From Geothrix sp. (lineage in GTDB: Bacteria; Acidobacteriota; Holophagae; Holophagales; Holophagaceae), in NCBI RefSeq assembly GCF_030219325.1, contig NZ_CP126625.1, positions 1,476,857-1,540,856 of the forward strand: DNA of 64,000 bases, in the 5' to 3' direction. Both the position numbers and the translations under genes were made by a program. Below, piece after piece: positions 1-64,000 of this stretch; positions within the stretch are counted from its first letter, which is position 1, and every line of letters starts with the position of its first letter. The notes under the pieces were generated by a model, which saw nothing but the letters and a program-made list of their open reading frames with translations, had not been told where the DNA came from and made no database searches.

Positions 1-110
1 GGGGTGATCTCCAGATGGCCCTTGGCGTTGATGCCGAAGTAGCCGTTTCCCCACTCGCGGATGCCGTACAGGCTCGCGGCGTCCTGGACCGTCCAGTGCT
101 TCATGGGCAT
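1..110 (-). CDS. speA: Biosynthetic arginine decarboxylase, N-terminal fragment
   Basis: This is the first 36 or so codons of a gene that continues beyond the left edge. The peptide begins [17 protein letters not shown] and continues through [11 protein letters not shown], followed by a short Gly-His-Leu-Glu stretch. This matches the start of PLP-dependent biosynthetic arginine decarboxylases (SpeA), in which a W-[ST]-V-x-D-[AS]-x-x-L-Y opening is followed by W-G-x-G-Y-F-x-[IV]-N. The enzyme makes agmatine from arginine, the first step of one polyamine route. Start codons at 110 and 104 are both possible; the family usually opens close to the KHW residues. A SAM decarboxylase lies at 47341-47700, so the other half of spermidine synthesis is also present. 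The catalytic part is not visible here. Confidence 0.8.
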
Positions 111-195
111 CCGAGGGGCCTCCTCAAACCGGGGCGGCCACCTTTGGCCGGAAGTTCGTTTATATGGGCAAAAGCCAAACACTTCCAATGAAAAA

Positions 196-1158
196 TCACG
201 GGCCGAGGATCCGAGTCAGGGTGGCCCGCCAGTGGCGGTCCCGCACGCGCCTCAGGGCGGTCCGCCGGGTGAGCTTCCGCCACTGGGCGGCGCCTCGGGG
301 CAATTCATCCGCAGAACGGGTGTGGAGCGGGCTCGGACCGCCCCAGAGGGCCGGGTCGCCCCAGACCGGCGCCCGGTTCCAGGGGCAGGCCTCCTGGCAG
401 GCATCGCAGCCGGCGGCCCAGCGGCTGTGGGCCAGGGCGGCAACCACCCCGGCGGGTGGCTCCGCCTCGGTTTCGATGGTGTAGGTGGTGAGGCAGCGGG
501 CCGGATCCAGGAGGAAGGGCTCCAGGGCCCCGGAGGGGCAGGCCTCCAGGCAGGCCGTGCAGGTGCCGCAGAATTCGGTGGCCACGGGCTCGTCCGGAGG
601 CAGGTCCACCGACAGCAGCAGCACGCCGAGGAAACCCCAGGAGCCGTCCTTGCCGGCGATGAGCAGGGTGTGCTTGCCCTGCCAGCCCAGCCCGGCCCGG
701 GCCGCCAGCTGGCGCTCGAGCAGGGGGGCCGTGTCCACGCACACGCGGCCCTCGAGCCCGGGCCAGCGGGCCTGGGCCGCCTCCAGCAAGCGGGTCAGCC
801 GGGGCTTCAGGAGCATGTGATAGTCGGGGCCCCAGAGGTAGCGGCTCAGCTTGAGGCTGCCCGGGACCGAGCCCGGGATGGCCTCGGGCCGGGCGTAGGG
901 GAAGAAACCCACCAGGGCGGTGCGGGCCAGGGGCCAGAGGGCCCTGGGCTCCAAAAGGGTTGTCGGATCCAAGTAAGGCAGGAGGGTGCCGCGGCCCTCC
1001 TGGAACCAGGCCTGGAGCCGCGCCTCCTCCGCCTGGAACGCCTCGCAGGCCGCGAAGCCGACCCGCGCCAAGCCCGCGGACAGGGCCTCGGATCGAAGCC
1101 AGGCCTTGAACGCCAGCGGATCCAGGTGTTCAACTGGCACGAGAAGGCCACCTCCCAT
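196..1158 (-). CDS. queG: Epoxyqueuosine reductase QueG
   Basis: This is the cobalamin and iron-sulfur enzyme that reduces epoxyqueuosine to queuosine in tRNA, in the cytoplasm. The 320-residue product carries two ferredoxin-like clusters, [14 protein letters not shown] at about residues 193-206 and [11 protein letters not shown] at about 250-260. The usual [11 protein letters not shown] segment and a [21 protein letters not shown] segment (substrate and cobalamin side) precede them. It is near the short end of the family and lacks the C-terminal HEAT-like extension of longer QueG proteins. The ATG at 1158 has GAGG seven bases upstream; a GTG at 1140 is an alternative. It is divergent from the next gene, and the two start codons overlap. 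Confidence 0.93.
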
Positions 1159-1723
1159 GGATATCCTCACCCTCGAGCTGCTTGATGTCACGGTCTTCCA
1201 GGCCCTCCTCGAGCTGCGGGGCCTGCTGGCAGACCACCCGGGCGAAGCCATGCTCATCCGGGGCGAGGACGACCTCCTCCGCGTGAACGTCACGGGATTT
1301 CTCGAGAAACAGGGGCGGGCGGTCCGGGTGGTCCGCCAGGGCGCGCTGTGGGAGCTGCAGGTGGCCCAGGCTTCCCGGCCGGTGCCCCTGGTGTCGCCCG
1401 CGGCTCCGACGGTTCGGCCCGTGCTGCTGCTGCGCTCCGCCTTCGCCCCCGGCGACCGTGCCCTGGGCCGACGCCTGCTGTTGGAGACCCTCGAACAGCT
1501 TGAGCCGGGTACGCCCTGGCTCTGCCTGGCCCACCAGGCGGTGGAGCTGCTGGACGATCCCGGCGCGGTGGGCATCCTGGAGGGCCTGAGGGCCCGGGGC
1601 ATCCCGGTCCACCTTTCCGCCGCGAGCCTGGCCCATGGCGGACAGGAGGCTGGCGGGTTCGACCAGGTCCCGGACGGCGGCTGGCAGAAGCTCCTGGCGC
1701 GCGGCGGGGTGACCGTCCTGTAA
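1157..1723 (+). CDS. YedF-like protein (TusA-like plus DsrE-like domains)
   Basis: This is a 188-residue protein in two parts. Residues 1-70 resemble the TusA/SirA fold and residues 80-188 resemble DsrE, with RPVLLLRSAFAPGD, a predicted helix LGRRLLLETLEQL and a PWLCLAHQAVELL strand. That order is the one seen in selenium-metabolism-associated YedF proteins. The TusA part lacks the family's CPxP cysteine motif: the expected position reads LDVTVFQALLEL. Sulfur transfer through that cysteine is therefore unlikely. Its role is unknown; YedF-type proteins are linked to sulfur or selenium relay by context only. It starts within the first codons of the divergent queG gene, so the two may share a control region. 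Assignment rests on domain order and is moderately sure. Confidence 0.55.
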   Translation: MDILTLELLDVTVFQALLELRGLLADHPGEAMLIRGEDDLLRVNVTGFLEKQGRAVRVVRQGALWELQVAQASRPVPLVSPAAPTVRPVLLLRSAFAPGDRALGRRLLLETLEQLEPGTPWLCLAHQAVELLDDPGAVGILEGLRARGIPVHLSAASLAHGGQEAGGFDQVPDGGWQKLLARGGVTVL

Positions 1724-1760
1724 AAGGCGTTAGGCTGGAAGCGGAGTCGATCCCCACCCC

Positions 1761-2405
1761 ATGAACCTGCCGAACCTGCTCTCGCTCGCACGCATCCTGA
1801 TGGTTCCCGTCCTGGTCGTGGTGCTCATGACCAAGGTGACGAACCATGAGGTCATCGGCGTGGTGGTGTTCTGGGTGGCCTCGATCACCGACTGGCTGGA
1901 CGGCTACCTGGCCCGCCGCTGGAAGCAGGTGACGACCCTGGGCAAGCTGCTGGATCCGCTGGCGGACAAGCTGCTGGTGGCCGGCGCCCTGATCTCCCTG
2001 GTGGAACTGAACCTGGCCCCGGCGTGGATGACCTTCATCATCCTCTCCCGGGAATTCGCGATCACCGGGCTGCGCGGCATCGCCAGCGAGGAGGGCCTGA
2101 CCATCCCCGCGGGCACCATCGGGAAGTGGAAGATGGGCTTCCAGGTGGCGGCCATCTCCTGCCTCATCCTCGGTCCGCGTCTCGACTACTGGCTCTATGA
2201 CTGGACCCAGCGGGAGATCTTCCACTTCTTCATCCAGCTGAACCGCCCCTACAGCTTCTTCTGGGGCATGGGCGTCCTGCTCCTGTGGGGTGCCGTGATC
2301 CTGGCGATCTGGAGCGCCATCTCCTACTTCCACGGCTTCTGGAAGGTGGTGGGGCCGCGCATCATGGCCGAGAACAGCCACCTGACCGGGCCAAAGGATT
2401 CCTGA
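1761..2405 (+). CDS. pgsA: CDP-diacylglycerol-glycerol-3-phosphate 3-phosphatidyltransferase
   Basis: PgsA is an inner-membrane enzyme that makes phosphatidylglycerophosphate from CDP-diacylglycerol and glycerol-3-phosphate, the committed step to phosphatidylglycerol and cardiolipin. The CDP-alcohol phosphotransferase signature is complete: D44, D47-G48, A51-R, G61, D65 and D69. Several hydrophobic segments follow, starting with the N-terminal LARILMVPVLVVVLM. At 214 residues it is a little longer than typical, with an extra hydrophilic loop around DYWLYDWTQREIFHFF. The start at 1761 gives the standard MNLPNLLS opening. The stop overlaps the ATG of the next gene (TGATG), which implies translational coupling. 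A possible -10 (TAGGCT, 1731-1736) lies 25 bases upstream. Confidence 0.93.
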   Translation: MNLPNLLSLARILMVPVLVVVLMTKVTNHEVIGVVVFWVASITDWLDGYLARRWKQVTTLGKLLDPLADKLLVAGALISLVELNLAPAWMTFIILSREFAITGLRGIASEEGLTIPAGTIGKWKMGFQVAAISCLILGPRLDYWLYDWTQREIFHFFIQLNRPYSFFWGMGVLLLWGAVILAIWSAISYFHGFWKVVGPRIMAENSHLTGPKDS

Positions 2406-3019
2406 TGCTCCGCAAGTATCTCCTCGCCGGCCTGTTCACTCTGCTGCCCCTGGTGGTGACGCTCTGGATCCTCAAGGCAATCTTCGAGGCCCTGGTGGGC
2501 ATCTTCCGGGGTCCCCTGACCTGGATGGCCCATCAGATCCACGTGCCGGATCCGCCGACCTGGGGCCTGGCCCTGTTCTCGGCCCTGACCACGATCCTGC
2601 TGCTGCTCCTGGTGGGGGCCCTGGTGGGCAACTTCATCGGGCGCCAGGTCCTGTCCTGGCTCGACGAGCTGATGCTCCACGTGCCGGTCGTGAAATCCAT
2701 CTACGGCGCCACCCGCCAGCTCATGGGCGCCATCCAGTCGGGGCAGGGTGGCAGCTTCAAGGATGTGGTCCTGGTGGAGTGGCCGCACGCAGGGGCCTTC
2801 ACCCTGGGTTTCGTGGCCAGCCGGGATTGTTCCTGGGCCGTCCCCGGCGGGGAGGGCATGATCGCGGTCTACGTCCCGACCTCGCCCAATCCCACCTCCG
2901 GCTACGTGATCATGCTCGAGGCCTCCAAAGTGCGGCCCGTGGACCTCAACGCGGACCAGGCCCTGACCTGGGCCGTCAGCGGCGGGGTCGTGGTGCCGGA
3001 CGTCCTCCGCGGGCGATGA
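2405..3019 (+). CDS. DUF502 family membrane protein
   Basis: This is a 204-residue integral membrane protein of the DUF502 family, whose molecular function is not known. It shows two strongly hydrophobic helices, at about residues 5-25 (LLAGLFTLLPLVVTLWIL) and 55-80 (LALFSALTTILLLLLVGALV). These are followed by the family's IPVVKSIY-type motif (here VPVVKSIYGATRQL) and a soluble beta-rich half with VYVPTSPNPTSGY. Family proteins normally end in a similar soluble domain, so this copy looks complete. It overlaps pgsA by one base, pointing to a membrane-lipid or envelope setting. Confidence 0.85.
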   Translation: MLRKYLLAGLFTLLPLVVTLWILKAIFEALVGIFRGPLTWMAHQIHVPDPPTWGLALFSALTTILLLLLVGALVGNFIGRQVLSWLDELMLHVPVVKSIYGATRQLMGAIQSGQGGSFKDVVLVEWPHAGAFTLGFVASRDCSWAVPGGEGMIAVYVPTSPNPTSGYVIMLEASKVRPVDLNADQALTWAVSGGVVVPDVLRGR

Positions 3020-3063
3020 GAGCCGGATTACGGGTTTCCCCCCGGATTCCCGTGCAGATTCCC

Positions 3064-3069
3064 TAGACT
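3064..3069 (+). promoter_or_regulatory. Candidate -10 element TAGACT upstream of hemerythrin gene
   Basis: TAGACT sits 31 bases before the hemerythrin ATG in a 80-base gap that lacks other signals apart from the GGAGG ribosome site. The same TAGNNT pattern precedes several other isolated genes in this window. No convincing TTGACA-like -35 lies at the usual distance, so this is a pattern-based guess. Confidence 0.3.
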
Positions 3070-3099
3070 GAAGCAGGCGTTCATCACCGGAGGGGCCCG

Positions 3100-3537
3100 A
3101 TGAGCATGGTGATCTGGAATCCGGCCTGGGAGACGGGCATTCCGCTCATCGACCAGCAGCACCAGGCGTTGCTGGCCCAGTTCGAGGCGCTTCTGGTCGC
3201 GATCCACGAGAACCATCCGGATGACCGGATTCCGCCCCTGCTCCAGTTCCTGGCCGACTACGTGGAGACGCACTTCGCCCTGGAGGAGGGCTTGATGCAG
3301 GTGGCAGACTACCCGGGCTTCGCGGGCCACAAGGCGATCCATGACCGCATGCGCGCCCGGGTGGGACAGCTGGTGGAGGCGGCCAGAGGCAATCCCGCCA
3401 CCCTGACCGAGGAGGTCATCGACTTCCTGACGGACTGGCTGCTGCGCCACATCAACGAGGAGGACCGGCGCATGGCCCAGCATGTCCACCATGCCGGCGG
3501 CACCCAGGCAAGGCCAGAATCCGGGATCGTGCCGTGA
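3100..3537 (+). CDS. Bacteriohemerythrin
   Basis: This is a 145-residue single-domain hemerythrin with a four-helix bundle that binds O2 at a di-iron site. All expected ligands are present: H21 (in IDQQHQAL), H58 and E62 (ETHFALEEG), H77 and H81 (GHKAIHDRM), H117 and D122 (HINEEDR). The N-terminal IWNPAWETGIPLID is the standard opening. It probably serves as an oxygen store or sensor in the cytoplasm. GGAGG stands seven bases before the ATG. The stop overlaps the GTG of the following dehydrogenase (GTGA), so the two are co-translated. A second hemerythrin at 25865-26263 has identically numbered ligands. Confidence 0.95.
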   Translation: MSMVIWNPAWETGIPLIDQQHQALLAQFEALLVAIHENHPDDRIPPLLQFLADYVETHFALEEGLMQVADYPGFAGHKAIHDRMRARVGQLVEAARGNPATLTEEVIDFLTDWLLRHINEEDRRMAQHVHHAGGTQARPESGIVP

Positions 3538-4262
3538 CCTCGCTGGCCGGCAAGCGGATCCTGGTGACGGGCGCAGGGAGCGGCATCGGGCGGGCCGCGG
3601 TCCGGATGTTCCGGGACCACGGCGCGGAGCTGATCCTGGTCGGACGCCGGCTGGCCGCGCTGCAGGAGTCCCTCCCGGACGCCGAGCATGTGGTGCTGGA
3701 TCACACGCTGGATGCTGCCGTGGCCGCCTTTGCCGATCATTGCGGGGCCCTGGATGGCATGTTCCTCGCGGCTGGTGCGCTGAAGACGGGTTCGGTGGCG
3801 GGCACCTCCACCTCCGATTTCGAGGCCATGCTGGCCGCCAACCTGACGGGGACCTGGCTGATGGCCCACCATCTGGGGCCGCGGCTCAAGGACGCGGCCA
3901 GCGTCGTGCTCGTGGGTTCCAACATCGGCCTCCGCGCCATCCCCGACAGCGCGGCCTACAGCGTGGCCAAGGCCGGCGTCCACATGCTGGCAAAGGTGCT
4001 GGCCCTGGAGTGGGCTCCCCGGGGGATCCGCTGCAACGCCATCGCCCCGGGGCCCATCCACACCCCGATGGTGGATGCCCGCCTGGCGGCCAGTGCCGAT
4101 CCCGCGGGGGAGCTGGCAAGGCTGTCCGGCGTGAACCCACTCAGGCGACTCGGGACGACCCAGGAGGTTGCCGCCCTGGCCGTCCACCTGCTGAGTGATG
4201 AGAGCACCTGGACGACAGGGACGGTGATGACGCTCGACGGCGGAGCCGACGCCGTCTTCTAG
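3534..4262 (+). CDS. Short-chain dehydrogenase/reductase (SDR family)
   Basis: This is a classical SDR of 242 residues with a Rossmann fold. The cofactor motif TGAGSGIG starts at residue 12, and the catalytic triad is S129 (LVGSNIG), Y142 and K146 (AAYSVAKAG). The VLVGRR after the first strand, with a basic residue, suggests NADP(H) preference. The C-terminal TGTVMTLDGGA is the usual end. The substrate cannot be read from sequence. The GTG start overlaps the hemerythrin stop, so the pair forms a two-gene operon. The stop codon lies in the loop of a GC-rich hairpin. Confidence 0.88.
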   Translation: MTSLAGKRILVTGAGSGIGRAAVRMFRDHGAELILVGRRLAALQESLPDAEHVVLDHTLDAAVAAFADHCGALDGMFLAAGALKTGSVAGTSTSDFEAMLAANLTGTWLMAHHLGPRLKDAASVVLVGSNIGLRAIPDSAAYSVAKAGVHMLAKVLALEWAPRGIRCNAIAPGPIHTPMVDARLAASADPAGELARLSGVNPLRRLGTTQEVAALAVHLLSDESTWTTGTVMTLDGGADAVF

Positions 4263-4277
4263 GGCCACGGCGTCGGC
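4245..4277. terminator. 11-bp hairpin between convergent genes
   Basis: GCCGACGCCGT (4245-4255) pairs perfectly with ACGGCGTCGGC (4267-4277) across an 11-base loop that contains the SDR stop codon. It lies between the convergent SDR and OsmC genes. There is no clear T-run on either side, so it may terminate weakly or protect 3' ends in both directions. Confidence 0.5.
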
Positions 4278-4305
4278 CTTACCGCTGTCAGGGCGGAGCA
4301 GGCGC

Positions 4306-4863
4306 TCAGCCGGTGGTGACCTTGATGTCCACCGGGTTGCGCAGGGTGTCGTAGATGGGGGATGTCCTCAGCACCTGGGCATGGAGCTCCTCGATCTGCT
4401 TGGGGGTTCCGTTGCAGGCGAGGTTGACCTTGACGCGGATCTGGGAGAGTCCGGGGCGGACATCCTTGTCCAGTTCCATGAAGCCCCGCAGGTCCGTGTC
4501 GGTCTCCAGCTCGAAGCTGAGGCTGGAGATGTCGATGCCCATGGCGGCGGCCGTGTAGGCATAGGTCACGCTCATGCAGGAGCTGAGCGCATGCAGCGCT
4601 GCTTCGCCCGCGTTGGGCGCCAAATCGGTTCCGAGGAGCGCCGCGGGTTCGTCGCACTCCTGGAAGAGGGGGGTGGCCCGCTTGTGGTTCACCCCCACGC
4701 CGTAGAGGGAATCGAAGGTGCTCTGGGAGTGGGCCCGGTTGATCCACCTGGCTTTGGAGCGGAACTGGAACTTGCCGAGGGCCGGGTTCGCCTTGACCCG
4801 GGACACGAGGGCGCCGAGTTCCTCGACGTTCACGCCGTTGTGCATGGTTGCGGTGTTGCCCAT
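4306..4863 (-). CDS. OsmC family protein
   Basis: This is a 185-residue OsmC/Ohr-fold protein, a family of thiol peroxidases acting on organic hydroperoxides. The core helix GEAALHALSSCMSVTYAY contains the conserved Cys (C96), and a second Cys is at 70 (LFQECDEP). The longer N-terminus and the FDSLYGVGVNHKRATPL segment fit the subgroup annotated only as OsmC family rather than classical OsmC. The start is set by a strong AGGAGG ribosome site just upstream of the ATG at 4863; longer readings from 5037 are not supported. It is convergent with the SDR gene. Confidence 0.82.
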   Translation of the reverse strand: MGNTATMHNGVNVEELGALVSRVKANPALGKFQFRSKARWINRAHSQSTFDSLYGVGVNHKRATPLFQECDEPAALLGTDLAPNAGEAALHALSSCMSVTYAYTAAAMGIDISSLSFELETDTDLRGFMELDKDVRPGLSQIRVKVNLACNGTPKQIEELHAQVLRTSPIYDTLRNPVDIKVTTG

Positions 4864-5050
4864 GGTTCCTCCTTTGGAAAGCACGCTTCCTGGCGCAGGA
4901 CGACCCATCGACAGGTCGCCGCGGGGGAAGCGCTGGGTCGGCATCCACAGAGCCCCCTCGCGGTTGGCGCAGGGTGCCTTGGATGAAGATCCCCAACATG
5001 GGGCGTTTTGATCCTGAATCAAGGTTGCAAGATTCAAACCAGGCGCCCGG

Positions 5051-6307
5051 TCAATCCACCTCGAGGAAGTCCAGGTCCTTCGCGTGGGTCTCCTCCATGC
5101 CCCAGAGGCTGAGGGCCGCGAAAGCCAGGCAGCACAAACCGATGAAGAGGGCGGAGTGGACGATGCCCCAGTGCGCCTTCAGGGCCAGGAAGCTGGTGGT
5201 GATGGGGACGACGGCCCCCCGCACGAAGTTGGGCACCGTGACCGTGACGGTGGCCCGCATGTTGGTGCCGAACTGTTCGCTGGCGATGGTGACGAACACC
5301 GCCCAGTAGCCGGCGGAGAAGCCGAGCGCCACGCACAGGAGGTAGTAGGTCTGGGCGGAGACGCCGCGGCTGAAGAGCGTGATCAGGACGGTCACCAGTG
5401 TGAGGGCCTGGAACAGCAGGACAGTCTTCTTCCGGCTGGCGATCCACTGGCTGATGAAGCCCGAGCCGAGGTCGCCGACGGCCAGCCCCAGGTAGCACGA
5501 GGCGATGGCATGGCCCGGGTTCACGGCGCCCACGACGCCCAGGCTCCTGGAAAGCTCCGGCGAGGAGGCCACCAGGATCGCCACCACGTACCAGATGGGA
5601 ACGCCGATGAGGATGGCGCGCAGGTAGCGGACGAACCGGGCGCGGTTGGTGAAGAGCATCCGGAAGTCGCCCTTGGCCACGTTTTGGTGGGCCAGCTGCT
5701 TGAACATGCCCGAGTCCGTCACCTTGATGCGGAGGACCAGCAGCATCAGGCCCATCACGCCGCCCGTGATGAAGGCCCCCCGCCAGCCGAGCTTGTTCCC
5801 CACGAGATCGGCCACGAGGGCCCCGGTGATGCCCAGGCTCGCCACCACTGCCGTGCCGTAGCTGCGCACCTCCTTGGGCAGGACCTCGCTCACCAGGGTG
5901 ATGGCGGCGCCGAGCTCGCCCGAGAGCCCCAGGCCCGCCAGGAAGCGCATGGCCGCGTAGGCGGGGATGGTGGTCACGAAGGCGTTGGCGATGTTGGCCA
6001 GGGAGTAGAGCGTGATGCTGCCGAAGAGCACCGACATGCGGCCCTTCTTGTCGCCCAGGACACCCCAGAGCACGCCGCCCACGAGCATGCCGATCATCTG
6101 GAAATTGAACAGGTAGACGAAGGTGGGGAGGATCCGGTCCGGGGCCACGCCCAGGTCCGACAGGCTGGCCGTCCGCACGATGGGGAAGAGGATCAGGTCG
6201 AAGATGTCGACGAAGTACCCCAGCGCACCGACGATCACGGTCAGGTTGATGATGGCCTTCCAGGGGTGTTTCAAGGGCTGCTCCGATGCTGGGGAGGATG
6301 AATCCAT
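5051..6307 (-). CDS. MFS transporter
   Basis: This is a 418-residue major facilitator with about twelve hydrophobic helices. The loop 2-3 signature is GVLWGVLGDKKGRMSVL and the helix-4/5 region has RFLAGLGLSGELGAAITLVSE. These are typical of the metabolite:proton symporter / sugar-transporter-like branch. A charged central loop (RIKVTDSGMFKQL) separates the two halves. The substrate is not evident. It is transcribed away from the GlpD-like gene, with little or no spacer, so a promoter must lie in or close to that gene's 5' end. Proximity to a glycerol-3-phosphate dehydrogenase-like protein is suggestive but not proof of a shared substrate. Confidence 0.85.
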   Translation of the reverse strand: MDSSSPASEQPLKHPWKAIINLTVIVGALGYFVDIFDLILFPIVRTASLSDLGVAPDRILPTFVYLFNFQMIGMLVGGVLWGVLGDKKGRMSVLFGSITLYSLANIANAFVTTIPAYAAMRFLAGLGLSGELGAAITLVSEVLPKEVRSYGTAVVASLGITGALVADLVGNKLGWRGAFITGGVMGLMLLVLRIKVTDSGMFKQLAHQNVAKGDFRMLFTNRARFVRYLRAILIGVPIWYVVAILVASSPELSRSLGVVGAVNPGHAIASCYLGLAVGDLGSGFISQWIASRKKTVLLFQALTLVTVLITLFSRGVSAQTYYLLCVALGFSAGYWAVFVTIASEQFGTNMRATVTVTVPNFVRGAVVPITTSFLALKAHWGIVHSALFIGLCCLAFAALSLWGMEETHAKDLDFLEVD

Positions 6308-6399
6308 GGTTCATGCGAATGCATCTACAGACAAGAGGCGGCGCCGGGGCAGACGACAGGGGGGGCTCCGCTCGGGCACACTGGGCCGAGGAGGAGCCC

Positions 6400-7632
6400 G
6401 TGCCCGAGACCGCCTGGCCCGCACCACCTGAAGGCCTCTGCACGCTGCCCCGGACCCTGGATGCCGACATCGCCATCCTAGGTGCGGGGATCCACGGCGC
6501 AGCCCTGGCGAGGGAGCTGACCCTGCGTGGCGTGTCCTGCGCCCTGGTGGACCGGGGCGAGGTCGGGGGCGGCACCAGCCAGTGGTCGAGCCAGCTCCTG
6601 CACGGTGGCATCCGCTACATGCTCACGGGCGACATCGCCCAGATGCGGGAGGGCCTGGCCGAGCGTGCCAACTGGGCCCGCATCGCGCCCCGCCGCTGCC
6701 GCTGGGAGGCCTTCTGGATGCCCCACCGGTTCTGGGGAGAGGGCCTGGCCCACCGGTTCGGCATCGGGCTCTACGACCACTGGGGCGCCGATCGGCCAGA
6801 CTGGCCCCCGCACCTGACCCTGGGCAAGGTGCCGCGCGCCGCATTCGAGGCCGATCCCCGTGGGGCGCGGAGCCCTTTCCGGGGCGCCACGGCCTACGCC
6901 GACCTCATTACCTGGGATCGTGAGCTGACCCGGGACCTGGCGGCCTCCAGCCAGGCCCTCCGCCTGGATTTCCATGAGCCGGAGGCCTTCGGGGATGCGG
7001 GTGGCGAGTTGAAGACCCTGCGCCTCCGGGATCGCCGGGATGGTTCGACCCGCGCCCTCTCCGCCCGGCGCTGGGTGGTTGCCCTGGGGCCCTGGACGGA
7101 TGGGGCCTTGGGCCAGTGGTTCGGCGAGACGCGGAAGCGCCTGCGCCTGTCCTCGGGCATCCACCTCTGGTTCGACGCCGTACCCGGTTGCGACCGGCCC
7201 TGGGCCATCCGCCGCCCCAAGGGGCGCATCCTCTTCGTCATCCCCCGGGACGGTCTGCTCCAGGTGGGAACCACCGAGCGCGAGGTCGAGGATGGCTGGG
7301 TGCCCATCGTCGCCTCCGAGCGGGCGGAGCTGTTCGAGGCCCTCGAAGCCAACCTGCCGGCCATCCCCTGGCGCCAGCTGCCCGTGCGTGCCGAGGAACT
7401 GGGTGTGCGCCCCCTGGTCGCGGCGGACGGCCAGACCACCCACCTCAGCCGCGAGGCTGTCCTCGAACGGCACGCCCGCTTCGCGAACCTCACCCTGGTG
7501 CTCGGTGGCAAGCTGACCACCGCCCGGGCCCTCATGGACCGCCTGGCCACGGACCTCACCGGCCTCCACTGCCCGGCCTCTACCACCGAGCCCCTCAGCC
7601 TTTGGGATGGACAGCCCGCGCAGATCCGGTAG
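6400..7632 (+). CDS. FAD-dependent glycerol-3-phosphate dehydrogenase-like oxidoreductase
   Basis: This is a FAD oxidoreductase of the DAO/GlpD type, about 410 residues from the chosen start. The dinucleotide site DADIAILGAGIHGAALAREL is followed by the GlpD hallmark SQWSSQLLHGGIRYM. Later come a WVVALGPWTDG strand and a C-terminal GGKLTTARALMDRL, which in GlpD contacts FAD. It would pass electrons from glycerol-3-phosphate, or a similar alpha-hydroxy substrate, to quinone. It lacks the long C-terminal helical domain of aerobic GlpD. The start is uncertain: GTG at 6400 has GAGGAG just upstream, while ATGs at 6286-6319 would add a Gly/Arg-rich tail that looks non-coding and would run into the divergent MFS gene. 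Confidence 0.75.
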   Translation: MPETAWPAPPEGLCTLPRTLDADIAILGAGIHGAALARELTLRGVSCALVDRGEVGGGTSQWSSQLLHGGIRYMLTGDIAQMREGLAERANWARIAPRRCRWEAFWMPHRFWGEGLAHRFGIGLYDHWGADRPDWPPHLTLGKVPRAAFEADPRGARSPFRGATAYADLITWDRELTRDLAASSQALRLDFHEPEAFGDAGGELKTLRLRDRRDGSTRALSARRWVVALGPWTDGALGQWFGETRKRLRLSSGIHLWFDAVPGCDRPWAIRRPKGRILFVIPRDGLLQVGTTEREVEDGWVPIVASERAELFEALEANLPAIPWRQLPVRAEELGVRPLVAADGQTTHLSREAVLERHARFANLTLVLGGKLTTARALMDRLATDLTGLHCPASTTEPLSLWDGQPAQIR

Positions 7633-7635
7633 AAT
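7630..7635 (+). promoter_or_regulatory. Candidate -10 element TAGAAT upstream of tRNA-Arg
   Basis: TAGAAT overlaps the stop codon of the preceding gene and ends 15 bases before the mature tRNA 5' end, a suitable distance for a promoter with a very short leader. No clear -35 is seen. Read-through from the upstream gene is the alternative. Confidence 0.35.
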
Positions 7636-7649
7636 CATTCTTTCAATGC

Positions 7650-7726
7650 GGTCCCGTAGCTCAGCTGGATAGAGCATCAGACTACGAATCTGAGGGTCGG
7701 GCGTTCGAGTCGCTCCGGGACCACCA
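7650..7726 (+). tRNA. tRNA-Arg (anticodon ACG)
   Basis: A full cloverleaf can be folded by eye. The acceptor stem is GGTCCCG (7650-7656) with CGGGACC (7716-7722). The D-arm contains AGCTCAGCTGGATAGAGC. The anticodon stem is TCAGA/TCTGA with loop CTACGAA and anticodon ACG. The T-arm is GGGCG-TTCGAGT-CGCTC with one G-T pair. The discriminator A and an encoded CCA end at 7726. ACG (with inosine after editing by TadA) reads the CGN arginine codons that dominate GC-rich genes. Confidence 0.97.
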
Positions 7727-7730
7727 CTCA

Positions 7731-7756
7731 AGCCCCTGATCATTCAGGGGCTTTTT
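7731..7756 (+). terminator. Rho-independent terminator after tRNA-Arg
   Basis: A perfect 9-bp stem, AGCCCCTGA (7731-7739) with TCAGGGGCT (7744-7752), has a four-base loop and runs into a T-tract at 7752-7756. It starts five bases after the tRNA CCA, and is the standard end for a tRNA transcript. Confidence 0.93.
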
Positions 7757-7761
7757 AGTGT

Positions 7762-7971
7762 CTAAGCCTTGAAGTCGAAGCCCCCGGCAGGGGTGAACGG
7801 CTTCTCGGCCGGTTTGGCGCTCGGGGGCGGCTGGGAAGCTGCCAGCCTCCGGACGGCTGCTGGATCTCCGCTCGCGGCCTCGATCCGAGTCACGGCCGGT
7901 GACTCATTGGCTTCTTCTTTGATGGCCGCCGCCGCAGAGGCCGCCGCGGATACACCCTGAATTCCACTCAT
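7762..7971 (-). CDS. Small Ala/Pro-rich hypothetical protein
   Basis: This is a 69-residue protein of unknown function. It opens MSGIQGVSAAASAAAAI, runs through a low-complexity Ala/Glu/Pro-rich middle, and ends in KPFTPAGGFDFKA. It has no membrane segment or known motif. The ATG at 7971 is preferred over 7983 because GGAGG lies five bases upstream of it. Codon use is like its neighbours and the ribosome site is strong, which favours a real gene. It is convergent with tRNA-Arg and preceded on its own strand by an AT-rich stretch near 8040-8062 that could hold its promoter. Confidence 0.6.
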   Translation of the reverse strand: MSGIQGVSAAASAAAAIKEEANESPAVTRIEAASGDPAAVRRLAASQPPPSAKPAEKPFTPAGGFDFKA

Positions 7972-8266
7972 AGCATCCTCCATGATGGGAAGCGGGGGGC
8001 GTCTTTGCCTCCGACAGGTATTCTTCGGGTTGGCGCGATAGATACATGAATTTTATTTTATGGCCCCGACCCGAGCGAATTGCAACCAGGTCTCAAACCC
8101 TGTCCACTGGCGGGCCCGGAAAGGGGACCACGCCATCACGGAATGACCAAAGCTGGGCCAGAGGATGATTCAGCCGATAGGACTCGGGTGAGCCCTCCGG
8201 CCAGCGGCTCGCGATCCAACCGAGGCTCTCCAGCGCGCGTGCAATGCCCGGCCAGAGGGATGCACC
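7972..8266. other. Intergenic region before the signalling island
   Basis: This 295-base gap separates the small minus-strand gene from the first kinase. The notable part is an AT-rich patch, 8036-8062, in otherwise GC-rich DNA. It could contain the promoter of the small minus-strand gene, of the kinase operon, or both. Possible coding stretches here have poor starts and no recognisable product. GAGGG lies eight bases before the kinase ATG. Confidence 0.5.
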
Positions 8267-10657
8267 ATGGCAAGTCCAGCACCCATCCAGATCCTGTTGG
8301 TCGAAGATTCGGAAGAGGATGCCCTGCTGCTCCAGACTCACCTGAAGGGGGAGGGGCTGGCCTGCGAGGTGGTCCGGGTCGAGGAGATGGAACCGCTCCG
8401 GGCCGCCCTCACGACCCGTACCTGGGACCTCCTGCTCACGGATTTCGCCCTGCCCACCCTCGATGGATTCGATGTGCTGAAGGAGGCCAGGCGGCTGGTT
8501 CCCGGGCTGCCCTGCATCGTCGTCTCGGGCCGCATCGGCGAGGAGGCGGCGGTCGAGGCGCTGCGGGCGGGGGCCAAGGATTTCGTGAGCAAATTCAGGC
8601 TGGCCCGCCTCATGCCCGCCATCCAACGCGAACTGTCCGAGAGCCAGGTGCGAGCCGGCGCAGTCGAGGCCAGGACCGAGCTGAAGGCGACGGAAGACCG
8701 CTTCCGGGCCATCACGGGGGCAGCCCTGGATGGCATCGTGATGATGGACCCGAGGGGACGGGTGTCCTTCTGGAACCAGTCTGCTGAGCGCATCTTCGGA
8801 TTCAATGAGCAGGAGGCCATGGGGCGGGACCTCCACGAGCTCATCGCCCCCGTCCGCTTCCATGTGGCCTTCCGCAGGGCCTTCGCGACGTTCAGCGCCA
8901 ACGGGCGGGGCAGTGCGATCGGCAAGGTGACGGAGCTGATCGCCCAGCGCCAGGACGGCGAGGAGTTCCCGGTGGAGTTCAGCCTCTCGGCGCTCCAGGA
9001 AGGCGACGCGTGGTCCGCCGTGGGCGTCGTCCGGGACATCAGCGAGCGGAAGGCGCTCGAGCGGGAGCAGTTCGAGAACCTCCAGTTCCTCCGCACGCTC
9101 ATCGAGACCCTGCCGAACCCGCTCTATTACGAGGATCCGAACGGCCTCATCCTGGGCTGCAACCAGGCCTTCCAGGATTTCCTGGGCCGGCCCACCCGCG
9201 AGATCCTCGGACTGGCGGCGCGGGATGTGCTCCCCGAAGCGGAGCTCCAGGGGACCGACGGCTCTGGCCTCCTTGAGGCCTCCTTCAGGCGGACGCTGCC
9301 CAATGGGGCCGTCCACCACGCGATCTTCCGCAAGGCGCCGTTCTTCCAGGCGGATGGGGACATTGCCGGGTACGTGGCGACCTTCCTCGACATCACCCGG
9401 CTGAAGGAGACGGAGGAAGCCCTGCGGCAGAACGAGTCGTTGTTCTCGGCCATCCACCGCCACGTGGTGGACTTGATCGCCATCATCGACAGCGAAGGGC
9501 GGCGACTCTACAACAGCCCCTCCTACCAGTTCGTACTCGGCTATTCAGAGCAGGAAATGCTGTCGCTGTCCTCCATGGACCTGCTCCACCCCGATGACCT
9601 CGACCGCGTGTCCCAGGCCATCCGGGACCTGATGAACGGGTACCTGACCCAGGGGCTGGAATACCGCCTGAGGCACAAGGATGGCCGCTGGCTCCACTTC
9701 GAGAGCACCGCCGCGATCATCCCCGACCAGGACACCGGCAACGTCCGGGCGCTGGTGGTCGCGCGGAACGTGACCGAGCGCAAGGAGGCCGAGCAGAACC
9801 GGGCGGCCATGGAAGTCCAGCTGCGGCAGTCCCAGAAACTGGAGGCCATCGGTCAGCTGGCGGCTGGCATCGCCCACGAGATCAACACCCCCACGCAGTA
9901 CATCGGTGACAATGCCACGTTCCTGCGGGACTCCTTTGATGAGGCCTTCTCCCTGATGGGCCGCCTGATGGCCCACCTCATGGAGATCCGGGTCATGGGC
10001 GGGAGCGCGGGCGAAGCCGCGGGGAAGGCGTTGGACGACCTGGCAGGCACGGATCTGGACTACCTCGGGACCGAGATTCCAAAGGCCATCCAGCAGAGCC
10101 TGGATGGTGTGTCGCGGATCTCGAAGATCGTCAGCGCCATGAAGGATTTCTCCCACCCCGGCAGCGAATCCAAGGTGATGGCTGATCTGCATAGGGCCAT
10201 CGAGAGCACCATCACAGTGTCCAGGAATGAATGGAAGTACGTGGCGGAACTGGATATGAAATTCGATGAGGCGGTTCCCATGGTGCCCTGCTTCCCCGGG
10301 GAGCTGAACCAGGTGGTGCTCAACCTCATCGTCAACGCGGCCCATGCCATCGAGGCCTCGAAGGAGCGGCGCCCAGCCGGCGGGCTGGGGAAGATCACCG
10401 TGAGGACCGCCCTCCATTCAGGGGAAGTCGAAGTATCCGTGTCGGACGATGGGACCGGCATTCCGGAGGAGATCCAGCAACGGATCTTCGAACCCTTCTT
10501 CACCACCAAGCCCGTGGGGAAGGGCACTGGCCAGGGCCTGGCCATCGCCTACAAGGTCATCGTGGACAAGCATGGAGGAAGGATCCTCGTGGACTCCACC
10601 CCGGGCCGGGGGACCACCTTCCGGCTGTTCCTGCCCCTCCCCCAGCCGGGCACCTGA
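8267..10657 (+). CDS. Hybrid sensor histidine kinase, REC-PAS-PAS-PAS-kinase
   Basis: This is a cytoplasmic 796-residue kinase with no membrane segment. An N-terminal receiver (residues 1-120, phospho-acceptor D59, K109) is followed by three PAS domains at about 146-260, 270-385 and 395-515. The kinase H-box [18 protein letters not shown] (H537) comes next, then an ATPase domain with N-box [25 protein letters not shown] and [10 protein letters not shown]. The helix after the H-box is extended by a segment ending [18 protein letters not shown], shared with the kinase at 26436. A receiver placed first suggests that another kinase's phosphate controls this one. It heads a co-directional gene run, seven bases before the HDOD regulator. 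The signal sensed cannot be deduced. Confidence 0.92.
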
Positions 10658-10664
10658 GGCCCCG

Positions 10665-11876
10665 ATGCTGAAACAGCAGATCCTCTTCGTGGATGACGAG
10701 CCCATGGTGCTCCAGGGGCTCCAGCGGATCCTCCGGCCCCTGCGGGGCGAATGGGACATGGTCTTCGCGGAAAGCGGGGGCAGGGCCCTGGAGCTGATGG
10801 CCGGCCATCCCTTCGATGTGATCGTCTCGGACATGCGGATGCCCGGCATGAACGGCGCCGAGCTGCTGCGGGAGGTCATGCGGCGCCATCCGACCACGGT
10901 CCGGATGGTGTTGTCCGGCCATGCCGACAAGGACCTGGTGACCCAGTGCGTGGGCGTGGCCCACCAGTACATTTCGAAGCCCTGCGACCCCGAGCAGCTC
11001 AAGGCCATGGTCAGGAACGCCTGCGCCCTGGCGGGCAAGCTCGTGGATGACGAGGTGAAGCGGGTGATCGGTGCCATCGACCGGCTCCCCAATGTCCCGG
11101 AAGTCTACGTCGAGCTGAAGCAGGCCCTCTCCCGGGAGGAATCCGATCCCAGGGTTCTCGGGGAGATCATCCAGAAGGATCCCGGGATGACCGCGAAGAT
11201 CCTGAAGCTCGTCAACAGCGCCTTCTTCGGGCTGCGGAGGACCATCAACCACCCCCAGGAGGCCGTGGCCTACCTGGGCATCGACATCGTCAAGACCCTG
11301 GTGCTCTCCAACAGCATCTTCCAGCAGTCCCAGCCCTTCCAGACGCGGACCTTCGGCATTTCCGACGTCTGGCACCACAGCATGGCCGTGGCCGCCGGAG
11401 CCAAGGCCATCGCGCAGGCCGAGGGCCTGGACCGCGTGCTCCAGGAGGAGGCCTTCGTCGGCGGGATCCTCCATGACGTCGGCGTGCTGATCCTTGCCTC
11501 GAATTTTCCGGACCTGTACAACCGGGCCGTCGAGCTCGTCACGGAAGAGCATGTCCTGCTGCCTACGGCGGAGCAGGAGATGTTCGGCGTCACCCACGCG
11601 GAAGTCGGCGCCTATCTGCTGGGGCTGTGGGGGCTGCCCGCCGGCATCCTCAAGATCGTGAGCCTCCACCATCGGCCCCACGCCTTCGAGAGCGAGGGCA
11701 TGTGCTCGGCCATGGCGGTCCATGCGGCCGACGTGATCTGCGGCGCGAAGGGGGGGCAGGCCCTGTTCGAATCGGGCCGTTTCAACCAGGAGTCCCTGGA
11801 GCGCGCAGGGCTTGCCGGGCACCAGGACGCGTGGGCCGCTGCCTGCGCATCCGCGTCGGAAAAGGAGCTTCCATGA
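10665..11876 (+). CDS. Response regulator with HDOD output domain
   Basis: This is a 403-residue protein with a receiver at 5-125 (D11-D12 pocket, phospho-acceptor D56 in [10 protein letters not shown] near 106 in YISKPCD). It is followed by an HDOD domain at about 135-340 with the signature [25 protein letters not shown] and the internal [12 protein letters not shown] domains are HD-related folds generally without phosphodiesterase activity, and they often act as scaffolds in c-di-GMP, motility or chemotaxis pathways. It sits seven bases after the hybrid kinase, and its stop overlaps the next ATG (ATGA). It is thus probably the direct partner of that kinase and co-translated with the next regulator. 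Confidence 0.92.
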
Positions 11877-13015
11877 CCCACAGAACCCTGCTGGTGGACG
11901 ACGACCGGAACATCCTGAGCGGCTATCAGCGCGTGCTGCGCAAGAACATCATCCTCGACGTGGCCCAGGGGGGGCAGGAGGCCCTCCGGATGCTTCTCGA
12001 GCAGGGGCCCTACGGCGTGGTGGTGGCCGACATGCAGATGCCGGGGATGTCCGGGCTGGAGCTGCTGGCCAAGGCCCAATTCGCCTGCCCGGACACGGTG
12101 CGCATCATGCTCACCGGGAACACGGACCAGAAGACCGCGGCGGATGCCGTGAATCAGGGCCAGGTCTTCCGGTTCCTCACCAAGCCCTGCTCTCCCCAGG
12201 ATCTCGAGCTGGCGATCCACGCGGGGCAGCGGCAGTACGACCTGGTCCGGGCGGAACGGGAACTGCTGGAGGGCACCCTCACGGGGGCCATCGAAGTGCT
12301 GGCGGAGCTGCTCGCCAGCGTGGACCCCGCCGCCTTCAGCCTCGGCCTGTCCGTGCGTGGCCGGTGCGGCGAAGTGGCCCGGGCCCTTGGATCCGGCGAT
12401 GTCTGGGCCATCGAGGTGGCCGCCATGCTGGCCCCCATCGGCAGGATCGCGCTCCCGAGGGAGGTGCTGAAAGCCGAGGCCTACAAGCCCGAGACCCAGG
12501 CCATCCTCATCCGGGTCCCCGAGCTGGGGGCGAGCATGATCCAGACGATCCCGCGCCTGGAGTCGGTGGCCGACATCATCCGGTATCAGGCCAAGGGATT
12601 CGACGGGTCGGGCATTCCCGAAGAGGGCCTGACGGGAGAGGACATTCCGCTCGGGGCGCGGATCCTCAAGGCGGTGCAGGATTTCACCACCCTCGAGACC
12701 CAACGCCACAGCGGGGCGGTCGCCCTCGAGGAGTTGAAGCTCCATGGGAAGGCCTACGATCCGGCGGTCCTGAAGGCCATGGAGCAGTGCTTCGGCAACT
12801 CCGTCCGGACCAGGCCGGCGCCCAGGCTGGTGCGGCGGGAGGACCTCGTCCCGGGGCTGATCCTGGCCGGTGACCTCCATACCACCGCGGGGCAGCTGGT
12901 GCTGGGGCAGGGGCTCCGCCTCGGCCATGGCCACCTCGAGCTGCTGAGGAACCTGGTGGACATCCTGGGGATTCCGGACCGGATCCCGGTCCTCGACGGC
13001 CCGGCCCAGGGGTAG
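11873..13015 (+). CDS. Response regulator with degenerate HD-GYP-like domain (copy 1)
   Basis: This is a 380-residue protein. Its receiver occupies residues 1-120 (D53 in VADMQMPGM, T/K switch in FLTKPCSP), followed by a helical linker and an HD-GYP-like region at about 140-290. The RpfG-type landmarks are recognisable but stripped: where LLHDIGKIGIP is expected the protein reads MLAPIGRIALP, and where HHERxDGxGYP is expected it reads RYQAKGFDGSGIP. The HD metal pair and the histidine pair are therefore missing, so c-di-GMP hydrolysis is not expected. A C-terminal segment of about 70 residues (RREDLVPGLILAGDL) is shared with the next gene. It overlaps the HDOD gene by four bases and is followed by its paralogue after three. 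Confidence 0.85.
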   Translation: MTHRTLLVDDDRNILSGYQRVLRKNIILDVAQGGQEALRMLLEQGPYGVVVADMQMPGMSGLELLAKAQFACPDTVRIMLTGNTDQKTAADAVNQGQVFRFLTKPCSPQDLELAIHAGQRQYDLVRAERELLEGTLTGAIEVLAELLASVDPAAFSLGLSVRGRCGEVARALGSGDVWAIEVAAMLAPIGRIALPREVLKAEAYKPETQAILIRVPELGASMIQTIPRLESVADIIRYQAKGFDGSGIPEEGLTGEDIPLGARILKAVQDFTTLETQRHSGAVALEELKLHGKAYDPAVLKAMEQCFGNSVRTRPAPRLVRREDLVPGLILAGDLHTTAGQLVLGQGLRLGHGHLELLRNLVDILGIPDRIPVLDGPAQG

Positions 13016-13018
13016 CCC

Positions 13019-14173
13019 ATGAAGCCGAAGATCCTGCTGGTGGATGACGAGGCGAATGTCCTTCAGGCCTACGCCCGGGTTCTGCGCGGGCGGTTCGCCC
13101 TCGACACGGCTCTGGGGGGGGAAGCGGCGCTGGAGTGCATGGCGGACCGCGGGCCCTACGCGGTGGTCGTGTCTGATATGCGGATGCCGGGAATGGATGG
13201 CGTGACCTTCCTCGCCTGGTCCATGGCCCAGCATCCTGACACGGTCCGCATCATGCTTACGGGCAACGCCGACCAGGGCACGGCCATGGAAGCCGTGAAC
13301 CGCGGCTCGATCTTCCGCTTTCTCACCAAGCCCTGCGACTCGGAGCTGCTCAGCCAGACCCTGGATCTGGCCGTGCGCCAGCATCAGCTGATCACGGCCG
13401 AGAAGTCCCTGGTGGAGGACACGCTCAAGGGCGCCATCCGGATGCTGGTGGAACTGCTCTCGTGCCTCGACCCCATCTCCTTCGGCCGGGCCCAGGCCAT
13501 GGCTGCCCATGCGGAGGCCATCGCGCGGGAGATGAGCATGGAGAATCCCTGGGTGCTGGGCATCGCGTCGATCCTGTCCCAGATCGGCATCCTCACGGTG
13601 CCCGAGGGCGTGGCCACCAAGCTTCAGACCGGGACCTTCCTCACCAGCGCCGAGAGGGATCTCGCCAATCGGATCCCCGAGATCGGTGCGGACCTCATCC
13701 GGAACATCCCCCGCCTTGAGGAAGTGGCCGAGGCCGTGCTCTACATGAACAAGAACCTGAACGGGACCGGCTACCCCCCCGACGACAAGAAGGATCAGGA
13801 CATCCCCCTGGGCGGCCGCATCCTCCGGGTGGTCTGGGACTACGAGCGCCTGCTTCCGAAGTTCAGCGGTCCCCTCTCGGCCCTCCGCGACATGGAGGGC
13901 CGGACGACCTGGTACGACCTGGATGTCCTGCGCGCCTTCAAGCGCTGCCTGGAGCGCGAGGACACGGAGGCCCCGTCCACGCCCACCCAGCGGATTGGCC
14001 TCCATGAACTCAGGATCGGCCACGTGCTCCTGGCAGGCATCGAGACCGTGGATGGCCTGCTCGTGGTTCCCGAAGCCACGGTGATCGGACTGGCCCACCT
14101 CCAGAAACTCCGCAATTTCGCCCGTCTTTCCGGAATCCGGGAACCGCTGATCGTGAAGGGGGAACCGGCATGA
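13019..14173 (+). CDS. Response regulator with degenerate HD-GYP-like domain (copy 2)
   Basis: This is a 384-residue paralogue of the preceding gene, with the same layout. The receiver (D53 in [18 protein letters not shown]) is followed by an HD-GYP-like region and the shared C-terminal segment (HELRIGHVLLAGIET). It too lacks the catalytic signature, with ILSQIGILTVP for LLHDIGK and YMNKNLNGTGYP for HHERxDGxGYP; the GYP itself survives. The two receivers are much alike (both carry DTVRIMLTGN), so one could be phosphorylated by kinases that also act on the other. Its stop overlaps the next kinase's ATG (ATGA). The likely role is a phosphorylation-dependent binding or scaffold protein; this is inference. 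Confidence 0.85.
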   Translation: MKPKILLVDDEANVLQAYARVLRGRFALDTALGGEAALECMADRGPYAVVVSDMRMPGMDGVTFLAWSMAQHPDTVRIMLTGNADQGTAMEAVNRGSIFRFLTKPCDSELLSQTLDLAVRQHQLITAEKSLVEDTLKGAIRMLVELLSCLDPISFGRAQAMAAHAEAIAREMSMENPWVLGIASILSQIGILTVPEGVATKLQTGTFLTSAERDLANRIPEIGADLIRNIPRLEEVAEAVLYMNKNLNGTGYPPDDKKDQDIPLGGRILRVVWDYERLLPKFSGPLSALRDMEGRTTWYDLDVLRAFKRCLEREDTEAPSTPTQRIGLHELRIGHVLLAGIETVDGLLVVPEATVIGLAHLQKLRNFARLSGIREPLIVKGEPA

Positions 14174-17100
14174 CGCGGCCCCGCCCCTGCCGGCGGTACC
14201 GGGTGGCTTCGTCTGCAATGCAGGCGAGGGTGCGGGAGCCCGGAGAACCCCAGGCCGGGCTGCGGGAAGAGGAAAGGATCTACCAGGACCTCGTCAGGGC
14301 CCTGCCTTCGGGGATTTACCGCCTTCGAGTGGAACCGAGCCGGGCCATGACGGCCAGCGAGTGGGAGGACATCTGCCGCTCCACCTACACCATCGAATTC
14401 GTCAGCGACCGGTTCTGCGAGATTTCCGGCCTCGGCCGGGAAGCCTTCCAGGCCTCGCCGGGCCTGATCCTGGACCACATCCACCCCGAGGACCGGGCGA
14501 ATTTCAGCGAGCGCAACGCGGAGGCCCTGACCCGGATGTCGCCGTTCCAGTGGGAGGGGCGCATGGGGTTTGGCCGGGACTGGCGATGGGTCCGGTTCGA
14601 GTCCCAGCCCCGGGTCCTTCCAGATGGCGCGTCACTGTGGACGGGCGTCCTGACGGACCTCACGGAACGCCGGAAGAGCAGCAGCGACTACCGCCGGATG
14701 CACCGGCTGCTGCGCCAGGCGGAATCCATCGCCAAGGTGGGAGGGTGGGAGATCGATCTGGAGGCGGGCACCCTCTACTGGTCCGAAGAGGTCTTCCGCA
14801 TCCACGAACTGGACCCTGCCACCTACGCACCCACGGTCGAGACCTCGATCCAGTTCTATGCCCCGGAATGGCGGCCGGTCATCACCCGGGCGGTTCAGCT
14901 GGCCATCGACCGGGGTGAGAACTTCGATCTGGACTTGGAGCTCCTCACTGCCACCGGCCGGCGCATCTGGATCCATGCCACGAGCCAGGTCGTCATGAGG
15001 GACGGCCAGGTGGTGAAGGTGGTGGGCGCCTTCCGGGACATCGCCGAGGAGCGCCTGGCCGCCGAGACCCTGGCCAAGAACCACGCGGTGCTGGCAAGCA
15101 TCATGGAGAGCGCCGAGGGGCCGATCTTCTCACTGGATCGCGAATACCGCTACACCAGCTTCAACCGGGCCCACGCCGCGGCCATGAAGCTCCTGTACGG
15201 CGCTGAGATCAGCCTCGGCTCCTGCCTTCTCGATTACCAGACCGCCCCGGCGGACCGTGCCGTCGCGAAGGCCAACCTGGATCGGGCGCTGGATGGGGAA
15301 TCCTTCGTGGAAGAGGGCATGTCCGGCGCGGAAGATCATGCGCGGCGCTACTTCGAAGTGTGGCATACCCCCACCCGTAACGATGGTGGCGAAGTCATCG
15401 GCGTGGCGGTCACCGCGCGCGATACCACCCGGCGCCGGAGGTCAGAGGAGGCTCTCCGTGAGAGCGAACAGCGCTACCACACGCTCTTCGACAACAACCA
15501 CGCGATCAAGATGCTCATCGATCCGTCGGATGGCAGCATCGTGGACGCGAATCCGGCCGCCATCCGCTTCTACGGCTGGTCGCGGGATCAGCTCCAGGGG
15601 ATGAACATCAATGAGATCAACACCCTGCCTTCGGACCAGCTTCAGAGTGCCATCGGCTCCGCGGCAGGAATATTCCAGGACTACTTCGAGTTCGTCCATC
15701 GCCGGGCCGACGGGTCGCTGAGGAACGTGGATGTCTACAGCGGTCCGATCGTCATCGAAGGCCGGACGCTGCTCTACTCCATCATCCATGACACCACTGA
15801 CCGGGTGCGCGCCGTGGAGGCCAATGCCCGCCTCCTCCACATCCTGGAGTCCAGCTTCAACGAGATCTACATCTTCAACCGGGAAAACCTGCATTTCGAG
15901 TACGTCAACCGCGCGGCGCTCGGGAACCTCGGCTATTCGGCCGGGGACATTGGCACGATGACCCCCCTGGACCTGAAGCCGGAGTTCACCGAAGCGGCCT
16001 TCAGGGCAGTCCTGACTCCTCTGCTGCGGCATGAACAGAAGCTGGTCTCCTTCGAGACCATGCATCGCCGGGCGGACGGGTCCCTCTACCCGGTCGAGGT
16101 CCATGTCCAGCTGGCCGGTCCGGGTGGCCTGGAGGTCTTCCTGGCCGTGGTCCTGGACATCTCGGAGCGCCGTGCCGCCGAACTGGCGTTGCACAGCCGG
16201 GTGAGCCAACTCCAGGTCATGCTCGACCTGGCCTCGCTCCCCGACAGCCATTCGGGCAAGGACCTGCTGAAGGAAGGGCTCGAGTGCATCGCCAGGATCT
16301 CGGGCAGCCGGGTGGGGTTCCTCCATCTGCTCCTGGAAGATCAGGAGACCCTCGAACTCACGGCCTGGACCGCCGACACCATGAAGCACTGCACGGCCAG
16401 CTTCGATACCCACTATCCCGTGGCCATGGCCGGGATCTGGGCCGATGCGGTCAGGCTGAGGAAACCGGTGATCCACAACGACTATGCGGAGCGGACGGAT
16501 CGGAAGGGCATGCCCGAGGGGCACTTCCCCCTGACCCGGGAAGTGGTGGTGCCCGTCGTGGAATCCGGCAAGGTCCGGATGATCGTGGGTGTGGGTAACA
16601 AGCCGACCGACTATGACGACTTGGACGTGGGTCAGCTCGAGGTGGTGGCGGGGGACCTCTGGAATGCCTATGCCCGGCAGATGGTGGTCAAGCAGTTGAT
16701 GTCCAGCGAGGCGAGCCTGAGGGCTACCTTCGATCAGGCCCTCGTGGGCATCGTCCACCTCGGCTTCGATGGGAGGATCCTGAGGGCGAACAAGCGGTTC
16801 GCGGACATCCTGGGACTCGACCCGCAGGACCTGGCCGGCATGGAGATCTCCCGGATCACCCATCCCGGGGATCAGCTGCCCGACGGCGTCATGTTCCAGG
16901 ACATCCTGCAGGACATGGGGGGCAGTTTCATCCAGGAGAAGCGCTACCTGGGTTCGGGTGGCGCGATCGTCTGGGTCCAGCTGCTGGCTTCCCTCGTCGC
17001 CCCGAGCGAGAACGAAGCCGGGTACATCCTGAACGTGGTGGAGGACATCACGGAACGCAAGCGAATGGAATCGGAGATCCAGCACCTGAACCGAGACCTG

Positions 17101-17832
17101 GAGCACCGGGTGGAGGTGAGGACGCACCAGCTCGAGTCGGCAAACCAGGAACTGGAGGCCTTCGCCTACAGCGTGTCGCACGATCTGCGGGCCCCCCTCA
17201 GGACCATCAGCGGATTCAGCGAAGCCCTGAGCCGGGACGGGGACTCCGTGCTGTCATCCGAGGGCCTTGGCCACCTGAATCGGATCCAGGGAGGCGCCAT
17301 CCGGATGGCCCAGCTCATCGAGGATCTGCTGCAGCTGTCCCGCGTCGGGCGGGATGACTTCGTTGCGATGCCACTGGACCTTGGCGGCCTGGCCGAGCAG
17401 GTGCTGGCCAAACTCAAGGAAGCGGACCCGGGCCGCCCAGTGATCTGGCAAGTGGAGCGCCCCATCCTCGTGAAGGGGGATCCGAGGCTGCTTCGGATCC
17501 TCCTGGAGAATCTGCTGGGCAATGCCTGGAAGTTCACCTCCCACACGCCGGATCCACGCATCTGGGTGGCGGCCCATTCCGTGAACGGCAGCTCCGTGGA
17601 GGTGGCCATCCGCGACAATGGCGTCGGTTTCGTGTCCTCCCAGGCCAACCGGCTGTTCACCCCGTTCCAGCGCCTCCACAAGGCTGAGGAGTTCCCGGGG
17701 ACGGGCATCGGGTTGGCCATCGTCAAGCGCATCGTGAACCGCCATGGGGGATGGATCGCGGCCAAAGGGGAATTGGGTCATGGCGCCACCCTGTCCTTCA
17801 CGCTGCCCAAGCCTGAGGGGGGCCTGCTATGA
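14170..17832 (+). CDS. Multi-PAS/GAF sensor histidine kinase
   Basis: This is a soluble 1220-residue kinase. Reading along it there are five PAS-like modules (about 30-165, 175-300, 305-425, 430-545 and 550-670), a GAF domain at about 675-840 (opening LQVMLDLASLPDSHSGKDLL) and a sixth PAS at about 845-965. A coiled segment (LEHRVEVRTHQLESANQEL) then leads into the kinase core. The H-box is AFAYSVSHDLRAPLRT (H1004) and the ATPase ends GTGIGLAIVKRIVNRHGG. This core is the bacteriophytochrome-like class, but no chromophore-binding Cys-His GAF motif is evident. The ATG overlaps the previous stop, and its own stop overlaps the ATG of a single-domain receiver that is its probable target. An alternative start is the ATG at 14218. 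Confidence 0.9.
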   Translation: MTRPRPCRRYRVASSAMQARVREPGEPQAGLREEERIYQDLVRALPSGIYRLRVEPSRAMTASEWEDICRSTYTIEFVSDRFCEISGLGREAFQASPGLILDHIHPEDRANFSERNAEALTRMSPFQWEGRMGFGRDWRWVRFESQPRVLPDGASLWTGVLTDLTERRKSSSDYRRMHRLLRQAESIAKVGGWEIDLEAGTLYWSEEVFRIHELDPATYAPTVETSIQFYAPEWRPVITRAVQLAIDRGENFDLDLELLTATGRRIWIHATSQVVMRDGQVVKVVGAFRDIAEERLAAETLAKNHAVLASIMESAEGPIFSLDREYRYTSFNRAHAAAMKLLYGAEISLGSCLLDYQTAPADRAVAKANLDRALDGESFVEEGMSGAEDHARRYFEVWHTPTRNDGGEVIGVAVTARDTTRRRRSEEALRESEQRYHTLFDNNHAIKMLIDPSDGSIVDANPAAIRFYGWSRDQLQGMNINEINTLPSDQLQSAIGSAAGIFQDYFEFVHRRADGSLRNVDVYSGPIVIEGRTLLYSIIHDTTDRVRAVEANARLLHILESSFNEIYIFNRENLHFEYVNRAALGNLGYSAGDIGTMTPLDLKPEFTEAAFRAVLTPLLRHEQKLVSFETMHRRADGSLYPVEVHVQLAGPGGLEVFLAVVLDISERRAAELALHSRVSQLQVMLDLASLPDSHSGKDLLKEGLECIARISGSRVGFLHLLLEDQETLELTAWTADTMKHCTASFDTHYPVAMAGIWADAVRLRKPVIHNDYAERTDRKGMPEGHFPLTREVVVPVVESGKVRMIVGVGNKPTDYDDLDVGQLEVVAGDLWNAYARQMVVKQLMSSEASLRATFDQALVGIVHLGFDGRILRANKRFADILGLDPQDLAGMEISRITHPGDQLPDGVMFQDILQDMGGSFIQEKRYLGSGGAIVWVQLLASLVAPSENEAGYILNVVEDITERKRMESEIQHLNRDLEHRVEVRTHQLESANQELEAFAYSVSHDLRAPLRTISGFSEALSRDGDSVLSSEGLGHLNRIQGGAIRMAQLIEDLLQLSRVGRDDFVAMPLDLGGLAEQVLAKLKEADPGRPVIWQVERPILVKGDPRLLRILLENLLGNAWKFTSHTPDPRIWVAAHSVNGSSVEVAIRDNGVGFVSSQANRLFTPFQRLHKAEEFPGTGIGLAIVKRIVNRHGGWIAAKGELGHGATLSFTLPKPEGGLL

Positions 17833-18272
17833 AGCGCCCGGTCGTGCTCATCGTGGAGGATTGTCCGAACGACCTGGCCCTGCTCATGCTGGCCATCGAG
17901 AAGGCCGGTGTCCCCTTCGAGACCGCGGTGGCCACGGACGGGCAGGAGGCCCTGGACTGGCTGTTCCGGAAGGGGGCCCACGAGGATCGGGACGAGGAGG
18001 TCTATCCGGCCCTGGTCCTGATGGACCTGAAACTCCCCCGCCTGAGTGGCCTGGACGTGCTTCGGGCGCTCCGGCAGGAGCCCAGGGGGTGGCTGACTCC
18101 CGTGGTGGCCATGACAACCTCCGAAATGCCCTCCGACATCCAGAAGGCCTATGCGTTCGGAGCCAACGCTTACGTCCAGAAGCCCATGGACTTCAACGGG
18201 CTGGTGCGTCTGGTGGAAGCCCTCCGGGCCTTCTGGCTCTCGTTCAATGTCATCCATCCCATGATGAGGTGA
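17829..18272 (+). CDS. Single-domain response regulator, Rcp1-like
   Basis: This is a 147-residue stand-alone receiver with E10-D11 acidic pocket, phospho-acceptor D66 (LVLMDLKLP), T117-S and K near 132 (YVQKPMD). The extra loop LDWLFRKGAHEDRDEEVYPA before the phospho-acceptor strand, and the C-terminal LRAFWLSFNVI, are features of the Rcp1 type that serves phytochrome-class kinases. It overlaps that kind of kinase by four bases (ATGA), which makes the pairing likely. There is no output domain, so it must act through protein contact or as a phosphate relay, possibly to the receiver-headed kinase that follows after three bases. Confidence 0.93.
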   Translation: MKRPVVLIVEDCPNDLALLMLAIEKAGVPFETAVATDGQEALDWLFRKGAHEDRDEEVYPALVLMDLKLPRLSGLDVLRALRQEPRGWLTPVVAMTTSEMPSDIQKAYAFGANAYVQKPMDFNGLVRLVEALRAFWLSFNVIHPMMR

Positions 18273-18275
18273 ACG

Positions 18276-20216
18276 ATGAATTCCGCCCTCCGTCTGCTTC
18301 TGGTTGAAGACTCCCTGGAGGATGCCGAGCTGATCCTGATGCACCTGAGAAGCCACGGGATCGCGTTTACCAGCTTCCAGGTGGATTCCATGGAGGGTTT
18401 TGCCGCCGCGCTCGGGACGGAACCCTGGGATCTGGTCCTGTCCGACTTCAGCCTGCCCGGGACTGATGGCCTGAAAATCCTGGCCTGCCTGCGGGAGAGG
18501 GATCCCGACCTGCCCTTCATCCTCCTGTCCGGCGTGCTTGACGAGGAGGCCGCCGTCGAAGCCATGCGGAACGGGGCCAATGACTTCCTGCTCAAGGGCA
18601 ACCTGTCGCGCCTGGTTCCCGCCATCGAGCGCGAGATGAAGGACGCGGACCTGCGCCGGAAGCAGCGCGGGTTCGAGGAGGAGCTGAGGCTGCTGCACAC
18701 GGCCATGGAGCAGACGCCCGACATGGTGGTCATCACGGATCGCGACGGCGTGATGCTCTACGCCAACGCTGCGGCCTCGGCGGTCACGGGCTTCTCCCGC
18801 GCGGAACTCATCGGCCAGAACCCGCGGATCTTCAAGAGCGGCCAGCATGAGATGGCCTTCTACCACAGCATGTGGGAGGCCCTTCTCAGCGGTGAGACCT
18901 GGAGGGGCCACATCGTGAACCGCCGGAAGGACGGAACCCCCTGGGATGCCGAGGCGGTGATCGCCCCGGTGTTCAGTACCAGCGGAGATCTGCAGAACTA
19001 CCTGTGCACCGCCCGGGACATCACCCTGGAACGGCAGCTGCAGGGCTTCCTGGAGCAGACGCAGCGGCTGGAGACCATCGGCACCCTCACCAGCGGCATC
19101 GCCCACGACTTCAACAACATCCTGATGCCGATTCTCGGTCACGCCGAACTCGGCCTGACCCGTGCCGTGGGGGACCCGAAGCTCAAGCATGACCTGGAGA
19201 TCATCCAGGCCTCGACCTACCGGGCCCGGGATCTGGTTCGCCAGATCCTCACGTTCAGCCGGAAAAGCGAGGAAGAAGAGGCGCCCATCGAAGTCCAGGG
19301 CCTGCTCTCGGAGTCCCTCAAGCTGCTGCGGGCCACCGTGCCCAGCTCCATCCGGTTCGAGGTGGGCCTCGACGCGAAGGGGGCCTTCGCCAAGGTGGAT
19401 CCGACCAAGCTGCACCAGATCATCCTCAACCTCTGCACCAACGCCAGCCACGCCATGCGGGGCATCGCCGGCAAGCTCATCGTGCAACTCAGGCGGGAAC
19501 GGCTCCCGGCCACCGACTGCGCCATGAATGTCCAGCTCGAAGCAGGCGAGTATCTCCATCTGGAGGTGACCGATACGGGCCGGGGCATTCCTCCCGAGCA
19601 TCTGGACAAGGTCTTCCTGCCCTTCTTCACCACCAAGCCACCGCGCGAGGGCACGGGCCTCGGCTTGTCGGTGACCCACGGCATCGTGTGCGCTGCGGGA
19701 GGCGGGATCAAGGTCACCAGCCAGCCAGGCGCCGGGGCCTCCTTCAGCGTGTATCTGCCTCTCTCGGTCAAGGCCTCCGATCAGCCTTCCCCGAGCGAGG
19801 ACGGATCGGTGCGGGGCCAGGGCCACATCCTCCTGGTGGATGATGAATCGGCTCTGGTGGAGGCCGTGTGCGCCAACCTGATCCAGATGGGGTTCGAGGT
19901 CTCGCCCTTCACCGACCCAGAGCTGGCCTTGCGTACGTTCGCGGCGCACCCCCGGGCATTCCAGATGGTCCTCACGGACCAGGTCATGCCTGGCCTGTCT
20001 GGGCTCCAGCTGGCCAAGGCCCTCTGGACCATCCGGCCCGATGTCCCGATCATCCTGCTGTCCGGAGATCCCGACATGGGGGTGCTCACGCCCCGCATCG
20101 AGCAGGCCGGTTTCAAGGCCTGTCTCACCAAGCCCATGTCGACCAGGGAGATCGCCAAGGCCATCCTGCGGGTGCTTCCCGAACTGACCCGAACCCCCCT
20201 GGAGACGCCTCGATGA
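18276..20216 (+). CDS. Hybrid histidine kinase, REC-PAS-kinase-REC
   Basis: This is a cytoplasmic 646-residue hybrid. The N-terminal receiver has D57 (LVLSDFSLPG) and K near 107. One PAS domain spans about 130-250 (MEQTPDMVVITDRDGVMLYA). The H-box is IGTLTSGIAHDFNNILMP with H277, of the FixL/NtrB-like class. The ATPase has ILNLCTNASHAM and GTGLGLSVTHGIV. A C-terminal receiver (about 505-640) has D568 (MVLTDQVMPGL) and a CLTKPMS switch. With receivers at both ends it can both take in and pass on phosphate. It begins three bases after the Rcp1-like gene, so it may receive the signal of the upstream kinase. Confidence 0.92.
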   Translation: MNSALRLLLVEDSLEDAELILMHLRSHGIAFTSFQVDSMEGFAAALGTEPWDLVLSDFSLPGTDGLKILACLRERDPDLPFILLSGVLDEEAAVEAMRNGANDFLLKGNLSRLVPAIEREMKDADLRRKQRGFEEELRLLHTAMEQTPDMVVITDRDGVMLYANAAASAVTGFSRAELIGQNPRIFKSGQHEMAFYHSMWEALLSGETWRGHIVNRRKDGTPWDAEAVIAPVFSTSGDLQNYLCTARDITLERQLQGFLEQTQRLETIGTLTSGIAHDFNNILMPILGHAELGLTRAVGDPKLKHDLEIIQASTYRARDLVRQILTFSRKSEEEEAPIEVQGLLSESLKLLRATVPSSIRFEVGLDAKGAFAKVDPTKLHQIILNLCTNASHAMRGIAGKLIVQLRRERLPATDCAMNVQLEAGEYLHLEVTDTGRGIPPEHLDKVFLPFFTTKPPREGTGLGLSVTHGIVCAAGGGIKVTSQPGAGASFSVYLPLSVKASDQPSPSEDGSVRGQGHILLVDDESALVEAVCANLIQMGFEVSPFTDPELALRTFAAHPRAFQMVLTDQVMPGLSGLQLAKALWTIRPDVPIILLSGDPDMGVLTPRIEQAGFKACLTKPMSTREIAKAILRVLPELTRTPLETPR

Positions 20217-20293
20217 TCCCGGGGTGACTCCCACCATGCCCCTCTGGATTCCCGGGGGGCGCCACGCACGCGTAACGGAGAAGGGAGCTGGCG

Positions 20294-23200
20294 ATGAAGA
20301 TCAGGCACCTTGTCGCAGGCGCACTGGCAGTGGCAGTGGGGGGCATGGCGCTGGTGGGCTGGGCCGCCGACGTCGTCGTCCTGAAGAGCCTCCTCCCGGG
20401 CTGGGTAAGCATGAAGCCGAACACGGCCCTTGCGTTCCTGCTGATGGGAAGCGCGATGCTGCTGTCTTCCCCCCAGGCGCCGTCGCCCAGCCCTCGGAAA
20501 CCATCCGCAGTCTTCTATCTCTCACAGGCCTGCGCCCTGCTTGCCGGTCTGATCGGTCTGCTGACCTTGTGCGAGTACGCCCTCGGCTGGAATCCGGGCT
20601 TTGATCAGTGGCTGTTCAAGGAACCGGCCGGGGCGGTGGGGACGTCCAATCCAGGCCGAATGGCGCCGGACACGGCCGTGAGTTTCCTTCTCCTTGCAGC
20701 GGCCCGGCTCGCCGAAGGCTGGCACGCCATGCGGAGGGCCCGGGTCTTCTCCGTCATCGTCGGGTCCCTGGTGACGACGCTGGCGCTGGTGGAGATCTTC
20801 TCGTATTTCACGCCGGTCCTCCGGACCTATGGCTGGGGCGGTCTGACGATGATGGCGCTTCCCACCGCGACGCTGTTCGCAGTGCTGGGCCTTGCCATCA
20901 TCCAGGCCTCCTGGCGGGAGGCCCTGAGTCCACGGCTGGCCGAATTCTCCAATTACCTCTGGTGGCTGTCGGGTTCTTTCGGCGCCCTGGCCGTATCCTT
21001 CGCGCTGTACGTCCGGGCGGAGAATCAGGTCGACCGGTCCAATACTCTGCGCCTGCAGTCCATGCTCATGGCCGATGAGCTGCGCCAGTCCACGGACGAT
21101 CTCACACGGATGGCGAGGACCTACGTGATGACCGGTGATGCTGCCTACAAGCGTCATTTCCGGGACATCCTGGCCATCCGGGAGGGGGAGAAACCCCGGC
21201 CCGAGCACTATCAGAGGCCCTATTGGGATCTGGTGCTTGGGGATGGCCCGGCGCCGCGCGGCGATGGACAGGCTGTGCCACTGCTGGAGTCGATGCGGAA
21301 GACCGGGTTCACCCGCGAGGAATTCCGCTTGTTGCTGGAGGCCAAGGCCAACTCGGACAAGACCGCCACCCTGGAATCCGAGGCGATGGCCCTGGCCGAG
21401 TCCTCAGGGCCAGGGGCGGACGCTGACCGGGCGAAGGCCCGCAGGATGCTGTATGACGCCCGGTACCACGAGGCCAAAGCGGCCACCATGGTGCCGATCC
21501 TCGACTTTCTGAACCTGGTGGACAAGCGCACCCTTGCCCATGTCCAGGCGGCGGAGAACACCGCGACAATCTTCCGTTACCTCCTGGCGGCGTTCGGCTT
21601 CGGCTTGGCCTTCGTGCTCTGGCGCACCTACCGGGCCCTGGGCGACATCCTCGGGGGTGCGGTGGACGAGGTGTATCGGCAGATCGCCACCCTCGGAGCC
21701 GGGGACTTCTCGAAAGACATCCCGGTGCGGGCGGGCCTGGAGAACAGCGTACTGGGCTGGTTGTCGGAAACGCAGACCAAGCTGAAGGGAAGTGAACAGG
21801 AGCGTCAGCAGGCCGAAGCAGCCTTGCGTGCGAGCGAGGAGCGGTTCCGGATGGCCGCCGAGACTGCCAACGACGTGGTCTATGAATGGGACCTGAAGCA
21901 GAACGTCGAATGGTTCGGGAACATTGATGCGCTGCTCGGCTATGACCCGGGAGAGTTCCCCCGGACCTTGGACGGATGGACGTCATCCCTCCACCCACAG
22001 GACCTGGGCCGGACGATGGCGGCGATCCAGGCCCGCCTGGAGGGCTGCTCACCCTATATCGTCGAATACCGCGTCAGGCGGAAGGACGGAAGCTACCGGT
22101 GGTGGTCCGCCCGGGGCGCGGCTGCCAGGAACGCGGAAGGAGTCCCGATCCGATGGATCGGTTCGGTCACCGACATCACCGAGCGGAAGCTGGCCGAGGC
22201 CGAGATCCTCGCCTTCAACAAGGACCTGGAACACCGCGTCCAGGAGCGCACGGCGAAGCTGAACGACCTCAACGCCTACAACCGCAGCCTTCTGGAAGCC
22301 AGCCTTGATTCCCTGGTCACCATCGGCCTGGATGGCCGGATCCAGGATGTCAACGAGGCGACGGTGAAGGCCACGGGGGCCTCCCGCGCCGAGCTCGTCG
22401 GCTCCGATTTCTCCGACTACTTCACCGATCCGGACAAGGCAAAGGCAGGCTACGAAGCCGTCTTCCGGGATGGGTTCGTGCGGGACTATCCCCTCGCCCT
22501 CAGGCACCGGGTGGGAGAGACCCGGCAGGTCCTCTACAACGCCTCGGTGTACCGGAACAAGGAAGGTCAAGTGGCCGGGGTCTTCGCTGCCGCCCGGGAC
22601 GTGACGGACATGAAGAGGATCGAGGGGGAGCTCAGGGAGGCTCTCGAGCTCAATCAGAAGATCATTTCCGCCTCGCCCCTGGGCATGTTCGCCTGCCGGG
22701 CGGATGGGCCCTGCGTGTTCGCCAATGAGGCCATCGCCCGGATCTCCGGGGCCTCCCTCGAGACGATGCAGAGCCTCAACTTCCACGATCTCGCCTCCTG
22801 GCATGAGAACGGACTCATGGAGAAGGTCAACGGGGTGCTCTCCACCGGTGCGGACGCGGGTGAGACTGTCAGACTGGTCACCACCTTCGGCCGCGAGATC
22901 TGGATGAAATATCAGATCACCAGGTTCATCCGGGACAACTTCCCCCATTTCCTCATGGTCTCGGAGGACGTGACCGCGCAGAAGAAGGCCGAGGAGGCGA
23001 TCCAGGCCTTCAGTGCCTACAACCGCAGCCTCCTCGAGGCCAGCCTCGATCCCCTGGTCACCATCGCGGCGGATGGCAGGATCCAGGATGTCAACGATGC
23101 GACCGTCAGGGCCACTGGTGTCTCGCGTGAGGGCCTGATCGGGTCGGACTTCACGAGCTACTTCACCGAGCCTGGCAAGGCCAGGGCAGGCTACGAAAAG

Positions 23201-24970
23201 GTCTTCGAAGAGGGAATGGTCAGGGACTACGAGCTCTCCATCAAGCACCGGGACGGTGGTGTCATGGCGGTTCTCTACAACGCCTCGCTCTACCGGAACA
23301 AGGATGGCCAGATCGGGGGCATCTTCGCAGCGGCCCGCGACATCACGGAACGGCGGCAGGCTGAACGCGCCATGGCCAGGACCACCGCGATCCTGGATGA
23401 AGCGGGGCGGTTGGCCCGGATTGGCGGCTGGGAGATCGACCTCGGCACCCGCGAATTGACCTGGACGGAAACGACCTATGCCATCCATGAAATCGGAACC
23501 GACTACAAGCCGACGGTGGAAGAGGGGTTCCGGTTCTATGCTCCGGAATCTGCTCCCATCATTTCGGAGGCCGTGAGATCGGCCATGGAGGACGGGACGC
23601 CCTTCGATGAGGAACTGGAGTTCATAACTGCGAAACAGAACCGCATTTGGGTAAGGGCCATCGGGAAGGGCTACCGGGAGAACGGGAGGATTGCCCGGGT
23701 GGGCGGGGTCTTCCAGGACATCACAGCCCGGAAGAGAAGCGAGGCCATCAAGACCATCCAGAGCGACCTGGTGCAGCTTCTGGGGGGCCACACCGACCTC
23801 ATGGGCGCCTACTCCGCCTTCCTGGATGCGGCGATCGAAATTTCCGGCCTGGATTGCGGAGGCATCTACGCCGTGGATGAGGCGGCAGAGTGCCTCGAGC
23901 TCTTGATCGCCAAGGACCTTCCCGAGGATTTCATCAAGAGCTCCTCCCCGTTCGAGCGGCCTTCGCTGGACGCCAGCCTGGTGTTGGCCGGCCGGCCTGC
24001 GTACGTCACACTCCCGGCTCCCCCCGGAAGCGGCGAGGCCGGCCCTGGCCACTTGAAGGCCCTGGCCGTCGTTCCCCTTCGCGCCTCACAAACCGTCCTG
24101 GGCTGCCTGAGTGCGGGCTCCTTCACGCTGCCATCGGTGCCGGAGACCACGAGGGAGGCCCTCGAGACGCTCGCCTCCAGGGCTGCTCCGGTCATCGCGC
24201 GCATCAAAGCAGACATGGCCAACCTTGCGCTGAACCGGGAACTGTCCGTCAAGACGGTGCAGCTCGAAGCCGCCAACAAGGAGCTTGAGGCCTTTTCCTA
24301 CAGCGTCTCCCACGATTTGAGGGCACCCTTGCGGCACATGACGGGCTTTGTGGAGTTGCTTGGAAAGAGGGAAATGGATGGGCTGGACGAGAAGAGCCGG
24401 CACTACCTGAAAGTCGTGTCGGATTCCGCCCAGAAGATGGGCTGCCTGATCGACGACCTGCTCTCCTTCTCGCGGATGGGACGCGCGGAGATGATGAAGC
24501 AGAGCGTCGACCTGAAACGGCTCGCCCAGGAGGCCATCGAAGAGCTCTCCAGGGACCTGCCGGCGGAAAGAGCCATCCAATGGCGCGTCGGCGACCTGCC
24601 GGTGGTCACCGGAGACCGCGCGATGCTGCGCCAGGTCTTCGCCAACCTGTTTTCCAACGCGGTGAAATACTCCAGGCATGTGGAAACCGCCCTGATCGAA
24701 GTGGATGCACGGACCTCCCAGGACAACAACGGATGGACCGTGAGCGTCCGGGACAATGGCGCCGGATTCGACATGAAATACGTGGACAAGTTGTTCGGCC
24801 TGTTCCAGCGTCTTCATGCCATCGAGGAATACGAAGGGACGGGGGTGGGCCTGGCCAATGTGCGCCGCATCGTCGCCCGGCATGGCGGCAGGACCTGGGC
24901 CGAAGGAGAACTCGGCAGGGGGGCGGCCATCTACTTCACGTTGCCATGCGACAAGGAGGCGGGGACATGA
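20294..24970 (+). CDS. Large membrane-anchored multi-PAS sensor histidine kinase
   Basis: This 1558-residue kinase begins with about six hydrophobic helices (residues 1-245) and an exported-looking helical sensor bundle (about 245-425) containing DLTRMARTYVMTGDAAYKRH. Another helix follows near 425-445. Five PAS domains (about 515-640, 660-780, 785-900, 905-1025 and 1030-1150) and a GAF domain (about 1160-1300) come next. The core has H-box AFSYSVSHDLRAPLRH (H1340) and an ATPase ending GTGVGLANVRRIV. PAS 2 and PAS 4 are close duplicates (both carry AYNRSLLEASLD). The core is of the same class as the 14170 kinase. It is preceded by GGAGAAGGGAG, and its stop overlaps the ATG of a small receiver. 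The first helices resemble MASE-type integral sensors; the ligand is unknown. Confidence 0.9.
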   Translation: MKIRHLVAGALAVAVGGMALVGWAADVVVLKSLLPGWVSMKPNTALAFLLMGSAMLLSSPQAPSPSPRKPSAVFYLSQACALLAGLIGLLTLCEYALGWNPGFDQWLFKEPAGAVGTSNPGRMAPDTAVSFLLLAAARLAEGWHAMRRARVFSVIVGSLVTTLALVEIFSYFTPVLRTYGWGGLTMMALPTATLFAVLGLAIIQASWREALSPRLAEFSNYLWWLSGSFGALAVSFALYVRAENQVDRSNTLRLQSMLMADELRQSTDDLTRMARTYVMTGDAAYKRHFRDILAIREGEKPRPEHYQRPYWDLVLGDGPAPRGDGQAVPLLESMRKTGFTREEFRLLLEAKANSDKTATLESEAMALAESSGPGADADRAKARRMLYDARYHEAKAATMVPILDFLNLVDKRTLAHVQAAENTATIFRYLLAAFGFGLAFVLWRTYRALGDILGGAVDEVYRQIATLGAGDFSKDIPVRAGLENSVLGWLSETQTKLKGSEQERQQAEAALRASEERFRMAAETANDVVYEWDLKQNVEWFGNIDALLGYDPGEFPRTLDGWTSSLHPQDLGRTMAAIQARLEGCSPYIVEYRVRRKDGSYRWWSARGAAARNAEGVPIRWIGSVTDITERKLAEAEILAFNKDLEHRVQERTAKLNDLNAYNRSLLEASLDSLVTIGLDGRIQDVNEATVKATGASRAELVGSDFSDYFTDPDKAKAGYEAVFRDGFVRDYPLALRHRVGETRQVLYNASVYRNKEGQVAGVFAAARDVTDMKRIEGELREALELNQKIISASPLGMFACRADGPCVFANEAIARISGASLETMQSLNFHDLASWHENGLMEKVNGVLSTGADAGETVRLVTTFGREIWMKYQITRFIRDNFPHFLMVSEDVTAQKKAEEAIQAFSAYNRSLLEASLDPLVTIAADGRIQDVNDATVRATGVSREGLIGSDFTSYFTEPGKARAGYEKVFEEGMVRDYELSIKHRDGGVMAVLYNASLYRNKDGQIGGIFAAARDITERRQAERAMARTTAILDEAGRLARIGGWEIDLGTRELTWTETTYAIHEIGTDYKPTVEEGFRFYAPESAPIISEAVRSAMEDGTPFDEELEFITAKQNRIWVRAIGKGYRENGRIARVGGVFQDITARKRSEAIKTIQSDLVQLLGGHTDLMGAYSAFLDAAIEISGLDCGGIYAVDEAAECLELLIAKDLPEDFIKSSSPFERPSLDASLVLAGRPAYVTLPAPPGSGEAGPGHLKALAVVPLRASQTVLGCLSAGSFTLPSVPETTREALETLASRAAPVIARIKADMANLALNRELSVKTVQLEAANKELEAFSYSVSHDLRAPLRHMTGFVELLGKREMDGLDEKSRHYLKVVSDSAQKMGCLIDDLLSFSRMGRAEMMKQSVDLKRLAQEAIEELSRDLPAERAIQWRVGDLPVVTGDRAMLRQVFANLFSNAVKYSRHVETALIEVDARTSQDNNGWTVSVRDNGAGFDMKYVDKLFGLFQRLHAIEEYEGTGVGLANVRRIVARHGGRTWAEGELGRGAAIYFTLPCDKEAGT

Positions 24971-25413
24971 GAATCGACCTCAAGAAGATCCTTCTGGTGG
25001 AAGACAATCCACATGACGCCGAACTGACCTTGGAGGCCCTCGGGGAGAGGAACCTGGCCAACGAGGTGATCTGGCTGAAGGACGGCCAGGAGGCCCTGGA
25101 TTTTCTGTACTGCAGGGACGCCTACGCCGGTCGTGATCCGGTCAACCCGGTCCTGGTCCTCCTGGATATCAAGATGCCCCGCGTGGACGGCCTGGAGGTG
25201 CTGAGGATCGTCAAGTCGGATCCCAGGCTCCATACCATCCCCATGGTCATCCTCACCTCGTCGCGGGAGGAGACCGACCTCATCGAAAGCTACAACCATG
25301 GCGTGAACGCCTTCGTGGTGAAGCCCGTGAACTTCGCAGACTTCGTGCATGCGGTGTCCTCCCTGGGCGCCTTCTGGGCGGTGGTGAACGAGGCGCCGCC
25401 GATCAGGCTGTGA
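24967..25413 (+). CDS. Single-domain response regulator, Rcp1-like
   Basis: This is a 148-residue stand-alone receiver: E12-D13 pocket, phospho-acceptor D67 (LVLLDIKMP), T104-S and K near 131 (FVVKPVN). Like the gene at 17829 it has the long loop LDFLYCRDAYAGRDPVNP and ends in LGAFWAVVNEAPP, so it belongs to the same Rcp1-like group. It overlaps the 1558-residue kinase by four bases, giving the island a second kinase-plus-Rcp pair. It is convergent with the receiver gene at 25427. Confidence 0.93.
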   Translation: MRIDLKKILLVEDNPHDAELTLEALGERNLANEVIWLKDGQEALDFLYCRDAYAGRDPVNPVLVLLDIKMPRVDGLEVLRIVKSDPRLHTIPMVILTSSREETDLIESYNHGVNAFVVKPVNFADFVHAVSSLGAFWAVVNEAPPIRL

Positions 25414-25426
25414 ACCGGAACGAGGC

Positions 25427-25813
25427 CTAGGACTCGGATCCAGCCTCCCCGATGAGGGCGGCCACCGCCGTGTTGAGGTCCACGGGGCTGATGGGCTTGT
25501 GCAGGACGGCGTGCACGCCGAGCTTCTCCATGCGGTGTTCCAGGTCCTCATTCCGGTGGGCCGTGAGCATCATGACCTTCACCGTGGAAAGGAGGTCATC
25601 TTCGAAGCAGGCCCGGACCAGGCTGGAACCTGAGAAGGTGGGCATCTGCTGGTCGAGCACCAGGAGCTCCGGCCTCAGGTCTCGCAGGGACTCCAGCACC
25701 TGGCCGAGGCTGACGGGCTCGATTTCAGCGACCTCGTGCCCGGTCTGCTTCAGTGAGGCGGCCACGAAGGACCTCGCCAGCCTGCTGTCGTCCACGATCG
25801 CAATGACTGCCAC
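25427..25813 (-). CDS. Single-domain response regulator, CheY-like
   Basis: This is a 128-residue receiver with D8-D9 pocket, phospho-acceptor D54 (LLVLDQQMP), T83 and K near 106 (AVLHKPIS). It has no output domain. It differs from the Rcp1-like receivers of the island: shorter, and without the long loop before the phospho-acceptor strand. It lies next to a hemerythrin gene on the same strand (50 bases downstream of it), so a hemerythrin-receiver transcript is likely. Confidence 0.9.
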   Translation of the reverse strand: MAVIAIVDDSRLARSFVAASLKQTGHEVAEIEPVSLGQVLESLRDLRPELLVLDQQMPTFSGSSLVRACFEDDLLSTVKVMMLTAHRNEDLEHRMEKLGVHAVLHKPISPVDLNTAVAALIGEAGSES

Positions 25814-25864
25814 GGGTCGGGCTCCTGCTCGAAGTATGGGCCGACTGGCAAGAGATCCAAGGTC

Positions 25865-26263
25865 CTACCGGGTATTGAGGTGTGTGACGAGTCTGCGGTC
25901 CACCTCGCGGATGTGATGCTCGAGCCAGTCTTTCAGGAAGGCCATCACGGTCAGGGAAAGCGTCATGGATCCGGCAGCGTGCTTCTCTTCCAGCTCCTTG
26001 ACCTGGCGGACCAGGTCGTCGTGTTCGGCCGTGTGCGCCACCACCCCCGGGTAGTCCGTGTCCCGCATGAAGGTTTCCTCCGTCTGGAAATGCTCGACGG
26101 TGTAGGTCCGCAGAAACGCCAGGATGCCGGCGAGCTCATGGCGCGAGCTTCCGAGGCGCAGCGCCTCATGGAGCTGGTTCACGGCCTCGAACAGGGCGGC
26201 GTGCTGGCCGTCGATCCGCTCATGGCCGAGCCGGAGGTCCTCCGTGAATGTGGCAAAGGGCAT
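25865..26263 (-). CDS. Bacteriohemerythrin
   Basis: This is a 132-residue hemerythrin with a complete di-iron ligand set: H21 (IDGQHAAL), H58 and E62 (VEHFQTEE), H77 and H81 (AHTAEHDDL), H117 and D122. ATG 26263 is chosen because GGGGAGG lies five bases before it; a start at 26284 would add seven residues. It probably binds O2 and may sense or buffer it for the nearby receiver at 25427. Its location inside a signalling island, unlike the copy at 3100 which is paired with an SDR, is the main hint of a sensory role. Confidence 0.93.
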   Translation of the reverse strand: MPFATFTEDLRLGHERIDGQHAALFEAVNQLHEALRLGSSRHELAGILAFLRTYTVEHFQTEETFMRDTDYPGVVAHTAEHDDLVRQVKELEEKHAAGSMTLSLTVMAFLKDWLEHHIREVDRRLVTHLNTR

Positions 26264-26435
26264 GGCCGCCTCCCCAGATCCCATGAGCGCGGATGCATCC
26301 CACTCTTCGGGCGCGCCTGATCTCCCTCTCGTTATCGGGGGCAGGAACGGCGAACTGAATAATAGGGAGCAGATACTTCGCGGCGGGGAAAGGAGCGGAA
26401 AGCCGGGCTTCTAACACCGGTGGGTCGGCCAGCCG

Positions 26436-27752
26436 ATGAAGCACTCCAGGAACCCCCTCAGCGACCCTCCTCCACGCCGGAGAACGCCGGTGTCCAACGC
26501 CTCGGAACGCCCCGCGCCGCCTCCCGACACCGGGGATGGAATCCTCATCGTGGAGGACGACCCCCATTTTTCGGACCTGCTGGCGGGGTTCCTGTCACCC
26601 AAGGCGGGCTTCGGCGAGATCAAGCGGGCCAAGACCCTCGCACAGGCCCTGGAATTCTTGGAGGCAGGGGGGTTCGCCCTGGTCTTCCTGGACCTCCACC
26701 TGAGGGACTCCCGTGGCCTGGATACCCTGATCGCCGTGCAGGCCAAGGCCAGGGACGCGAACGTGCTGGTGATGACCAGCGTGGCGGATGAGGAATTGGG
26801 CCTCCAGGCCATGCGGGAGGGGGCCCATGACTATTTCATGAAGGGCCGGATCCCTCCGGATGGGATGCGGCGCATGGCCCGCTATGCCATCGAGCGGCGC
26901 TCGGCGGGCCTGGCTCTGAAAAAGTCCCAGGCCGCCATGGAGATCCAGCTGCGCCATGCCCAGAAGATGGAGGCCATCGGCCAGCTGGCCGCGGGGATCG
27001 CCCACGAGATCAACACGCCCATCCAGTTCATCGGGGACAACTGCCAGTTCCTGGGACAGGGTTTCACCGAGCTGATCGCCTTCTTCGAAGGTTTCGCGGC
27101 GGGGCGGGTCCCGGCGCCCGAGGACCTGCAGCGGCGGCTGGAGGCTCTGGATCTCGACTACCTCAGCCTCGAGATCCCGAAGGCCATCCAGCAATCCCTC
27201 GACGGCGTCGCCCGGGTCTCCAAGATCGTGTCGGCCATGAAGGACTTCTCGCATCCAGGCAACGCGATCCGCCAGGCCGTGGATCTCAACAAGGCCATCG
27301 AGAGCACCCTCACGGTCTCCAACAACGCCTGGAAATACTGCGCGGTCCTGGAGACCCACTTCGCGACGGACCTTCCCCTGGTGCCCTGCTTCCAGGGGGA
27401 GTTCAACCAAGTGATCCTCAACCTGGTCGTGAACGCCGCCCATGCCATTGAGGAGTCGCGGTCGAAGAGAGGCGAGGCCACCCCGGGACGCATCGTCATC
27501 CGGACGCAGCGGATCGGGGACGAGGTGGTCGTGGAGGTCTCCGACAACGGTGCGGGGATGCCCCCCGATATCCAGGCCCGGATCTTCGATCCCTTCTTCA
27601 CGACGAAGGAGGTCGGCAAAGGCACCGGCCAGGGGCTCTCCATCGCCCGTGCGGTGATGGTCGATCAGCACAAGGGGCGCATCAGCGTCCAATCCAGGCC
27701 CGGCGAGGGGACCACATTCACGCTGGGGCTGCCGCTGCATCCAGTCACCTGA
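26436..27752 (+). CDS. Hybrid sensor histidine kinase, REC-kinase
   Basis: This is a 438-residue protein with a receiver first (about 35-150, phospho-acceptor D86 in LVFLDLHLR) and then a kinase with no PAS domain. The H-box [18 protein letters not shown] (H190), the inserted helix ending [18 protein letters not shown] and the ATPase [11 protein letters not shown] are close to those of the 8267 kinase, so the two are paralogues. The first 30 residues are Pro/Arg-rich and doubtful; GTG at 26493 would remove most of them. With only a receiver for input it must be driven by another kinase, which makes it a likely downstream node of this island. It is separated from its neighbours by an intergenic gap on each side. 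Confidence 0.88.
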   Translation: MKHSRNPLSDPPPRRRTPVSNASERPAPPPDTGDGILIVEDDPHFSDLLAGFLSPKAGFGEIKRAKTLAQALEFLEAGGFALVFLDLHLRDSRGLDTLIAVQAKARDANVLVMTSVADEELGLQAMREGAHDYFMKGRIPPDGMRRMARYAIERRSAGLALKKSQAAMEIQLRHAQKMEAIGQLAAGIAHEINTPIQFIGDNCQFLGQGFTELIAFFEGFAAGRVPAPEDLQRRLEALDLDYLSLEIPKAIQQSLDGVARVSKIVSAMKDFSHPGNAIRQAVDLNKAIESTLTVSNNAWKYCAVLETHFATDLPLVPCFQGEFNQVILNLVVNAAHAIEESRSKRGEATPGRIVIRTQRIGDEVVVEVSDNGAGMPPDIQARIFDPFFTTKEVGKGTGQGLSIARAVMVDQHKGRISVQSRPGEGTTFTLGLPLHPVT

Positions 27753-28106
27753 GAAGCGCCCAGGTGGCGATCTCCACCTTCCGCCAGAACAGCCGCCATC
27801 GGAGTAACCTGATGGGCATGCCCACCCGTGTCCCCACGCAGACCCGAATGCCGGAGCTCAGGCGCCCGGGTCTCGTCTGCTCCTGGACCTGCACGGGGCA
27901 TTGCCCGACCTGCCAGGCTGAGCGGGGAGACCACCGCGTGTCTCATCCGACCCCAGACCCCCGGTCGACCCGTCATCCTGCCCCGGATGCCACTCTTCAC
28001 CCTCCCGTGAACGGCTTCCGATAGGCGGGTTACCTGCTGGCTCAGCAGGGGCCCGAACCTGGCCCAGTGAAGATCAGGCTGTGGCCCGTCCGAAGGGAGC
28101 GCGCCG
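27753..28106. other. Intergenic region upstream of glycogen phosphorylase
   Basis: This 354-base gap has no convincing gene. A perfect 7-bp hairpin, CCTGCTG (28033-28039) with CAGCAGG (28043-28049) and a three-base loop, lies about 60 bases before glgP, without a T-run. It could affect the glgP leader. A possible 86-codon frame at 27764-28024 is Cys-rich in part (SWTCTGHCPTCQ) but lacks a ribosome site and a normal composition. A promoter for glgP is expected here but no clear match is seen. Confidence 0.5.
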
Positions 28107-30566
28107 ATGACTGCCGGACCCCGAAACATCCCCACGCCCCGAGCCGGGGGCATGCATGTGCCTGAGATCATCGATGCCTTCGCCCACCGGATGATGTACT
28201 CGATCGCCAAGGACTCGCACACGGCGTCCGACTTCGATGTCTACCAGGGGCTGGCCTTCGCCGTCCGCGATCGCCTCATGGAGCGCTGGTTCGGCACCCA
28301 GAGTGCCTACTACCGCCAGGACGCCAAGCGGGTCTACTACCTGTCGCTGGAGTTCCTCATGGGGCGGGCGCTCCTCAACAACGTGGTGAACCTCGGTGCC
28401 GGGGATGCCTACAGCCAGGCCATGGGGGAGCTCGGCTTCCGGCTCGAGGACATCACGGAGCAGGAGTGGGACGCGGGGCTGGGCAACGGGGGCCTCGGCC
28501 GCCTGGCCGCCTGCATCCTGGATGCCGCGGCCACGCTTGAGCTGCCCTTCTACGGCTACGGGATCCGCTACGAGTACGGGATCTTCTACCAGAAGATCAT
28601 CGACGGCCAGCAGACGGAGTTCCCGGACGGGTGGCTCCGCTACGGGAATCCCTGGGAGATCCAGCGCCCGGACGCCATCTTTCCGGTGCGTTTCTACGGC
28701 CGGACCCAGGGCCACTTCGACGCCGATGGTCGCTACCGGGTGGAGTGGCTGGATACCCAGGATGTCTGGGCCATGGCCTACGACACGCCCATCGCGGGGT
28801 ACCGCAACGGCACGGTCAACACCCTGCGGCTCTGGTCCGCCAAGTCCAGCCGCGAGTTCGACCTGGCGCGGTTCAATTCGGGTCAGTACGTCCGGGCCGT
28901 GGAGGACAAGACCATCTCCGAGAACATCTCGAAGGTGCTCTATCCCGCGGACGATCAGAGCGCCGGGAAGGAGCTGCGCCTGAAGCAGCAGTACTTCTTC
29001 GTGTCGGCCACCCTTCAGGACGTGGTGCGCCGGTTCAAGAAGCGGCCCAGCTGGCGCTGGGAGGACCTGCCGGACAAGGTGGCCGTCCAGATGAACGACA
29101 CCCATCCGGCGCTGGTGGTCCCGGAGCTGATGCGCGTGCTCCTGGACCAGGAGGGCCTCGAGTGGGACCTGGCCTGGGGCCTCACCCAGCAGGTGTGCGC
29201 CTACACCAACCACACCATCCTGCCGGAGGCCATGGAGGTCTGGCCCATGGAGCTGTGGCGCAACCTGCTGCCCCGCCATGCGGAGATCGTCGAGGAGGTT
29301 GATCGCCGCTTCCGGTTGACGGTGCGGGAGCGCTACCCCTTCGACGATGCCAAGCTCCAGCGCCTGGCCATCGTCGACAATGGCCACAGCGTGCGCATGG
29401 CCAACCTGGCCATCGTGGGCAGCCACTCCGTCAACGGTGTGGCCCAGCTCCACACGGACATCCTGAAGGCCTCCACCTTTGCCGAGATGAACGAGCTCTT
29501 TCCCGGCCGCCTCAACAACAAGACCAACGGCATCACCCCCCGGCGCTGGCTGCTCAAGTGCAACCCCGGCCTGGCCAGCCTGGTGACGGAGGCCATCGGT
29601 GAAGGCTGGACCCGCGACTTGGATGCCCTGCGGGGCCTGGAGCGCTTCGCCGGTGATGCGGCCTTCCAGGAGCGCTGGACCCAGGTCAAGCGGGCCAACA
29701 AGGAGGCACTGGCCACCTGGGCCGGGCAGACCCTGGAATCGGGCCTGGATCCGGCCTTCCTGTTCGATGTCCAGGTGAAGCGGATCCATGAATACAAGCG
29801 GCAGCTGCTGAACCTCCTGCACGTCGCGACGCTCTGGAACCGCCTGCGGGACGGCGGCGACGCCGGGGTGCCCAGGGCGGTCATGATCGGTGGGAAGGCC
29901 GCCCCGGCCTACTGGGTGGCCAAGCAGATCATCCACCTGACGAATGCCATGGCCCAGGCGATCCAGGCCGACCCGGCCACCCGGGGCCGCCTCAGCCTCG
30001 CCTTCCTGCCGAACTACCGGGTGACTCTGGCCGAGCTGATCTTCCCGGCGGCGGAGCTTTCCGAGCAGATCTCCACGGCCGGCACCGAGGCCTCGGGCAC
30101 CGGCAACATGAAAGCGGCCCTCAACGGCGCCCTCACCATCGGCACGCTGGACGGCGCCAACATCGAGATCAAGGAAGAGGTGGGCGAAGCCAACATCTTC
30201 ATCTTCGGGCACACGGCGGAAGGCATCGTCCGGCTGCGGGACTCGGGCCACCGGCCCGGGAACTGGATCCAGGCCAACCCTGAGCTGCGGCGGGCCATCG
30301 ACACCATCTCGACCCTGGACGGGGGGCGCTTCCAGTCCCTGGGCCAGATCCTGCTGGATTCGGACCACTACTTCCACTGCGCGGACTACGCCTCGTACCT
30401 GGAAGGCCAGGAGCAGGTCTCGGCCACCTATGCGGATCCCCGGGAGTGGGCCCGCAGATCCATCCTGAACGTGGCCGGAATGGGGAAGTTCTCCATCGAC
30501 CGCACCGTCCGGGAATACGCCCGGGACATCTGGAAGGCCGCGGCCGTTCCCGTCCCGCTGCCCTAG
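28107..30566 (+). CDS. glgP: Glycogen/starch/alpha-glucan phosphorylase
   Basis: GlgP is a cytoplasmic PLP enzyme that releases glucose-1-phosphate from the ends of glycogen. The 819 residues match the usual length. Visible landmarks are YYLSLEFLMGRALLNNV, GLGNGGLGRLAACI, NDTHPALVVPELMRVL, the phosphate-side VQVKRIHEYKRQLLN and the PLP site EASGTGNMKAALNG with K669. The protein ends at AAAVPVPLP. The next gene, 6-phosphofructokinase, starts 40 bases later on the same strand, so stored glucan release and entry into glycolysis are likely co-expressed. GAAGGGAG stands upstream of the ATG. Confidence 0.96.
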   Translation: MTAGPRNIPTPRAGGMHVPEIIDAFAHRMMYSIAKDSHTASDFDVYQGLAFAVRDRLMERWFGTQSAYYRQDAKRVYYLSLEFLMGRALLNNVVNLGAGDAYSQAMGELGFRLEDITEQEWDAGLGNGGLGRLAACILDAAATLELPFYGYGIRYEYGIFYQKIIDGQQTEFPDGWLRYGNPWEIQRPDAIFPVRFYGRTQGHFDADGRYRVEWLDTQDVWAMAYDTPIAGYRNGTVNTLRLWSAKSSREFDLARFNSGQYVRAVEDKTISENISKVLYPADDQSAGKELRLKQQYFFVSATLQDVVRRFKKRPSWRWEDLPDKVAVQMNDTHPALVVPELMRVLLDQEGLEWDLAWGLTQQVCAYTNHTILPEAMEVWPMELWRNLLPRHAEIVEEVDRRFRLTVRERYPFDDAKLQRLAIVDNGHSVRMANLAIVGSHSVNGVAQLHTDILKASTFAEMNELFPGRLNNKTNGITPRRWLLKCNPGLASLVTEAIGEGWTRDLDALRGLERFAGDAAFQERWTQVKRANKEALATWAGQTLESGLDPAFLFDVQVKRIHEYKRQLLNLLHVATLWNRLRDGGDAGVPRAVMIGGKAAPAYWVAKQIIHLTNAMAQAIQADPATRGRLSLAFLPNYRVTLAELIFPAAELSEQISTAGTEASGTGNMKAALNGALTIGTLDGANIEIKEEVGEANIFIFGHTAEGIVRLRDSGHRPGNWIQANPELRRAIDTISTLDGGRFQSLGQILLDSDHYFHCADYASYLEGQEQVSATYADPREWARRSILNVAGMGKFSIDRTVREYARDIWKAAAVPVPLP

Positions 30567-30606
30567 CCCGATCCACCCCTCAAAACCTCATCCAGGAAGT
30601 GCCGCC

Positions 30607-31716
30607 ATGTCCAATCCCATCCGACGCATCGCCATCTGCACCGGAGGCGGCGACGCCCCTGGCCTCAACGCCGTCATCCGCGCCGTGGTCATCGCCGCCT
30701 CCAACCGCGGCTGGGAGTGCTATGGCATCCGGGAGGGCTTCAACGGCATCCTCTTTCCCGAACGCTTTCCGGAAGGGGGCGTGTTCCGCCTGACGCGGGA
30801 TCGCGTGCGGGGCATCGGCCATCTGGGGGGCACGATCCTCGGCACCACCAACAAGGGCAACCCGCTGCACTTCCCCATGAAGATGCCGGACGGCTCGGTG
30901 AAGGACGTGGACCGGACGGACGAGATCCTGGAGTGCTTCGCGCGCAAGGAATTGGATGCCCTGATCTCCATCGGAGGGGATGGCTCCCTCACCATTGCCC
31001 ATGCCCTCTTCCAGAAGGGGCTGCGGGTGGTGGGTGTCCCGAAGACCATCGACAACGACCTCGACAAGACCTACACCACCTTCGGTTTCGATACGGCCGT
31101 GGGATTCGCCACGGAATGCCTGGACCGCCTGCATAGCACCGCCGAGAGCCACCAGCGGGTGTTCGTGGTGGAGATGATGGGGCGCTACGCGGGCTGGATC
31201 GCCCTGAATTCGGGCATCTCCGGCAGCGCCCACGCCATCCTGATTCCCGAAATCCCCTTCGACCTGGACAAGGTCGCCGCCAAGATCCGGGCGCGCGACC
31301 AGGTGGGGCGCATGTACTCACTGGTGGTGGTGGCCGAGGGCGCCACCCCCGCGCACGGCCACCGCTCGGTGCTGGAGCAGGCCGAGGTCGGACACGCCGA
31401 GCGCCTGGGCGGCATCGGCGAGTGGGTCGCCAAGGAACTGCAGGCCCGCACGGGCAAGGAGTCCAGGGTGGTGGTCCTGGGGCATCTGCTGCGCGGCGGC
31501 CGCCCCACCAGCTTCGACAGACTCGCGGCCCTGCGCTTCGGCACGGCCGCCGTGCGGGCCCTGGAGGAGGGCCAGAACGGCATCATGGTGGCCCTGGCCC
31601 TCGCGGGTGTGAACTACGTGCCGCTCGAGGAGGTCGCGGGCCGCATGAAGGCCGTGCCGCTGGACTGCGACACCCTGCAGACCGGGCGGGACCTGGGGAT
31701 CGCCTTCGGCGATTAG
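30607..31716 (+). CDS. pfkA: 6-phosphofructokinase
   Basis: This is a cytoplasmic enzyme of 369 residues that phosphorylates fructose-6-phosphate. The nucleotide region is TGGGDAPGLNAVIR and SIGGDGSLTIA, and the catalytic loop is VPKTIDNDLDKTYTTFGFDTA. The family marker after GGD is Gly, as in ATP-using enzymes, but the residue before TIDND is Lys, as in pyrophosphate-using ones. This mixed pair is typical of the long 'group III' PFKs, so the donor cannot be fixed by sequence alone; ATP is more likely. The 3' end encodes a small hairpin followed by a T-run. Confidence 0.92.
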   Translation: MSNPIRRIAICTGGGDAPGLNAVIRAVVIAASNRGWECYGIREGFNGILFPERFPEGGVFRLTRDRVRGIGHLGGTILGTTNKGNPLHFPMKMPDGSVKDVDRTDEILECFARKELDALISIGGDGSLTIAHALFQKGLRVVGVPKTIDNDLDKTYTTFGFDTAVGFATECLDRLHSTAESHQRVFVVEMMGRYAGWIALNSGISGSAHAILIPEIPFDLDKVAAKIRARDQVGRMYSLVVVAEGATPAHGHRSVLEQAEVGHAERLGGIGEWVAKELQARTGKESRVVVLGHLLRGGRPTSFDRLAALRFGTAAVRALEEGQNGIMVALALAGVNYVPLEEVAGRMKAVPLDCDTLQTGRDLGIAFGD

Positions 31717-31726
31717 CGGGTTTTTT
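31699..31726 (+). terminator. Weak terminator at the end of pfkA
   Basis: ATCGCC (31699-31704) and GGCGAT (31708-31713) form a 6-bp stem with a TTC loop inside the last pfkA codons. T6 follows at 31721-31726 after a seven-base gap. The gap and short stem make it weaker than the standard form. Confidence 0.4.
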
Positions 31727-32082
31727 CATGTCGAATCAGGACCAGGGGTTCTGCAACCAGTCCGGATCCTTGTGGATGCAGATTTTTTTCCAAGGCGATG
31801 ACGAAAATGAACTCAGTGCCGACAGAGATTTAGCGGTCGATTGATTTGTTTGGGCATCAATTCGTAACATCCTTGTTTCCACGAATTCACCGGGACCTGG
31901 ATACCCTTTTGTGCGTTGCATCACAAGGGTGGGAACCTTCAGGGTTTTTTGATGGACGCCATCCTGAGGCCCGTTTAGCTTGAACTCGACAGTTCCCCCT
32001 AAGGCAGATTGGTCCGTTGGTCAGACCGCCCTTTGCCTGCTCCTCCCCTCGCCCCCCAACCCTCCCTCTAAGGAGAACACCT
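31717..32082 (+). promoter_or_regulatory. Long, AT-richer leader/promoter region of the porin gene
   Basis: This gap of 366 bases has a lower GC content than its surroundings and no convincing gene. A sigma70-like pair, TTGATT (31841-31846) and TAACAT (31865-31870) with an 18-base spacer, is the best promoter match. Downstream, ACCCTTTTGTG and CACAAGGGT around 31903-31931 can form a bulged hairpin, followed at 31945-31950 by a T-run, which resembles an attenuator. AAGGAG lies upstream of the porin ATG. Long leaders are common for abundant porins; a small RNA or a regulator site is possible but not shown. Confidence 0.4.
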
Positions 32083-33381
32083 ATGAAGATCTCCCGCATC
32101 GCCGGCATCGCCGCGCTGCTCACCGCCGGGTTCGCCTCGGCCCAGACCCCCACCATCAAGCTGGATGGCGTCCTCCTCGAGTTCTGGGCCACCCAGATGA
32201 TGGACAACAACCTGCGCATGAATGCCACAGCCGCACCTGGGGCCGGGAATACCTCCAAGTACTACGCGCTCGACTCCCGTTTCCAGGAGAACACTTTCGC
32301 CGTCAAGCGCTCTGAGGTCTACCTGAGCGGCACGGTCACGGACACGATCAGCTGGAACATCATGTTCGACCCGAACAATTCCAACGCCGCCGCCCCTGGT
32401 GCCCCCAACAACGTCCTGCAGGACTTCGTGCTGACCTGGGCCTTCGCCCCCGGCTTCAACGTCAAGGCCGGCCAGTTCAAGATGCCCACCTCCTATGAGG
32501 CCACCCTCGTCGCCGCGCGCGAGATCCTCTTCTTCGAGCGCAACCAGATCAACCGCCGCTTCGCCGATGCCCGCGACCGCGGCCTCTGGTTCAGCTACAC
32601 CTACGGCGATGCGAAGGCCTTCCAGGGCAAGCTGAACCTCGCCATCTCCAACGGCACCACCGATGACGGCGCCGGCGGCAAGAACAACGAGAACACCGTG
32701 GCCGGTTCCGGCAACGCCCAGAAGGACTTCACCCTCCGCTTCGAGAGCACCTTCCTGTCCCAGCACAAGGCTGGTGCCTACTACCGCGAGGGCGTGACGA
32801 ACCTGAAGGACTCCACCATGTCGGCGGCCGCTGTTCCGGCCTCCTGGACCGTCGGAGCCCCTTCCGCCACCCAGATCAAGGACAACAAGGACAAGACCAC
32901 CCTCGAGGGCGTGTACTACGCCTTCAACTGCCCCACCTGGCAGGTGAGCGCTGAGTACGCCACGGGCCTGCTGGGCCGCCGCTACCCCACCCTCTTCACC
33001 GCCGCCGGCACTGCGCCCCTGCGCGAGCACCTGGACCAGAAGTTCACCGGCTACGTGGTGGACGGCGCCCTCAAGTTCGGCAACCACTGGATCACCGGCC
33101 GCTACGACATGCTGAACTACAACTCCGGGGACAACTGGTATACCGCCTTCAACCCCTACAAGAACACGACCGCTGGCGTGGCGACTGGCAACGACTACAG
33201 CCCGAAGTACACCGAAATCACCGTGGGCTACAACTACGTGTTCATCCCCACCAAGCAGTCCGCGGGCAAGATCAAGCTCGACTACGTCATGCGCAGCAAG
33301 AACTTCCTGGCTCCTCGCGCCGGCCAGACCGGCGAGCAGGGCGGCAACAGCCTCGTCGCCTCCCTGATGTGGTCCTACTGA
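32083..33381 (+). CDS. Outer-membrane porin, phosphate-selective porin O/P-like
   Basis: This is a 432-residue exported protein. The first 21 residues are a standard signal peptide (MKISRIAGIAALLTAGFASA, cut before Q). The mature part is rich in alternating hydrophobic and aromatic strands and ends in a strand with C-terminal aromatic (LVASLMWSY), the usual beta-barrel assembly signal. The pattern FAVKRSEVYLSGTVTDTISW and AGQFKMPTSYEATL near residue 150 matches the OprO/OprP-like porin group. The transported solute cannot be read; phosphate is not implied. It is monocistronic, with a long leader and a strong terminator, as expected for a major envelope protein. Confidence 0.85.
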   Translation: MKISRIAGIAALLTAGFASAQTPTIKLDGVLLEFWATQMMDNNLRMNATAAPGAGNTSKYYALDSRFQENTFAVKRSEVYLSGTVTDTISWNIMFDPNNSNAAAPGAPNNVLQDFVLTWAFAPGFNVKAGQFKMPTSYEATLVAAREILFFERNQINRRFADARDRGLWFSYTYGDAKAFQGKLNLAISNGTTDDGAGGKNNENTVAGSGNAQKDFTLRFESTFLSQHKAGAYYREGVTNLKDSTMSAAAVPASWTVGAPSATQIKDNKDKTTLEGVYYAFNCPTWQVSAEYATGLLGRRYPTLFTAAGTAPLREHLDQKFTGYVVDGALKFGNHWITGRYDMLNYNSGDNWYTAFNPYKNTTAGVATGNDYSPKYTEITVGYNYVFIPTKQSAGKIKLDYVMRSKNFLAPRAGQTGEQGGNSLVASLMWSY

Positions 33382-33416
33382 GTCAGTTCTCCTAGCTGAA
33401 TTCCTTCAGCCCTGAA

Positions 33417-33464
33417 AACCACGGAGCCCCTGGGTTGCCACCCATGGGCTCCGTGGTTTTTTTT
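33417..33464 (+). terminator. Strong Rho-independent terminator after the porin gene
   Basis: AACCACGGAGCCC (33417-33429) pairs perfectly with GGGCTCCGTGGTT (33446-33458), with a further inner TGGGT/ACCCA stem. T8 runs through 33457-33464. It separates the porin from the liv operon. Confidence 0.96.
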
Positions 33465-33475
33465 GCCAACGGGTG

Positions 33476-33481
33476 TAGAAT
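33476..33481 (+). promoter_or_regulatory. Candidate -10 element TAGAAT upstream of livK
   Basis: TAGAAT lies 12 bases after the porin terminator and 44 bases before the livK ATG, the only sensible place for the liv operon promoter. It has the same TAGNNT form as other candidates in the window. No good -35 is visible. Confidence 0.4.
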
Positions 33482-33524
33482 TCCCAATACCACCCATCCA
33501 TATCTTCTTTGTTCAGGAGCAGCC

Positions 33525-34670
33525 ATGCGCAAGCACCTCTTGGCCTTTGGCGTCACTTTGGCGCTGTCACCGTGCCTGCTGGCACAGAAGATCGGTGTCA
33601 TCAACTCCATGAGCGGGCCCGAGGCGCCCATCGGCGAGAACATCACCAACGGCATCAAGCTGGCGGAGGAGGATCTCAAGAAGAAGGGCATCAACTTCCA
33701 GCTCGTGTGGGAGGACGACACGGGCAAGCCCCAGATTTCCATGAGCGCCATGGAGAAGCTGGCCACGCGGGACAACGTGGTCGGCGTGGTGGGCCCCTAC
33801 ACGTCGGCCTGTTCCAACGCCGTGGCGAAGCTGGCCGAGAAGTACAAGGTGTCGCTGCTCATCCCGGCTGCCGCCAAGGAGGAGATCACGCGCCAGGGAC
33901 TGAAGTACGTCTTCCGCATGAACGCGCCGGCCGACAAGTACGCCTCCAGCCTCATCGATGCGGCATTGTCACTGGGCAAGCCGAAGTCCATCGCCTTCGT
34001 CTACGAGAACACGGATTTCGGCACGTCCACCTCGAAGACCGCGAAGGACTACGTGGCCTCCAAGGGCATCCAGGTGGTATCGGACGTCTCCTATCCCAAG
34101 GGTTCGGCGGACTACCGGTCCACCCTGGCCCAGATCAAGTCGAAGAATCCGGATCTGGTCTTCATGGTCTCCTACGTGGCCGACGCCATCCTGCTGATGC
34201 GGCAGTCGAAGGAAGTGGGGCTTCAGCCCCAGGCCTTCCTCGGCGCCGGCGCGGGCTTCACGACCGCCGAGTTCGCCAGGGAGAAGGCCATCTCCGAGAG
34301 CGTCATCTCCTGCACCCAGTGGACCGATGACGTGACCTGGCCCGGCGCGAAGGATTTTGGCGCCCGGTACAAGGCCAAGTTCGGCAAGGAGCCCACCTAC
34401 CACGCAGCCTGTGCCTACGCATCGATGATGATCATGGCGGAGACCGCGAAGCACACCGGGGGCGATCGGGCCAAGACCCGCGACGCGCTCAAGGCCGGCA
34501 AGTGGAACGGCGTGATGGGTGAAGTGCAGTTCGCGGACTACGAGGGCTTCACGAACCAGAACAACCACCAGATGCTCGTGCAGCAGATCATCGCCGGGAA
34601 CTACGAGACGATCCTGCCCGCCAAGTTCGCCACGAAGAAGCCGGTCTACCCCTTCCCCAAGTGGAAGTGA
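33525..34670 (+). CDS. livK: Branched-chain amino acid ABC transporter, periplasmic binding protein
   Basis: LivK-type binding proteins capture branched-chain (or related) amino acids in the periplasm. The 381 residues begin with a signal peptide (MRKHLLAFGVTLALSPCLLA). The family domain follows: IGVINSMSGPEAPIGENITNGIKLA, VVGVVGPYTSACSNAVAKLAE and YENTDFGTSTSKTAKDYV. Residues such as TSACS at the first cleft and YENTDFG at the second are where LivK contacts its ligand. The ATG at 33525 is preceded by CAGGAG. It is followed by the permease and ATPase genes in standard order. Confidence 0.93.
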   Translation: MRKHLLAFGVTLALSPCLLAQKIGVINSMSGPEAPIGENITNGIKLAEEDLKKKGINFQLVWEDDTGKPQISMSAMEKLATRDNVVGVVGPYTSACSNAVAKLAEKYKVSLLIPAAAKEEITRQGLKYVFRMNAPADKYASSLIDAALSLGKPKSIAFVYENTDFGTSTSKTAKDYVASKGIQVVSDVSYPKGSADYRSTLAQIKSKNPDLVFMVSYVADAILLMRQSKEVGLQPQAFLGAGAGFTTAEFAREKAISESVISCTQWTDDVTWPGAKDFGARYKAKFGKEPTYHAACAYASMMIMAETAKHTGGDRAKTRDALKAGKWNGVMGEVQFADYEGFTNQNNHQMLVQQIIAGNYETILPAKFATKKPVYPFPKWK

Positions 34671-34680
34671 TGGCGGATCT

Positions 34681-34716
34681 GCCCGGAAAATCCGTGCTGC
34701 GCGCACGTTCCCGGGC
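34681..34716 (+). promoter_or_regulatory. Hairpin between livK and livH
   Basis: GCCCGG (34681-34686) pairs with CCGGGC (34711-34716), and inside it CGTGC (34693-34697) pairs with GCACG (34703-34707). There is no T-run. Such intercistronic stems commonly stabilise the upstream messenger so that binding protein exceeds permease; this function is inferred. Confidence 0.5.
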
Positions 34717-34775
34717 CCCCGCGCAAGCATTCGGCTGAGCTGGACTTTTGTTTCATTCCTGGAGGTCAAGCCCCC

Positions 34776-35645
34776 ATGGCCGTCTTCATGCAGTCCCTCA
34801 TCAGCGGCATCCTGATCGGCGGAGTGTACGCGCTCATCGGCATCGGCCTCACGCTGATCTTCGGGGTGATGCGGGTCATCAACTTCGCCCACGGAGACAT
34901 CCTGATGGTCGGGATGTACCTCACCTACATCATCTTCACGATGCTGGGCATCGACCCCTTCGTCTCGGTGCTGATCACGTTCCCTCTCATGTTCCTCTTC
35001 GGGGGCTTCCTCCAGAAGGTGTTCATCAACCGGGTGCTCAATGCGCTGGCCCAGAACCAGATCCTCCTGACCATCGGCCTCGGGCTCATCATGAGCAACA
35101 CGGTGATGCTGATCTTCACGTCGGACTACAAGATCCTCACCACGACCTACTCCTCGTCCACGATTCAGGTGGGCGGCGGCGTCTCGGTGTCCACGCCCCT
35201 GCTGATCTCCTTCCTGATTACCTCGGCCATCACGGCGGCGCTGTACTGGTTCCTCCTGAAGACCGATACGGGGCAGGCCATCCGCGCCACGGCCCAGGAC
35301 CGGGATGCGGCCCAGCTCATGGGCATCAACGTCAAGCGCATGTCGATCATCGCGTTCGGTCTCGGGTCGGCCCTTGCGGGCACGGCGGGCGCGCTGATCT
35401 CGCCGACCTATTACATCTTCCCCCAGGTGGGCGGGGTCTTCACGCTCAAGGCCTTCGTCATCACGGTGCTGGGCGGCATGGGAAGCGTGGTGGGCGCCAC
35501 GCTGGGTGGAATCCTGATCGGTGTCACCGAATCCATGAGCGCGGTCTACATCTCCTCGGGATGGAAGGATGTGATCGTCTTTGTGCTCTTCCTGCTGGTA
35601 CTCCTCTTCAAGCCTTCGGGCCTGATGGGCAAGTCGCGGACCTAG
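34776..35645 (+). CDS. livH: Branched-chain amino acid ABC transporter permease LivH
   Basis: LivH is one of the two inner-membrane permeases. The 289 residues hold about eight hydrophobic helices and start MAVFMQSLISGILIGGVYALIG, the typical LivH opening, followed by RVINFAHGDILMVGMYL. The EAA-like cytoplasmic loop IRATAQDRDAAQLMGINV contacts the ATPases, and the ending VLFKPSGLMGKSRT is standard. TGGAGG stands upstream of the ATG. It is the second gene of the livKHMGF operon. Confidence 0.94.
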   Translation: MAVFMQSLISGILIGGVYALIGIGLTLIFGVMRVINFAHGDILMVGMYLTYIIFTMLGIDPFVSVLITFPLMFLFGGFLQKVFINRVLNALAQNQILLTIGLGLIMSNTVMLIFTSDYKILTTTYSSSTIQVGGGVSVSTPLLISFLITSAITAALYWFLLKTDTGQAIRATAQDRDAAQLMGINVKRMSIIAFGLGSALAGTAGALISPTYYIFPQVGGVFTLKAFVITVLGGMGSVVGATLGGILIGVTESMSAVYISSGWKDVIVFVLFLLVLLFKPSGLMGKSRT

Positions 35646-35654
35646 GAGACCACC

Positions 35655-36704
35655 GTGAACAAGACCATCCTCAAGGCCATTGCCATTCTCGCGGTCCTCG
35701 GCGGCCTCCTGATCATTCCGAGGTTCGTGGACAGCCCCTATGCGCTCCACATGATGATCCTGCTGTTCATGAGCGTGATGATGGGGCAGAGCTGGAACAT
35801 CCTCGGCGGCTATGCCGGACAGCATTCCGTCGGTCATGCGGCCTACTTCGGCGTGGGTGCCTACACCACCATGATGCTCATGCACACCAGGCAGATCGCC
35901 CCCTGGTTCGGGGTGTGGGCCGGCATGGCCCTGGTGATCGTGGTGGCGCTGGCCATTGGCAGCATCTGCTTCCGTCTGCGAGGCCCCTACTTCGTGCTGG
36001 CCTCCATCGCCGTGGCGGAGATCCTCCGGCTGTCGGCCATCAACCTGACCACCCTGACCAACGGCGCCGAGGGCATCCTGGCCACTGAACTTCCTGCCTT
36101 CAAGATTGGCGGGACCATCGTCACAGACTTCGCCACCAAGGTGCCGTTCTACTACATCGGCCTCTTCCTGGTGGCGCTCACCATCGCCGTCACTTACCTG
36201 GTCCAGCATTCCAAGTTGGGGTACTTCTTTCAGGCCATCCGCGAGGACCAGGATGCGGCCCACTCGCTGGGCATCTCCATCTCCCTCTACAAGAACATCG
36301 CGCTCGTCATCTCGGCGGTGCTCACCTCCCTGGCGGGCAGCTTCTACGGCATCTACGTGGGGTTCGTGGATCCACCGACGGTGCTCGGCCTGGATGTCTC
36401 GGTCCAGATCATGCTCATCTGCATCATCGGCGGCATGGGGACGCTCTGGGGACCTGTGCTCGGATCCCTGGTCCTGGTACCGCTCTCCGAGGCCCTGCGC
36501 AGCAACATGATCACCGAGGCGCTCGTGAAGGTCGGCCTGGTGAACGCGGAATCGAAACTCGGGATCTTCCTGAAGGACAACCTGTCCCACGCCCACGTCC
36601 TGCTCTACGGCATCCTCGTGGTCGTGGTCATCCTCTTCATGCCGGACGGGCTCATGGGGTTCATCAAGAAGCTGGCCAGGCGCCGGCAGCCGGAGGCGGT
36701 CTGA
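35655..36704 (+). CDS. livM: Branched-chain amino acid ABC transporter permease LivM
   Basis: LivM is the partner permease, 349 residues with eight to nine hydrophobic helices. It has the LivM signature WNILGGYAGQHSVGHAAYFGVGAY and the coupling loop FQAIREDQDAAHSLGISI. The start is GTG at 35655, eight bases after AGGAGA. A C-terminal hydrophobic helix (LLYGILVVVVILFMPDGLMG) ends the protein. The stop overlaps the livG ATG by one base (TGATG). Confidence 0.93.
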   Translation: MNKTILKAIAILAVLGGLLIIPRFVDSPYALHMMILLFMSVMMGQSWNILGGYAGQHSVGHAAYFGVGAYTTMMLMHTRQIAPWFGVWAGMALVIVVALAIGSICFRLRGPYFVLASIAVAEILRLSAINLTTLTNGAEGILATELPAFKIGGTIVTDFATKVPFYYIGLFLVALTIAVTYLVQHSKLGYFFQAIREDQDAAHSLGISISLYKNIALVISAVLTSLAGSFYGIYVGFVDPPTVLGLDVSVQIMLICIIGGMGTLWGPVLGSLVLVPLSEALRSNMITEALVKVGLVNAESKLGIFLKDNLSHAHVLLYGILVVVVILFMPDGLMGFIKKLARRRQPEAV

Positions 36705-37423
36705 TGGCCATCCTGGAGATCAAGAACGTCAGCAAGTTCTTCGGGGGTCTGGCGGCCAACTCGAACGTCTCCTTCTCCGTGGAGGAGGGGATGATCATGG
36801 GCCTCATCGGGCCCAACGGCGCCGGCAAGACGACCCTCTTCAACTGCATCACCGGCTACTACCCGCCCTCGAAGGGGGAAATCATCTTCGATGGCCGGCG
36901 CATGAACGGACTGGATCCGGACAAGGTCTGCATGCTGGGTATGGTGCGGACCTGGCAGAAGGTGCGGCCCCTGGCCAAGCTGTCCGTGCTGGACAACGTC
37001 ATGGTGGGCGCCCTGGCGCGCACGTCGTCCCTGAAGGTCGCCCGGGAACTGGCCATGGAACAGATCAAGGTGGTCCGCATGGAGCACCGGGCGGATTTCA
37101 TCGCCGGCGGTCTGCCCATCGGCGAACGGAAGAAGCTGGAAGTGGCCCGCGCCCTGGCCACCCAGCCCAAGCTGCTGCTGCTGGACGAGGTGATGGGCGG
37201 TCTGAACCCGGCCGAGAGCGAGGAGATCATCCAGCTCATCCTCGACATCAAGAAGCGCGGTCTCACCCAGATGGTCATCGAGCACGACATGAAGGCCATC
37301 ATGCGCATCTCCGACCGGATCGTCGTCCTGACCTCCGGCGAGAAGCTCACGGAGGGATCCCCCCAGGAGGTCGTCAGCAACCCCGAAGTGATCAGCGCCT
37401 ACCTGGGTGAAGCCCATGCTTAA
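36704..37423 (+). CDS. livG: Branched-chain amino acid ABC transporter ATPase LivG
   Basis: This is the LivG-type ATPase of 239 residues. It has Walker A GPNGAGKTT, the LivG insert (MVRTWQKVRPLAKLSVLDNVMVGAL), Walker B LLLLDEVMGGLN and the switch histidine in VIEHDM. The ABC signature is changed: the usual LSxGxxxxxEIARAL reads LPIGERKKLEVARAL, as in many LivG proteins. It overlaps livM by one base and livF by eight. Confidence 0.95.
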   Translation: MAILEIKNVSKFFGGLAANSNVSFSVEEGMIMGLIGPNGAGKTTLFNCITGYYPPSKGEIIFDGRRMNGLDPDKVCMLGMVRTWQKVRPLAKLSVLDNVMVGALARTSSLKVARELAMEQIKVVRMEHRADFIAGGLPIGERKKLEVARALATQPKLLLLDEVMGGLNPAESEEIIQLILDIKKRGLTQMVIEHDMKAIMRISDRIVVLTSGEKLTEGSPQEVVSNPEVISAYLGEAHA

Positions 37424-38120
37424 GATCGAGAAGCTCAATTTCGCCTACGGCGACCTCAAGGTGCTCTGGGACGTCGACCTGGTGGTGAGCCAGGGGGAGA
37501 TCGTCACCGTCGTCGGCGCCAATGGCGCCGGCAAGTCCACGACCCTCAAGAACATCTCCCGGCTGGTCAAGCCGAGCTCGGGCACCATCACCTTCATGGG
37601 CAAGGATCTGGGCAAGATGCAGTCCCATCATGTGGTCGAGGCGGGACTGGTCCAGGTGCCTGAAGGCCGGCGCATCTTCCCCGAGATGACCGTGATGGAG
37701 AACCTCCGCATGGGGTCCTACGTCAAGGCGACCCGGGCCGACCGGCAGAAGAACATCGACTGGGTCTTCGATCTGTTCCCCAGGCTCAAGGAGCGCGAAA
37801 AGCAGCTGGGCGGCACCATGTCGGGCGGCGAACAGCAGATGCTGGCCATCGCCCGGGGCCTCATGGCCAACCCGAAGATCCTGCTGCTGGATGAGCCGTC
37901 CCTCGGTCTTTCCCCACTGCTGGTGAAGAACATCTTCGACATCATCACCGGCATCAACAAGGAGGGGGTTACCATTCTCCTGGTGGAGCAGAACGTCTAC
38001 CAGTCCCTCCGCATCTCTCACCGGGCCTATGTCATGGAAACCGGCCGGGTGGTGCTCACGGGGAAAGGTGACGAACTGCTCAACAACGATCATATTAAGA
38101 AGGCCTTCCTGGGCATGTAA
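37416..38120 (+). CDS. livF: Branched-chain amino acid ABC transporter ATPase LivF
   Basis: LivF is the second ATPase, about 234 residues. Walker A is GANGAGKST, the signature is MSGGEQQMLAIARGL, Walker B is ILLLDEPSLGLS and the switch residues are LLVEQN. The typical LivF phrase VQVPEGRRIFPEMTVMENL is present. ATG 37416 gives the normal MLKIEKLNFAYG start, overlapping the end of livG; a GTG at 37407 would add three residues. It completes the importer. Confidence 0.94.
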   Translation: MLKIEKLNFAYGDLKVLWDVDLVVSQGEIVTVVGANGAGKSTTLKNISRLVKPSSGTITFMGKDLGKMQSHHVVEAGLVQVPEGRRIFPEMTVMENLRMGSYVKATRADRQKNIDWVFDLFPRLKEREKQLGGTMSGGEQQMLAIARGLMANPKILLLDEPSLGLSPLLVKNIFDIITGINKEGVTILLVEQNVYQSLRISHRAYVMETGRVVLTGKGDELLNNDHIKKAFLGM

Positions 38121-38130
38121 GGAGCAGACG

Positions 38131-38553
38131 ATGACTTCCGTCGAAAAGTGGATGACCAAGAACCCCATCACCATCGATCAGGACGCCTCGATCATCGAAG
38201 CCATCCACCTCATGAAGGAGAAGGGCATCCGCCGCCTTCCCGTCATGGCCAAGGGCCGGTTCACCGGACTGATCACGGAGCGGATGATCAAGGACTACAC
38301 ACCCGGGAAGGCCACCTCCCTGGATACCTGGGAAGTCCACTACCTGCTCTCGAAGACCCCGGTCAAGGACGTGATGAACCCCTCGCCTCGGACCATCACG
38401 CCTGAAGAGGACCTCGCCACCGCGGCCCAGGCCATCCTGGACCACAAGCTCTACGGCCTCTGCGTGGTGGATGGCAAGGGCGAGCTCGTGGGCATCATGT
38501 CCGTCGGCGACATGCTCCGCGCCGTCGTGGAGTTCGCGAAATCAGGCAGGTAA
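38131..38553 (+). CDS. CBS-domain protein
   Basis: This is a 140-residue protein made of two CBS motifs, the first opening VEKWMTKNPITIDQDASI and the second VKDVMNPSPRTITPEEDL. Paired CBS motifs form a Bateman module that usually binds adenosyl ligands such as AMP, ATP or SAM. It starts 10 bases after livF with GGAG before the ATG, so it belongs to the same transcript. It may tune the importer or report adenylate state, but no partner domain is present to show this. Confidence 0.9.
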   Translation: MTSVEKWMTKNPITIDQDASIIEAIHLMKEKGIRRLPVMAKGRFTGLITERMIKDYTPGKATSLDTWEVHYLLSKTPVKDVMNPSPRTITPEEDLATAAQAILDHKLYGLCVVDGKGELVGIMSVGDMLRAVVEFAKSGR

Positions 38554-38638
38554 GGACCATCAGGCGGGGCGGGTGGGTTGACCCTGCCTCCGGTTCCCCG
38601 GGAAGATCGAAGGGCAATCCCCTGCTCCTGGAGGAACC

Positions 38639-39901
38639 TTGAGTCCAGCTCAGCGCCTGCGCGACATCCGCGAAGGATTTGAACGACCCTTCTGGGTGGC
38701 GAACGTCAGCGAGCTCTTCGAGCGCCTCTCGTACTACGCGGCCTTCGCCTCCCTGGCTCGCTACCTGAACGAGTCGCTCGGATTTCCGACGCAGGATGCC
38801 AGCAGCCTGGCCGGCCTCTTCGGAGGGCTGGTCTGGTTCCTGGCGGCCTTCGGGGGTGCCATCGCAGACCGCCTCGGCTTCCGCCGGGCGCTCTCCCTGG
38901 CGTACCTGATCCTCAGCTGCTCCTATTTCCTGCTGGGGTCGCTGGGTTCCTCGTGGATGCTGCCGATCCGAGGCCTGGTGCCTCTCGGCGTGCTGGTCGC
39001 GTTCCTGCTCATGCTGCCGGCCCTGGGCATCGCGCTGGTGAAACCGGCCGTGGTCGGGACCACGGCGCGGGCCTCGAAGGACAACGTCCGCTCCATCGGC
39101 TATTCGATCTACTACACGCTGGTGAACATCGGCGGCGCGGCCGGCCCCTTCGTCGCGTCCTACGTCCACCGGCACATGAGCGTGGAGAACGTCTTCCGCG
39201 TGGCCGCGGTCAGCGTGTTCGTGATGTTCTTCGCGGTGCTGATGATGTTCAAGGAGCCGCGCAAGGAGGGCGATGCGCCACCGCCTTCCCTGGCGGAAAC
39301 CGGCAGGAACTTCGCCACCGTGATCTCGAACCCGAAGTTCATGCTGTTCCTGCTGATCTTCACGGGGTACTGGGTGGTGTACTGGCAGGAGTTCATCACG
39401 CTGCCCCTGTACGTCGCGAAGTACATCGACCCGAAGGCGGACACGGAGCTCCTGCTGATGACCGGTCCCCTGGCGGTGATCTCGCTGACGGTCCTGATCA
39501 ACCTGGCCACGCAGAAGATCGCGTCCGTGAAGGCCGTCACGCTGGGAACCCTGATGTCCTCCCTGGCCTGGATCGTGCTGATCTTCATGCCGACCGTGAC
39601 CGGCGTGATCATCACGCTCGTCTGCGTCGCGCTCGGGGAGATCGTGCAGTCGCCGCGCTACTACGAGTACATCTCGCGTCTGGCCCCCCCGGGGCAGCAG
39701 GGCACCTACATGGGCTTCGCTTTCCTTCCGATCGGCCTCGGTTCGCTGATCGGCGGCTGGTTCGGCGGGAAGCTGATGCACCACTTCGGAGAAGTGAGAC
39801 ACCAGCCGACCGGCATGCTCTGGACGATCATCGGGGTGGGCGTGCTCACGGCCGCGCTGCTGTGGGCGTACGACCGCATGCTGCCTGCGAAGGCGGACTA
39901 G
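38639..39901 (+). CDS. POT-like peptide transporter (MFS superfamily)
   Basis: This is a 420-residue membrane protein with about twelve helices. The motif VSELFERLSYYAAFASLARYL near the N-terminus is the ExxERxxYY signature of proton-dependent oligopeptide transporters, with Ala in place of the usual final Gly. A central ALGIALVKPAVVGTTARA and a GFAFLPIGLGSLIGGWFGG helix follow. The start is TTG at 38639, set by GGAGGAACC immediately upstream. It is convergent with the S9 peptidase, their stop codons overlapping. Uptake of short peptides would fit the adjacent exported peptidase; this is inference. Confidence 0.75.
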   Translation: MSPAQRLRDIREGFERPFWVANVSELFERLSYYAAFASLARYLNESLGFPTQDASSLAGLFGGLVWFLAAFGGAIADRLGFRRALSLAYLILSCSYFLLGSLGSSWMLPIRGLVPLGVLVAFLLMLPALGIALVKPAVVGTTARASKDNVRSIGYSIYYTLVNIGGAAGPFVASYVHRHMSVENVFRVAAVSVFVMFFAVLMMFKEPRKEGDAPPPSLAETGRNFATVISNPKFMLFLLIFTGYWVVYWQEFITLPLYVAKYIDPKADTELLLMTGPLAVISLTVLINLATQKIASVKAVTLGTLMSSLAWIVLIFMPTVTGVIITLVCVALGEIVQSPRYYEYISRLAPPGQQGTYMGFAFLPIGLGSLIGGWFGGKLMHHFGEVRHQPTGMLWTIIGVGVLTAALLWAYDRMLPAKAD

Positions 39902-42066
39902 AGATACCTGGAGATGAAGTCCCAGCGGGCACGGACGATGTCCCAATTCTGCCAGGGCCTGCCGAAGGCGCTCACGTGGTCGGCGCCCGGGTAGAGGCGC
40001 AGGTCGAAGTCCTTGCCGGCCTTCTGCAGGGCGTCGATGAGCATCACGGTGTTCTGGGGATGCACGTTGTCGTCCAGGGTGCCGTGCAGGATGAGGAGCC
40101 GCCCTGAGAGGTCCTTGGCGGCCTTCACCACGGAACTGGCCTCGTAGCCGGCTTTATTTTCGGCAGGAAGCCCCATGTAGCGCTCGGTGTAGATGCTGTC
40201 GTAGAGGGACCAGTCCACCACGGGGGCGCCGGCGATGCCCAGCTTCCAGCCCTTGCTGTGGGTGAGGGCGAAGGCGGTCATGAAGCCGCCGTAGCTCCAG
40301 CCATCCAGGCAGATGCGGTCCATGTCCGCCCAGCCCTGGGACTTGAGCCAGGCATGGCCGTCCAGCAGATCCTGCAGCTCCTGGACGCCCAGGTTCCGGT
40401 GGACGCCGTAGGCGCTGGCCAAGCCCTTGGCGGAGGCGCTGCGGTTGTCGCAGATCCAGGTGGCAATGCCCTGCTGGGCCAGGAACTGGAACCAGAGCAT
40501 GTCCCGGCTCCAGGCGTTGCGCACGGTGGGCGCCGCCGGGCCGCTGTAGGTGTGCTGGAAGACCGGGTATTTCTTCGACGGATCGAAGTCCACTGGGAGC
40601 ACGAGCATCGTCTCCATGGGGAAGCCGTCCCGGGTCTTCACCTGCTGGAACCGGACCTCGCCCAGCTTCAGGTTCTTCAGGTTCTCGCTGGGGTTGGCGT
40701 CGATGAGGCGCACCTGCTTCCCGGCACCATCATGCAGTGACTGCTGCGCGGGGGTATGGATGTCGCTCCAGGTGTCCAGGAAGGCGGTCCGGGTTGCATT
40801 GAACCTCACCCGGTGCGTGCCGGGCTGGGCCGTCAATCGCGTCAGGCCCTTGCCATCCAGGCCGATGCGGTAGACGTCCAGGCCGATGGGGCTGCGCTCG
40901 GTGGCGTCGAAGTAGAGCAGGCGACCCTTGGCATCCACGCCATGGATCTTCCTGACGTCCCAGTCGCCCGCAGTGACCGCGCCGAGCAGGCGCCCGCCCT
41001 GGTCGTAGCGGTAGACGTGGTGGTGGCCTGTCCGCTCGGACTCCCAGAGGAAGGTGCCGTCGGGAAGGAACAGGGGCAGGGGCAGGCGCTCCTGCCAGGC
41101 CTTCCGCTCCTCCCGGATCAGCACCGAGGAGGCGGGGCCCTCGTAGCGGCGGAGATCCAGCCAGGACTGCACCCGGTCCTGATGGGCGGCGAGCAGGCGG
41201 CCGGTCGGATCCCAGCCCACCTGCACGATGAGGGTCTCCCGTTCCGCGTAGGCATCCTCCAGCCACGCGGTGTGGCCATCCAGGTCCACCACGCCCAGGC
41301 GGGCGGTGGGGTTGGGATCGCCGGCCTTGGGATAGCGGGCCTTCACGAACTGCTGGGGCTGGGTGCGATCGTCCACGAGGGTGAAGACCGGGACCTTGGT
41401 CTCGTCGAGGCTCAGGTAGGCCAGCCGCCTCGAGTCCGGCGACCACCAGAAGGCCCGGAAGCTGCCGCGGCCATAGACCTCTTCCTGGTACACCCAGTCC
41501 AGTCGGCCATTGAAGACGGTCTCGCTGCCCCCGCTGGTCAGGCGGGTCTCCCTGGCTGTGGCCACGTCCACGCGGTAGAGATCGTTTCCGCGCAGGTAGG
41601 CCACCTGGGTGCCGTCGGGGCTGAAGGTGGGCTCGTCGGGCTTGCCGCCCGCCAGGCGCCTGGCGGTGGAGGCCTTCACATCCACATGGAAGAGCGTCTC
41701 GGCCACGGAGATCAGGAAGGCGTTGCGGCCGTCGTTCCAGGTGAGGTTCCCCCGGCCGAGGGCGGTCCGGGCATCCGCGTCGGTGGCCCCCGCGGCCACC
41801 AGGGCCGCCTGCAGCGGAGCCGCCTCGATCAGCGGCTTGGATTCCCAGGTGGCGGGGTCCAGTCGGAGGAGGGTGACCTGGTCGCCCTCCCGTCGGGTCT
41901 GCATCAGCCCTCCATCGGGAAGCCACTCCAGCCGGGTGGCTGGCGTCCCCACGAAGGTCTTCTTGAGGGTGGGGTGGGCGATGGCCTCGAGGGTGAGGCG
42001 CTCCGTCCCCTGGCCGAGCAGGCAGGGCACAAGGATCAGGCAGGCCAAGCTGGCGCGGAAGGACAT
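39898..42066 (-). CDS. Exported S9 family peptidase, dipeptidyl peptidase IV-like
   Basis: This is a 722-residue serine peptidase with a signal peptide (MSFRASLACLILVPCLLG), so it acts in the periplasm or outside. The N-terminal half is a beta-propeller (DPP IV N-terminal-like), and the C-terminal half is the alpha/beta hydrolase. The nucleophile Ser is in DGWSYGGFMTAF, the Asp in GTLDDNVHP and the His in GADHVSAFGR. The propeller contains YQEEVYGRGSFRAFWW, the double-Glu motif of DPP IV enzymes that binds the peptide N-terminus. It would cut X-Pro or X-Ala dipeptides. A TATATAT stretch upstream near 42088-42097 could be the -10. Confidence 0.92.
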   Translation of the reverse strand: MSFRASLACLILVPCLLGQGTERLTLEAIAHPTLKKTFVGTPATRLEWLPDGGLMQTRREGDQVTLLRLDPATWESKPLIEAAPLQAALVAAGATDADARTALGRGNLTWNDGRNAFLISVAETLFHVDVKASTARRLAGGKPDEPTFSPDGTQVAYLRGNDLYRVDVATARETRLTSGGSETVFNGRLDWVYQEEVYGRGSFRAFWWSPDSRRLAYLSLDETKVPVFTLVDDRTQPQQFVKARYPKAGDPNPTARLGVVDLDGHTAWLEDAYAERETLIVQVGWDPTGRLLAAHQDRVQSWLDLRRYEGPASSVLIREERKAWQERLPLPLFLPDGTFLWESERTGHHHVYRYDQGGRLLGAVTAGDWDVRKIHGVDAKGRLLYFDATERSPIGLDVYRIGLDGKGLTRLTAQPGTHRVRFNATRTAFLDTWSDIHTPAQQSLHDGAGKQVRLIDANPSENLKNLKLGEVRFQQVKTRDGFPMETMLVLPVDFDPSKKYPVFQHTYSGPAAPTVRNAWSRDMLWFQFLAQQGIATWICDNRSASAKGLASAYGVHRNLGVQELQDLLDGHAWLKSQGWADMDRICLDGWSYGGFMTAFALTHSKGWKLGIAGAPVVDWSLYDSIYTERYMGLPAENKAGYEASSVVKAAKDLSGRLLILHGTLDDNVHPQNTVMLIDALQKAGKDFDLRLYPGADHVSAFGRPWQNWDIVRARWDFISRYL

Positions 42067-42144
42067 GGCGCTCTCCGAAGGGGACCTTATATATATCGCA
42101 TATTGAGGCCTCCATGGGCCTCGCGCAGGTCTCTGCCGACCGGC

Positions 42145-43455
42145 CTAGAGGGGCAGGTGGGGCCGGGTGAGGTTGCGGTGCCCATCGGCGGTCACCAGAA
42201 GGTTGTCCTCGATCCGGATGCCGCCACAGGGGGTGAGCTCGTCGATGAGGGTCCAGTCGAACTTGGCCTTGTGCTCGTTCTCGCGGAAGGGGCGGAGCAG
42301 CATGGGGATGAAGTAGAGGCCCGGCTCCACCGTGAAGACCTGATCCGCGTCGATGGCGCGCGTGGTGCGCAGCGTGGGGTGCTGGGGCGGGGGCGGGGCC
42401 GGCGTCCCGTCCGGCGTGCCCTGGCGGCCGGCCACGTCGTGGACCTGGATCCCCAGGTGGTGGCCCAGGCCGTGGGGGAAGAAGGGCCGGCTGAGGCCCT
42501 TTTCCACGGCCTCCTCAGGCGTGGCGTGGAGGATGCCGCTCTCCTTCAGCAGGCCCGCGATGAGCAGGTGCCCCTGGTGGTGGAGGTCGCCATAGGGCAT
42601 CTTCGGCTTCACCAGATCGCAGAGCTGCAGCTCGATCTTCTCCATGCCCGCGACGAGGGCCGCGAAGCGACTGTCGCAGCGGGGCGCGGCTACCGTGCGG
42701 GTGATGTCGGCGGCGTAGCCGCGCACCTGGGCGCCGGCATCGATGAGCAGCACGGCGCCGTTCCCCACCTTGCGCTTGCCCTCGTAGTGCAGGATGGCGC
42801 CCTTCTCGTTGAGGGCCACGATGCTGCCGTAGGGCATCTCATGGTCCACGATGCCCACCGCCTGCACGTAGGCGTGGTGGACCTCCAGCTCGCTGGCTCC
42901 CGCCAGGAAGGCGGCCCGGGCGGCGTCGTGGCCCCTGGCCGCCAGCACCGTGGCCTCCTCGATGCACTGGACCTCGTAGGCCGATTTCGTGGTGCGGTGC
43001 CAGTCCAGGTGGGCCGTCAGTGGGGCGGGGTTCAGCTCGAGGCCTGCGGTCTCGGCCCGGTCCGTCTCGGGGCCGATGTAGGCGGTGCGGCTCAGGGTGC
43101 CCAGCCGGCTCCAGACCTCGTCGATGTTCCCGGCCTCTTCGATCTCGAATGCCGAGGCCCAGAAGGGGTTCCCCAGGGGGGCCTGCTCGTACCAGAAGTC
43201 TTCGGGGGCGAACCGGATCAGTTTTGGACGGTGACCGGGGCGGATCACGAGGACGTGGTGGGGGCCGGCCACTGGGCACCAGTGGGCGAAGTGGGGCGTG
43301 GGGTGGAAGGGGGCTTCTTGGTCGTCGGCAAAGTGGGTGTAGGCCTTGCCGCTGGAGATGACCAGGGCTTCGTATCCGGTCCGGGCCAGGGCCTCGGCCG
43401 TGGTGCGCTGGCGCTCGGCGATGTGCGCGGGGAAGAGGGCGGCAAGGTCGGTCAT
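42145..43455 (-). CDS. pepQ: Xaa-Pro dipeptidase (prolidase), M24 family
   Basis: This is a 436-residue cytoplasmic metallopeptidase that splits X-Pro dipeptides. Its ligand set is complete: two Asp in LLIDAGAQVRGYAADITRT, His in HGLGHHLGIQVHD, Glu in FTVEPGLYFIP and Glu in GGIRIEDNLLV. The N-terminal creatinase-like part (about 1-165) and the FPHGLGHHLG pattern fit bacterial PepQ. The exported S9 peptidase releases X-Pro dipeptides, so the two genes on the same strand form a sensible pathway. It lies 30 bases after mqnA on the same strand. Confidence 0.92.
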   Translation of the reverse strand: MTDLAALFPAHIAERQRTTAEALARTGYEALVISSGKAYTHFADDQEAPFHPTPHFAHWCPVAGPHHVLVIRPGHRPKLIRFAPEDFWYEQAPLGNPFWASAFEIEEAGNIDEVWSRLGTLSRTAYIGPETDRAETAGLELNPAPLTAHLDWHRTTKSAYEVQCIEEATVLAARGHDAARAAFLAGASELEVHHAYVQAVGIVDHEMPYGSIVALNEKGAILHYEGKRKVGNGAVLLIDAGAQVRGYAADITRTVAAPRCDSRFAALVAGMEKIELQLCDLVKPKMPYGDLHHQGHLLIAGLLKESGILHATPEEAVEKGLSRPFFPHGLGHHLGIQVHDVAGRQGTPDGTPAPPPPQHPTLRTTRAIDADQVFTVEPGLYFIPMLLRPFRENEHKAKFDWTLIDELTPCGGIRIEDNLLVTADGHRNLTRPHLPL

Positions 43456-43485
43456 GTGAGGTGTCCAGGTGGGGGGTTCAGGGGA

Positions 43486-44295
43486 TCAGAGGAACCGCAG
43501 GGGCTTCATGTCGGGGGCGAAGCCATGGCGGACGGCCTTCTCGAAGAATAGGGCCAAACTCTCCCGTTCGGCCTCGCCCAGGGTGTAGCTGATGTTCTCG
43601 GTCAGGTACTCGTGCAGCTCGATCTTGGTCCAGCCGATGGTGCGCCGGGCCTCCTCGACGATGGCCGGCAGCTGGGCCAGGCCGATCTCCAGGCTCTTGT
43701 GGAAGAAGGGGGCCACGCCGCCCGGTACGGGCAGCTCCGCAGCATCCTTCCGGACCAGCCACAGGGCGAAGACGAAGGGCAGGCCGGTCCAGGCGTGCCA
43801 TTCCTCCGCCAGGTCCAGGACAAAGAGACCCTGTTTGGGCGCCCGCATGGCGGCGTCGCCGATCATGAGGGCCGCATCGTTCGCCTCCAGCATGGCGGGC
43901 AGATCGGGTCCCATGTCCACCACCGCGGGGGTCACGCCGTAGCGCTCGCGCAGCAGCAGCTGGGCCAGGACCACGCTGGTGCGGCTGGAGGTGTCCAGGG
44001 CCAGGCTGCGGATCTGCTCGGGCGGCACCTTGGACAGGATCAGCACGCTCCGCACGCGCTTGGGCGAGGCGATGCAGAGCCCCGGCACGATGCGCAGATC
44101 CGGGATCCTCAGGTATTCGATGGAGCTCACGATGCCGGCGTCGACCTCGCCATCCCGCAGCCGGTCGGCGCAGGCGGAGGGATAGTGGAATTTCAGGTGG
44201 AAGTGCTCCCAGCCCAGCCCGTGCTTGAAACCGTGGTTCAGGGGGGCGGCGTTGAGGTAGTCGATGATGGACAGGCGGAAGGGTGCGGCAGTCAT
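43486..44295 (-). CDS. mqnA: Chorismate dehydratase MqnA (futalosine pathway)
   Basis: MqnA dehydrates chorismate to 3-enolpyruvyl-benzoate, the first step of menaquinone synthesis by the futalosine route. The 269-residue product shows SIIDYLNAAPLNHGF at its start, GEVDAGIVSSIEYLRIPDLRI and LALDTSSRTSVVLAQLLL. These are MqnA family landmarks in a periplasmic-binding-protein-like fold. ATG 44295 is preferred because the family starts just before this first strand; ATG 44322 is an alternative and overlaps the divergent gene. It implies that the respiratory quinone is menaquinone. Confidence 0.92.
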   Translation of the reverse strand: MTAAPFRLSIIDYLNAAPLNHGFKHGLGWEHFHLKFHYPSACADRLRDGEVDAGIVSSIEYLRIPDLRIVPGLCIASPKRVRSVLILSKVPPEQIRSLALDTSSRTSVVLAQLLLRERYGVTPAVVDMGPDLPAMLEANDAALMIGDAAMRAPKQGLFVLDLAEEWHAWTGLPFVFALWLVRKDAAELPVPGGVAPFFHKSLEIGLAQLPAIVEEARRTIGWTKIELHEYLTENISYTLGEAERESLALFFEKAVRHGFAPDMKPLRFL

Positions 44296-44320
44296 ATCCT
44301 CAGTATGCGATGATTCACGC

Positions 44321-44791
44321 ATGATCCTCTGGCACTACGAGTTGAACACTCCGATGGGGCCCATGCGGGCCGCCTTTGATGGCCGGGGGCGGCTTCTGGA
44401 GCTGGTGCTGGAAGGCTTCGACCCCCGCAAGACCAGTCCCCTCCCGCCCAGGGAACAGCGGGAGGCCAAGCGGTTCCTGGATCGCCAGATCGATGCCTAC
44501 CTGGCCGGCACCCTCCGCACCTTCACGGTTCCGCTCGACCCCCAGGGCAGGCCCTCCCACCTGCGGATCTGGGACACGGTGCGCACCATCCCCTACGGCC
44601 AGACCCGGCAACCCTCGGATTTCGCAGCCTGGCTGGGACTCGACGAGGAGGTGGTGGTGATGGCCTGTGCCAGCAATCCCATCGCCCTCCTGATCCCCGC
44701 CCACAGGGTGGTCCTGCCGGGCGAGGGCCCCCTGCCCAAGGCCCTGCGGGACCTCGAATCGGGCCTGGGCTGGCGCAAGCCCGGGGCGTGA
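44321..44791 (+). CDS. MGMT-fold protein lacking the active cysteine (ATL-like)
   Basis: This is a 156-residue member of the O6-alkylguanine-DNA alkyltransferase fold. The N-terminal ribonuclease-like part (MILWHYELNTPMGPMRAAF) and the core IWDTVRTIPYGQTR are clear. Where the active site PCHRV belongs it has LLIPAHRVV, with A127 for Cys, so alkyl transfer is impossible. The arginine that flips the base out (in V-R-A-V-G-x-A-N-G-A-N-P) is also absent: the site reads EEVVVMACASNP. The C-terminus is shorter than usual. It could be an alkyltransferase-like lesion-binding protein, or a decaying duplicate. It heads the alkylation-repair cluster; no ribosome site is obvious. Confidence 0.7.
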   Translation: MILWHYELNTPMGPMRAAFDGRGRLLELVLEGFDPRKTSPLPPREQREAKRFLDRQIDAYLAGTLRTFTVPLDPQGRPSHLRIWDTVRTIPYGQTRQPSDFAAWLGLDEEVVVMACASNPIALLIPAHRVVLPGEGPLPKALRDLESGLGWRKPGA

Positions 44792-44851
44792 TGGGCACCC
44801 CCGATTTGCCGCCCAGGCTGACTCGTCATCCCAAAAAACCGCGATTCTGAC

Positions 44852-45376
44852 ATGCTTGGTTCCATGCCTGGTTCCTTCCATCCCATCGTTTCACCCGTCG
44901 GGGACCTGGGAGCCGTCTTTGATGACGAAGGGAAGCTGCTCCAGCTCATCCGGTTCCATGGGGCGCCACCCCCGGAACCTCCGGGCCCGGCCCCGAAGTG
45001 CCTCCCCTTCCTGAAGCGCCAGCTGGAGTCCTATTTCTCCGGCAACCTCCGGGACTTCAACATCCCCACCCACGTGGAGGGCACCGACTTCCAGCGGCGG
45101 GTCTGGAAGGAACTCCTGAAAATCCCCTACGGCCAGGCGATCTCCTACCTGGAACTGGCCCGCCGCCTGGGCGATGAGAAGTGCATCCGCGCCGCTGCCC
45201 GGGCCAACGGCGCCAACCCCATCTCCATCCTGATCCCCTGCCATCGCGTCATCGGCTCGGATGGTTCCCTCGTGGGCTATGGTGGTGGCCTGGACATGAA
45301 GGAGTTCCTCCTCCGCCTCGAAGGCGTGCTGCCGAAGTCCCCCCCCCAGCCGCGGCTGCCCCTCACCTGGGATTGA
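44852..45376 (+). CDS. Methylated-DNA-[protein]-cysteine S-methyltransferase
   Basis: This is a 174-residue MGMT/Ogt protein that removes alkyl groups from O6-alkylguanine by transferring them to its own cysteine, a one-use reaction. The helix-turn-helix and active-site region read VWKELLKIPYGQAISYLELA, RAAARANGANPISIL and IPCHRVIGSDG, and the closing GYGGGLDMKEFLLRLE is complete. Either ATG at 44852 or 44864 may start it. It follows the MGMT-like protein without cysteine on the same strand after 60 bases, so the pair gives one active and one inactive form side by side. Confidence 0.92.
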   Translation: MLGSMPGSFHPIVSPVGDLGAVFDDEGKLLQLIRFHGAPPPEPPGPAPKCLPFLKRQLESYFSGNLRDFNIPTHVEGTDFQRRVWKELLKIPYGQAISYLELARRLGDEKCIRAAARANGANPISILIPCHRVIGSDGSLVGYGGGLDMKEFLLRLEGVLPKSPPQPRLPLTWD

Positions 45377-45423
45377 AAAAATTCCGGCGCCGCCCAGCGG
45401 AGGACGGCCCTGGCGTGAGCCCG

Positions 45424-45429
45424 TAGCAT
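45424..45429 (+). promoter_or_regulatory. Candidate -10 element TAGCAT close to ada-alkA start
   Basis: TAGCAT ends only six bases before the ATG at 45436. A transcript from it would start at about the start codon, which would make the message leaderless. No Shine-Dalgarno sequence lies in between, which fits this reading. No -35 is evident, so the assignment is tentative. Confidence 0.3.
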
Positions 45430-45435
45430 GAAGCC

Positions 45436-46851
45436 ATGCGCTGGTCGGATGAGCACCTCTACGAACGGATCCTGGCGAAGGACGCCTCCTTCAACGGCAG
45501 GGTCCTGACGGGCGTCCTCACCACCGGGATCTACTGCCTGCCCTCCTGCCCCGCCCGGAAACCCCTGGCCATCAACGTGCGGTTCTTTCCGGACGAACCG
45601 GCCGCCCAGGCTGCGGGGCTCCGTCCCTGCAAGCGCTGCCGCCCCGATGCCTTCTACCGGGGCGAGGATGCTGACCTGGCCCGACTGGAATCCGCCCTGG
45701 CCCAGGCCGTGGCGGACCCGGCCGCCTTTCCCGAGGTCGAGGCCCTGGCCGAGGCGGCCGGCGTGGGCGTCACGAAGCTGAAGGACCTGTTCCGCGATCA
45801 TGTCCACCTCCAGCCCGCGGCATTCCTCCAGCGCATCCGAATCCAGTCGGCCTGCGTCCGGCTCGCGGCGGGGCAGGGCGAGCTGACGGACCTGGCCATG
45901 GACTCCGGCTACGAAAGCGCGTCGGGGTTCCACGAGGCCTTCCGCCGGCAGACGGGACTGAGCCCCGGCGCCTTCCGCACCATGCTGGGTTCGGACCACT
46001 TCACCTTGTCCATGCCCGCAGGCCTGCGGGTGCAGGACGTGCTGGCCTTCCACGGTCGCGATGGCCAGAGCGTGTCCGAGCGTGTGGACGGGAAGCGACT
46101 GCACAAGGCCTTCCTCTGCGAAGGCAAGCCTTCCGTGCTCAGCCTGGCCTTTCAGGAAGAGGCCGTGGACGTGTCCCTGCAGGGGGCGACGGGTCCCGCC
46201 GCCATGGCGACGGCCCATGGTGCGGCCCTCCGCCTGCTGGGCTGGCAGGGCGATCCCTCCGCCTTCGAAACGGCCCATCCCCGACTGGCGCGGGGCCGTG
46301 AGGGACTGCGCGTGTTGCTCACGCTGGATCCCTTCGAGGCCCTGGTGTGGGCGATCCTGGGGCAGCAGGTGAACCTGGCCTTCGCCTACGCCCTGCGCCG
46401 TGACCTGATCCGGCTGGCGGGCGACCCAGTAGAAGGCGGCCTCTTCGCCCATCCTGATGCGGCCCGGATCGCCGGGTTGCAGGTCGAGGAGCTCCTGGCC
46501 CTGCGCTTCTCCCGCCGCAAGGCCGAGTACCTGCTGCATGCCGCCGCCGAGGTGGCCTCGGGCCGGCTGCTCCTGGAAGGGCGGACCACGGCCACGGGCC
46601 TGGCCCGAGACCTGCTCGCCCTGCGGGGCTGCGGGCCCTGGACGGCGCAGTACGCGCTGATGCGGGGCTTCGGTTTCCGCGATTGCGTGCCCGTGGGGGA
46701 TGCGGGCCTCACTCTGGCCCTGCAGCGCTGGTTCAAGCTCGACACGCGCCCGGATGCCGCGGAGACGCTGCGCCTGATGGCGCCCTTCGCGCCCCACCGC
46801 AGCCTCGCCACCTTCCACCTCTGGTCCAGCTTGAAAGGAACTCCCGCATGA
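45436..46851 (+). CDS. Ada-AlkA fusion: methyl-phosphotriester sensor and 3-methyladenine DNA glycosylase
   Basis: This is a 471-residue fusion. Residues 1-75 form the Ada zinc domain with C34, C38, C65 and C68 (GIYCLPSCPARKP, CKRCRPDAF); C34 would take methyl from DNA phosphotriesters. Residues 80-165 form an AraC-type helix-turn-helix (GYESASGFHEAFRRQTGL). Residues 175-275 resemble the AlkA N-terminal domain, and 280-470 the HhH-GPD glycosylase with LRGCGPWTAQYALM and catalytic Asp in PVGDAGL. It would sense methylation, activate genes and remove 3-methyladenine in one protein. The Ada methyltransferase domain is supplied by the next gene, which it overlaps by four bases. Confidence 0.92.
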   Translation: MRWSDEHLYERILAKDASFNGRVLTGVLTTGIYCLPSCPARKPLAINVRFFPDEPAAQAAGLRPCKRCRPDAFYRGEDADLARLESALAQAVADPAAFPEVEALAEAAGVGVTKLKDLFRDHVHLQPAAFLQRIRIQSACVRLAAGQGELTDLAMDSGYESASGFHEAFRRQTGLSPGAFRTMLGSDHFTLSMPAGLRVQDVLAFHGRDGQSVSERVDGKRLHKAFLCEGKPSVLSLAFQEEAVDVSLQGATGPAAMATAHGAALRLLGWQGDPSAFETAHPRLARGREGLRVLLTLDPFEALVWAILGQQVNLAFAYALRRDLIRLAGDPVEGGLFAHPDAARIAGLQVEELLALRFSRRKAEYLLHAAAEVASGRLLLEGRTTATGLARDLLALRGCGPWTAQYALMRGFGFRDCVPVGDAGLTLALQRWFKLDTRPDAAETLRLMAPFAPHRSLATFHLWSSLKGTPA

Positions 46852-47399
46852 ATGGCATCCGCTTGATCGATACCTCCCTCGGCCCCGTGCAGGCGGCCTT
46901 CGACGCCGAGGGCGCCGTGATCTACCTGGGCTTTGCGGATCACGAATTCCGGGAGGCCCTGCTGGCGAAGGTGGCCCGACTGGGCCCCGCATCCCGACTG
47001 GATGCCGCCGTGGTGGATCGCCTCCACGAGCAGCTGGAAGCCTATGTCTCGGGAGGGCGCAAGGCCTTCGACATCCTCTTCCGCCTGCACGGCAGTCCCT
47101 TCGAACAGCGGGTGTGGGCGGGCCTCCAGCGCATCCCCTTCGGCGAGACCCGCAGCTACGGTCAGCTGGCGGCCGAGCTGGGCGATCCGAACCTCAGCCG
47201 CGCCGTGGGTCGGGCCAACGGCGCCAACCCCGTGTCCATCCTGGTGCCCTGCCACCGGGTGATCGGTGCCAATGGCACCCTCACGGGCTACGCAGGCGGA
47301 CTGGCCATGAAGGAGCGGTTGCTGCGGCTGGAAGGCGCGCTCAGACCCGGACTGTTCCCAGGGGACCGCGCTCCAGTTCGAGCCGGGTCTCTGCGGTAG
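46848..47399 (+). CDS. Methylated-DNA-[protein]-cysteine S-methyltransferase (second active copy)
   Basis: This is a 183-residue O6-alkylguanine transferase with complete active site: RVWAGLQRIPFGETRSYGQL, RAVGRANGANPVSIL, VPCHRVIGANG and YAGGLAMKERLLRLEG. Its ATG overlaps the stop of the Ada-AlkA fusion (ATGA), so it is co-translated and acts as the detached C-terminal part of an Ada system. It is distinct from the copy at 44852. The C-terminus overlaps the end of the convergent SAM decarboxylase gene by 59 bases, which is unusual. Confidence 0.93.
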   Translation: MNGIRLIDTSLGPVQAAFDAEGAVIYLGFADHEFREALLAKVARLGPASRLDAAVVDRLHEQLEAYVSGGRKAFDILFRLHGSPFEQRVWAGLQRIPFGETRSYGQLAAELGDPNLSRAVGRANGANPVSILVPCHRVIGANGTLTGYAGGLAMKERLLRLEGALRPGLFPGDRAPVRAGSLR

Positions 47400-47700
47400 C
47401 GCCGAAAGCCTGCTTCAGCACCGCCAAGCCCCGGTCCATGTCCACCTTGCCGCAGCTGAAGAAATCCACGGCGGCGAAACCGTGTTCGGGCCAGGTGTGG
47501 ATGGCCAGGTGGCTCTCGGCGATGATCACGGCGCCGCTCACGCCATGGGGGCTGAAGTGGTGGAAGCTGTGGGTGACGATGGTGGCGCCGGAGGCTTCCG
47601 CAGCCTGGAGCATGGCGGAGGTGACCCGTTCCAGGTCCGCCAGCGAGGCGGCGTCGCAGCCGGTGAACTCGGCCAGCAGGTGATGGCCCAGGGCCGTCAT
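47341..47700 (-). CDS. speH: S-adenosylmethionine decarboxylase proenzyme, class 1B
   Basis: This is a 119-residue pyruvoyl enzyme that decarboxylates SAM to supply aminopropyl groups for spermidine. Self-cleavage falls between E62 and S63 (in AESHLAIHTW), S63 becoming the pyruvoyl group. H68 and C83 are also present at the numbering known for the Thermotoga enzyme. Length and motif spacing are normal. ATG 47700 is the usual start; longer readings are not supported. It overlaps the methyltransferase gene tail-to-tail, and its start overlaps the end of the upstream rRNA-methyltransferase-like gene on the same strand. Confidence 0.95.
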   Translation of the reverse strand: MTALGHHLLAEFTGCDAASLADLERVTSAMLQAAEASGATIVTHSFHHFSPHGVSGAVIIAESHLAIHTWPEHGFAAVDFFSCGKVDMDRGLAVLKQAFGATAETRLELERGPLGTVRV

Positions 47701-48992
47701 GGGCGCTTCGTCATCAGGGCCACGCACTCCACGAGGCTGGTGAGGGGGAAGAGATCGAGCACGGCCAGCTGATCGAGGCTCCAGGCCCCGGACAGGCGCT
47801 TCACGTCGCGGCAGAAGGCCGCGCCATCGCAGCCCACCAGCACCAGGGTGCCGGCGCCCGCGGTGGCGAGGCGGTCGCAGAGGGTTGCTTCGAGCCCCGC
47901 CCGTGGCGGGTCCAGGAGGATCACATCCTCCGGAACGCCCAGGCCTTCGGGCACCCAGGCCGCCACATCCGCCACCAGGCATTCGGCGGGAAGCCCTGCG
48001 GCCTCCAGGTTGCGCCGGGCCCAGGCCACGGCCGTTTCGCCGGATTCGACCAGGACCCGATGGCTGAAGCGGTCGCCCAGCATGGCCGAGAAGAGGCCGA
48101 CTCCGCCGTAGAGGTCATACAGGGTGTGCCCCTTCACCTCCCAGGACTTCAGGAGGCCACCGAAGGCCTCCGCGGCCCAGGGCGGGCTGACCTGGAAGAA
48201 GGCGCCGGGCTCATGCTGCAAGGTGGCGTCACCCAGGCGGTGGCGGATGGGCTCGGCGTTGCGGTGCCAGCCATCCGGCTCCAGGATCCAGGTGCGTCCC
48301 CGCTCGTCGGTGGCCCACACGGTGTCGGCGGGAGTGCCCGTGGACAGCTCCCAGCGGCCGGGGCGGGCGGGCAGGGCGCGGCCATCCAGTGCGGCCAGGA
48401 GCCGCGGAATCGCATGCGACAGGGGCTGGGCCGCGGCGGGACATTCCGTGACCGGGACCAGGGCGTGGCTATGCCGCTTGAAGTAGCCCAGCTCCGCGCC
48501 GTCCCAGTGGAGCTGGATGCGATGGCGGCGGGCCGTGTCCGGGGCCGGGTGCCAGGTCCAGGGCACGCCCTCTCCCACCTGGCGGCGCAGCAGGTCAGCG
48601 ACCATCTGGCGCTTTAGCTCCGAGGTGTGCCGGCCCGCCTCCCACAGCTCGCAGCCGCCGCAGGACTCCGCGACGGGGCAGGTGGCCTGGGCCCGGCGGG
48701 GATCCCGGGTGACCCAGTGGGTGATGCGGCCTTCGCCGTGCCGGGCCTTCCAGATGACCTCGGCCTCGACGACCTCGCCCGGGAAGAGGGCCAGGGGTGC
48801 CTCCAGCAGCAGCAGGCGGCCATCCTCGGAACGGCCCACGCCCATGCCGCCCCAGGCCAGCCGTTCGATGGGGCCCCGCCAGGCTTCCTTGCGGGAAGGG
48901 GAATTCCGATATGCTGGCGGCACCTTCTTCGTCCCAGAGCCTGCATCGACCTTTCTGGAGCCTGATTCCGCCTTGCGCTTCACCGTCGCCAT
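47697..48992 (-). CDS. Class I SAM-dependent RNA methyltransferase (RlmD/TrmA-like, m5U)
   Basis: This is an RNA uracil-5 methyltransferase of about 431 residues. It has an N-terminal TRAM-like part (PIERLAWGGMGVGRSEDG), an iron-sulfur cysteine set CPVAESCGGCELW with a later partner, the SAM motif LYDLYGGVGLFSAML, and the DPPRAGLE motif after which the catalytic Cys appears in LVGCDGAAF. Whether it modifies 23S rRNA or tRNA cannot be told by sequence. The start is uncertain: ATG 48992 gives a Lys-rich tail that overlaps the divergent HD-GYP gene by 20 bases, while GTG near 48922 is a shorter choice. The catalytic motif is slightly altered from the usual SCNP. Confidence 0.85.
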   Translation of the reverse strand: MATVKRKAESGSRKVDAGSGTKKVPPAYRNSPSRKEAWRGPIERLAWGGMGVGRSEDGRLLLLEAPLALFPGEVVEAEVIWKARHGEGRITHWVTRDPRRAQATCPVAESCGGCELWEAGRHTSELKRQMVADLLRRQVGEGVPWTWHPAPDTARRHRIQLHWDGAELGYFKRHSHALVPVTECPAAAQPLSHAIPRLLAALDGRALPARPGRWELSTGTPADTVWATDERGRTWILEPDGWHRNAEPIRHRLGDATLQHEPGAFFQVSPPWAAEAFGGLLKSWEVKGHTLYDLYGGVGLFSAMLGDRFSHRVLVESGETAVAWARRNLEAAGLPAECLVADVAAWVPEGLGVPEDVILLDPPRAGLEATLCDRLATAGAGTLVLVGCDGAAFCRDVKRLSGAWSLDQLAVLDLFPLTSLVECVALMTKRP

Positions 48993-50685
48993 CCCCCCAG
49001 AGCACCGTAACACCCTCCTGGATTGCGTTGCCGGGGAGATGCGCGGGGCCCTGGTCTTCGTGGATGAGGCCCCGGCGGACGTGGTGCTCGGCCTGGCGGG
49101 AGACGGGCAGTTCGCGGGCTGCGGGACCTGGCCCGGGGCCGAGGCGGCCCTGGCCCTCACGAAGGCGGGCTGGGAGCGGGCCAAGGATCGGCAATCCATG
49201 GAGCGGCTCCACGAGGTGGGCCGGGCCCTGGTCTCAGAGCAGAACCTGGACCGGCTGCTGGACCTCATCCTCACCAAGGCCCGGGAACTGCTCAAGGCCG
49301 AGGCCGGCTCCATCTACCTCCTCTCGGGAGAAGGGGAGCGGCGAGACCTGCTCTTCGCCCACACGCAGAACGCCCGGGTGAAGCTGCCCTTCCACCGCAT
49401 CGTGATGCCGGTCTCCGATCGGACCCTGGCCGGCTTCGTCGCCCTGACCCGCGAGAGCCTGAACATCCGGGACGTCTATCACATCCCGGAGGAAGCCCCC
49501 TACCGGTTCAACGACAGCTTCGACCGGCAGGCGGGCTACCGCACGACCTCGGTGCTGGTGGTGCCCATGCTGGACACCGGGGGTCAGGTGCTGGGCATCC
49601 TCCAGCTGCTGAACCGCCTGGACGACGATTCCGCAGGCGCCGGAACCTTCTCCTCCGAAGACCAGAACCTGGCCCAGAGTCTGGCCGGCCAGGCCGCCGT
49701 GGCCGTGAAGAACGCCCAGCTGCGCCTGGAGATCGAGCAGCTCTTCGAGGGCTTCGTGGCGGCTTCGGTGACGGCCATCGAGGCCCGCGATCCAGTCACC
49801 AGTGGCCACTCGGGCCGCGTGGCGGACCTGACCGTGGGCCTGGCCGAGGCGGTCAACGCCACGCCCAACGGGACCTACGGCGAGCTGCTGTTCACAGACC
49901 GCCAGCTCCGGGAGATCCGGTACGCCAGCCTGCTCCACGATTTCGGCAAAGTGGGCGTGCGCGAGCAGGTGCTGGTGAAGGCCAAGAAGCTGGACCCCAG
50001 CCAGCTGGAGCTCATCCTCCAGCGTCTGCGGCAGCGGGAGCTGGAGGAGGCCCTGGACCTGCTGTCCCAGTCCTGGCGGGTGGGTCATTCCTTCGATGGC
50101 GACCGATGGGAGCAGATCATCCGCGACCGCCAGGTGGAGACCGAGCGGCTCATGCACCTCATCCGGCAGAGCAACGAGCCCACGGTCATGGCGCAGGAGG
50201 TGGCCGAGGGCCTGGGCCTGCTGGAGACCCTCACCTTCACCCACTGGAGTGGCGAGCGCCGGGAGGTGGTGGAGCCGGAGTCCATGGCCAGCCTGCGGAT
50301 CCGGCGGGGCAGCCTTTCCGAGGCCGAGCGGCTCGAGATCGAGAGCCACGTCACCCACACCTTCCGGTTCCTGGAGCGCATCCCCTGGACCAAGGACCTG
50401 GCGGGCGTGCCGGAGATCGCCTATGCCCACCACGAGCGCCTGAGCGGCCGGGGCTATCCCCGTCAACTCGGGGCCGCCGGAATCCCGGTCCAGAGCCGCG
50501 CCATGGCCATCGCCGACGTGTTCGACGCCTTGACCGCCCGGGACCGGCCCTACAAGGGTGCCGTGCCCCTGGAGCGCAGCCTGGCCATCCTGGACGAGGA
50601 GGCCCGCGAGGGGGCCCTCGACCGGCCCCTGCTGGACTTGTTCATGGAAGCCAAAGTGTTTGAACGGACTGTGCCTCGGGGCTAA
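48973..50685 (+). CDS. GAF and HD-GYP domain protein (probable c-di-GMP phosphodiesterase)
   Basis: This is a 570-residue soluble protein. An N-terminal region of about 80 residues is unassigned. The GAF domain (about 85-250) includes EQNLDRLLDLILTKARELL. The HD-GYP domain has its catalytic signature intact: SGHSGRVADL, LLHDFGKVGV (H322-D323), HHERLSGRGYP with GYP at 494-496. It should hydrolyse c-di-GMP. An insert of about 90 residues separates the HD and GYP parts, more than the usual spacing. The start is TTG at 48973 with CTGGAG upstream, which is not certain. It is the only HD-GYP protein here with full active site, in contrast to those at 11873 and 13019. Confidence 0.85.
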   Translation: MRFTVAIPPEHRNTLLDCVAGEMRGALVFVDEAPADVVLGLAGDGQFAGCGTWPGAEAALALTKAGWERAKDRQSMERLHEVGRALVSEQNLDRLLDLILTKARELLKAEAGSIYLLSGEGERRDLLFAHTQNARVKLPFHRIVMPVSDRTLAGFVALTRESLNIRDVYHIPEEAPYRFNDSFDRQAGYRTTSVLVVPMLDTGGQVLGILQLLNRLDDDSAGAGTFSSEDQNLAQSLAGQAAVAVKNAQLRLEIEQLFEGFVAASVTAIEARDPVTSGHSGRVADLTVGLAEAVNATPNGTYGELLFTDRQLREIRYASLLHDFGKVGVREQVLVKAKKLDPSQLELILQRLRQRELEEALDLLSQSWRVGHSFDGDRWEQIIRDRQVETERLMHLIRQSNEPTVMAQEVAEGLGLLETLTFTHWSGERREVVEPESMASLRIRRGSLSEAERLEIESHVTHTFRFLERIPWTKDLAGVPEIAYAHHERLSGRGYPRQLGAAGIPVQSRAMAIADVFDALTARDRPYKGAVPLERSLAILDEEAREGALDRPLLDLFMEAKVFERTVPRG

Positions 50686-50711
50686 GGCTGGAGGCAGGAG
50701 GCCGGAGACGG

Positions 50712-50717
50712 TAGGCT
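50712..50717 (+). promoter_or_regulatory. Candidate -10 element TAGGCT upstream of fabZ
   Basis: TAGGCT lies 18 bases before the fabZ ATG, within the 49-base gap after the HD-GYP gene, with TTGGAG as ribosome site in between. It follows the TAGNNT pattern seen elsewhere in this window. No -35 is clear. Confidence 0.3.
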
Positions 50718-50734
50718 AGAGAATTGGAGTGTCC

Positions 50735-51205
50735 ATGTCTGAACGCGAACCACGCACAATCGATCTGCAGGGGATCATGGACCTGCTGCCCCACCGCTAT
50801 CCGATCCTCCTGGTGGACCGGATCCTGGACTTCGAGCCCAAGGCGTGGATCCGGGGCCTGAAGAACGTCAGCTTCAACGAGGCGGTCTTCCAGGGGCACT
50901 TCCCCAGCCGGCCGGTGTTCCCGGGCGTCTACATCGTGGAGGCCATGGCTCAGACCGGCGGTTGTCTCCTCATGCAGGAATACGAGGATCGCGCCCGCAA
51001 GGTGATCTATTTCATGGGCATCGACGCGGTGAAATTCCGGAAACCCGTGCTCCCCGGCGATCAGCTGGTCATGGAAGTGAAGGTGGTCCAGTTCAAGGGC
51101 CGCATCTGCAAGATGCGGGGCGAGGCTTTCGTGGACGGCCAGAAGGTCGCCGAGGCCGAATTCATGTCCATGCTGATGGACCTGGCGGAGGGAGAGGGAC
51201 AATGA
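50735..51205 (+). CDS. fabZ: 3-hydroxyacyl-[acyl-carrier-protein] dehydratase FabZ
   Basis: FabZ removes water from 3-hydroxyacyl-ACP in fatty-acid synthesis. The 156-residue hot-dog-fold protein has the FabZ opening IMDLLPHRYPILLVDRI and the catalytic H55 (QGHFPSRPVFPG) and E69. ATG 50735 is preferred to a GTG two codons earlier because of the TTGGAG site. The stop overlaps the lpxA ATG (ATGA). The fabZ-lpxA pair is classical: both use 3-hydroxyacyl-ACP, one for phospholipid, one for lipid A. Confidence 0.96.
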   Translation: MSEREPRTIDLQGIMDLLPHRYPILLVDRILDFEPKAWIRGLKNVSFNEAVFQGHFPSRPVFPGVYIVEAMAQTGGCLLMQEYEDRARKVIYFMGIDAVKFRKPVLPGDQLVMEVKVVQFKGRICKMRGEAFVDGQKVAEAEFMSMLMDLAEGEGQ

Positions 51206-51987
51206 GCGCACAGATCCATCCGAGCAGCGTGGTGAGCCCGGAGGCCCGACTGGGCGAGGGGGTCGTCGTGGGCCCCTTCTGTGTCATCGAGGGCAATGCC
51301 GTCATCGGTGCCCGTACCCTGCTGCGCAGCCACGTCGTCATCGGCCCCCATACCGAGATCGGTGAGGACAACGACATCTATCCCCATGCCACGCTGGGCA
51401 TGGGCCCCCAGGACCTGAAGTTCAAGGGTGCCCCCACGCGCCTGCAGGTGGGGAACCGCAACGTGATCCGCGAGGGCTGCACCCTCCACCGGGGCACCGA
51501 GGGCGGCGGCGGGCTGACCACCATGGGCGATGACAACTTCCTGATGACGGGCTCGCACGTCGCCCACGACTGCCATGTGGGCCACAAGAACATCTTCGCC
51601 AACTGCGCCACGCTGGCGGGGCACGTGGAGGTGGGCGACGGCTGCAACATCGGCGCCTTCTCGGCGGTGCACCAGTTCTGCCGGGTGGGCCACCATGCCT
51701 TCATGGGCGGCTTCACCGTGGCCACCCAGGACGTGCTGCCCTTCATGAAGACGGCCGGCGCCCGGGATACCAAGAGCTACGGCGTGAACACCATCGGCCT
51801 GCAGCGGAAGGGCTTCCCCGTCGAGGTGGTCGAAGGCCTGAAGAAGGCCCACCGCCTGCTCTTCCACGCGGGGCTCCTGCGGGAAGAGGCCATGGCCCAG
51901 ACCGAGAAGGAAGTGGGCCACATCGCCGAGGTCGTCTACCTGCTGACCTTCATCCGAGAGGCCAAGCGGGGCGTGCACCGTGGCTGA
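51202..51987 (+). CDS. lpxA: Acyl-ACP--UDP-N-acetylglucosamine O-acyltransferase LpxA
   Basis: LpxA starts lipid A synthesis by acylating UDP-GlcNAc. The 261 residues contain a left-handed beta-helix of hexapeptide repeats (VVGPFCVIEGNAVIGART) with the catalytic His in LMTGSHVAHDCHVG, and a helical C-terminus (FPVEVVEGLKKAHRLLF). It shows that the organism makes LPS-type outer membrane. It overlaps fabZ by four bases and the era GTG by eight, so all three are translated together. Confidence 0.96.
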   Translation: MSAQIHPSSVVSPEARLGEGVVVGPFCVIEGNAVIGARTLLRSHVVIGPHTEIGEDNDIYPHATLGMGPQDLKFKGAPTRLQVGNRNVIREGCTLHRGTEGGGGLTTMGDDNFLMTGSHVAHDCHVGHKNIFANCATLAGHVEVGDGCNIGAFSAVHQFCRVGHHAFMGGFTVATQDVLPFMKTAGARDTKSYGVNTIGLQRKGFPVEVVEGLKKAHRLLFHAGLLREEAMAQTEKEVGHIAEVVYLLTFIREAKRGVHRG

Positions 51988-52897
51988 GCCCACGCGCCGC
52001 CACGCGACCCTCGCCATCATCGGCCTTCCCAACGCCGGCAAGTCCACCCTGCTGAACGCCCTGCTGGGCCAGAAGCTGGCGGCCACCAGCCAGATCCCCC
52101 AGACCACCCGGACCCGCGTCCTCGGTGTCGTGGATCGCGGTGACGTGCAGCTGGCCTTCCTGGACACCCCCGGCATCCACCTGCCCAAGCACGCCCTCAA
52201 CGAGCGCATGATGGCCCACGTGGAGCAGGCCCTCGAAGAGGCTGACCTCCTGCTGTGGGTCGTGGACGCGGACGACTACCTGGGCACCGGCGAGCATGCC
52301 CTGGCCAAGCGCCTCCGGAAGCTGGGCCGCCCCACCTACCTGCTGCTGAACAAGATCGACCTGTTGTCCAAGGGCCGCCTGCTGGAGAAGATCGCCACTT
52401 ACAAGGACCTGCTCCCCTTCAAGGAGATCGTCCCCATCGGCGCCAAGATGGGCCTGAACCTGGACCCCCTCTGGACCATCCTGGAGCGGGATGCGACCCA
52501 GCCCGGCTGGCTCCACGACGAGGAGGTCTTCACGGACCAGACCGAGCGCTCCCTGGCCTCCGAGTTCATCCGGGAGAAGGTGCTCCGCAAGACCCGCGAG
52601 GAAGTGCCCCACGGCGTGGCGGTGCTCATCGAGCAGTGGCTGGAGCCGGGCCATGAGGACTATCCCGAGGATCTCGGCCCCGAGGGCGTCCTCATCGCGG
52701 CCCAGATCCTGGTGGATCGGGATGGCCACCGCAAGATCCTCCTGGGCAGCGGCGGCGAGATGATCAAGGACATCCGCCAGAGCGCCCAGCGCGAGCTGAA
52801 GAAGCTGCTCCAGCGTCCCGTGCGCCTGGAGCTCTTCGTGAAGGTGGACGAGGGCTGGCGAGACCGGCCGGAACGGCTGGACCGATTGTCCATCTAG
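51980..52897 (+). CDS. era: GTPase Era
   Basis: Era is an essential GTPase that binds the 3' end of 16S rRNA during 30S assembly. The 305 residues hold the G-motifs GLPNAGKST, LDTPGIH and NKIDLL, the QTTRTR switch and a C-terminal KH domain (VLIAAQILVDRDGHRKILLG-SGGEMIKDI). The start is GTG at 51980, inside the end of lpxA. Grouping with fabZ-lpxA places it in an operon of growth functions. It is convergent with the carbonic anhydrase gene, with a GC-rich palindromic spacer between. Confidence 0.95.
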   Translation: MAEPTRRHATLAIIGLPNAGKSTLLNALLGQKLAATSQIPQTTRTRVLGVVDRGDVQLAFLDTPGIHLPKHALNERMMAHVEQALEEADLLLWVVDADDYLGTGEHALAKRLRKLGRPTYLLLNKIDLLSKGRLLEKIATYKDLLPFKEIVPIGAKMGLNLDPLWTILERDATQPGWLHDEEVFTDQTERSLASEFIREKVLRKTREEVPHGVAVLIEQWLEPGHEDYPEDLGPEGVLIAAQILVDRDGHRKILLGSGGEMIKDIRQSAQRELKKLLQRPVRLELFVKVDEGWRDRPERLDRLSI

Positions 52898-52977
52898 CCC
52901 GACGGCGGCATAGCCTCCTCGCCGGAGCCTCGCTGCGCTGGCCAGCCCCGCAGGCCGCTTCGCGATCCGGCGGTCGG
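52898..52977. repeat. GC-rich palindromic spacer between era and carbonic anhydrase
   Basis: This is an 80-base gap between convergent genes. GCCGGA (about 52922) pairs with TCCGGC (about 52965) at the two sides of a GC-rich loop that can itself fold, and the outer ends TAGCC and GGCTA are also complementary. It resembles an intergenic palindromic element (REP-like) or two-way terminator. No T-run is present and no second copy is seen in this window. Confidence 0.45.
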
Positions 52978-53646
52978 CTAAATCGAGAGATCCGTCGCCC
53001 GGTGTTCCTCGTTCAGCGGGGCGAGGCCCTCCGTGCCGGTGACCGAGACGTATTGCCCACGCCCGGGATCGAAGGCGAAGACTTCCCCGGTCTCGATCTT
53101 GTAGTACCAGGCGTGGAGATGCAGCATGCCGTTCGCCATGGCCTTGGCCACCGCGGGGTGTCGGCGCAGGTTCTCCAGCTGGACGAGGACGTTCTCCTCC
53201 ACCGTGGCGTGGAGCAGCTCGTTGCCCTTGAGGTGCCCGTAGCTCTCCCAGATGATGCGTTCGGTGGTCCGGGCATGGGCCAGCCAAGCCTTGGTGGCCG
53301 GCAGCTCGCCCACCGTCTCGGGTTCCAGCAGGGCCTTCATGGCCCCGCAGTTGGAGTGGCCGCAGATGATGATGTCCTTCACCTGGAGGCTGGCCACGGC
53401 GAACTCGATGCCGGCCGCCATGCCGCCCATGCTTTCGTAGGGCGGGATCAGGTTCCCCACGTTGCGGAGAATGAAGAGCTCCCCGGGCTGGGTCTGCGTG
53501 ATCAGGTTCGGACTGATGCGCGAGTCCGAGCAGGTGATGAACAGCGTCTCGGGGGTCTGGTCCTGGTCCAGACGCTCGAACAGCTCTTTGTGGGAGCTGA
53601 AGATCTGGGTCTGGAAGTGGTGGATGCCTTGGACGAGCTTCTGCAT
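52978..53646 (-). CDS. Beta-class carbonic anhydrase
   Basis: This is a cytoplasmic zinc enzyme of 222 residues interconverting CO2 and bicarbonate. Zinc ligands are C39 (FITCSDSRISP) and the His and Cys of IICGHSNCGAMKAL, with the Asp-Arg dyad D41-R43. The usual FILRNVGNLIPPY follows. It would supply bicarbonate for carboxylations such as fatty-acid synthesis. It is monocistronic in appearance, with no ribosome site stronger than usual. Confidence 0.95.
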   Translation of the reverse strand: MQKLVQGIHHFQTQIFSSHKELFERLDQDQTPETLFITCSDSRISPNLITQTQPGELFILRNVGNLIPPYESMGGMAAGIEFAVASLQVKDIIICGHSNCGAMKALLEPETVGELPATKAWLAHARTTERIIWESYGHLKGNELLHATVEENVLVQLENLRRHPAVAKAMANGMLHLHAWYYKIETGEVFAFDPGRGQYVSVTGTEGLAPLNEEHRATDLSI

Positions 53647-53684
53647 CCGAAGATTCTACCGGAGGTCAGGTCCTGTCATCACGC

Positions 53685-54416
53685 CTATAGGCTCAGGTTG
53701 GCCAGGTGCTCTTCGGGGGTGATCGGGGTGTTCGGCTCATCGTGGATGATCTTGCCGTCGCGCAGCTTCACGATGCGGTGGGCATGGCGGGCGATGTCCT
53801 CCTCGTGGGTCACGAGGATGATGGTGTTGCCCTTCTGGTACAACTCCTCGAACAAGGCCATGATCTCGATGCTGGTCTTGGAGTCCAGGGCGCCCGTGGG
53901 CTCGTCCGCCAGGAGGATGGAGGGGTCGTTCACCAGGGCCCGGGCGATGGCCACGCGCTGGCGCTGACCACCGGAGAGCTGGTTGGGCATGTGGTCGCTG
54001 CGGGTGCCGAGGCCCACGTTCTCCAGGGCCTTCTGGGCCATCTCGTGCCGCTCGGCGGGGGTCTTGCCCGCGTAGATCAGGGGCAGCTCCACGTTCTGCA
54101 GCGAGGTGGTGCGGGCCAGGAGGTTGAAGGTCTGGAAGACGAAGCCGATCTCCTCGTTGCGGATCTGGGCCAGGTTGTCGTCCGTCATGGCCGAGGCCAG
54201 CTTGCCATTCAGCTCATAGGTGCCATCGGTGGGGGTGTCCAGGCAGCCGATGACGTTCATCATCGTGGATTTGCCGGAGCCCGAGGGCCCCATGATGGCC
54301 ACGTACTCCCCACGGGCGATCTCCATGGACACACCGTCCAGGGCCCGCACTTCCATATCACCCATCTGATAGACCTTGGTGATGTTAGTGAGTCGGATCA
54401 GGGGGGCGTCGGACAT
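53685..54416 (-). CDS. ABC transporter ATP-binding protein, LolD/MacB type
   Basis: This is a 243-residue ATPase with Walker [11 protein letters not shown]-loop [19 protein letters not shown], signature [15 protein letters not shown], Walker [14 protein letters not shown] and switch H in VTHEEDIA. These match the MacB/LolD/FtsE-like family that works with lipoprotein-release or efflux permeases. The usual permease and periplasmic adaptor are not next to it (a carbonic anhydrase and an acyltransferase fusion flank it), so its partner must lie elsewhere. It is divergent from the fusion gene. Confidence 0.93.
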
Positions 54417-54500
54417 GAAGACCTCAAGGGGCCGCGCAGGAGCCCCATCTATCTTCGCAGATGTGTGCGAACCCGTTTAGGGCTTGGAAATAATTCCCGC

Positions 54501-54506
54501 TACAAT
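54501..54506 (+). promoter_or_regulatory. Candidate -10 element TACAAT upstream of the acyltransferase/AMP-ligase fusion
   Basis: TACAAT lies 43 bases before the ATG of the fusion gene, in the 132-base gap between divergent genes, and is a good sigma70 -10. A TTGGAA five to twelve bases too close to it is the nearest -35-like hexamer, so the -35 is unclear. Confidence 0.4.
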
Positions 54507-54548
54507 CCTGGATTCCTCCGTTTTCCGGTAGGCAGGTCCTGATTCCCG

Positions 54549-57179
54549 ATGATTGCATTCCTGATCCGAGCCCTGGGTCGGCCGCTGTTGCGGCTGCGCT
54601 ACCGAATCCACCGGGAGGGCGGCGACCCACCCCCCTGCGGGGGCGGGAAGGGCATCCTCTTTCTGGCCAGCCATCCGACCCTGGTGGACCCCTTCCTCCT
54701 CAGCTCCGAGCTGCACCATCGGTATGCTCCCACCCTGGTTGCCGGGCGGGATCACGCCGCACCGGCGCCCCTGAGGTGGTTGGCGCGCCTGATGGGTGCA
54801 AGGGCTCTGCCCGATCCCGTCACGCATGGGGATCGCTGCCGTGAGGTCCTGGACCGCGAACTGACCTCCCTGGCCGGGTGTCTCGATTCCGGACAGAACC
54901 TGCTGCTGTTTCCCGGGGGGCGCCTGGCCCGCCAGAAGACCGAGGACCTGTCCGACAACAGCGTGGTGAACTCCATCCTTCGGCAGGCGCCCGGAACAAG
55001 GGTGGTCATCGTCCGGCTCCAGGGCCTCTGGGGCAGCCGGCTCAGCGCCGCCTCGGGGCGCCGGCCCGCGTTGGGGCTTGAACTGGTCAAGAGTCTTGGC
55101 TACCTCTTCGCCAACGGCGTCTTCTTCATGCCCCGCCGGGAAGTCCGGCTGGTCCTGGAGGAGGTGTTCGGATTGCCGGTCGAAGAGGGGCGCGCCTCCC
55201 TGAATCAGGCCCTGGAAGCCCGCCTGAACCGGGAGGCCACGCCCCGGACCTTCGTGCCCTACCTGGTGTGGAAGGACCATGCCCCCCGCACCCTGCCGGA
55301 ACCGCCGAGGCCCCGGGTCGAAGGCAATCCCCGCAACGTGCCGCCGACCGTGCGGGATGCCGTGCGCCGGCACCTTCAGGCCGTGACGGGCCAAGCCGAC
55401 ATCCAGGAACCCCACTCGCTGGTCCGGGATCTCGGCTTGGACGCCCTGGGCCATCGGGAACTGGAGCTCTGGATCCAGCGGGCCTACGGGTACGCCTGCA
55501 GCGATCCGGCCTCGCTCCAGAGCGTCTCCGACGTGATGCTGGCCGCCACCGGGGCCGCCGTTTCTTTGCGACAGGGCGAGCTCAAGGCCGTTCCCCACGC
55601 CTGGTTCCACTCCCGCACGGACCTCCCCATCGAGATGCCGGACGGCGACACCATTCCGGAAGTGTTCCTCAAGCAGGCCAGGCGGGATCCCCGCCGCGTG
55701 GTGCTTGCGGACCAGACCGGCGGGGTGAAGACCTACCGCGACGTCATCACCGCCATCATGGTCCTGAAGCCCATCTTCGAGACCCTGGATGGCTCCCACG
55801 TGGGGCTGATGCTGCCCGCCTCGGGCGGCGCCAGCATCCTCTACCTGGCCCTGCTCTTCGCCGGGAAGACGCCGGTGCTGGTGAACTGGACCGCCGGTGC
55901 CAGGAGCATGGGCTACGGGCTGGACCTGGTGGGTGTCAAGCACGTCATCACGGTCTCCACGCTCGTGAACCGGCTGGATGCGCAGGGGGTCGATCTCGGG
56001 GCCGTCAAGGGCCGCCTGCTGCTGCTGGATGAGGTTGGCAAGAAGATCACCCTGCCGACCAAGCTGGCCGCGGCCTTCCGGGCCCGGTTCAATTGGGTCT
56101 CCCTCCTGGCCGCCAAGCCCCCGGAGACCGCTGCGGTGCTCTTCACCAGCGGCAGCGAGAGCCTGCCCAAGGCTGTGCCGCTGAGCCACGGGAACATCCT
56201 GGCCAACATCCGGGACTCGGCCCAGGCCCTGAACTTCCGCGAGGACGAGCGGGTGATGGGCTGCCTGCCGCCCTTCCACGCCTTCGGCCTGACCACCACG
56301 ACCATCCTGCCGCTCCTGGTGGGACTGCGCGTGGTCTACCACCCCAATCCCACGGAGGGCCGGATGCTGGCCCGCCTCATCGAGGCTTACCATGCGACGC
56401 TGCTGGTCGGCACGCCCACCTTCCTGGGGGGCATCCTCCGCATGGCCGAGGACCGGCACCTGGAGTCCCTGCGCATCGTCGTGTCCGGCGCGGAGAAGTG
56501 CCCCGAGCAGGTCTACGCCACCCTGGCGCGGCGGTGGCCGAAGACCACCGTGCTGGAAGGCTATGGCATCACGGAATGCTCTCCCGTGGTGGCAGTGAAT
56601 CGGGACGATGATCCCCGGACCGGCACCATCGGGAAACCGCTGCTTTCCGTGGAGTGGGCCATCGTCGATCTGGAGTCCGGCCGGAGGGTCGAACCCGGGC
56701 AGCCTGGCATGCTCCTGGTGCGCGGACCCAGCATTTTTTCCGGCTACCTCAACCCGGATGTGGAATCACCGTTCGAGACCTTCGAGGGGCGCCAGTGGTA
56801 TCGCACGGGTGACCTCGTCTTCCAGGACCGCGGTGTGCTCGTGTTCTCGGGACGCCTGAAGCGCTTCGTGAAGCTCGGCGGCGAGATGGTTTCCCTGCCG
56901 GCCATCGAGGAGGCCCTGTCCCGGCGCTTCCAGGGGGAGGAGGAGACGGAGCCGTTGCTGGCGGTCGAGTCCTCGGCGGAGGAGCTGAATCCCGACTTGA
57001 TCCTCTTCTCGGTGTCCGGCATCGCCCGGGATGAAGCCAATGCGGCTATCCGGGCCGCCGGGCTCTCCTCACTGCACAACATCCGGGTGGTCCGCCAGGT
57101 CGATCAGATCCCCACCCTGGGCACCGGCAAGACCGACTACCGGGCGCTGAAGGCTCTGCTGGCCGAGGCGGCAGTCTAG
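54549..57179 (+). CDS. Acyltransferase / carrier-like / AMP-ligase fusion (Aas-like)
   Basis: This 876-residue protein has three parts. Residues 1-240 are a PlsC-type acyltransferase with HxxxxD as SHPTLVD and LLLFPGGRLAR. Residues 260-345 are a carrier-like module reading LVRDLGLDALGHRELELW. Residues 355-870 are an AMP-binding ligase with LFTSGSESLPKAVPLSHGN, EGYGITECSP and RTGDLV. The carrier-like part has A299 where a phosphopantetheine Ser should be. E. coli Aas joins the same acyltransferase and ligase ends, for reacylation of lysophospholipid, but without such a middle domain. It is likely to activate fatty acid and attach it to a lysolipid. Its stop overlaps the convergent thiolase stop. 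Confidence 0.82.
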   Translation: MIAFLIRALGRPLLRLRYRIHREGGDPPPCGGGKGILFLASHPTLVDPFLLSSELHHRYAPTLVAGRDHAAPAPLRWLARLMGARALPDPVTHGDRCREVLDRELTSLAGCLDSGQNLLLFPGGRLARQKTEDLSDNSVVNSILRQAPGTRVVIVRLQGLWGSRLSAASGRRPALGLELVKSLGYLFANGVFFMPRREVRLVLEEVFGLPVEEGRASLNQALEARLNREATPRTFVPYLVWKDHAPRTLPEPPRPRVEGNPRNVPPTVRDAVRRHLQAVTGQADIQEPHSLVRDLGLDALGHRELELWIQRAYGYACSDPASLQSVSDVMLAATGAAVSLRQGELKAVPHAWFHSRTDLPIEMPDGDTIPEVFLKQARRDPRRVVLADQTGGVKTYRDVITAIMVLKPIFETLDGSHVGLMLPASGGASILYLALLFAGKTPVLVNWTAGARSMGYGLDLVGVKHVITVSTLVNRLDAQGVDLGAVKGRLLLLDEVGKKITLPTKLAAAFRARFNWVSLLAAKPPETAAVLFTSGSESLPKAVPLSHGNILANIRDSAQALNFREDERVMGCLPPFHAFGLTTTTILPLLVGLRVVYHPNPTEGRMLARLIEAYHATLLVGTPTFLGGILRMAEDRHLESLRIVVSGAEKCPEQVYATLARRWPKTTVLEGYGITECSPVVAVNRDDDPRTGTIGKPLLSVEWAIVDLESGRRVEPGQPGMLLVRGPSIFSGYLNPDVESPFETFEGRQWYRTGDLVFQDRGVLVFSGRLKRFVKLGGEMVSLPAIEEALSRRFQGEEETEPLLAVESSAEELNPDLILFSVSGIARDEANAAIRAAGLSSLHNIRVVRQVDQIPTLGTGKTDYRALKALLAEAAV

Positions 57180-58315
57180 GCTTCGGTTTCGATCAGCAGA
57201 GCCAGCCCCAGCCCCCCTCCGATGCCGAGGGTGGCGATGCCCAGCCCGCCGCCGCGCTGCCGCAGCTGGTGGACCAGTGTGCAGACGATGCGAGCGCCGG
57301 TGGCACCGATGGGGTGGCCCAGGGCCACGCCGCCGCCCGCCACGTTCAACCGCTCGGCTGGAATCGAGAGCTGTCGCTGGCAGACGAGCAATTGGGCGGA
57401 GAAGGCCTCGTTCAGCTCCCATAGATCGATGTCGCCCACTGTCATCCCATGGTCGGTGAGCAGGCGCTGAACGGCTGGTACGGGGGCCTCGCCCATGTCC
57501 AGGGGATCCACGCCCGCTTCGCTCCAGCCCAGGATCCGGGCGAGGGGCCTGGCATCGCCCGCCTGCTCCCGGCGGGCCAGCAGAAGCGCCGCGGCGCCGT
57601 CGGAGAGGGCCGAGGCATTGCCCGGCGTGACTTGGCCGGCGGGGTCGAAGGCAGGTGCCAGACGGGCCAGCGAGGCCTCCGAGACCTCTGAGCGGATGCA
57701 CTCGTCGTGATCGAGCTTGGGGTGCGGCAGGCGCTCGGCGCGCGTGTCTCCGAGCCGGGCGCGACGGTGGCTCTCCGCGGCCCAGGTGTCTGCGTCCAGG
57801 CGCGTGATGCCGCGTTTCCTGGCCAGCAGCTCGATGGTCTCTCCCATCAGCAGGCCCGTGACGGGGCAGCGGAGGCCGTCCTGGTGCATCACGTCCGGAA
57901 GCTGGCGGTGGCCCATGCGGAAGCCCCAGCGGAGCCCCGGGACCAGATGGGGCGTGTCGGACATGGCCTCACTCCCGCCGACCAGCACGGGATTGCCGTC
58001 GCCCGCCAGGCGCTGGACTCCGAGGATGAGGGCCTGGAGGCTGGAGCCGCAGGCCATGTTGAGGGTGAAGGCGGGGGTGTCGTGGGGCAATCCAGCCTTC
58101 AGGGCCAGGGTCCGGGCCGGGTTCATGCCCTGGGTGTGGCTGCGGGCCATGCCCCACAGCAGGCTGCGGGGTTGCGGGAGGGCGGCGTTCCCGGTAATTC
58201 CCTCCACCACGGTCAGTCCGAGGCTGGTCGCGCCGAGGCCGGCGAGGGTTCCCCCGTAGCGCCCCTGAGGCAGCCTCCGGGCCTCGAGGATGACCCCATC
58301 GCGCGCTCCCTTCAT
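57176..58315 (-). CDS. Thiolase family protein (acetyl-CoA acetyltransferase-like)
   Basis: This is a 379-residue thiolase with an NMACGSSLQAL nucleophile motif (C89), the NEAF loop (LWELNEAFSAQL) and NVAGGGVALGHPIGATGAR (His). The second catalytic cysteine, which sits in a CIGGG motif near the C-terminus of ordinary thiolases, is replaced by G364 (ATLGIGGGLGL), codon GGC. The protein keeps the normal fold and length but may not carry out standard Claisen condensation, or may act slowly on an unusual substrate. Its ATG overlaps the YdcF-like stop, and it is convergent with the fusion gene. The setting suggests lipid metabolism. Confidence 0.85.
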   Translation of the reverse strand: MKGARDGVILEARRLPQGRYGGTLAGLGATSLGLTVVEGITGNAALPQPRSLLWGMARSHTQGMNPARTLALKAGLPHDTPAFTLNMACGSSLQALILGVQRLAGDGNPVLVGGSEAMSDTPHLVPGLRWGFRMGHRQLPDVMHQDGLRCPVTGLLMGETIELLARKRGITRLDADTWAAESHRRARLGDTRAERLPHPKLDHDECIRSEVSEASLARLAPAFDPAGQVTPGNASALSDGAAALLLARREQAGDARPLARILGWSEAGVDPLDMGEAPVPAVQRLLTDHGMTVGDIDLWELNEAFSAQLLVCQRQLSIPAERLNVAGGGVALGHPIGATGARIVCTLVHQLRQRGGGLGIATLGIGGGLGLALLIETEA

Positions 58316-58995
58316 CGGACGGGATCCCAGTCGTCCGGGGTGGGTTCCCGGGGGCCGAGCCGGGCGTCCGGGGGGAACCAGGCGTCCCACAGGGCCAGAT
58401 GCCGCGCGATGTATTCCCGGGTCCAGAACCGGAACCTGGAAGCCCAGGGGCGGTCGTCCGTCCTGGCGGGGACGCCCCAGGCCATGAGCCCCATGTGATC
58501 CGCCAAATACAAGGCCCTCGGCAGGTGGAAATCCGACGTCACGATCACGACCTGACGCTGTCCGAACACCACCTGGGCCCGCCGCAGGCTGTCCCAGGTG
58601 CGCAGCCCCGCGTAGTCGCTGACGATGTGGGTGGGTGGAACGCCTTGCTTGACCAGCCAGCGCCGCATGGCCTGGGGTTCGTTGTAGGTGGGGTGGCGGT
58701 TGTCGCCGGAGACCAGGAACCACCGCACCCGGCCACTCCGGTAGAGGTCCAGGGCCGTCCGGAGCCGGCCCTCCAGGATCGACGTGGGTTCCCCATCGCC
58801 GTAGACACCGGCCCCGAGCACCAGGACCGCCCCACCCACCACGGGCATGCGGTCTGCGGGGAAGATCTGGAGGCGATGCATGGTGGGGAACCTTCCCAGG
58901 GTCCACAGCAAATCTCCCAGGAGGGCCAGCGTCGGGACCAGGATCAGGGGCCACCGGCGTTGCCAGCAGCGATGAAGGAAGGCGGAGATCGGCAT
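58312..58995 (-). CDS. YdcF-like DUF218 membrane protein (SanA/ElyC type)
   Basis: This is a 227-residue protein with one N-terminal hydrophobic segment (WPLILVPTLALLGDLLW, about 15-31) and a DUF218 domain: VLVLGAGVYGDGEP, then YRSGRVRWFLVSGDN, and later VVIVTSDFHLPRALYLA. These fit the SanA/YdcF group, thought to take part in envelope integrity or peptidoglycan steps, with unknown chemistry. The soluble part would face the periplasm. It overlaps the thiolase start by four bases (ATGA), implying co-translation, although no shared pathway is apparent. Confidence 0.85.
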   Translation of the reverse strand: MPISAFLHRCWQRRWPLILVPTLALLGDLLWTLGRFPTMHRLQIFPADRMPVVGGAVLVLGAGVYGDGEPTSILEGRLRTALDLYRSGRVRWFLVSGDNRHPTYNEPQAMRRWLVKQGVPPTHIVSDYAGLRTWDSLRRAQVVFGQRQVVIVTSDFHLPRALYLADHMGLMAWGVPARTDDRPWASRFRFWTREYIARHLALWDAWFPPDARLGPREPTPDDWDPVR

Positions 58996-59002
58996 CGTGA
59001 GT

Positions 59003-59008
59003 TAGCAT
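59003..59008 (+). promoter_or_regulatory. Candidate -10 element TAGCAT upstream of the exported protein
   Basis: TAGCAT lies 24 bases before the ATG at 59032, in the short gap between divergent genes. It matches the TAGNNT pattern of other genes here. No -35 is visible. Confidence 0.3.
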
Positions 59009-59031
59009 AGACCTTTCGTCCGCCCAGACCC

Positions 59032-62000
59032 ATGGACCTCCGCTTCCTGCGAGATCGATTGATGAACATGAGCCCTGCTTCCGCTGCCACCCCCCTCCGG
59101 GACCTCCGTCCGCTCCATCGACGGATCCTGGTGCCCCTCGCCCTGCTGGTCTCGGCCGGAGGGATGGGGTGCTTCAGGGCCACCGGTGTGGCCCGTCCCG
59201 CCGTGGCCGTGGAGGAAATCCCCGCCATCGGTGGTGACCGAATTCTGGGCCTGAAGGCGACGGCAGGACCTGGCGATTTCTACCTGGGCAATGACTCCAT
59301 CCAGTTGGCCGTCGATGGGGCAGCCTTCGGCGACCGGGAGGGCCAGTTCGGGGCCGCCTCGGGCGGGGCCGTGCTCGATGTGGGCTCCATCGCCCTGGAC
59401 CAGAGCTTCCACCGAGTGTCGATGCCCACGGACCTGCTTGAGCGCCTCGGCCCGGTGGCCAACCAGGATCCCGACCTGCCCCTGGTGTTCGACCGGTACG
59501 TCCCGGGCACCGACGTCAATTCAGTCCACCTCGACATGCAGGGCTACCTGCTGGACCCCAAGGGGAAACTCGGCGTGGTCACGGACCTGCAGGGACGCGT
59601 GGCTGGAGTCTCCGTGCTCCACAGGATCACCCTCAACAAGGGGGAGCTTTTCTTTACCCTGGAGACGACCCTGACGCCAGCCAGCGGGACGACCCTGCCC
59701 GTGCAGAGCGTGGGCGACTTCCTGTCCCAGCGCGGAGGCGGATTCCGCTTCAACGTGCCCGCGAAGTTTGCCTTCGATGGCACGACCCCGATCAACACCT
59801 GGGGCGTCGAAATCCCGGGATCCGATTTCGCCGACCCCCTGCACACCAGCGTCCACGCCTCCATGGTGGCGCTCATGGGGGCCGAGTCGGCCGGGAATAC
59901 GGAGGATTTCCACGCCTCTCTCGGCATCCTTCCTCTCAACGATGAAGGCTCGGCGCTGGTGGCATCCGATCCCCAGCATGCCCTGACAGAATGCCGGCCG
60001 CAATTCCCGGCCCGCCTGGTCGTTGGCAGCCCCGCAAAAGCCGGATTGGGCGCTGGAGAACCCATCACCTATCGTCGCCGCCTCTACATCCTGGGCGGAC
60101 CGAGTTATTCCACGGTCGCGCCCGCGCAGGGGACCGCCGTATTCAGTCTGATGACCCAGGCCCGGGCGGGCTTCCGCAACGAAGATGTGGGCTACCTCGC
60201 CTATAGCGCCTTCGGAACCGCCCTTCGCAACGGCCCCCTCCAGACCGAGATCAAGTTCGAGAGATACACCTACGACTGGAAGAAGGACCCTACGGTCGAT
60301 CCCAACAACCCGCCCAAATTCGACCCCACAGACCCGACCAATCCCACGAGAAACCCCAACAATTGGCAGTTGGAACGTGTCGACTGGCGGGAGCCGACGG
60401 ACATACCAGCTGGTCAGGATGCCATTGGGATGTTCCTTCCGGTGATCTACCCTACCGATCCTACTTTCTCCTTCCCGTACCGCATCACCGCCCGCAATGC
60501 CAACCAGGTGAGCGACCCGCTCTATTTCGGCACCAATGCGAGCGATACCACGAGGTTCATCCTCCCTACTCCCATCACTCTCTCCAAGACACAGCTTTGG
60601 CGTCTGGCTGAAGCCATTAGCCCGGAGCGTGGGGAGGTGCTTGATGCGGCCGGGAATATCATAAAGTACAAGCAAACCGCCCACGGGTTCTCCGCGAGGC
60701 AATCTGGGACGCTTGAATATGCAGGCCTCACTCCGTTGCGGATCACCTTCCTGGGGGTGGGGGTTGCGGATCCCAAGATGCAGAGGATTCGGGGACTCTC
60801 AAGCAGCTACAGCGAAATCTATAAATCGAAGTTCGGGGTCGGACGGAATTACGGGGCCTATCAATACACTGCCGGGAATCAGATTTTCGGCACCGCATTC
60901 GGATCCACCGCCGCGACGGCTGTCATGTTCTTCCCGCCTGGTGACTATCTGGCCTACGCCACACGCGGCCCCATGTCCCACCTCGATTCATTGCCAGTCA
61001 AGGCCTTCGATGGTCAACAGAACATCGCCCACGGCTTTGTGGTGAGCCCTCCCACCCTGCCGACCGATTGGACCAGCTTCGATGTTCCGGCTCCGACCCA
61101 GGTGACGACCGGAGGTTTCAATCCCGGCGAACTGCTGAGTTCCTCGGTGGCAGAAGGCATCCAGGTGGTGGCCCGCACGGAGGAGGATGTCCTCACGGAT
61201 CCCACCGCCCTGCGGACGGAGTTCAGGGCCGAGATCGACATTGCCGCCGTGACCGACGCCCAGCGCGTACCCCTTGGATTGGATCCCTTCGTGGTGGGCG
61301 CCCGCAGCGCATCCCTCGGGGACGGTTTCGTAACGGCGCTCTTCACGCCCGCGCCCAACACCGACCGCAATGGCGGGGCCCGACCCTCCAAGGGCTGGAA
61401 CCTGGCGGAGTTCATCACCCAGGCCGAGGGTGGCTATACCGTCATCCATCAACCCAGAGGTGCGAAGGGTCTGTTCACCGTGCGCGGATTCGACCGGACC
61501 GTGCCGCTCGGAACGGGCGTCAACGCCTGGTGGACCCAGACCGGTCCCTCTTCTCTCGGGAAGCGGGTGGGCGACTTCGACGCCCTCGAATTGCTGCGGG
61601 CCGAAGGCTGCGATCCCGTGGACCCCTCAGTCTGGTACGCCGAATTCAGCACCGTCCGGAATGACTGGTTCGCCATCCTGAACCAGCAGACCCCCGCGGC
61701 CTTCACGAAGGGGCTCGGGTTGTCCGCGGCCCGCTACAGCCTGGACACCCCTGTGGGGCTGGCCCGAACCTACCTGAAGCTCGCTCCTTCCACCACGCTC
61801 AGTCAGACCGCCCTGGACCCCGTCCTGACGGCTCTCCGCGCCGGCGCCGCCGTCGCCTCCACAGGGCCGCTGCTGGACGTGTCGGTGGGTGCCATCGGGC
61901 CCGGCGGGCTCGTCACCGGCACCAACACGACAGTGACCGTGACCATCTCGCTCTACGCCCCCGACTGGGTCCCCGTGGACGAAGTGCGCCTCGTAGTGAA

Positions 62001-62268
62001 CGGTTCGGCACCCATTCCCGTGCCCCTGGCCAGTTTCACGGCCTCCGCCACGGACCCCCGGCTCAGGACCGCCACGGTCAACCTGCCCATGCCCACGGGC
62101 AAGGATGCCTGGTTTGTCGCCGAGGCCGGGGTGGCGCGGAACCAGTCCGGGCCCTACCGGGTCGGCACCCCCTGGAACAAGATCATGCGGGGGATTTATC
62201 CCATTGCCGTGACCAACCCCATCTTTGTGGATGTGGATGGCGGCGGCTACACTCCTCCAGGACTCTGA
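59032..62268 (+). CDS. Large exported protein, degenerate CehA/McbA-like
   Basis: This 1078-residue protein has an N-terminal hydrophobic segment (RILVPLALLVSAGGMGC, C47), which could be a lipoprotein signal with a non-standard lipobox. Two stretches resemble the CehA/McbA PHP-type hydrolases: PPGDYLAYATRGPMSH at about 645, and the region from about 682, where the family metal motif DxHxH is expected but the protein reads FDVPAPTQV, followed by SSSVAEGIQVVARTEEDV. A late IHQPRGAKGLF (about 805) and FDALELLRAEG fit the family's HPR and DALEV positions. The catalytic His and Asp are therefore gone. The start could be ATG 59062. The middle (60280-60900) has lower GC. The function is unknown; a binding or structural role is inferred. 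Confidence 0.6.
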   Translation: MDLRFLRDRLMNMSPASAATPLRDLRPLHRRILVPLALLVSAGGMGCFRATGVARPAVAVEEIPAIGGDRILGLKATAGPGDFYLGNDSIQLAVDGAAFGDREGQFGAASGGAVLDVGSIALDQSFHRVSMPTDLLERLGPVANQDPDLPLVFDRYVPGTDVNSVHLDMQGYLLDPKGKLGVVTDLQGRVAGVSVLHRITLNKGELFFTLETTLTPASGTTLPVQSVGDFLSQRGGGFRFNVPAKFAFDGTTPINTWGVEIPGSDFADPLHTSVHASMVALMGAESAGNTEDFHASLGILPLNDEGSALVASDPQHALTECRPQFPARLVVGSPAKAGLGAGEPITYRRRLYILGGPSYSTVAPAQGTAVFSLMTQARAGFRNEDVGYLAYSAFGTALRNGPLQTEIKFERYTYDWKKDPTVDPNNPPKFDPTDPTNPTRNPNNWQLERVDWREPTDIPAGQDAIGMFLPVIYPTDPTFSFPYRITARNANQVSDPLYFGTNASDTTRFILPTPITLSKTQLWRLAEAISPERGEVLDAAGNIIKYKQTAHGFSARQSGTLEYAGLTPLRITFLGVGVADPKMQRIRGLSSSYSEIYKSKFGVGRNYGAYQYTAGNQIFGTAFGSTAATAVMFFPPGDYLAYATRGPMSHLDSLPVKAFDGQQNIAHGFVVSPPTLPTDWTSFDVPAPTQVTTGGFNPGELLSSSVAEGIQVVARTEEDVLTDPTALRTEFRAEIDIAAVTDAQRVPLGLDPFVVGARSASLGDGFVTALFTPAPNTDRNGGARPSKGWNLAEFITQAEGGYTVIHQPRGAKGLFTVRGFDRTVPLGTGVNAWWTQTGPSSLGKRVGDFDALELLRAEGCDPVDPSVWYAEFSTVRNDWFAILNQQTPAAFTKGLGLSAARYSLDTPVGLARTYLKLAPSTTLSQTALDPVLTALRAGAAVASTGPLLDVSVGAIGPGGLVTGTNTTVTVTISLYAPDWVPVDEVRLVVNGSAPIPVPLASFTASATDPRLRTATVNLPMPTGKDAWFVAEAGVARNQSGPYRVGTPWNKIMRGIYPIAVTNPIFVDVDGGGYTPPGL

Positions 62269-62281
62269 TTCGGGAGTGGTG

Positions 62282-63655
62282 ATGGCGGACTGGCTTCCGG
62301 AACGGCTTCCGGAGGATATCGACGCGGAGCGGTCCTTCCTGGCGACCTGCTGTGCTCCCGGGGCCGGTTTCGTGGCCAGCGAGGCGGTATTCACGCTGGC
62401 CGAGGAGGACTTCGTCCACCCTTCGCACCGAGCGGTGTTCCGGGCCCTGAAGACCCTCATCGAGGCCCAGGTCGAGGTCAACTCCCTCACCCTGAAGGAT
62501 GCCCTGGACCAGGACGACAGCCTGAACAAAGTGGGCGGTTATCCTGGGCTGGTCGAGCTCCTGGCGGGAGAGGACGTGGAGCGGCCCCAGGTGCTGGCGG
62601 ACGTGATCCGTCGCAAGGCCAAGCTCCGGCGGCTGGTGCATCTGGGCGCCCAGCTGGTGCGCCAGGCCGCCGAAGAGGACGAGGCGCCTGAAGTGCTGGT
62701 CGACCAGACGGCCCAGAGCCTCTTCCACCTGGCTCAGGGCGACGCCAAGGCCCGGGGCCTGCTCAGCATCCAGGCCGTTGCCGATGACACGATGGAGCGG
62801 CTGTCGGACCGGATGGAGGGTCGTCTGTCCCCGGGTGTACGCGTGGGATTCGCCCGTTTCGATGAGCTCACCCAGGGCTTCCAGCCTGGCAACCTCATCG
62901 TCCTGGCGGCGAGACCGGGCATCGGCAAGACCGCCCTGGCCCTGAACTGGATCCTGCGGGCGGCCCAGGATCGGGATGGCCGCCCGGGGCATTGTGGCGC
63001 TTTCTTCAGCCTGGAGATGAGCCACGAGGAGGTCTTCATGCGCCTGCTCGCCGCCAAGAGCCAGACCAACATGAAGGACCTCCAATCCGGTCGCGCCACC
63101 GGCCGCATGAACGACGTGATGAAGGCGCGGGACGAGCTGACCCAGATGCCCCTGTTCATCTGCGATCGGGCCTCGATCACGGTGCCGCAGATCCAGAACA
63201 TGATCGTGAAACAGGGCAGCCAGAGCAACCGGCGGGTGGAGTTCGTCATCATAGACTACCTGCAGCTGCTCAGCAGCCCGGAGGGGAGCCGCGGCGCCAA
63301 GCAGAACGAGGCCGTCCGCATCGGCGAGATCAGCCGTGGCCTCAAGCTCATGGCCAAGGACTTCGGCATCCCCGTGGTGGTGCTGTCCCAGCTGAACCGC
63401 GAGGTCGAACACCGCACCGGCGGGCGCCCCCAGCTCAGCGACCTCCGGGATTCCGGCGCCATCGAGCAGGACGCGGACATGGTGGCTTTCATCCACCGGA
63501 AGATGATGCCCTCGGCCACCGAGGAGCCGGACCCATCGGCGGAACTCATCGTGGCCAAGCACCGCAACGGCCCCACCGCCATCATCCAGCTGCACTTCCA
63601 GGGCGAGTACGCCATGTACCGGGAGATGGTGCGGGAAACCGCATCCTACGGATAG
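62282..63655 (+). CDS. dnaB: Replicative DNA helicase DnaB
   Basis: DnaB is the hexameric fork helicase. The 457 residues include the N-terminal DnaB domain (ERSFLATCCAP, PSHRAVFRALKTLIEAQ) and the RecA-like core with Walker A ARPGIGKTALALNW, Walker B VEFVIIDYLQLL, the SLEMSHEE motif and the SQLNREVEHR arm, ending in KHRNGPT. No intein is present and the length is standard. The ATG at 62282 has GGGAG before it. It follows the CehA-like gene by 13 bases, likely on the same transcript, without evident functional relation. Confidence 0.96.
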   Translation: MADWLPERLPEDIDAERSFLATCCAPGAGFVASEAVFTLAEEDFVHPSHRAVFRALKTLIEAQVEVNSLTLKDALDQDDSLNKVGGYPGLVELLAGEDVERPQVLADVIRRKAKLRRLVHLGAQLVRQAAEEDEAPEVLVDQTAQSLFHLAQGDAKARGLLSIQAVADDTMERLSDRMEGRLSPGVRVGFARFDELTQGFQPGNLIVLAARPGIGKTALALNWILRAAQDRDGRPGHCGAFFSLEMSHEEVFMRLLAAKSQTNMKDLQSGRATGRMNDVMKARDELTQMPLFICDRASITVPQIQNMIVKQGSQSNRRVEFVIIDYLQLLSSPEGSRGAKQNEAVRIGEISRGLKLMAKDFGIPVVVLSQLNREVEHRTGGRPQLSDLRDSGAIEQDADMVAFIHRKMMPSATEEPDPSAELIVAKHRNGPTAIIQLHFQGEYAMYREMVRETASYG

Positions 63656-63666
63656 CAGAACGGCGG

Positions 63667-63923
63667 CTATTCGAGGCCGAAAGTCGAAGTCTCCAGCTCC
63701 TTCTTCTCGGTATCACCCCCTGGCGGGGGCGATACGCGAGACCTCTCCTTCAGGCTTTGAGACGACGCTTAGCTCCTACTCCAACCCGAAGGTCGAAGTC
63801 TCCAGCTCCATCATCTCGGTATCACCCCCTGGCGGGGGCGATACGCGAGACTTCTCCTTCGGGCTTTGAGACGACGCTTAGGTCCTACTCCAACCCGAAA
63901 GTCGAAGTCTCCAGCTCCTTCTT
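63667..63923. repeat. 109-bp tandem repeat including the 3' end of the E2 gene
   Basis: Two complete 109-bp units (63667-63775 and 63776-63884) and a partial third (63885-63923) are arranged head to tail. On the minus strand each begins with the stop codon and last dozen codons of the E2 gene (KELETSTFGLE then stop), with stops at 63667, 63776 and 63885. The first and third copies differ there by synonymous changes only; the second reads MM for KK. The remainder contains GTATC-A-CCCCC-TGGC-GGGGG-C-GATAC, an imperfect palindrome. It fills the gap between the convergent dnaB and E2 genes. It could be an interspersed palindromic repeat or duplicated gene tails. Confidence 0.9.
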
Positions 63924-64000
63924 CACAAAAGCCATGAAGAGGTCGCCGGTGGCGCCGTCGATGATCCGGTGATCGAAGCCCAGGCTGCTGAACATCATCT
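63885..64000 (-). CDS. 2-oxoacid dehydrogenase E2 acyltransferase, C-terminal fragment
   Basis: Only the last 38 codons are inside the window; the rest lies to the right. The peptide MMFSSLGFDHRIIDGATGDLFM contains the catalytic DHR-x-x-DG motif of lipoyl-dependent E2 acyltransferases (pyruvate, 2-oxoglutarate or branched-chain 2-oxoacid dehydrogenase complexes), followed by a tail AFVKKELETSTFGLE. The active His takes part in acyl transfer to CoA in the cytoplasm. The specific substrate cannot be told. The stop codon lies at the beginning of a tandem repeat that copies its last codons. Confidence 0.88.
   Translation of the reverse strand, partial: MMFSSLGFDHRIIDGATGDLFMAFVKKELETSTFGLE

Follow-up and report, generated by a model that had tools for sequence, protein, structure and literature searches.

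A Geothrix protein descended from alkyltransferases lacks their active-site features and is most constrained in its N-terminal domain

Alkyltransferases (AGT, MGMT or OGT) repair DNA by taking methyl groups off guanine. The active ones have two domains, and the role of the N-terminal domain (N-domain) is debated: it may serve stability or cooperative assembly on DNA, and the clusters have yet to be demonstrated in cells (PMC10779285). In the cooperative clusters of human AGT the contacts lie in the N-domain (PMC10779285). In the OGT of Mycobacterium tuberculosis (MtOGT), a flap (residues 29-39) shifts when DNA is bound and allows neighbouring subunits to touch, and the R37L variant has a lowered DNA affinity (PMC5751216). 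Alkyltransferase-like proteins (ATLs) keep the arginine finger and the tyrosine and lack the N-domain (PMC10779285). Finally, in the engineered proteins SNAP-tag and SsOGT-H5 the HTH is altered and DNA is no longer bound, the fold being kept (PMC7216122, PMC5751216).

The gene analyzed here, termed pseudo-OGT, lies in a window of 64,000 nucleotides (the whole stretch of DNA under study) from a Geothrix sp., a soil bacterium. A search of the available literature for Geothrix together with methylguanine found no paper. Pseudo-OGT has the two-domain fold, the His, the Asn hinge, the Glu and the HRV in common with MtOGT (4wx9, 4bhb) and other active AGT/MGMT/OGT proteins. In contrast to these, it is without the acceptor Cys, the arginine finger, the Tyr and GYxGG, its HTH region is acidic and the constraint on its domains is inverted. 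With ATLs (S. pombe Atl1 3gva, E. coli ATL and Vibrio 2kif) it shares the replaced acceptor Cys and the fold of the C-terminal domain; unlike pseudo-OGT, however, they mostly have Trp at this position, keep Arg and Tyr and have no N-domain. As in SNAP-tag and SsOGT-H5, its HTH is altered and the fold is kept, but in those two proteins the reactive Cys and the active-site loop are still present. Also close are the active OGTs of clade A from sister genera in the Holophagaceae (L097, L100-L105), which share the N-domain motif, mostly the place beside mqnA, and 47-53% identity with pseudo-OGT. Unlike it, they keep PCHRV and GYxGG or a near variant, and while some have the Arg, others have Gln or His instead.

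Lost active-site features and the comparison with ATLs

The pseudo-OGT reading frame begins with the ATG at 44321 and its stop ends at 44791. This start is backed by the orthologues, in which M-x-x-WHYE is kept and the upstream translation is not. We aligned the protein to the two neighbouring OGTs (P0002 and P0003) and to human MGMT. The acceptor motif PCHRV has become PAHRV (A127), the arginine-finger position is occupied by E110, with two residues deleted just upstream, the SY pair containing Tyr114 of human MGMT is replaced by Q97-P98, and about eight residues following HRV, including the GYxGG active-site loop, are deleted. His128, Asn119 (hinge) and Glu146 are retained. Pfam PF01035 matches residues 80-131 above its cut-off (42.5 bits), a match that spans positions 3-56 of the 81 in the profile and leaves the last third of the domain unmatched. 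The score against NCBIfam TIGR00589 (ogt) is 38.2 bits, under the cut-off of 46.4, compared to 107.9 bits for P0002 and 112.9 bits for P0003. Of the hallmarks of an active MGMT, pseudo-OGT thus lacks the acceptor Cys, the arginine finger and Tyr, the GYxGG loop and a TIGR00589 score above cut-off, and has the two-domain fold (Pfam; predicted structure, Z 14-19 to AGTs). The original prediction had described an alanine in place of the acceptor cysteine, an acidic residue at the position of the base-flipping arginine and a shortened C-terminal segment, and had placed the protein outside both the usual MGMTs and the usual ATLs; all of this agrees with the alignment, which adds the lost Tyr and loop and an N-domain that is present.

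The weight which that prediction placed on the alanine itself was misplaced. Of 32 aligned orthologues, 18 have A at the acceptor position, 7 have S, 3 T, 3 C and one V, and the arginine finger is absent from every aligned Geothrix orthologue. Judged from this alignment, alanine is no signature and the position drifts among small residues. The three proteins with PCHRV, from Geothrix paludis, G. terrae and Geothrix sp. SG200 (L061, L062, L064), are likewise without Arg, Tyr and loop. Their Cys codon differs from the Ser codon TCC by a single base (TCC/TGC), and the motif would have been retained or have come back by reversion (TCC to TGC).

C116, the only cysteine of pseudo-OGT, is invariant across the lineage, and the PCHRV-bearing clade A homologues of sister genera have no Cys at this position. 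It aligns with human Met134 in the lesion pocket, one of the residues that reportedly interact with methylated guanine in the human protein (PMC9515978), and C116 could be a relocated acceptor for alkyl groups or in redox chemistry. We consider this very unlikely, as Cys is also found at this position in several active MGMTs of the Ada type (ACAxN), so that it may serve packing, and as the Arg, the Tyr and the active-site loop for base presentation are missing.

The mean net charge of the HTH region is -1.6 in pseudo-OGT, +3.7 in OGT1 and +2.2 in OGT2 (one pseudo-OGT row was wrongly split, with a slight effect on the mean), and the recognition helix of pseudo-OGT is acidic and hydrophobic. This bears on whether the protein might be an unusual ATL that marks O6-alkylguanine for nucleotide excision repair, a reading which fits the replaced acceptor Cys and the MGMT homology in the DNA-binding domain. 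By its residues and domains, pseudo-OGT is not an ATL, since both residues retained by ATLs, Arg and Tyr, are missing and the N-domain, absent from ATLs, is present (PMC10779285). Moreover, the charge and composition of its HTH, the deleted active-site loop and the Cys at the acceptor position in three species all speak against such a role, as does a canonical ATL elsewhere in the same genome. The latter, L034, lies outside the window on the minus strand (G000:C1:1167840-1168088). It has PWHRV, SYGQ and the arginine finger, and its best solved matches are Vibrio 2kif and S. pombe Atl1 3gva. An ATL function of pseudo-OGT is therefore highly improbable.

Table 1. Features of the pseudo-OGT locus, with positions given in the window.
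Feature	Coordinates	Strand	Basis
Pseudo-OGT gene, 156 aa, MGMT fold without acceptor Cys, arginine finger, base-flipping Tyr and GYxGG loop	44321..44791	+	ORF, Pfam, orthologue alignment
Pseudo-OGT N-terminal domain, residues 1-76, most constrained part	44321..44548	+	dN/dS
Pseudo-OGT residues 31-50, motif (E)xxDPR[KQ]TSPLPP[KR]EQREA, aligned with MtOGT flap around R37	44411..44470	+	conservation, alignment
P98 codon, position of base-flipping Tyr (Tyr114, human MGMT)	44612..44614	+	alignment
E110 codon, arginine-finger position (Arg128, human MGMT)	44648..44650	+	alignment
C116 codon, sole Cys of pseudo-OGT	44666..44668	+	orthologue alignment
A127 codon, alkyl-acceptor Cys position; orthologues A/S/T/C/V	44699..44701	+	orthologue alignment
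TGCGATGAT, extended -10-like element, end 6 nt upstream of pseudo-OGT ATG	44306..44314	+	orthologue alignment
OGT1, canonical active OGT (PCHRV, SY, Arg, GYGGG), constant neighbour	44852..45376	+	Pfam, NCBIfam, synteny
Ada metal-binding domain, AraC HTH and AlkA-type HhH-GPD glycosylase in a single protein	45436..46851	+	Pfam, NCBIfam
OGT2, second canonical OGT, 4-base overlap with Ada-AlkA gene	46848..47399	+	Pfam, NCBIfam
mqnA-type menaquinone biosynthesis gene, divergent; syntenic marker across family	43486..44322	-	Pfam, synteny

Conservation of the gene and constraint on its two domains

Intact pseudo-OGT genes are found at the same location in 41 of 47 Geothrix-group genomes, with 67-97% identity. 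In G012 and G028 the gene is interrupted by an assembly gap or the end of a contig, and three drafts that are 58-93% complete (G017, G027, G066) contain neither pseudo-OGT nor OGT1. Only G023 carries an internal deletion, which leaves an in-frame remnant of 38 codons (L039:1000-1121) with OGT1 intact downstream. The order of genes is divergent mqnA, pseudo-OGT, OGT1, often Ada-AlkA and OGT2, followed by speD and a gene for an rRNA methyltransferase (both of these identified by eye). OGT1 adjoins every pseudo-OGT copy checked, and mqnA is the only other constant neighbour. Pseudo-OGT thus does head a repair cluster, followed by OGT1, Ada-AlkA and OGT2, and its reading frame is sound, both as originally predicted; a gene broken in close relatives, named there as grounds for refutation, was seen in G023 alone. 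The Ada-AlkA protein, which combines an Ada N-terminal domain, an AraC-type HTH and an AlkA-type glycosylase, has no MGMT domain and is likely an alkylation-responsive regulator of the operon. Its gene is absent from some Geothrix genomes that have pseudo-OGT.

The orthologue alignment reveals the sequence TGN[CG]AT[CG]AT 5-7 nt upstream of the pseudo-OGT ATG in 37 of 38 orthologues, which suggests an extended -10 element and, with it, a promoter of its own and a leaderless transcript. A scan for the sigma-70 consensus gave no match. On the other side, AGTCTA/TAGACT is conserved in many relatives near the start of mqnA (about 44296-44306), the true start of which is probably near 44296. The elements on the two sides suggest divergent leaderless transcripts. 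A search for a standalone N-domain elsewhere in the genome found none, with weak matches to the two OGTs only. PHROGs returned a weak generic methyltransferase match and no phage link, and PADLOC no defence link.

A structural model had been proposed as a check, and the AlphaFold2 model built with 68 homologues shows a two-domain MGMT fold with a pLDDT of 91.8, the sole weak block being residues 31-40 (65). However, the alignment behind it is full of active MGMTs, and the orthologues alone gave a pLDDT of 47 (a model that was not used); the prediction is thus not independent proof of folding. The best structural match is the MtOGT-DNA complex 4wx9 (Z 18.9, 147 residues aligned, rmsd 2.8, 31% identity). 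ATL structures match the model at residues 76-150 only (Z 8.6). In Foldseek and VIA searches MGMTs and ATLs were the only strong matches, Z-DNA-binding domains and integrases being weaker (Z 4-5). The most conserved block of pseudo-OGT, DPR[KQ]TSPLPPKEQRE, corresponds to the flap of MtOGT around R37, a segment implicated in cooperative assembly on DNA.

To compare selection on the two domains we calculated pairwise dN/dS by the Nei-Gojobori method from 36 genomes, values which are approximate at high GC. Over all pairs, dN/dS of pseudo-OGT is 0.12 in the N-domain and 0.29 in the C-domain, compared to 0.29 and 0.09 in OGT1 and 0.29 and 0.13 in OGT2. Since the two halves of pseudo-OGT have the same dS (0.81), the constraint acts on the protein; for the same reason, a DNA-level constraint or an overlapping gene as the cause of the N-region conservation is unsupported. 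The result was checked with 18 disjoint pairs and a codon bootstrap, which gave 0.076 (0.043-0.107) for the N-domain and 0.173 (0.114-0.233) for the C-domain of pseudo-OGT, and 0.216 and 0.057 for OGT1. The N-domain value was below that of the C-domain in 99.8% of the resamples for pseudo-OGT and in 0% for OGT1. Moreover, among 30 aligned orthologues, 38 of the 76 residues in the N part are invariant versus 24 of the 78 in the rest, and the tightest blocks are residues 31-50, with a mean entropy of 0.29 bits (0.97 in OGT1), and 62-76, with 0.27 bits (0.51 in OGT1). Constraint in pseudo-OGT is shifted to the N-domain, and the active-site domain is relaxed relative to the active OGT neighbours. 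The OGT1 N-domain is not co-constrained with it. At 0.17-0.29, dN/dS of the pseudo-OGT C-domain is still purifying and this domain is thus not free to decay.

Purifying selection among the homologues had been put forward as a check in the original prediction, and it was found in both domains. The new role suggested there holds in part: given this selection a changed role is likely, but the focus on the active site does not stand, as the constrained part is the N-domain, which went unmentioned.

Descent within the Holophagaceae

Sister genera have a single active MGMT with PCHRV, mostly in the same place beside mqnA. The N-domains of these proteins and of pseudo-OGT have the motif WHYEL, AAFD.RG.L, DPR.T.PL.PK.QREA and LRTFTVP in common. 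The motif-bearing N-domain was found in the Holophagaceae only: across 297 genomes of the phylum, proteins outside the family score at most 37 bits, versus 140-156 in clade A. In a tree of 54 proteins, Geothrix pseudo-OGT falls inside clade A, beside g17 and g24, and OGT1 falls in a second clade, B. A Geothrix-only tandem duplication giving rise to both was rejected, as joining them costs 62 lnL (p-AU 0.0001). Pseudo-OGT and OGT1 are members of the older clades A and B.

In g17 and g24, the nearest relatives, the Arg is replaced by Gln and PCHRV is kept. The inverted constraint is already there in g17 (N 0.12, C 0.27, one pair), in which the clade A gene lies away from the mqnA place. From the loss of Arg with Cys kept in these two groups and the inverted constraint in g17, the order of events in the lineage appears to be that the Arg was lost, the constraint then shifted, and Cys and loop were lost last. 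Several sister MGMTs combine PCHRV with a lost arginine finger (His or Gln), some also without the SY Tyr (L098:1482-1982 and L099:4975-5475 in g21, L103/L104:5001-5490 in g17 and L105:3221-3715 in g24). Two g21 genomes show partial erosion (SY to SC and RAV to HAV). The Arg-less proteins with PCHRV in g21, g17 and g24 represent intermediate steps of erosion. The same N-domain occurs in sister genera in a single active gene with no adjacent OGT1, and in g17 away from the mqnA place, which argues that the role of the N-domain predates the pair.

A further MGMT-fold lineage, in g23 of the same family, has PSHRV or PTHRV and is without acceptor Cys, Arg and Tyr (L107:4983-5477; L109:4980-5498, minus strand; L108). 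Its gene follows closely on that of an ABC-F-like ATPase (by eye, similar to EttA), and its dN/dS is 0.25 in the N-domain and 0.83 in the C-domain (one pair). The g23 branch is long and its position unsure; joining it to pseudo-OGT was not rejected (p-AU 0.20), and a separate origin of this lineage is consequently not established. Such degeneration, together with the drifting acceptor position, the relaxed C-domain and the internal deletion in one genome, would fit a decaying relic, in which an old repair paralogue is heading for loss under residual constraint. We regard this as improbable for pseudo-OGT. Its dN/dS values are far from the value near 1 of a pseudogene, the frame is intact in 41 of the 47 genomes of the group and the -10-like element is conserved. 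Furthermore, dN/dS of the N-domain (0.08-0.12) lies below that of the N-domains of the active OGT neighbours, and decay would not raise constraint in one domain.

A proposed partner role and its rivals

We propose, with a probability of roughly 0.45, that pseudo-OGT is an alkyltransferase-derived protein that has lost repair and lesion flipping and has kept its N-domain for protein contact, perhaps as an accessory of an OGT. Of this, the data show the loss of four catalytic or flipping features, the gene kept intact across the genus, the inverted constraint, the stepwise descent from active homologues and the conserved promoter-like element. Pseudo-OGT is probably a non-enzymatic partner protein. 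By analogy, protein contact is the most likely retained function, and we infer that the partner is an OGT. Made from the head of an alkylation-repair operon, it would be a full-length MGMT-fold protein, derived from an active alkyltransferase, that no longer accepts alkyl groups or flips bases in the manner of MGMT. Selection would keep the N-domain, above all the flap motif DPR[KQ]TSPLPPKEQREA, and the protein would act through protein-protein contact, in analogy to the N-domain contacts that build cooperative clusters of active AGTs on DNA. As an accessory subunit it could join, cap or space OGT assemblies, or it could sequester an OGT.

As candidate partners, OGT1, the constant neighbour, comes first and self-assembly second. 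Because the N-domain of OGT1 is not co-constrained, a contact between two N-domains is unsupported, and the contact would thus need the conserved C-domain of OGT1, self-assembly or another protein. The same absence of co-constraint, the motif kept in sister genera without an adjacent second ogt and in g17 with the gene elsewhere, and the case of G023, which lost pseudo-OGT and kept OGT1, make a different partner a serious rival. The partner of the N-domain would then lie outside alkylation repair and could be, for instance, a regulator, a protease or the replisome, and the place in the operon would be historical. We consider this somewhat unlikely, as the constant pairing with OGT1, with mqnA as the only other fixed neighbour, and the conserved promoter-like element at the operon head argue against it.

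Extending the accessory role proposed for pseudo-OGT, alkyltransferases may have a class of non-catalytic partners, separate from the ATLs and with the N-domain as the working part, which would control the cooperative assembly of OGTs on DNA and may have arisen more than once in the Holophagaceae (in Geothrix and in the PSHRV/PTHRV lineage of g23). Such a class is for the present a doubtful generalization.

For annotation, it matters that the loss of the acceptor Cys alone does not make an ATL. The N-domain of alkyltransferases is poorly conserved in general, and here it is almost unchanged. Pseudo-OGT is a natural protein that has given up catalysis, and selection on its N-domain is stronger than on those of the active neighbouring OGTs; sister species represent stages in between. 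Since catalysis is lost and the N-domain is kept, the function of this domain can be tested on its own, and the genus includes species in culture.
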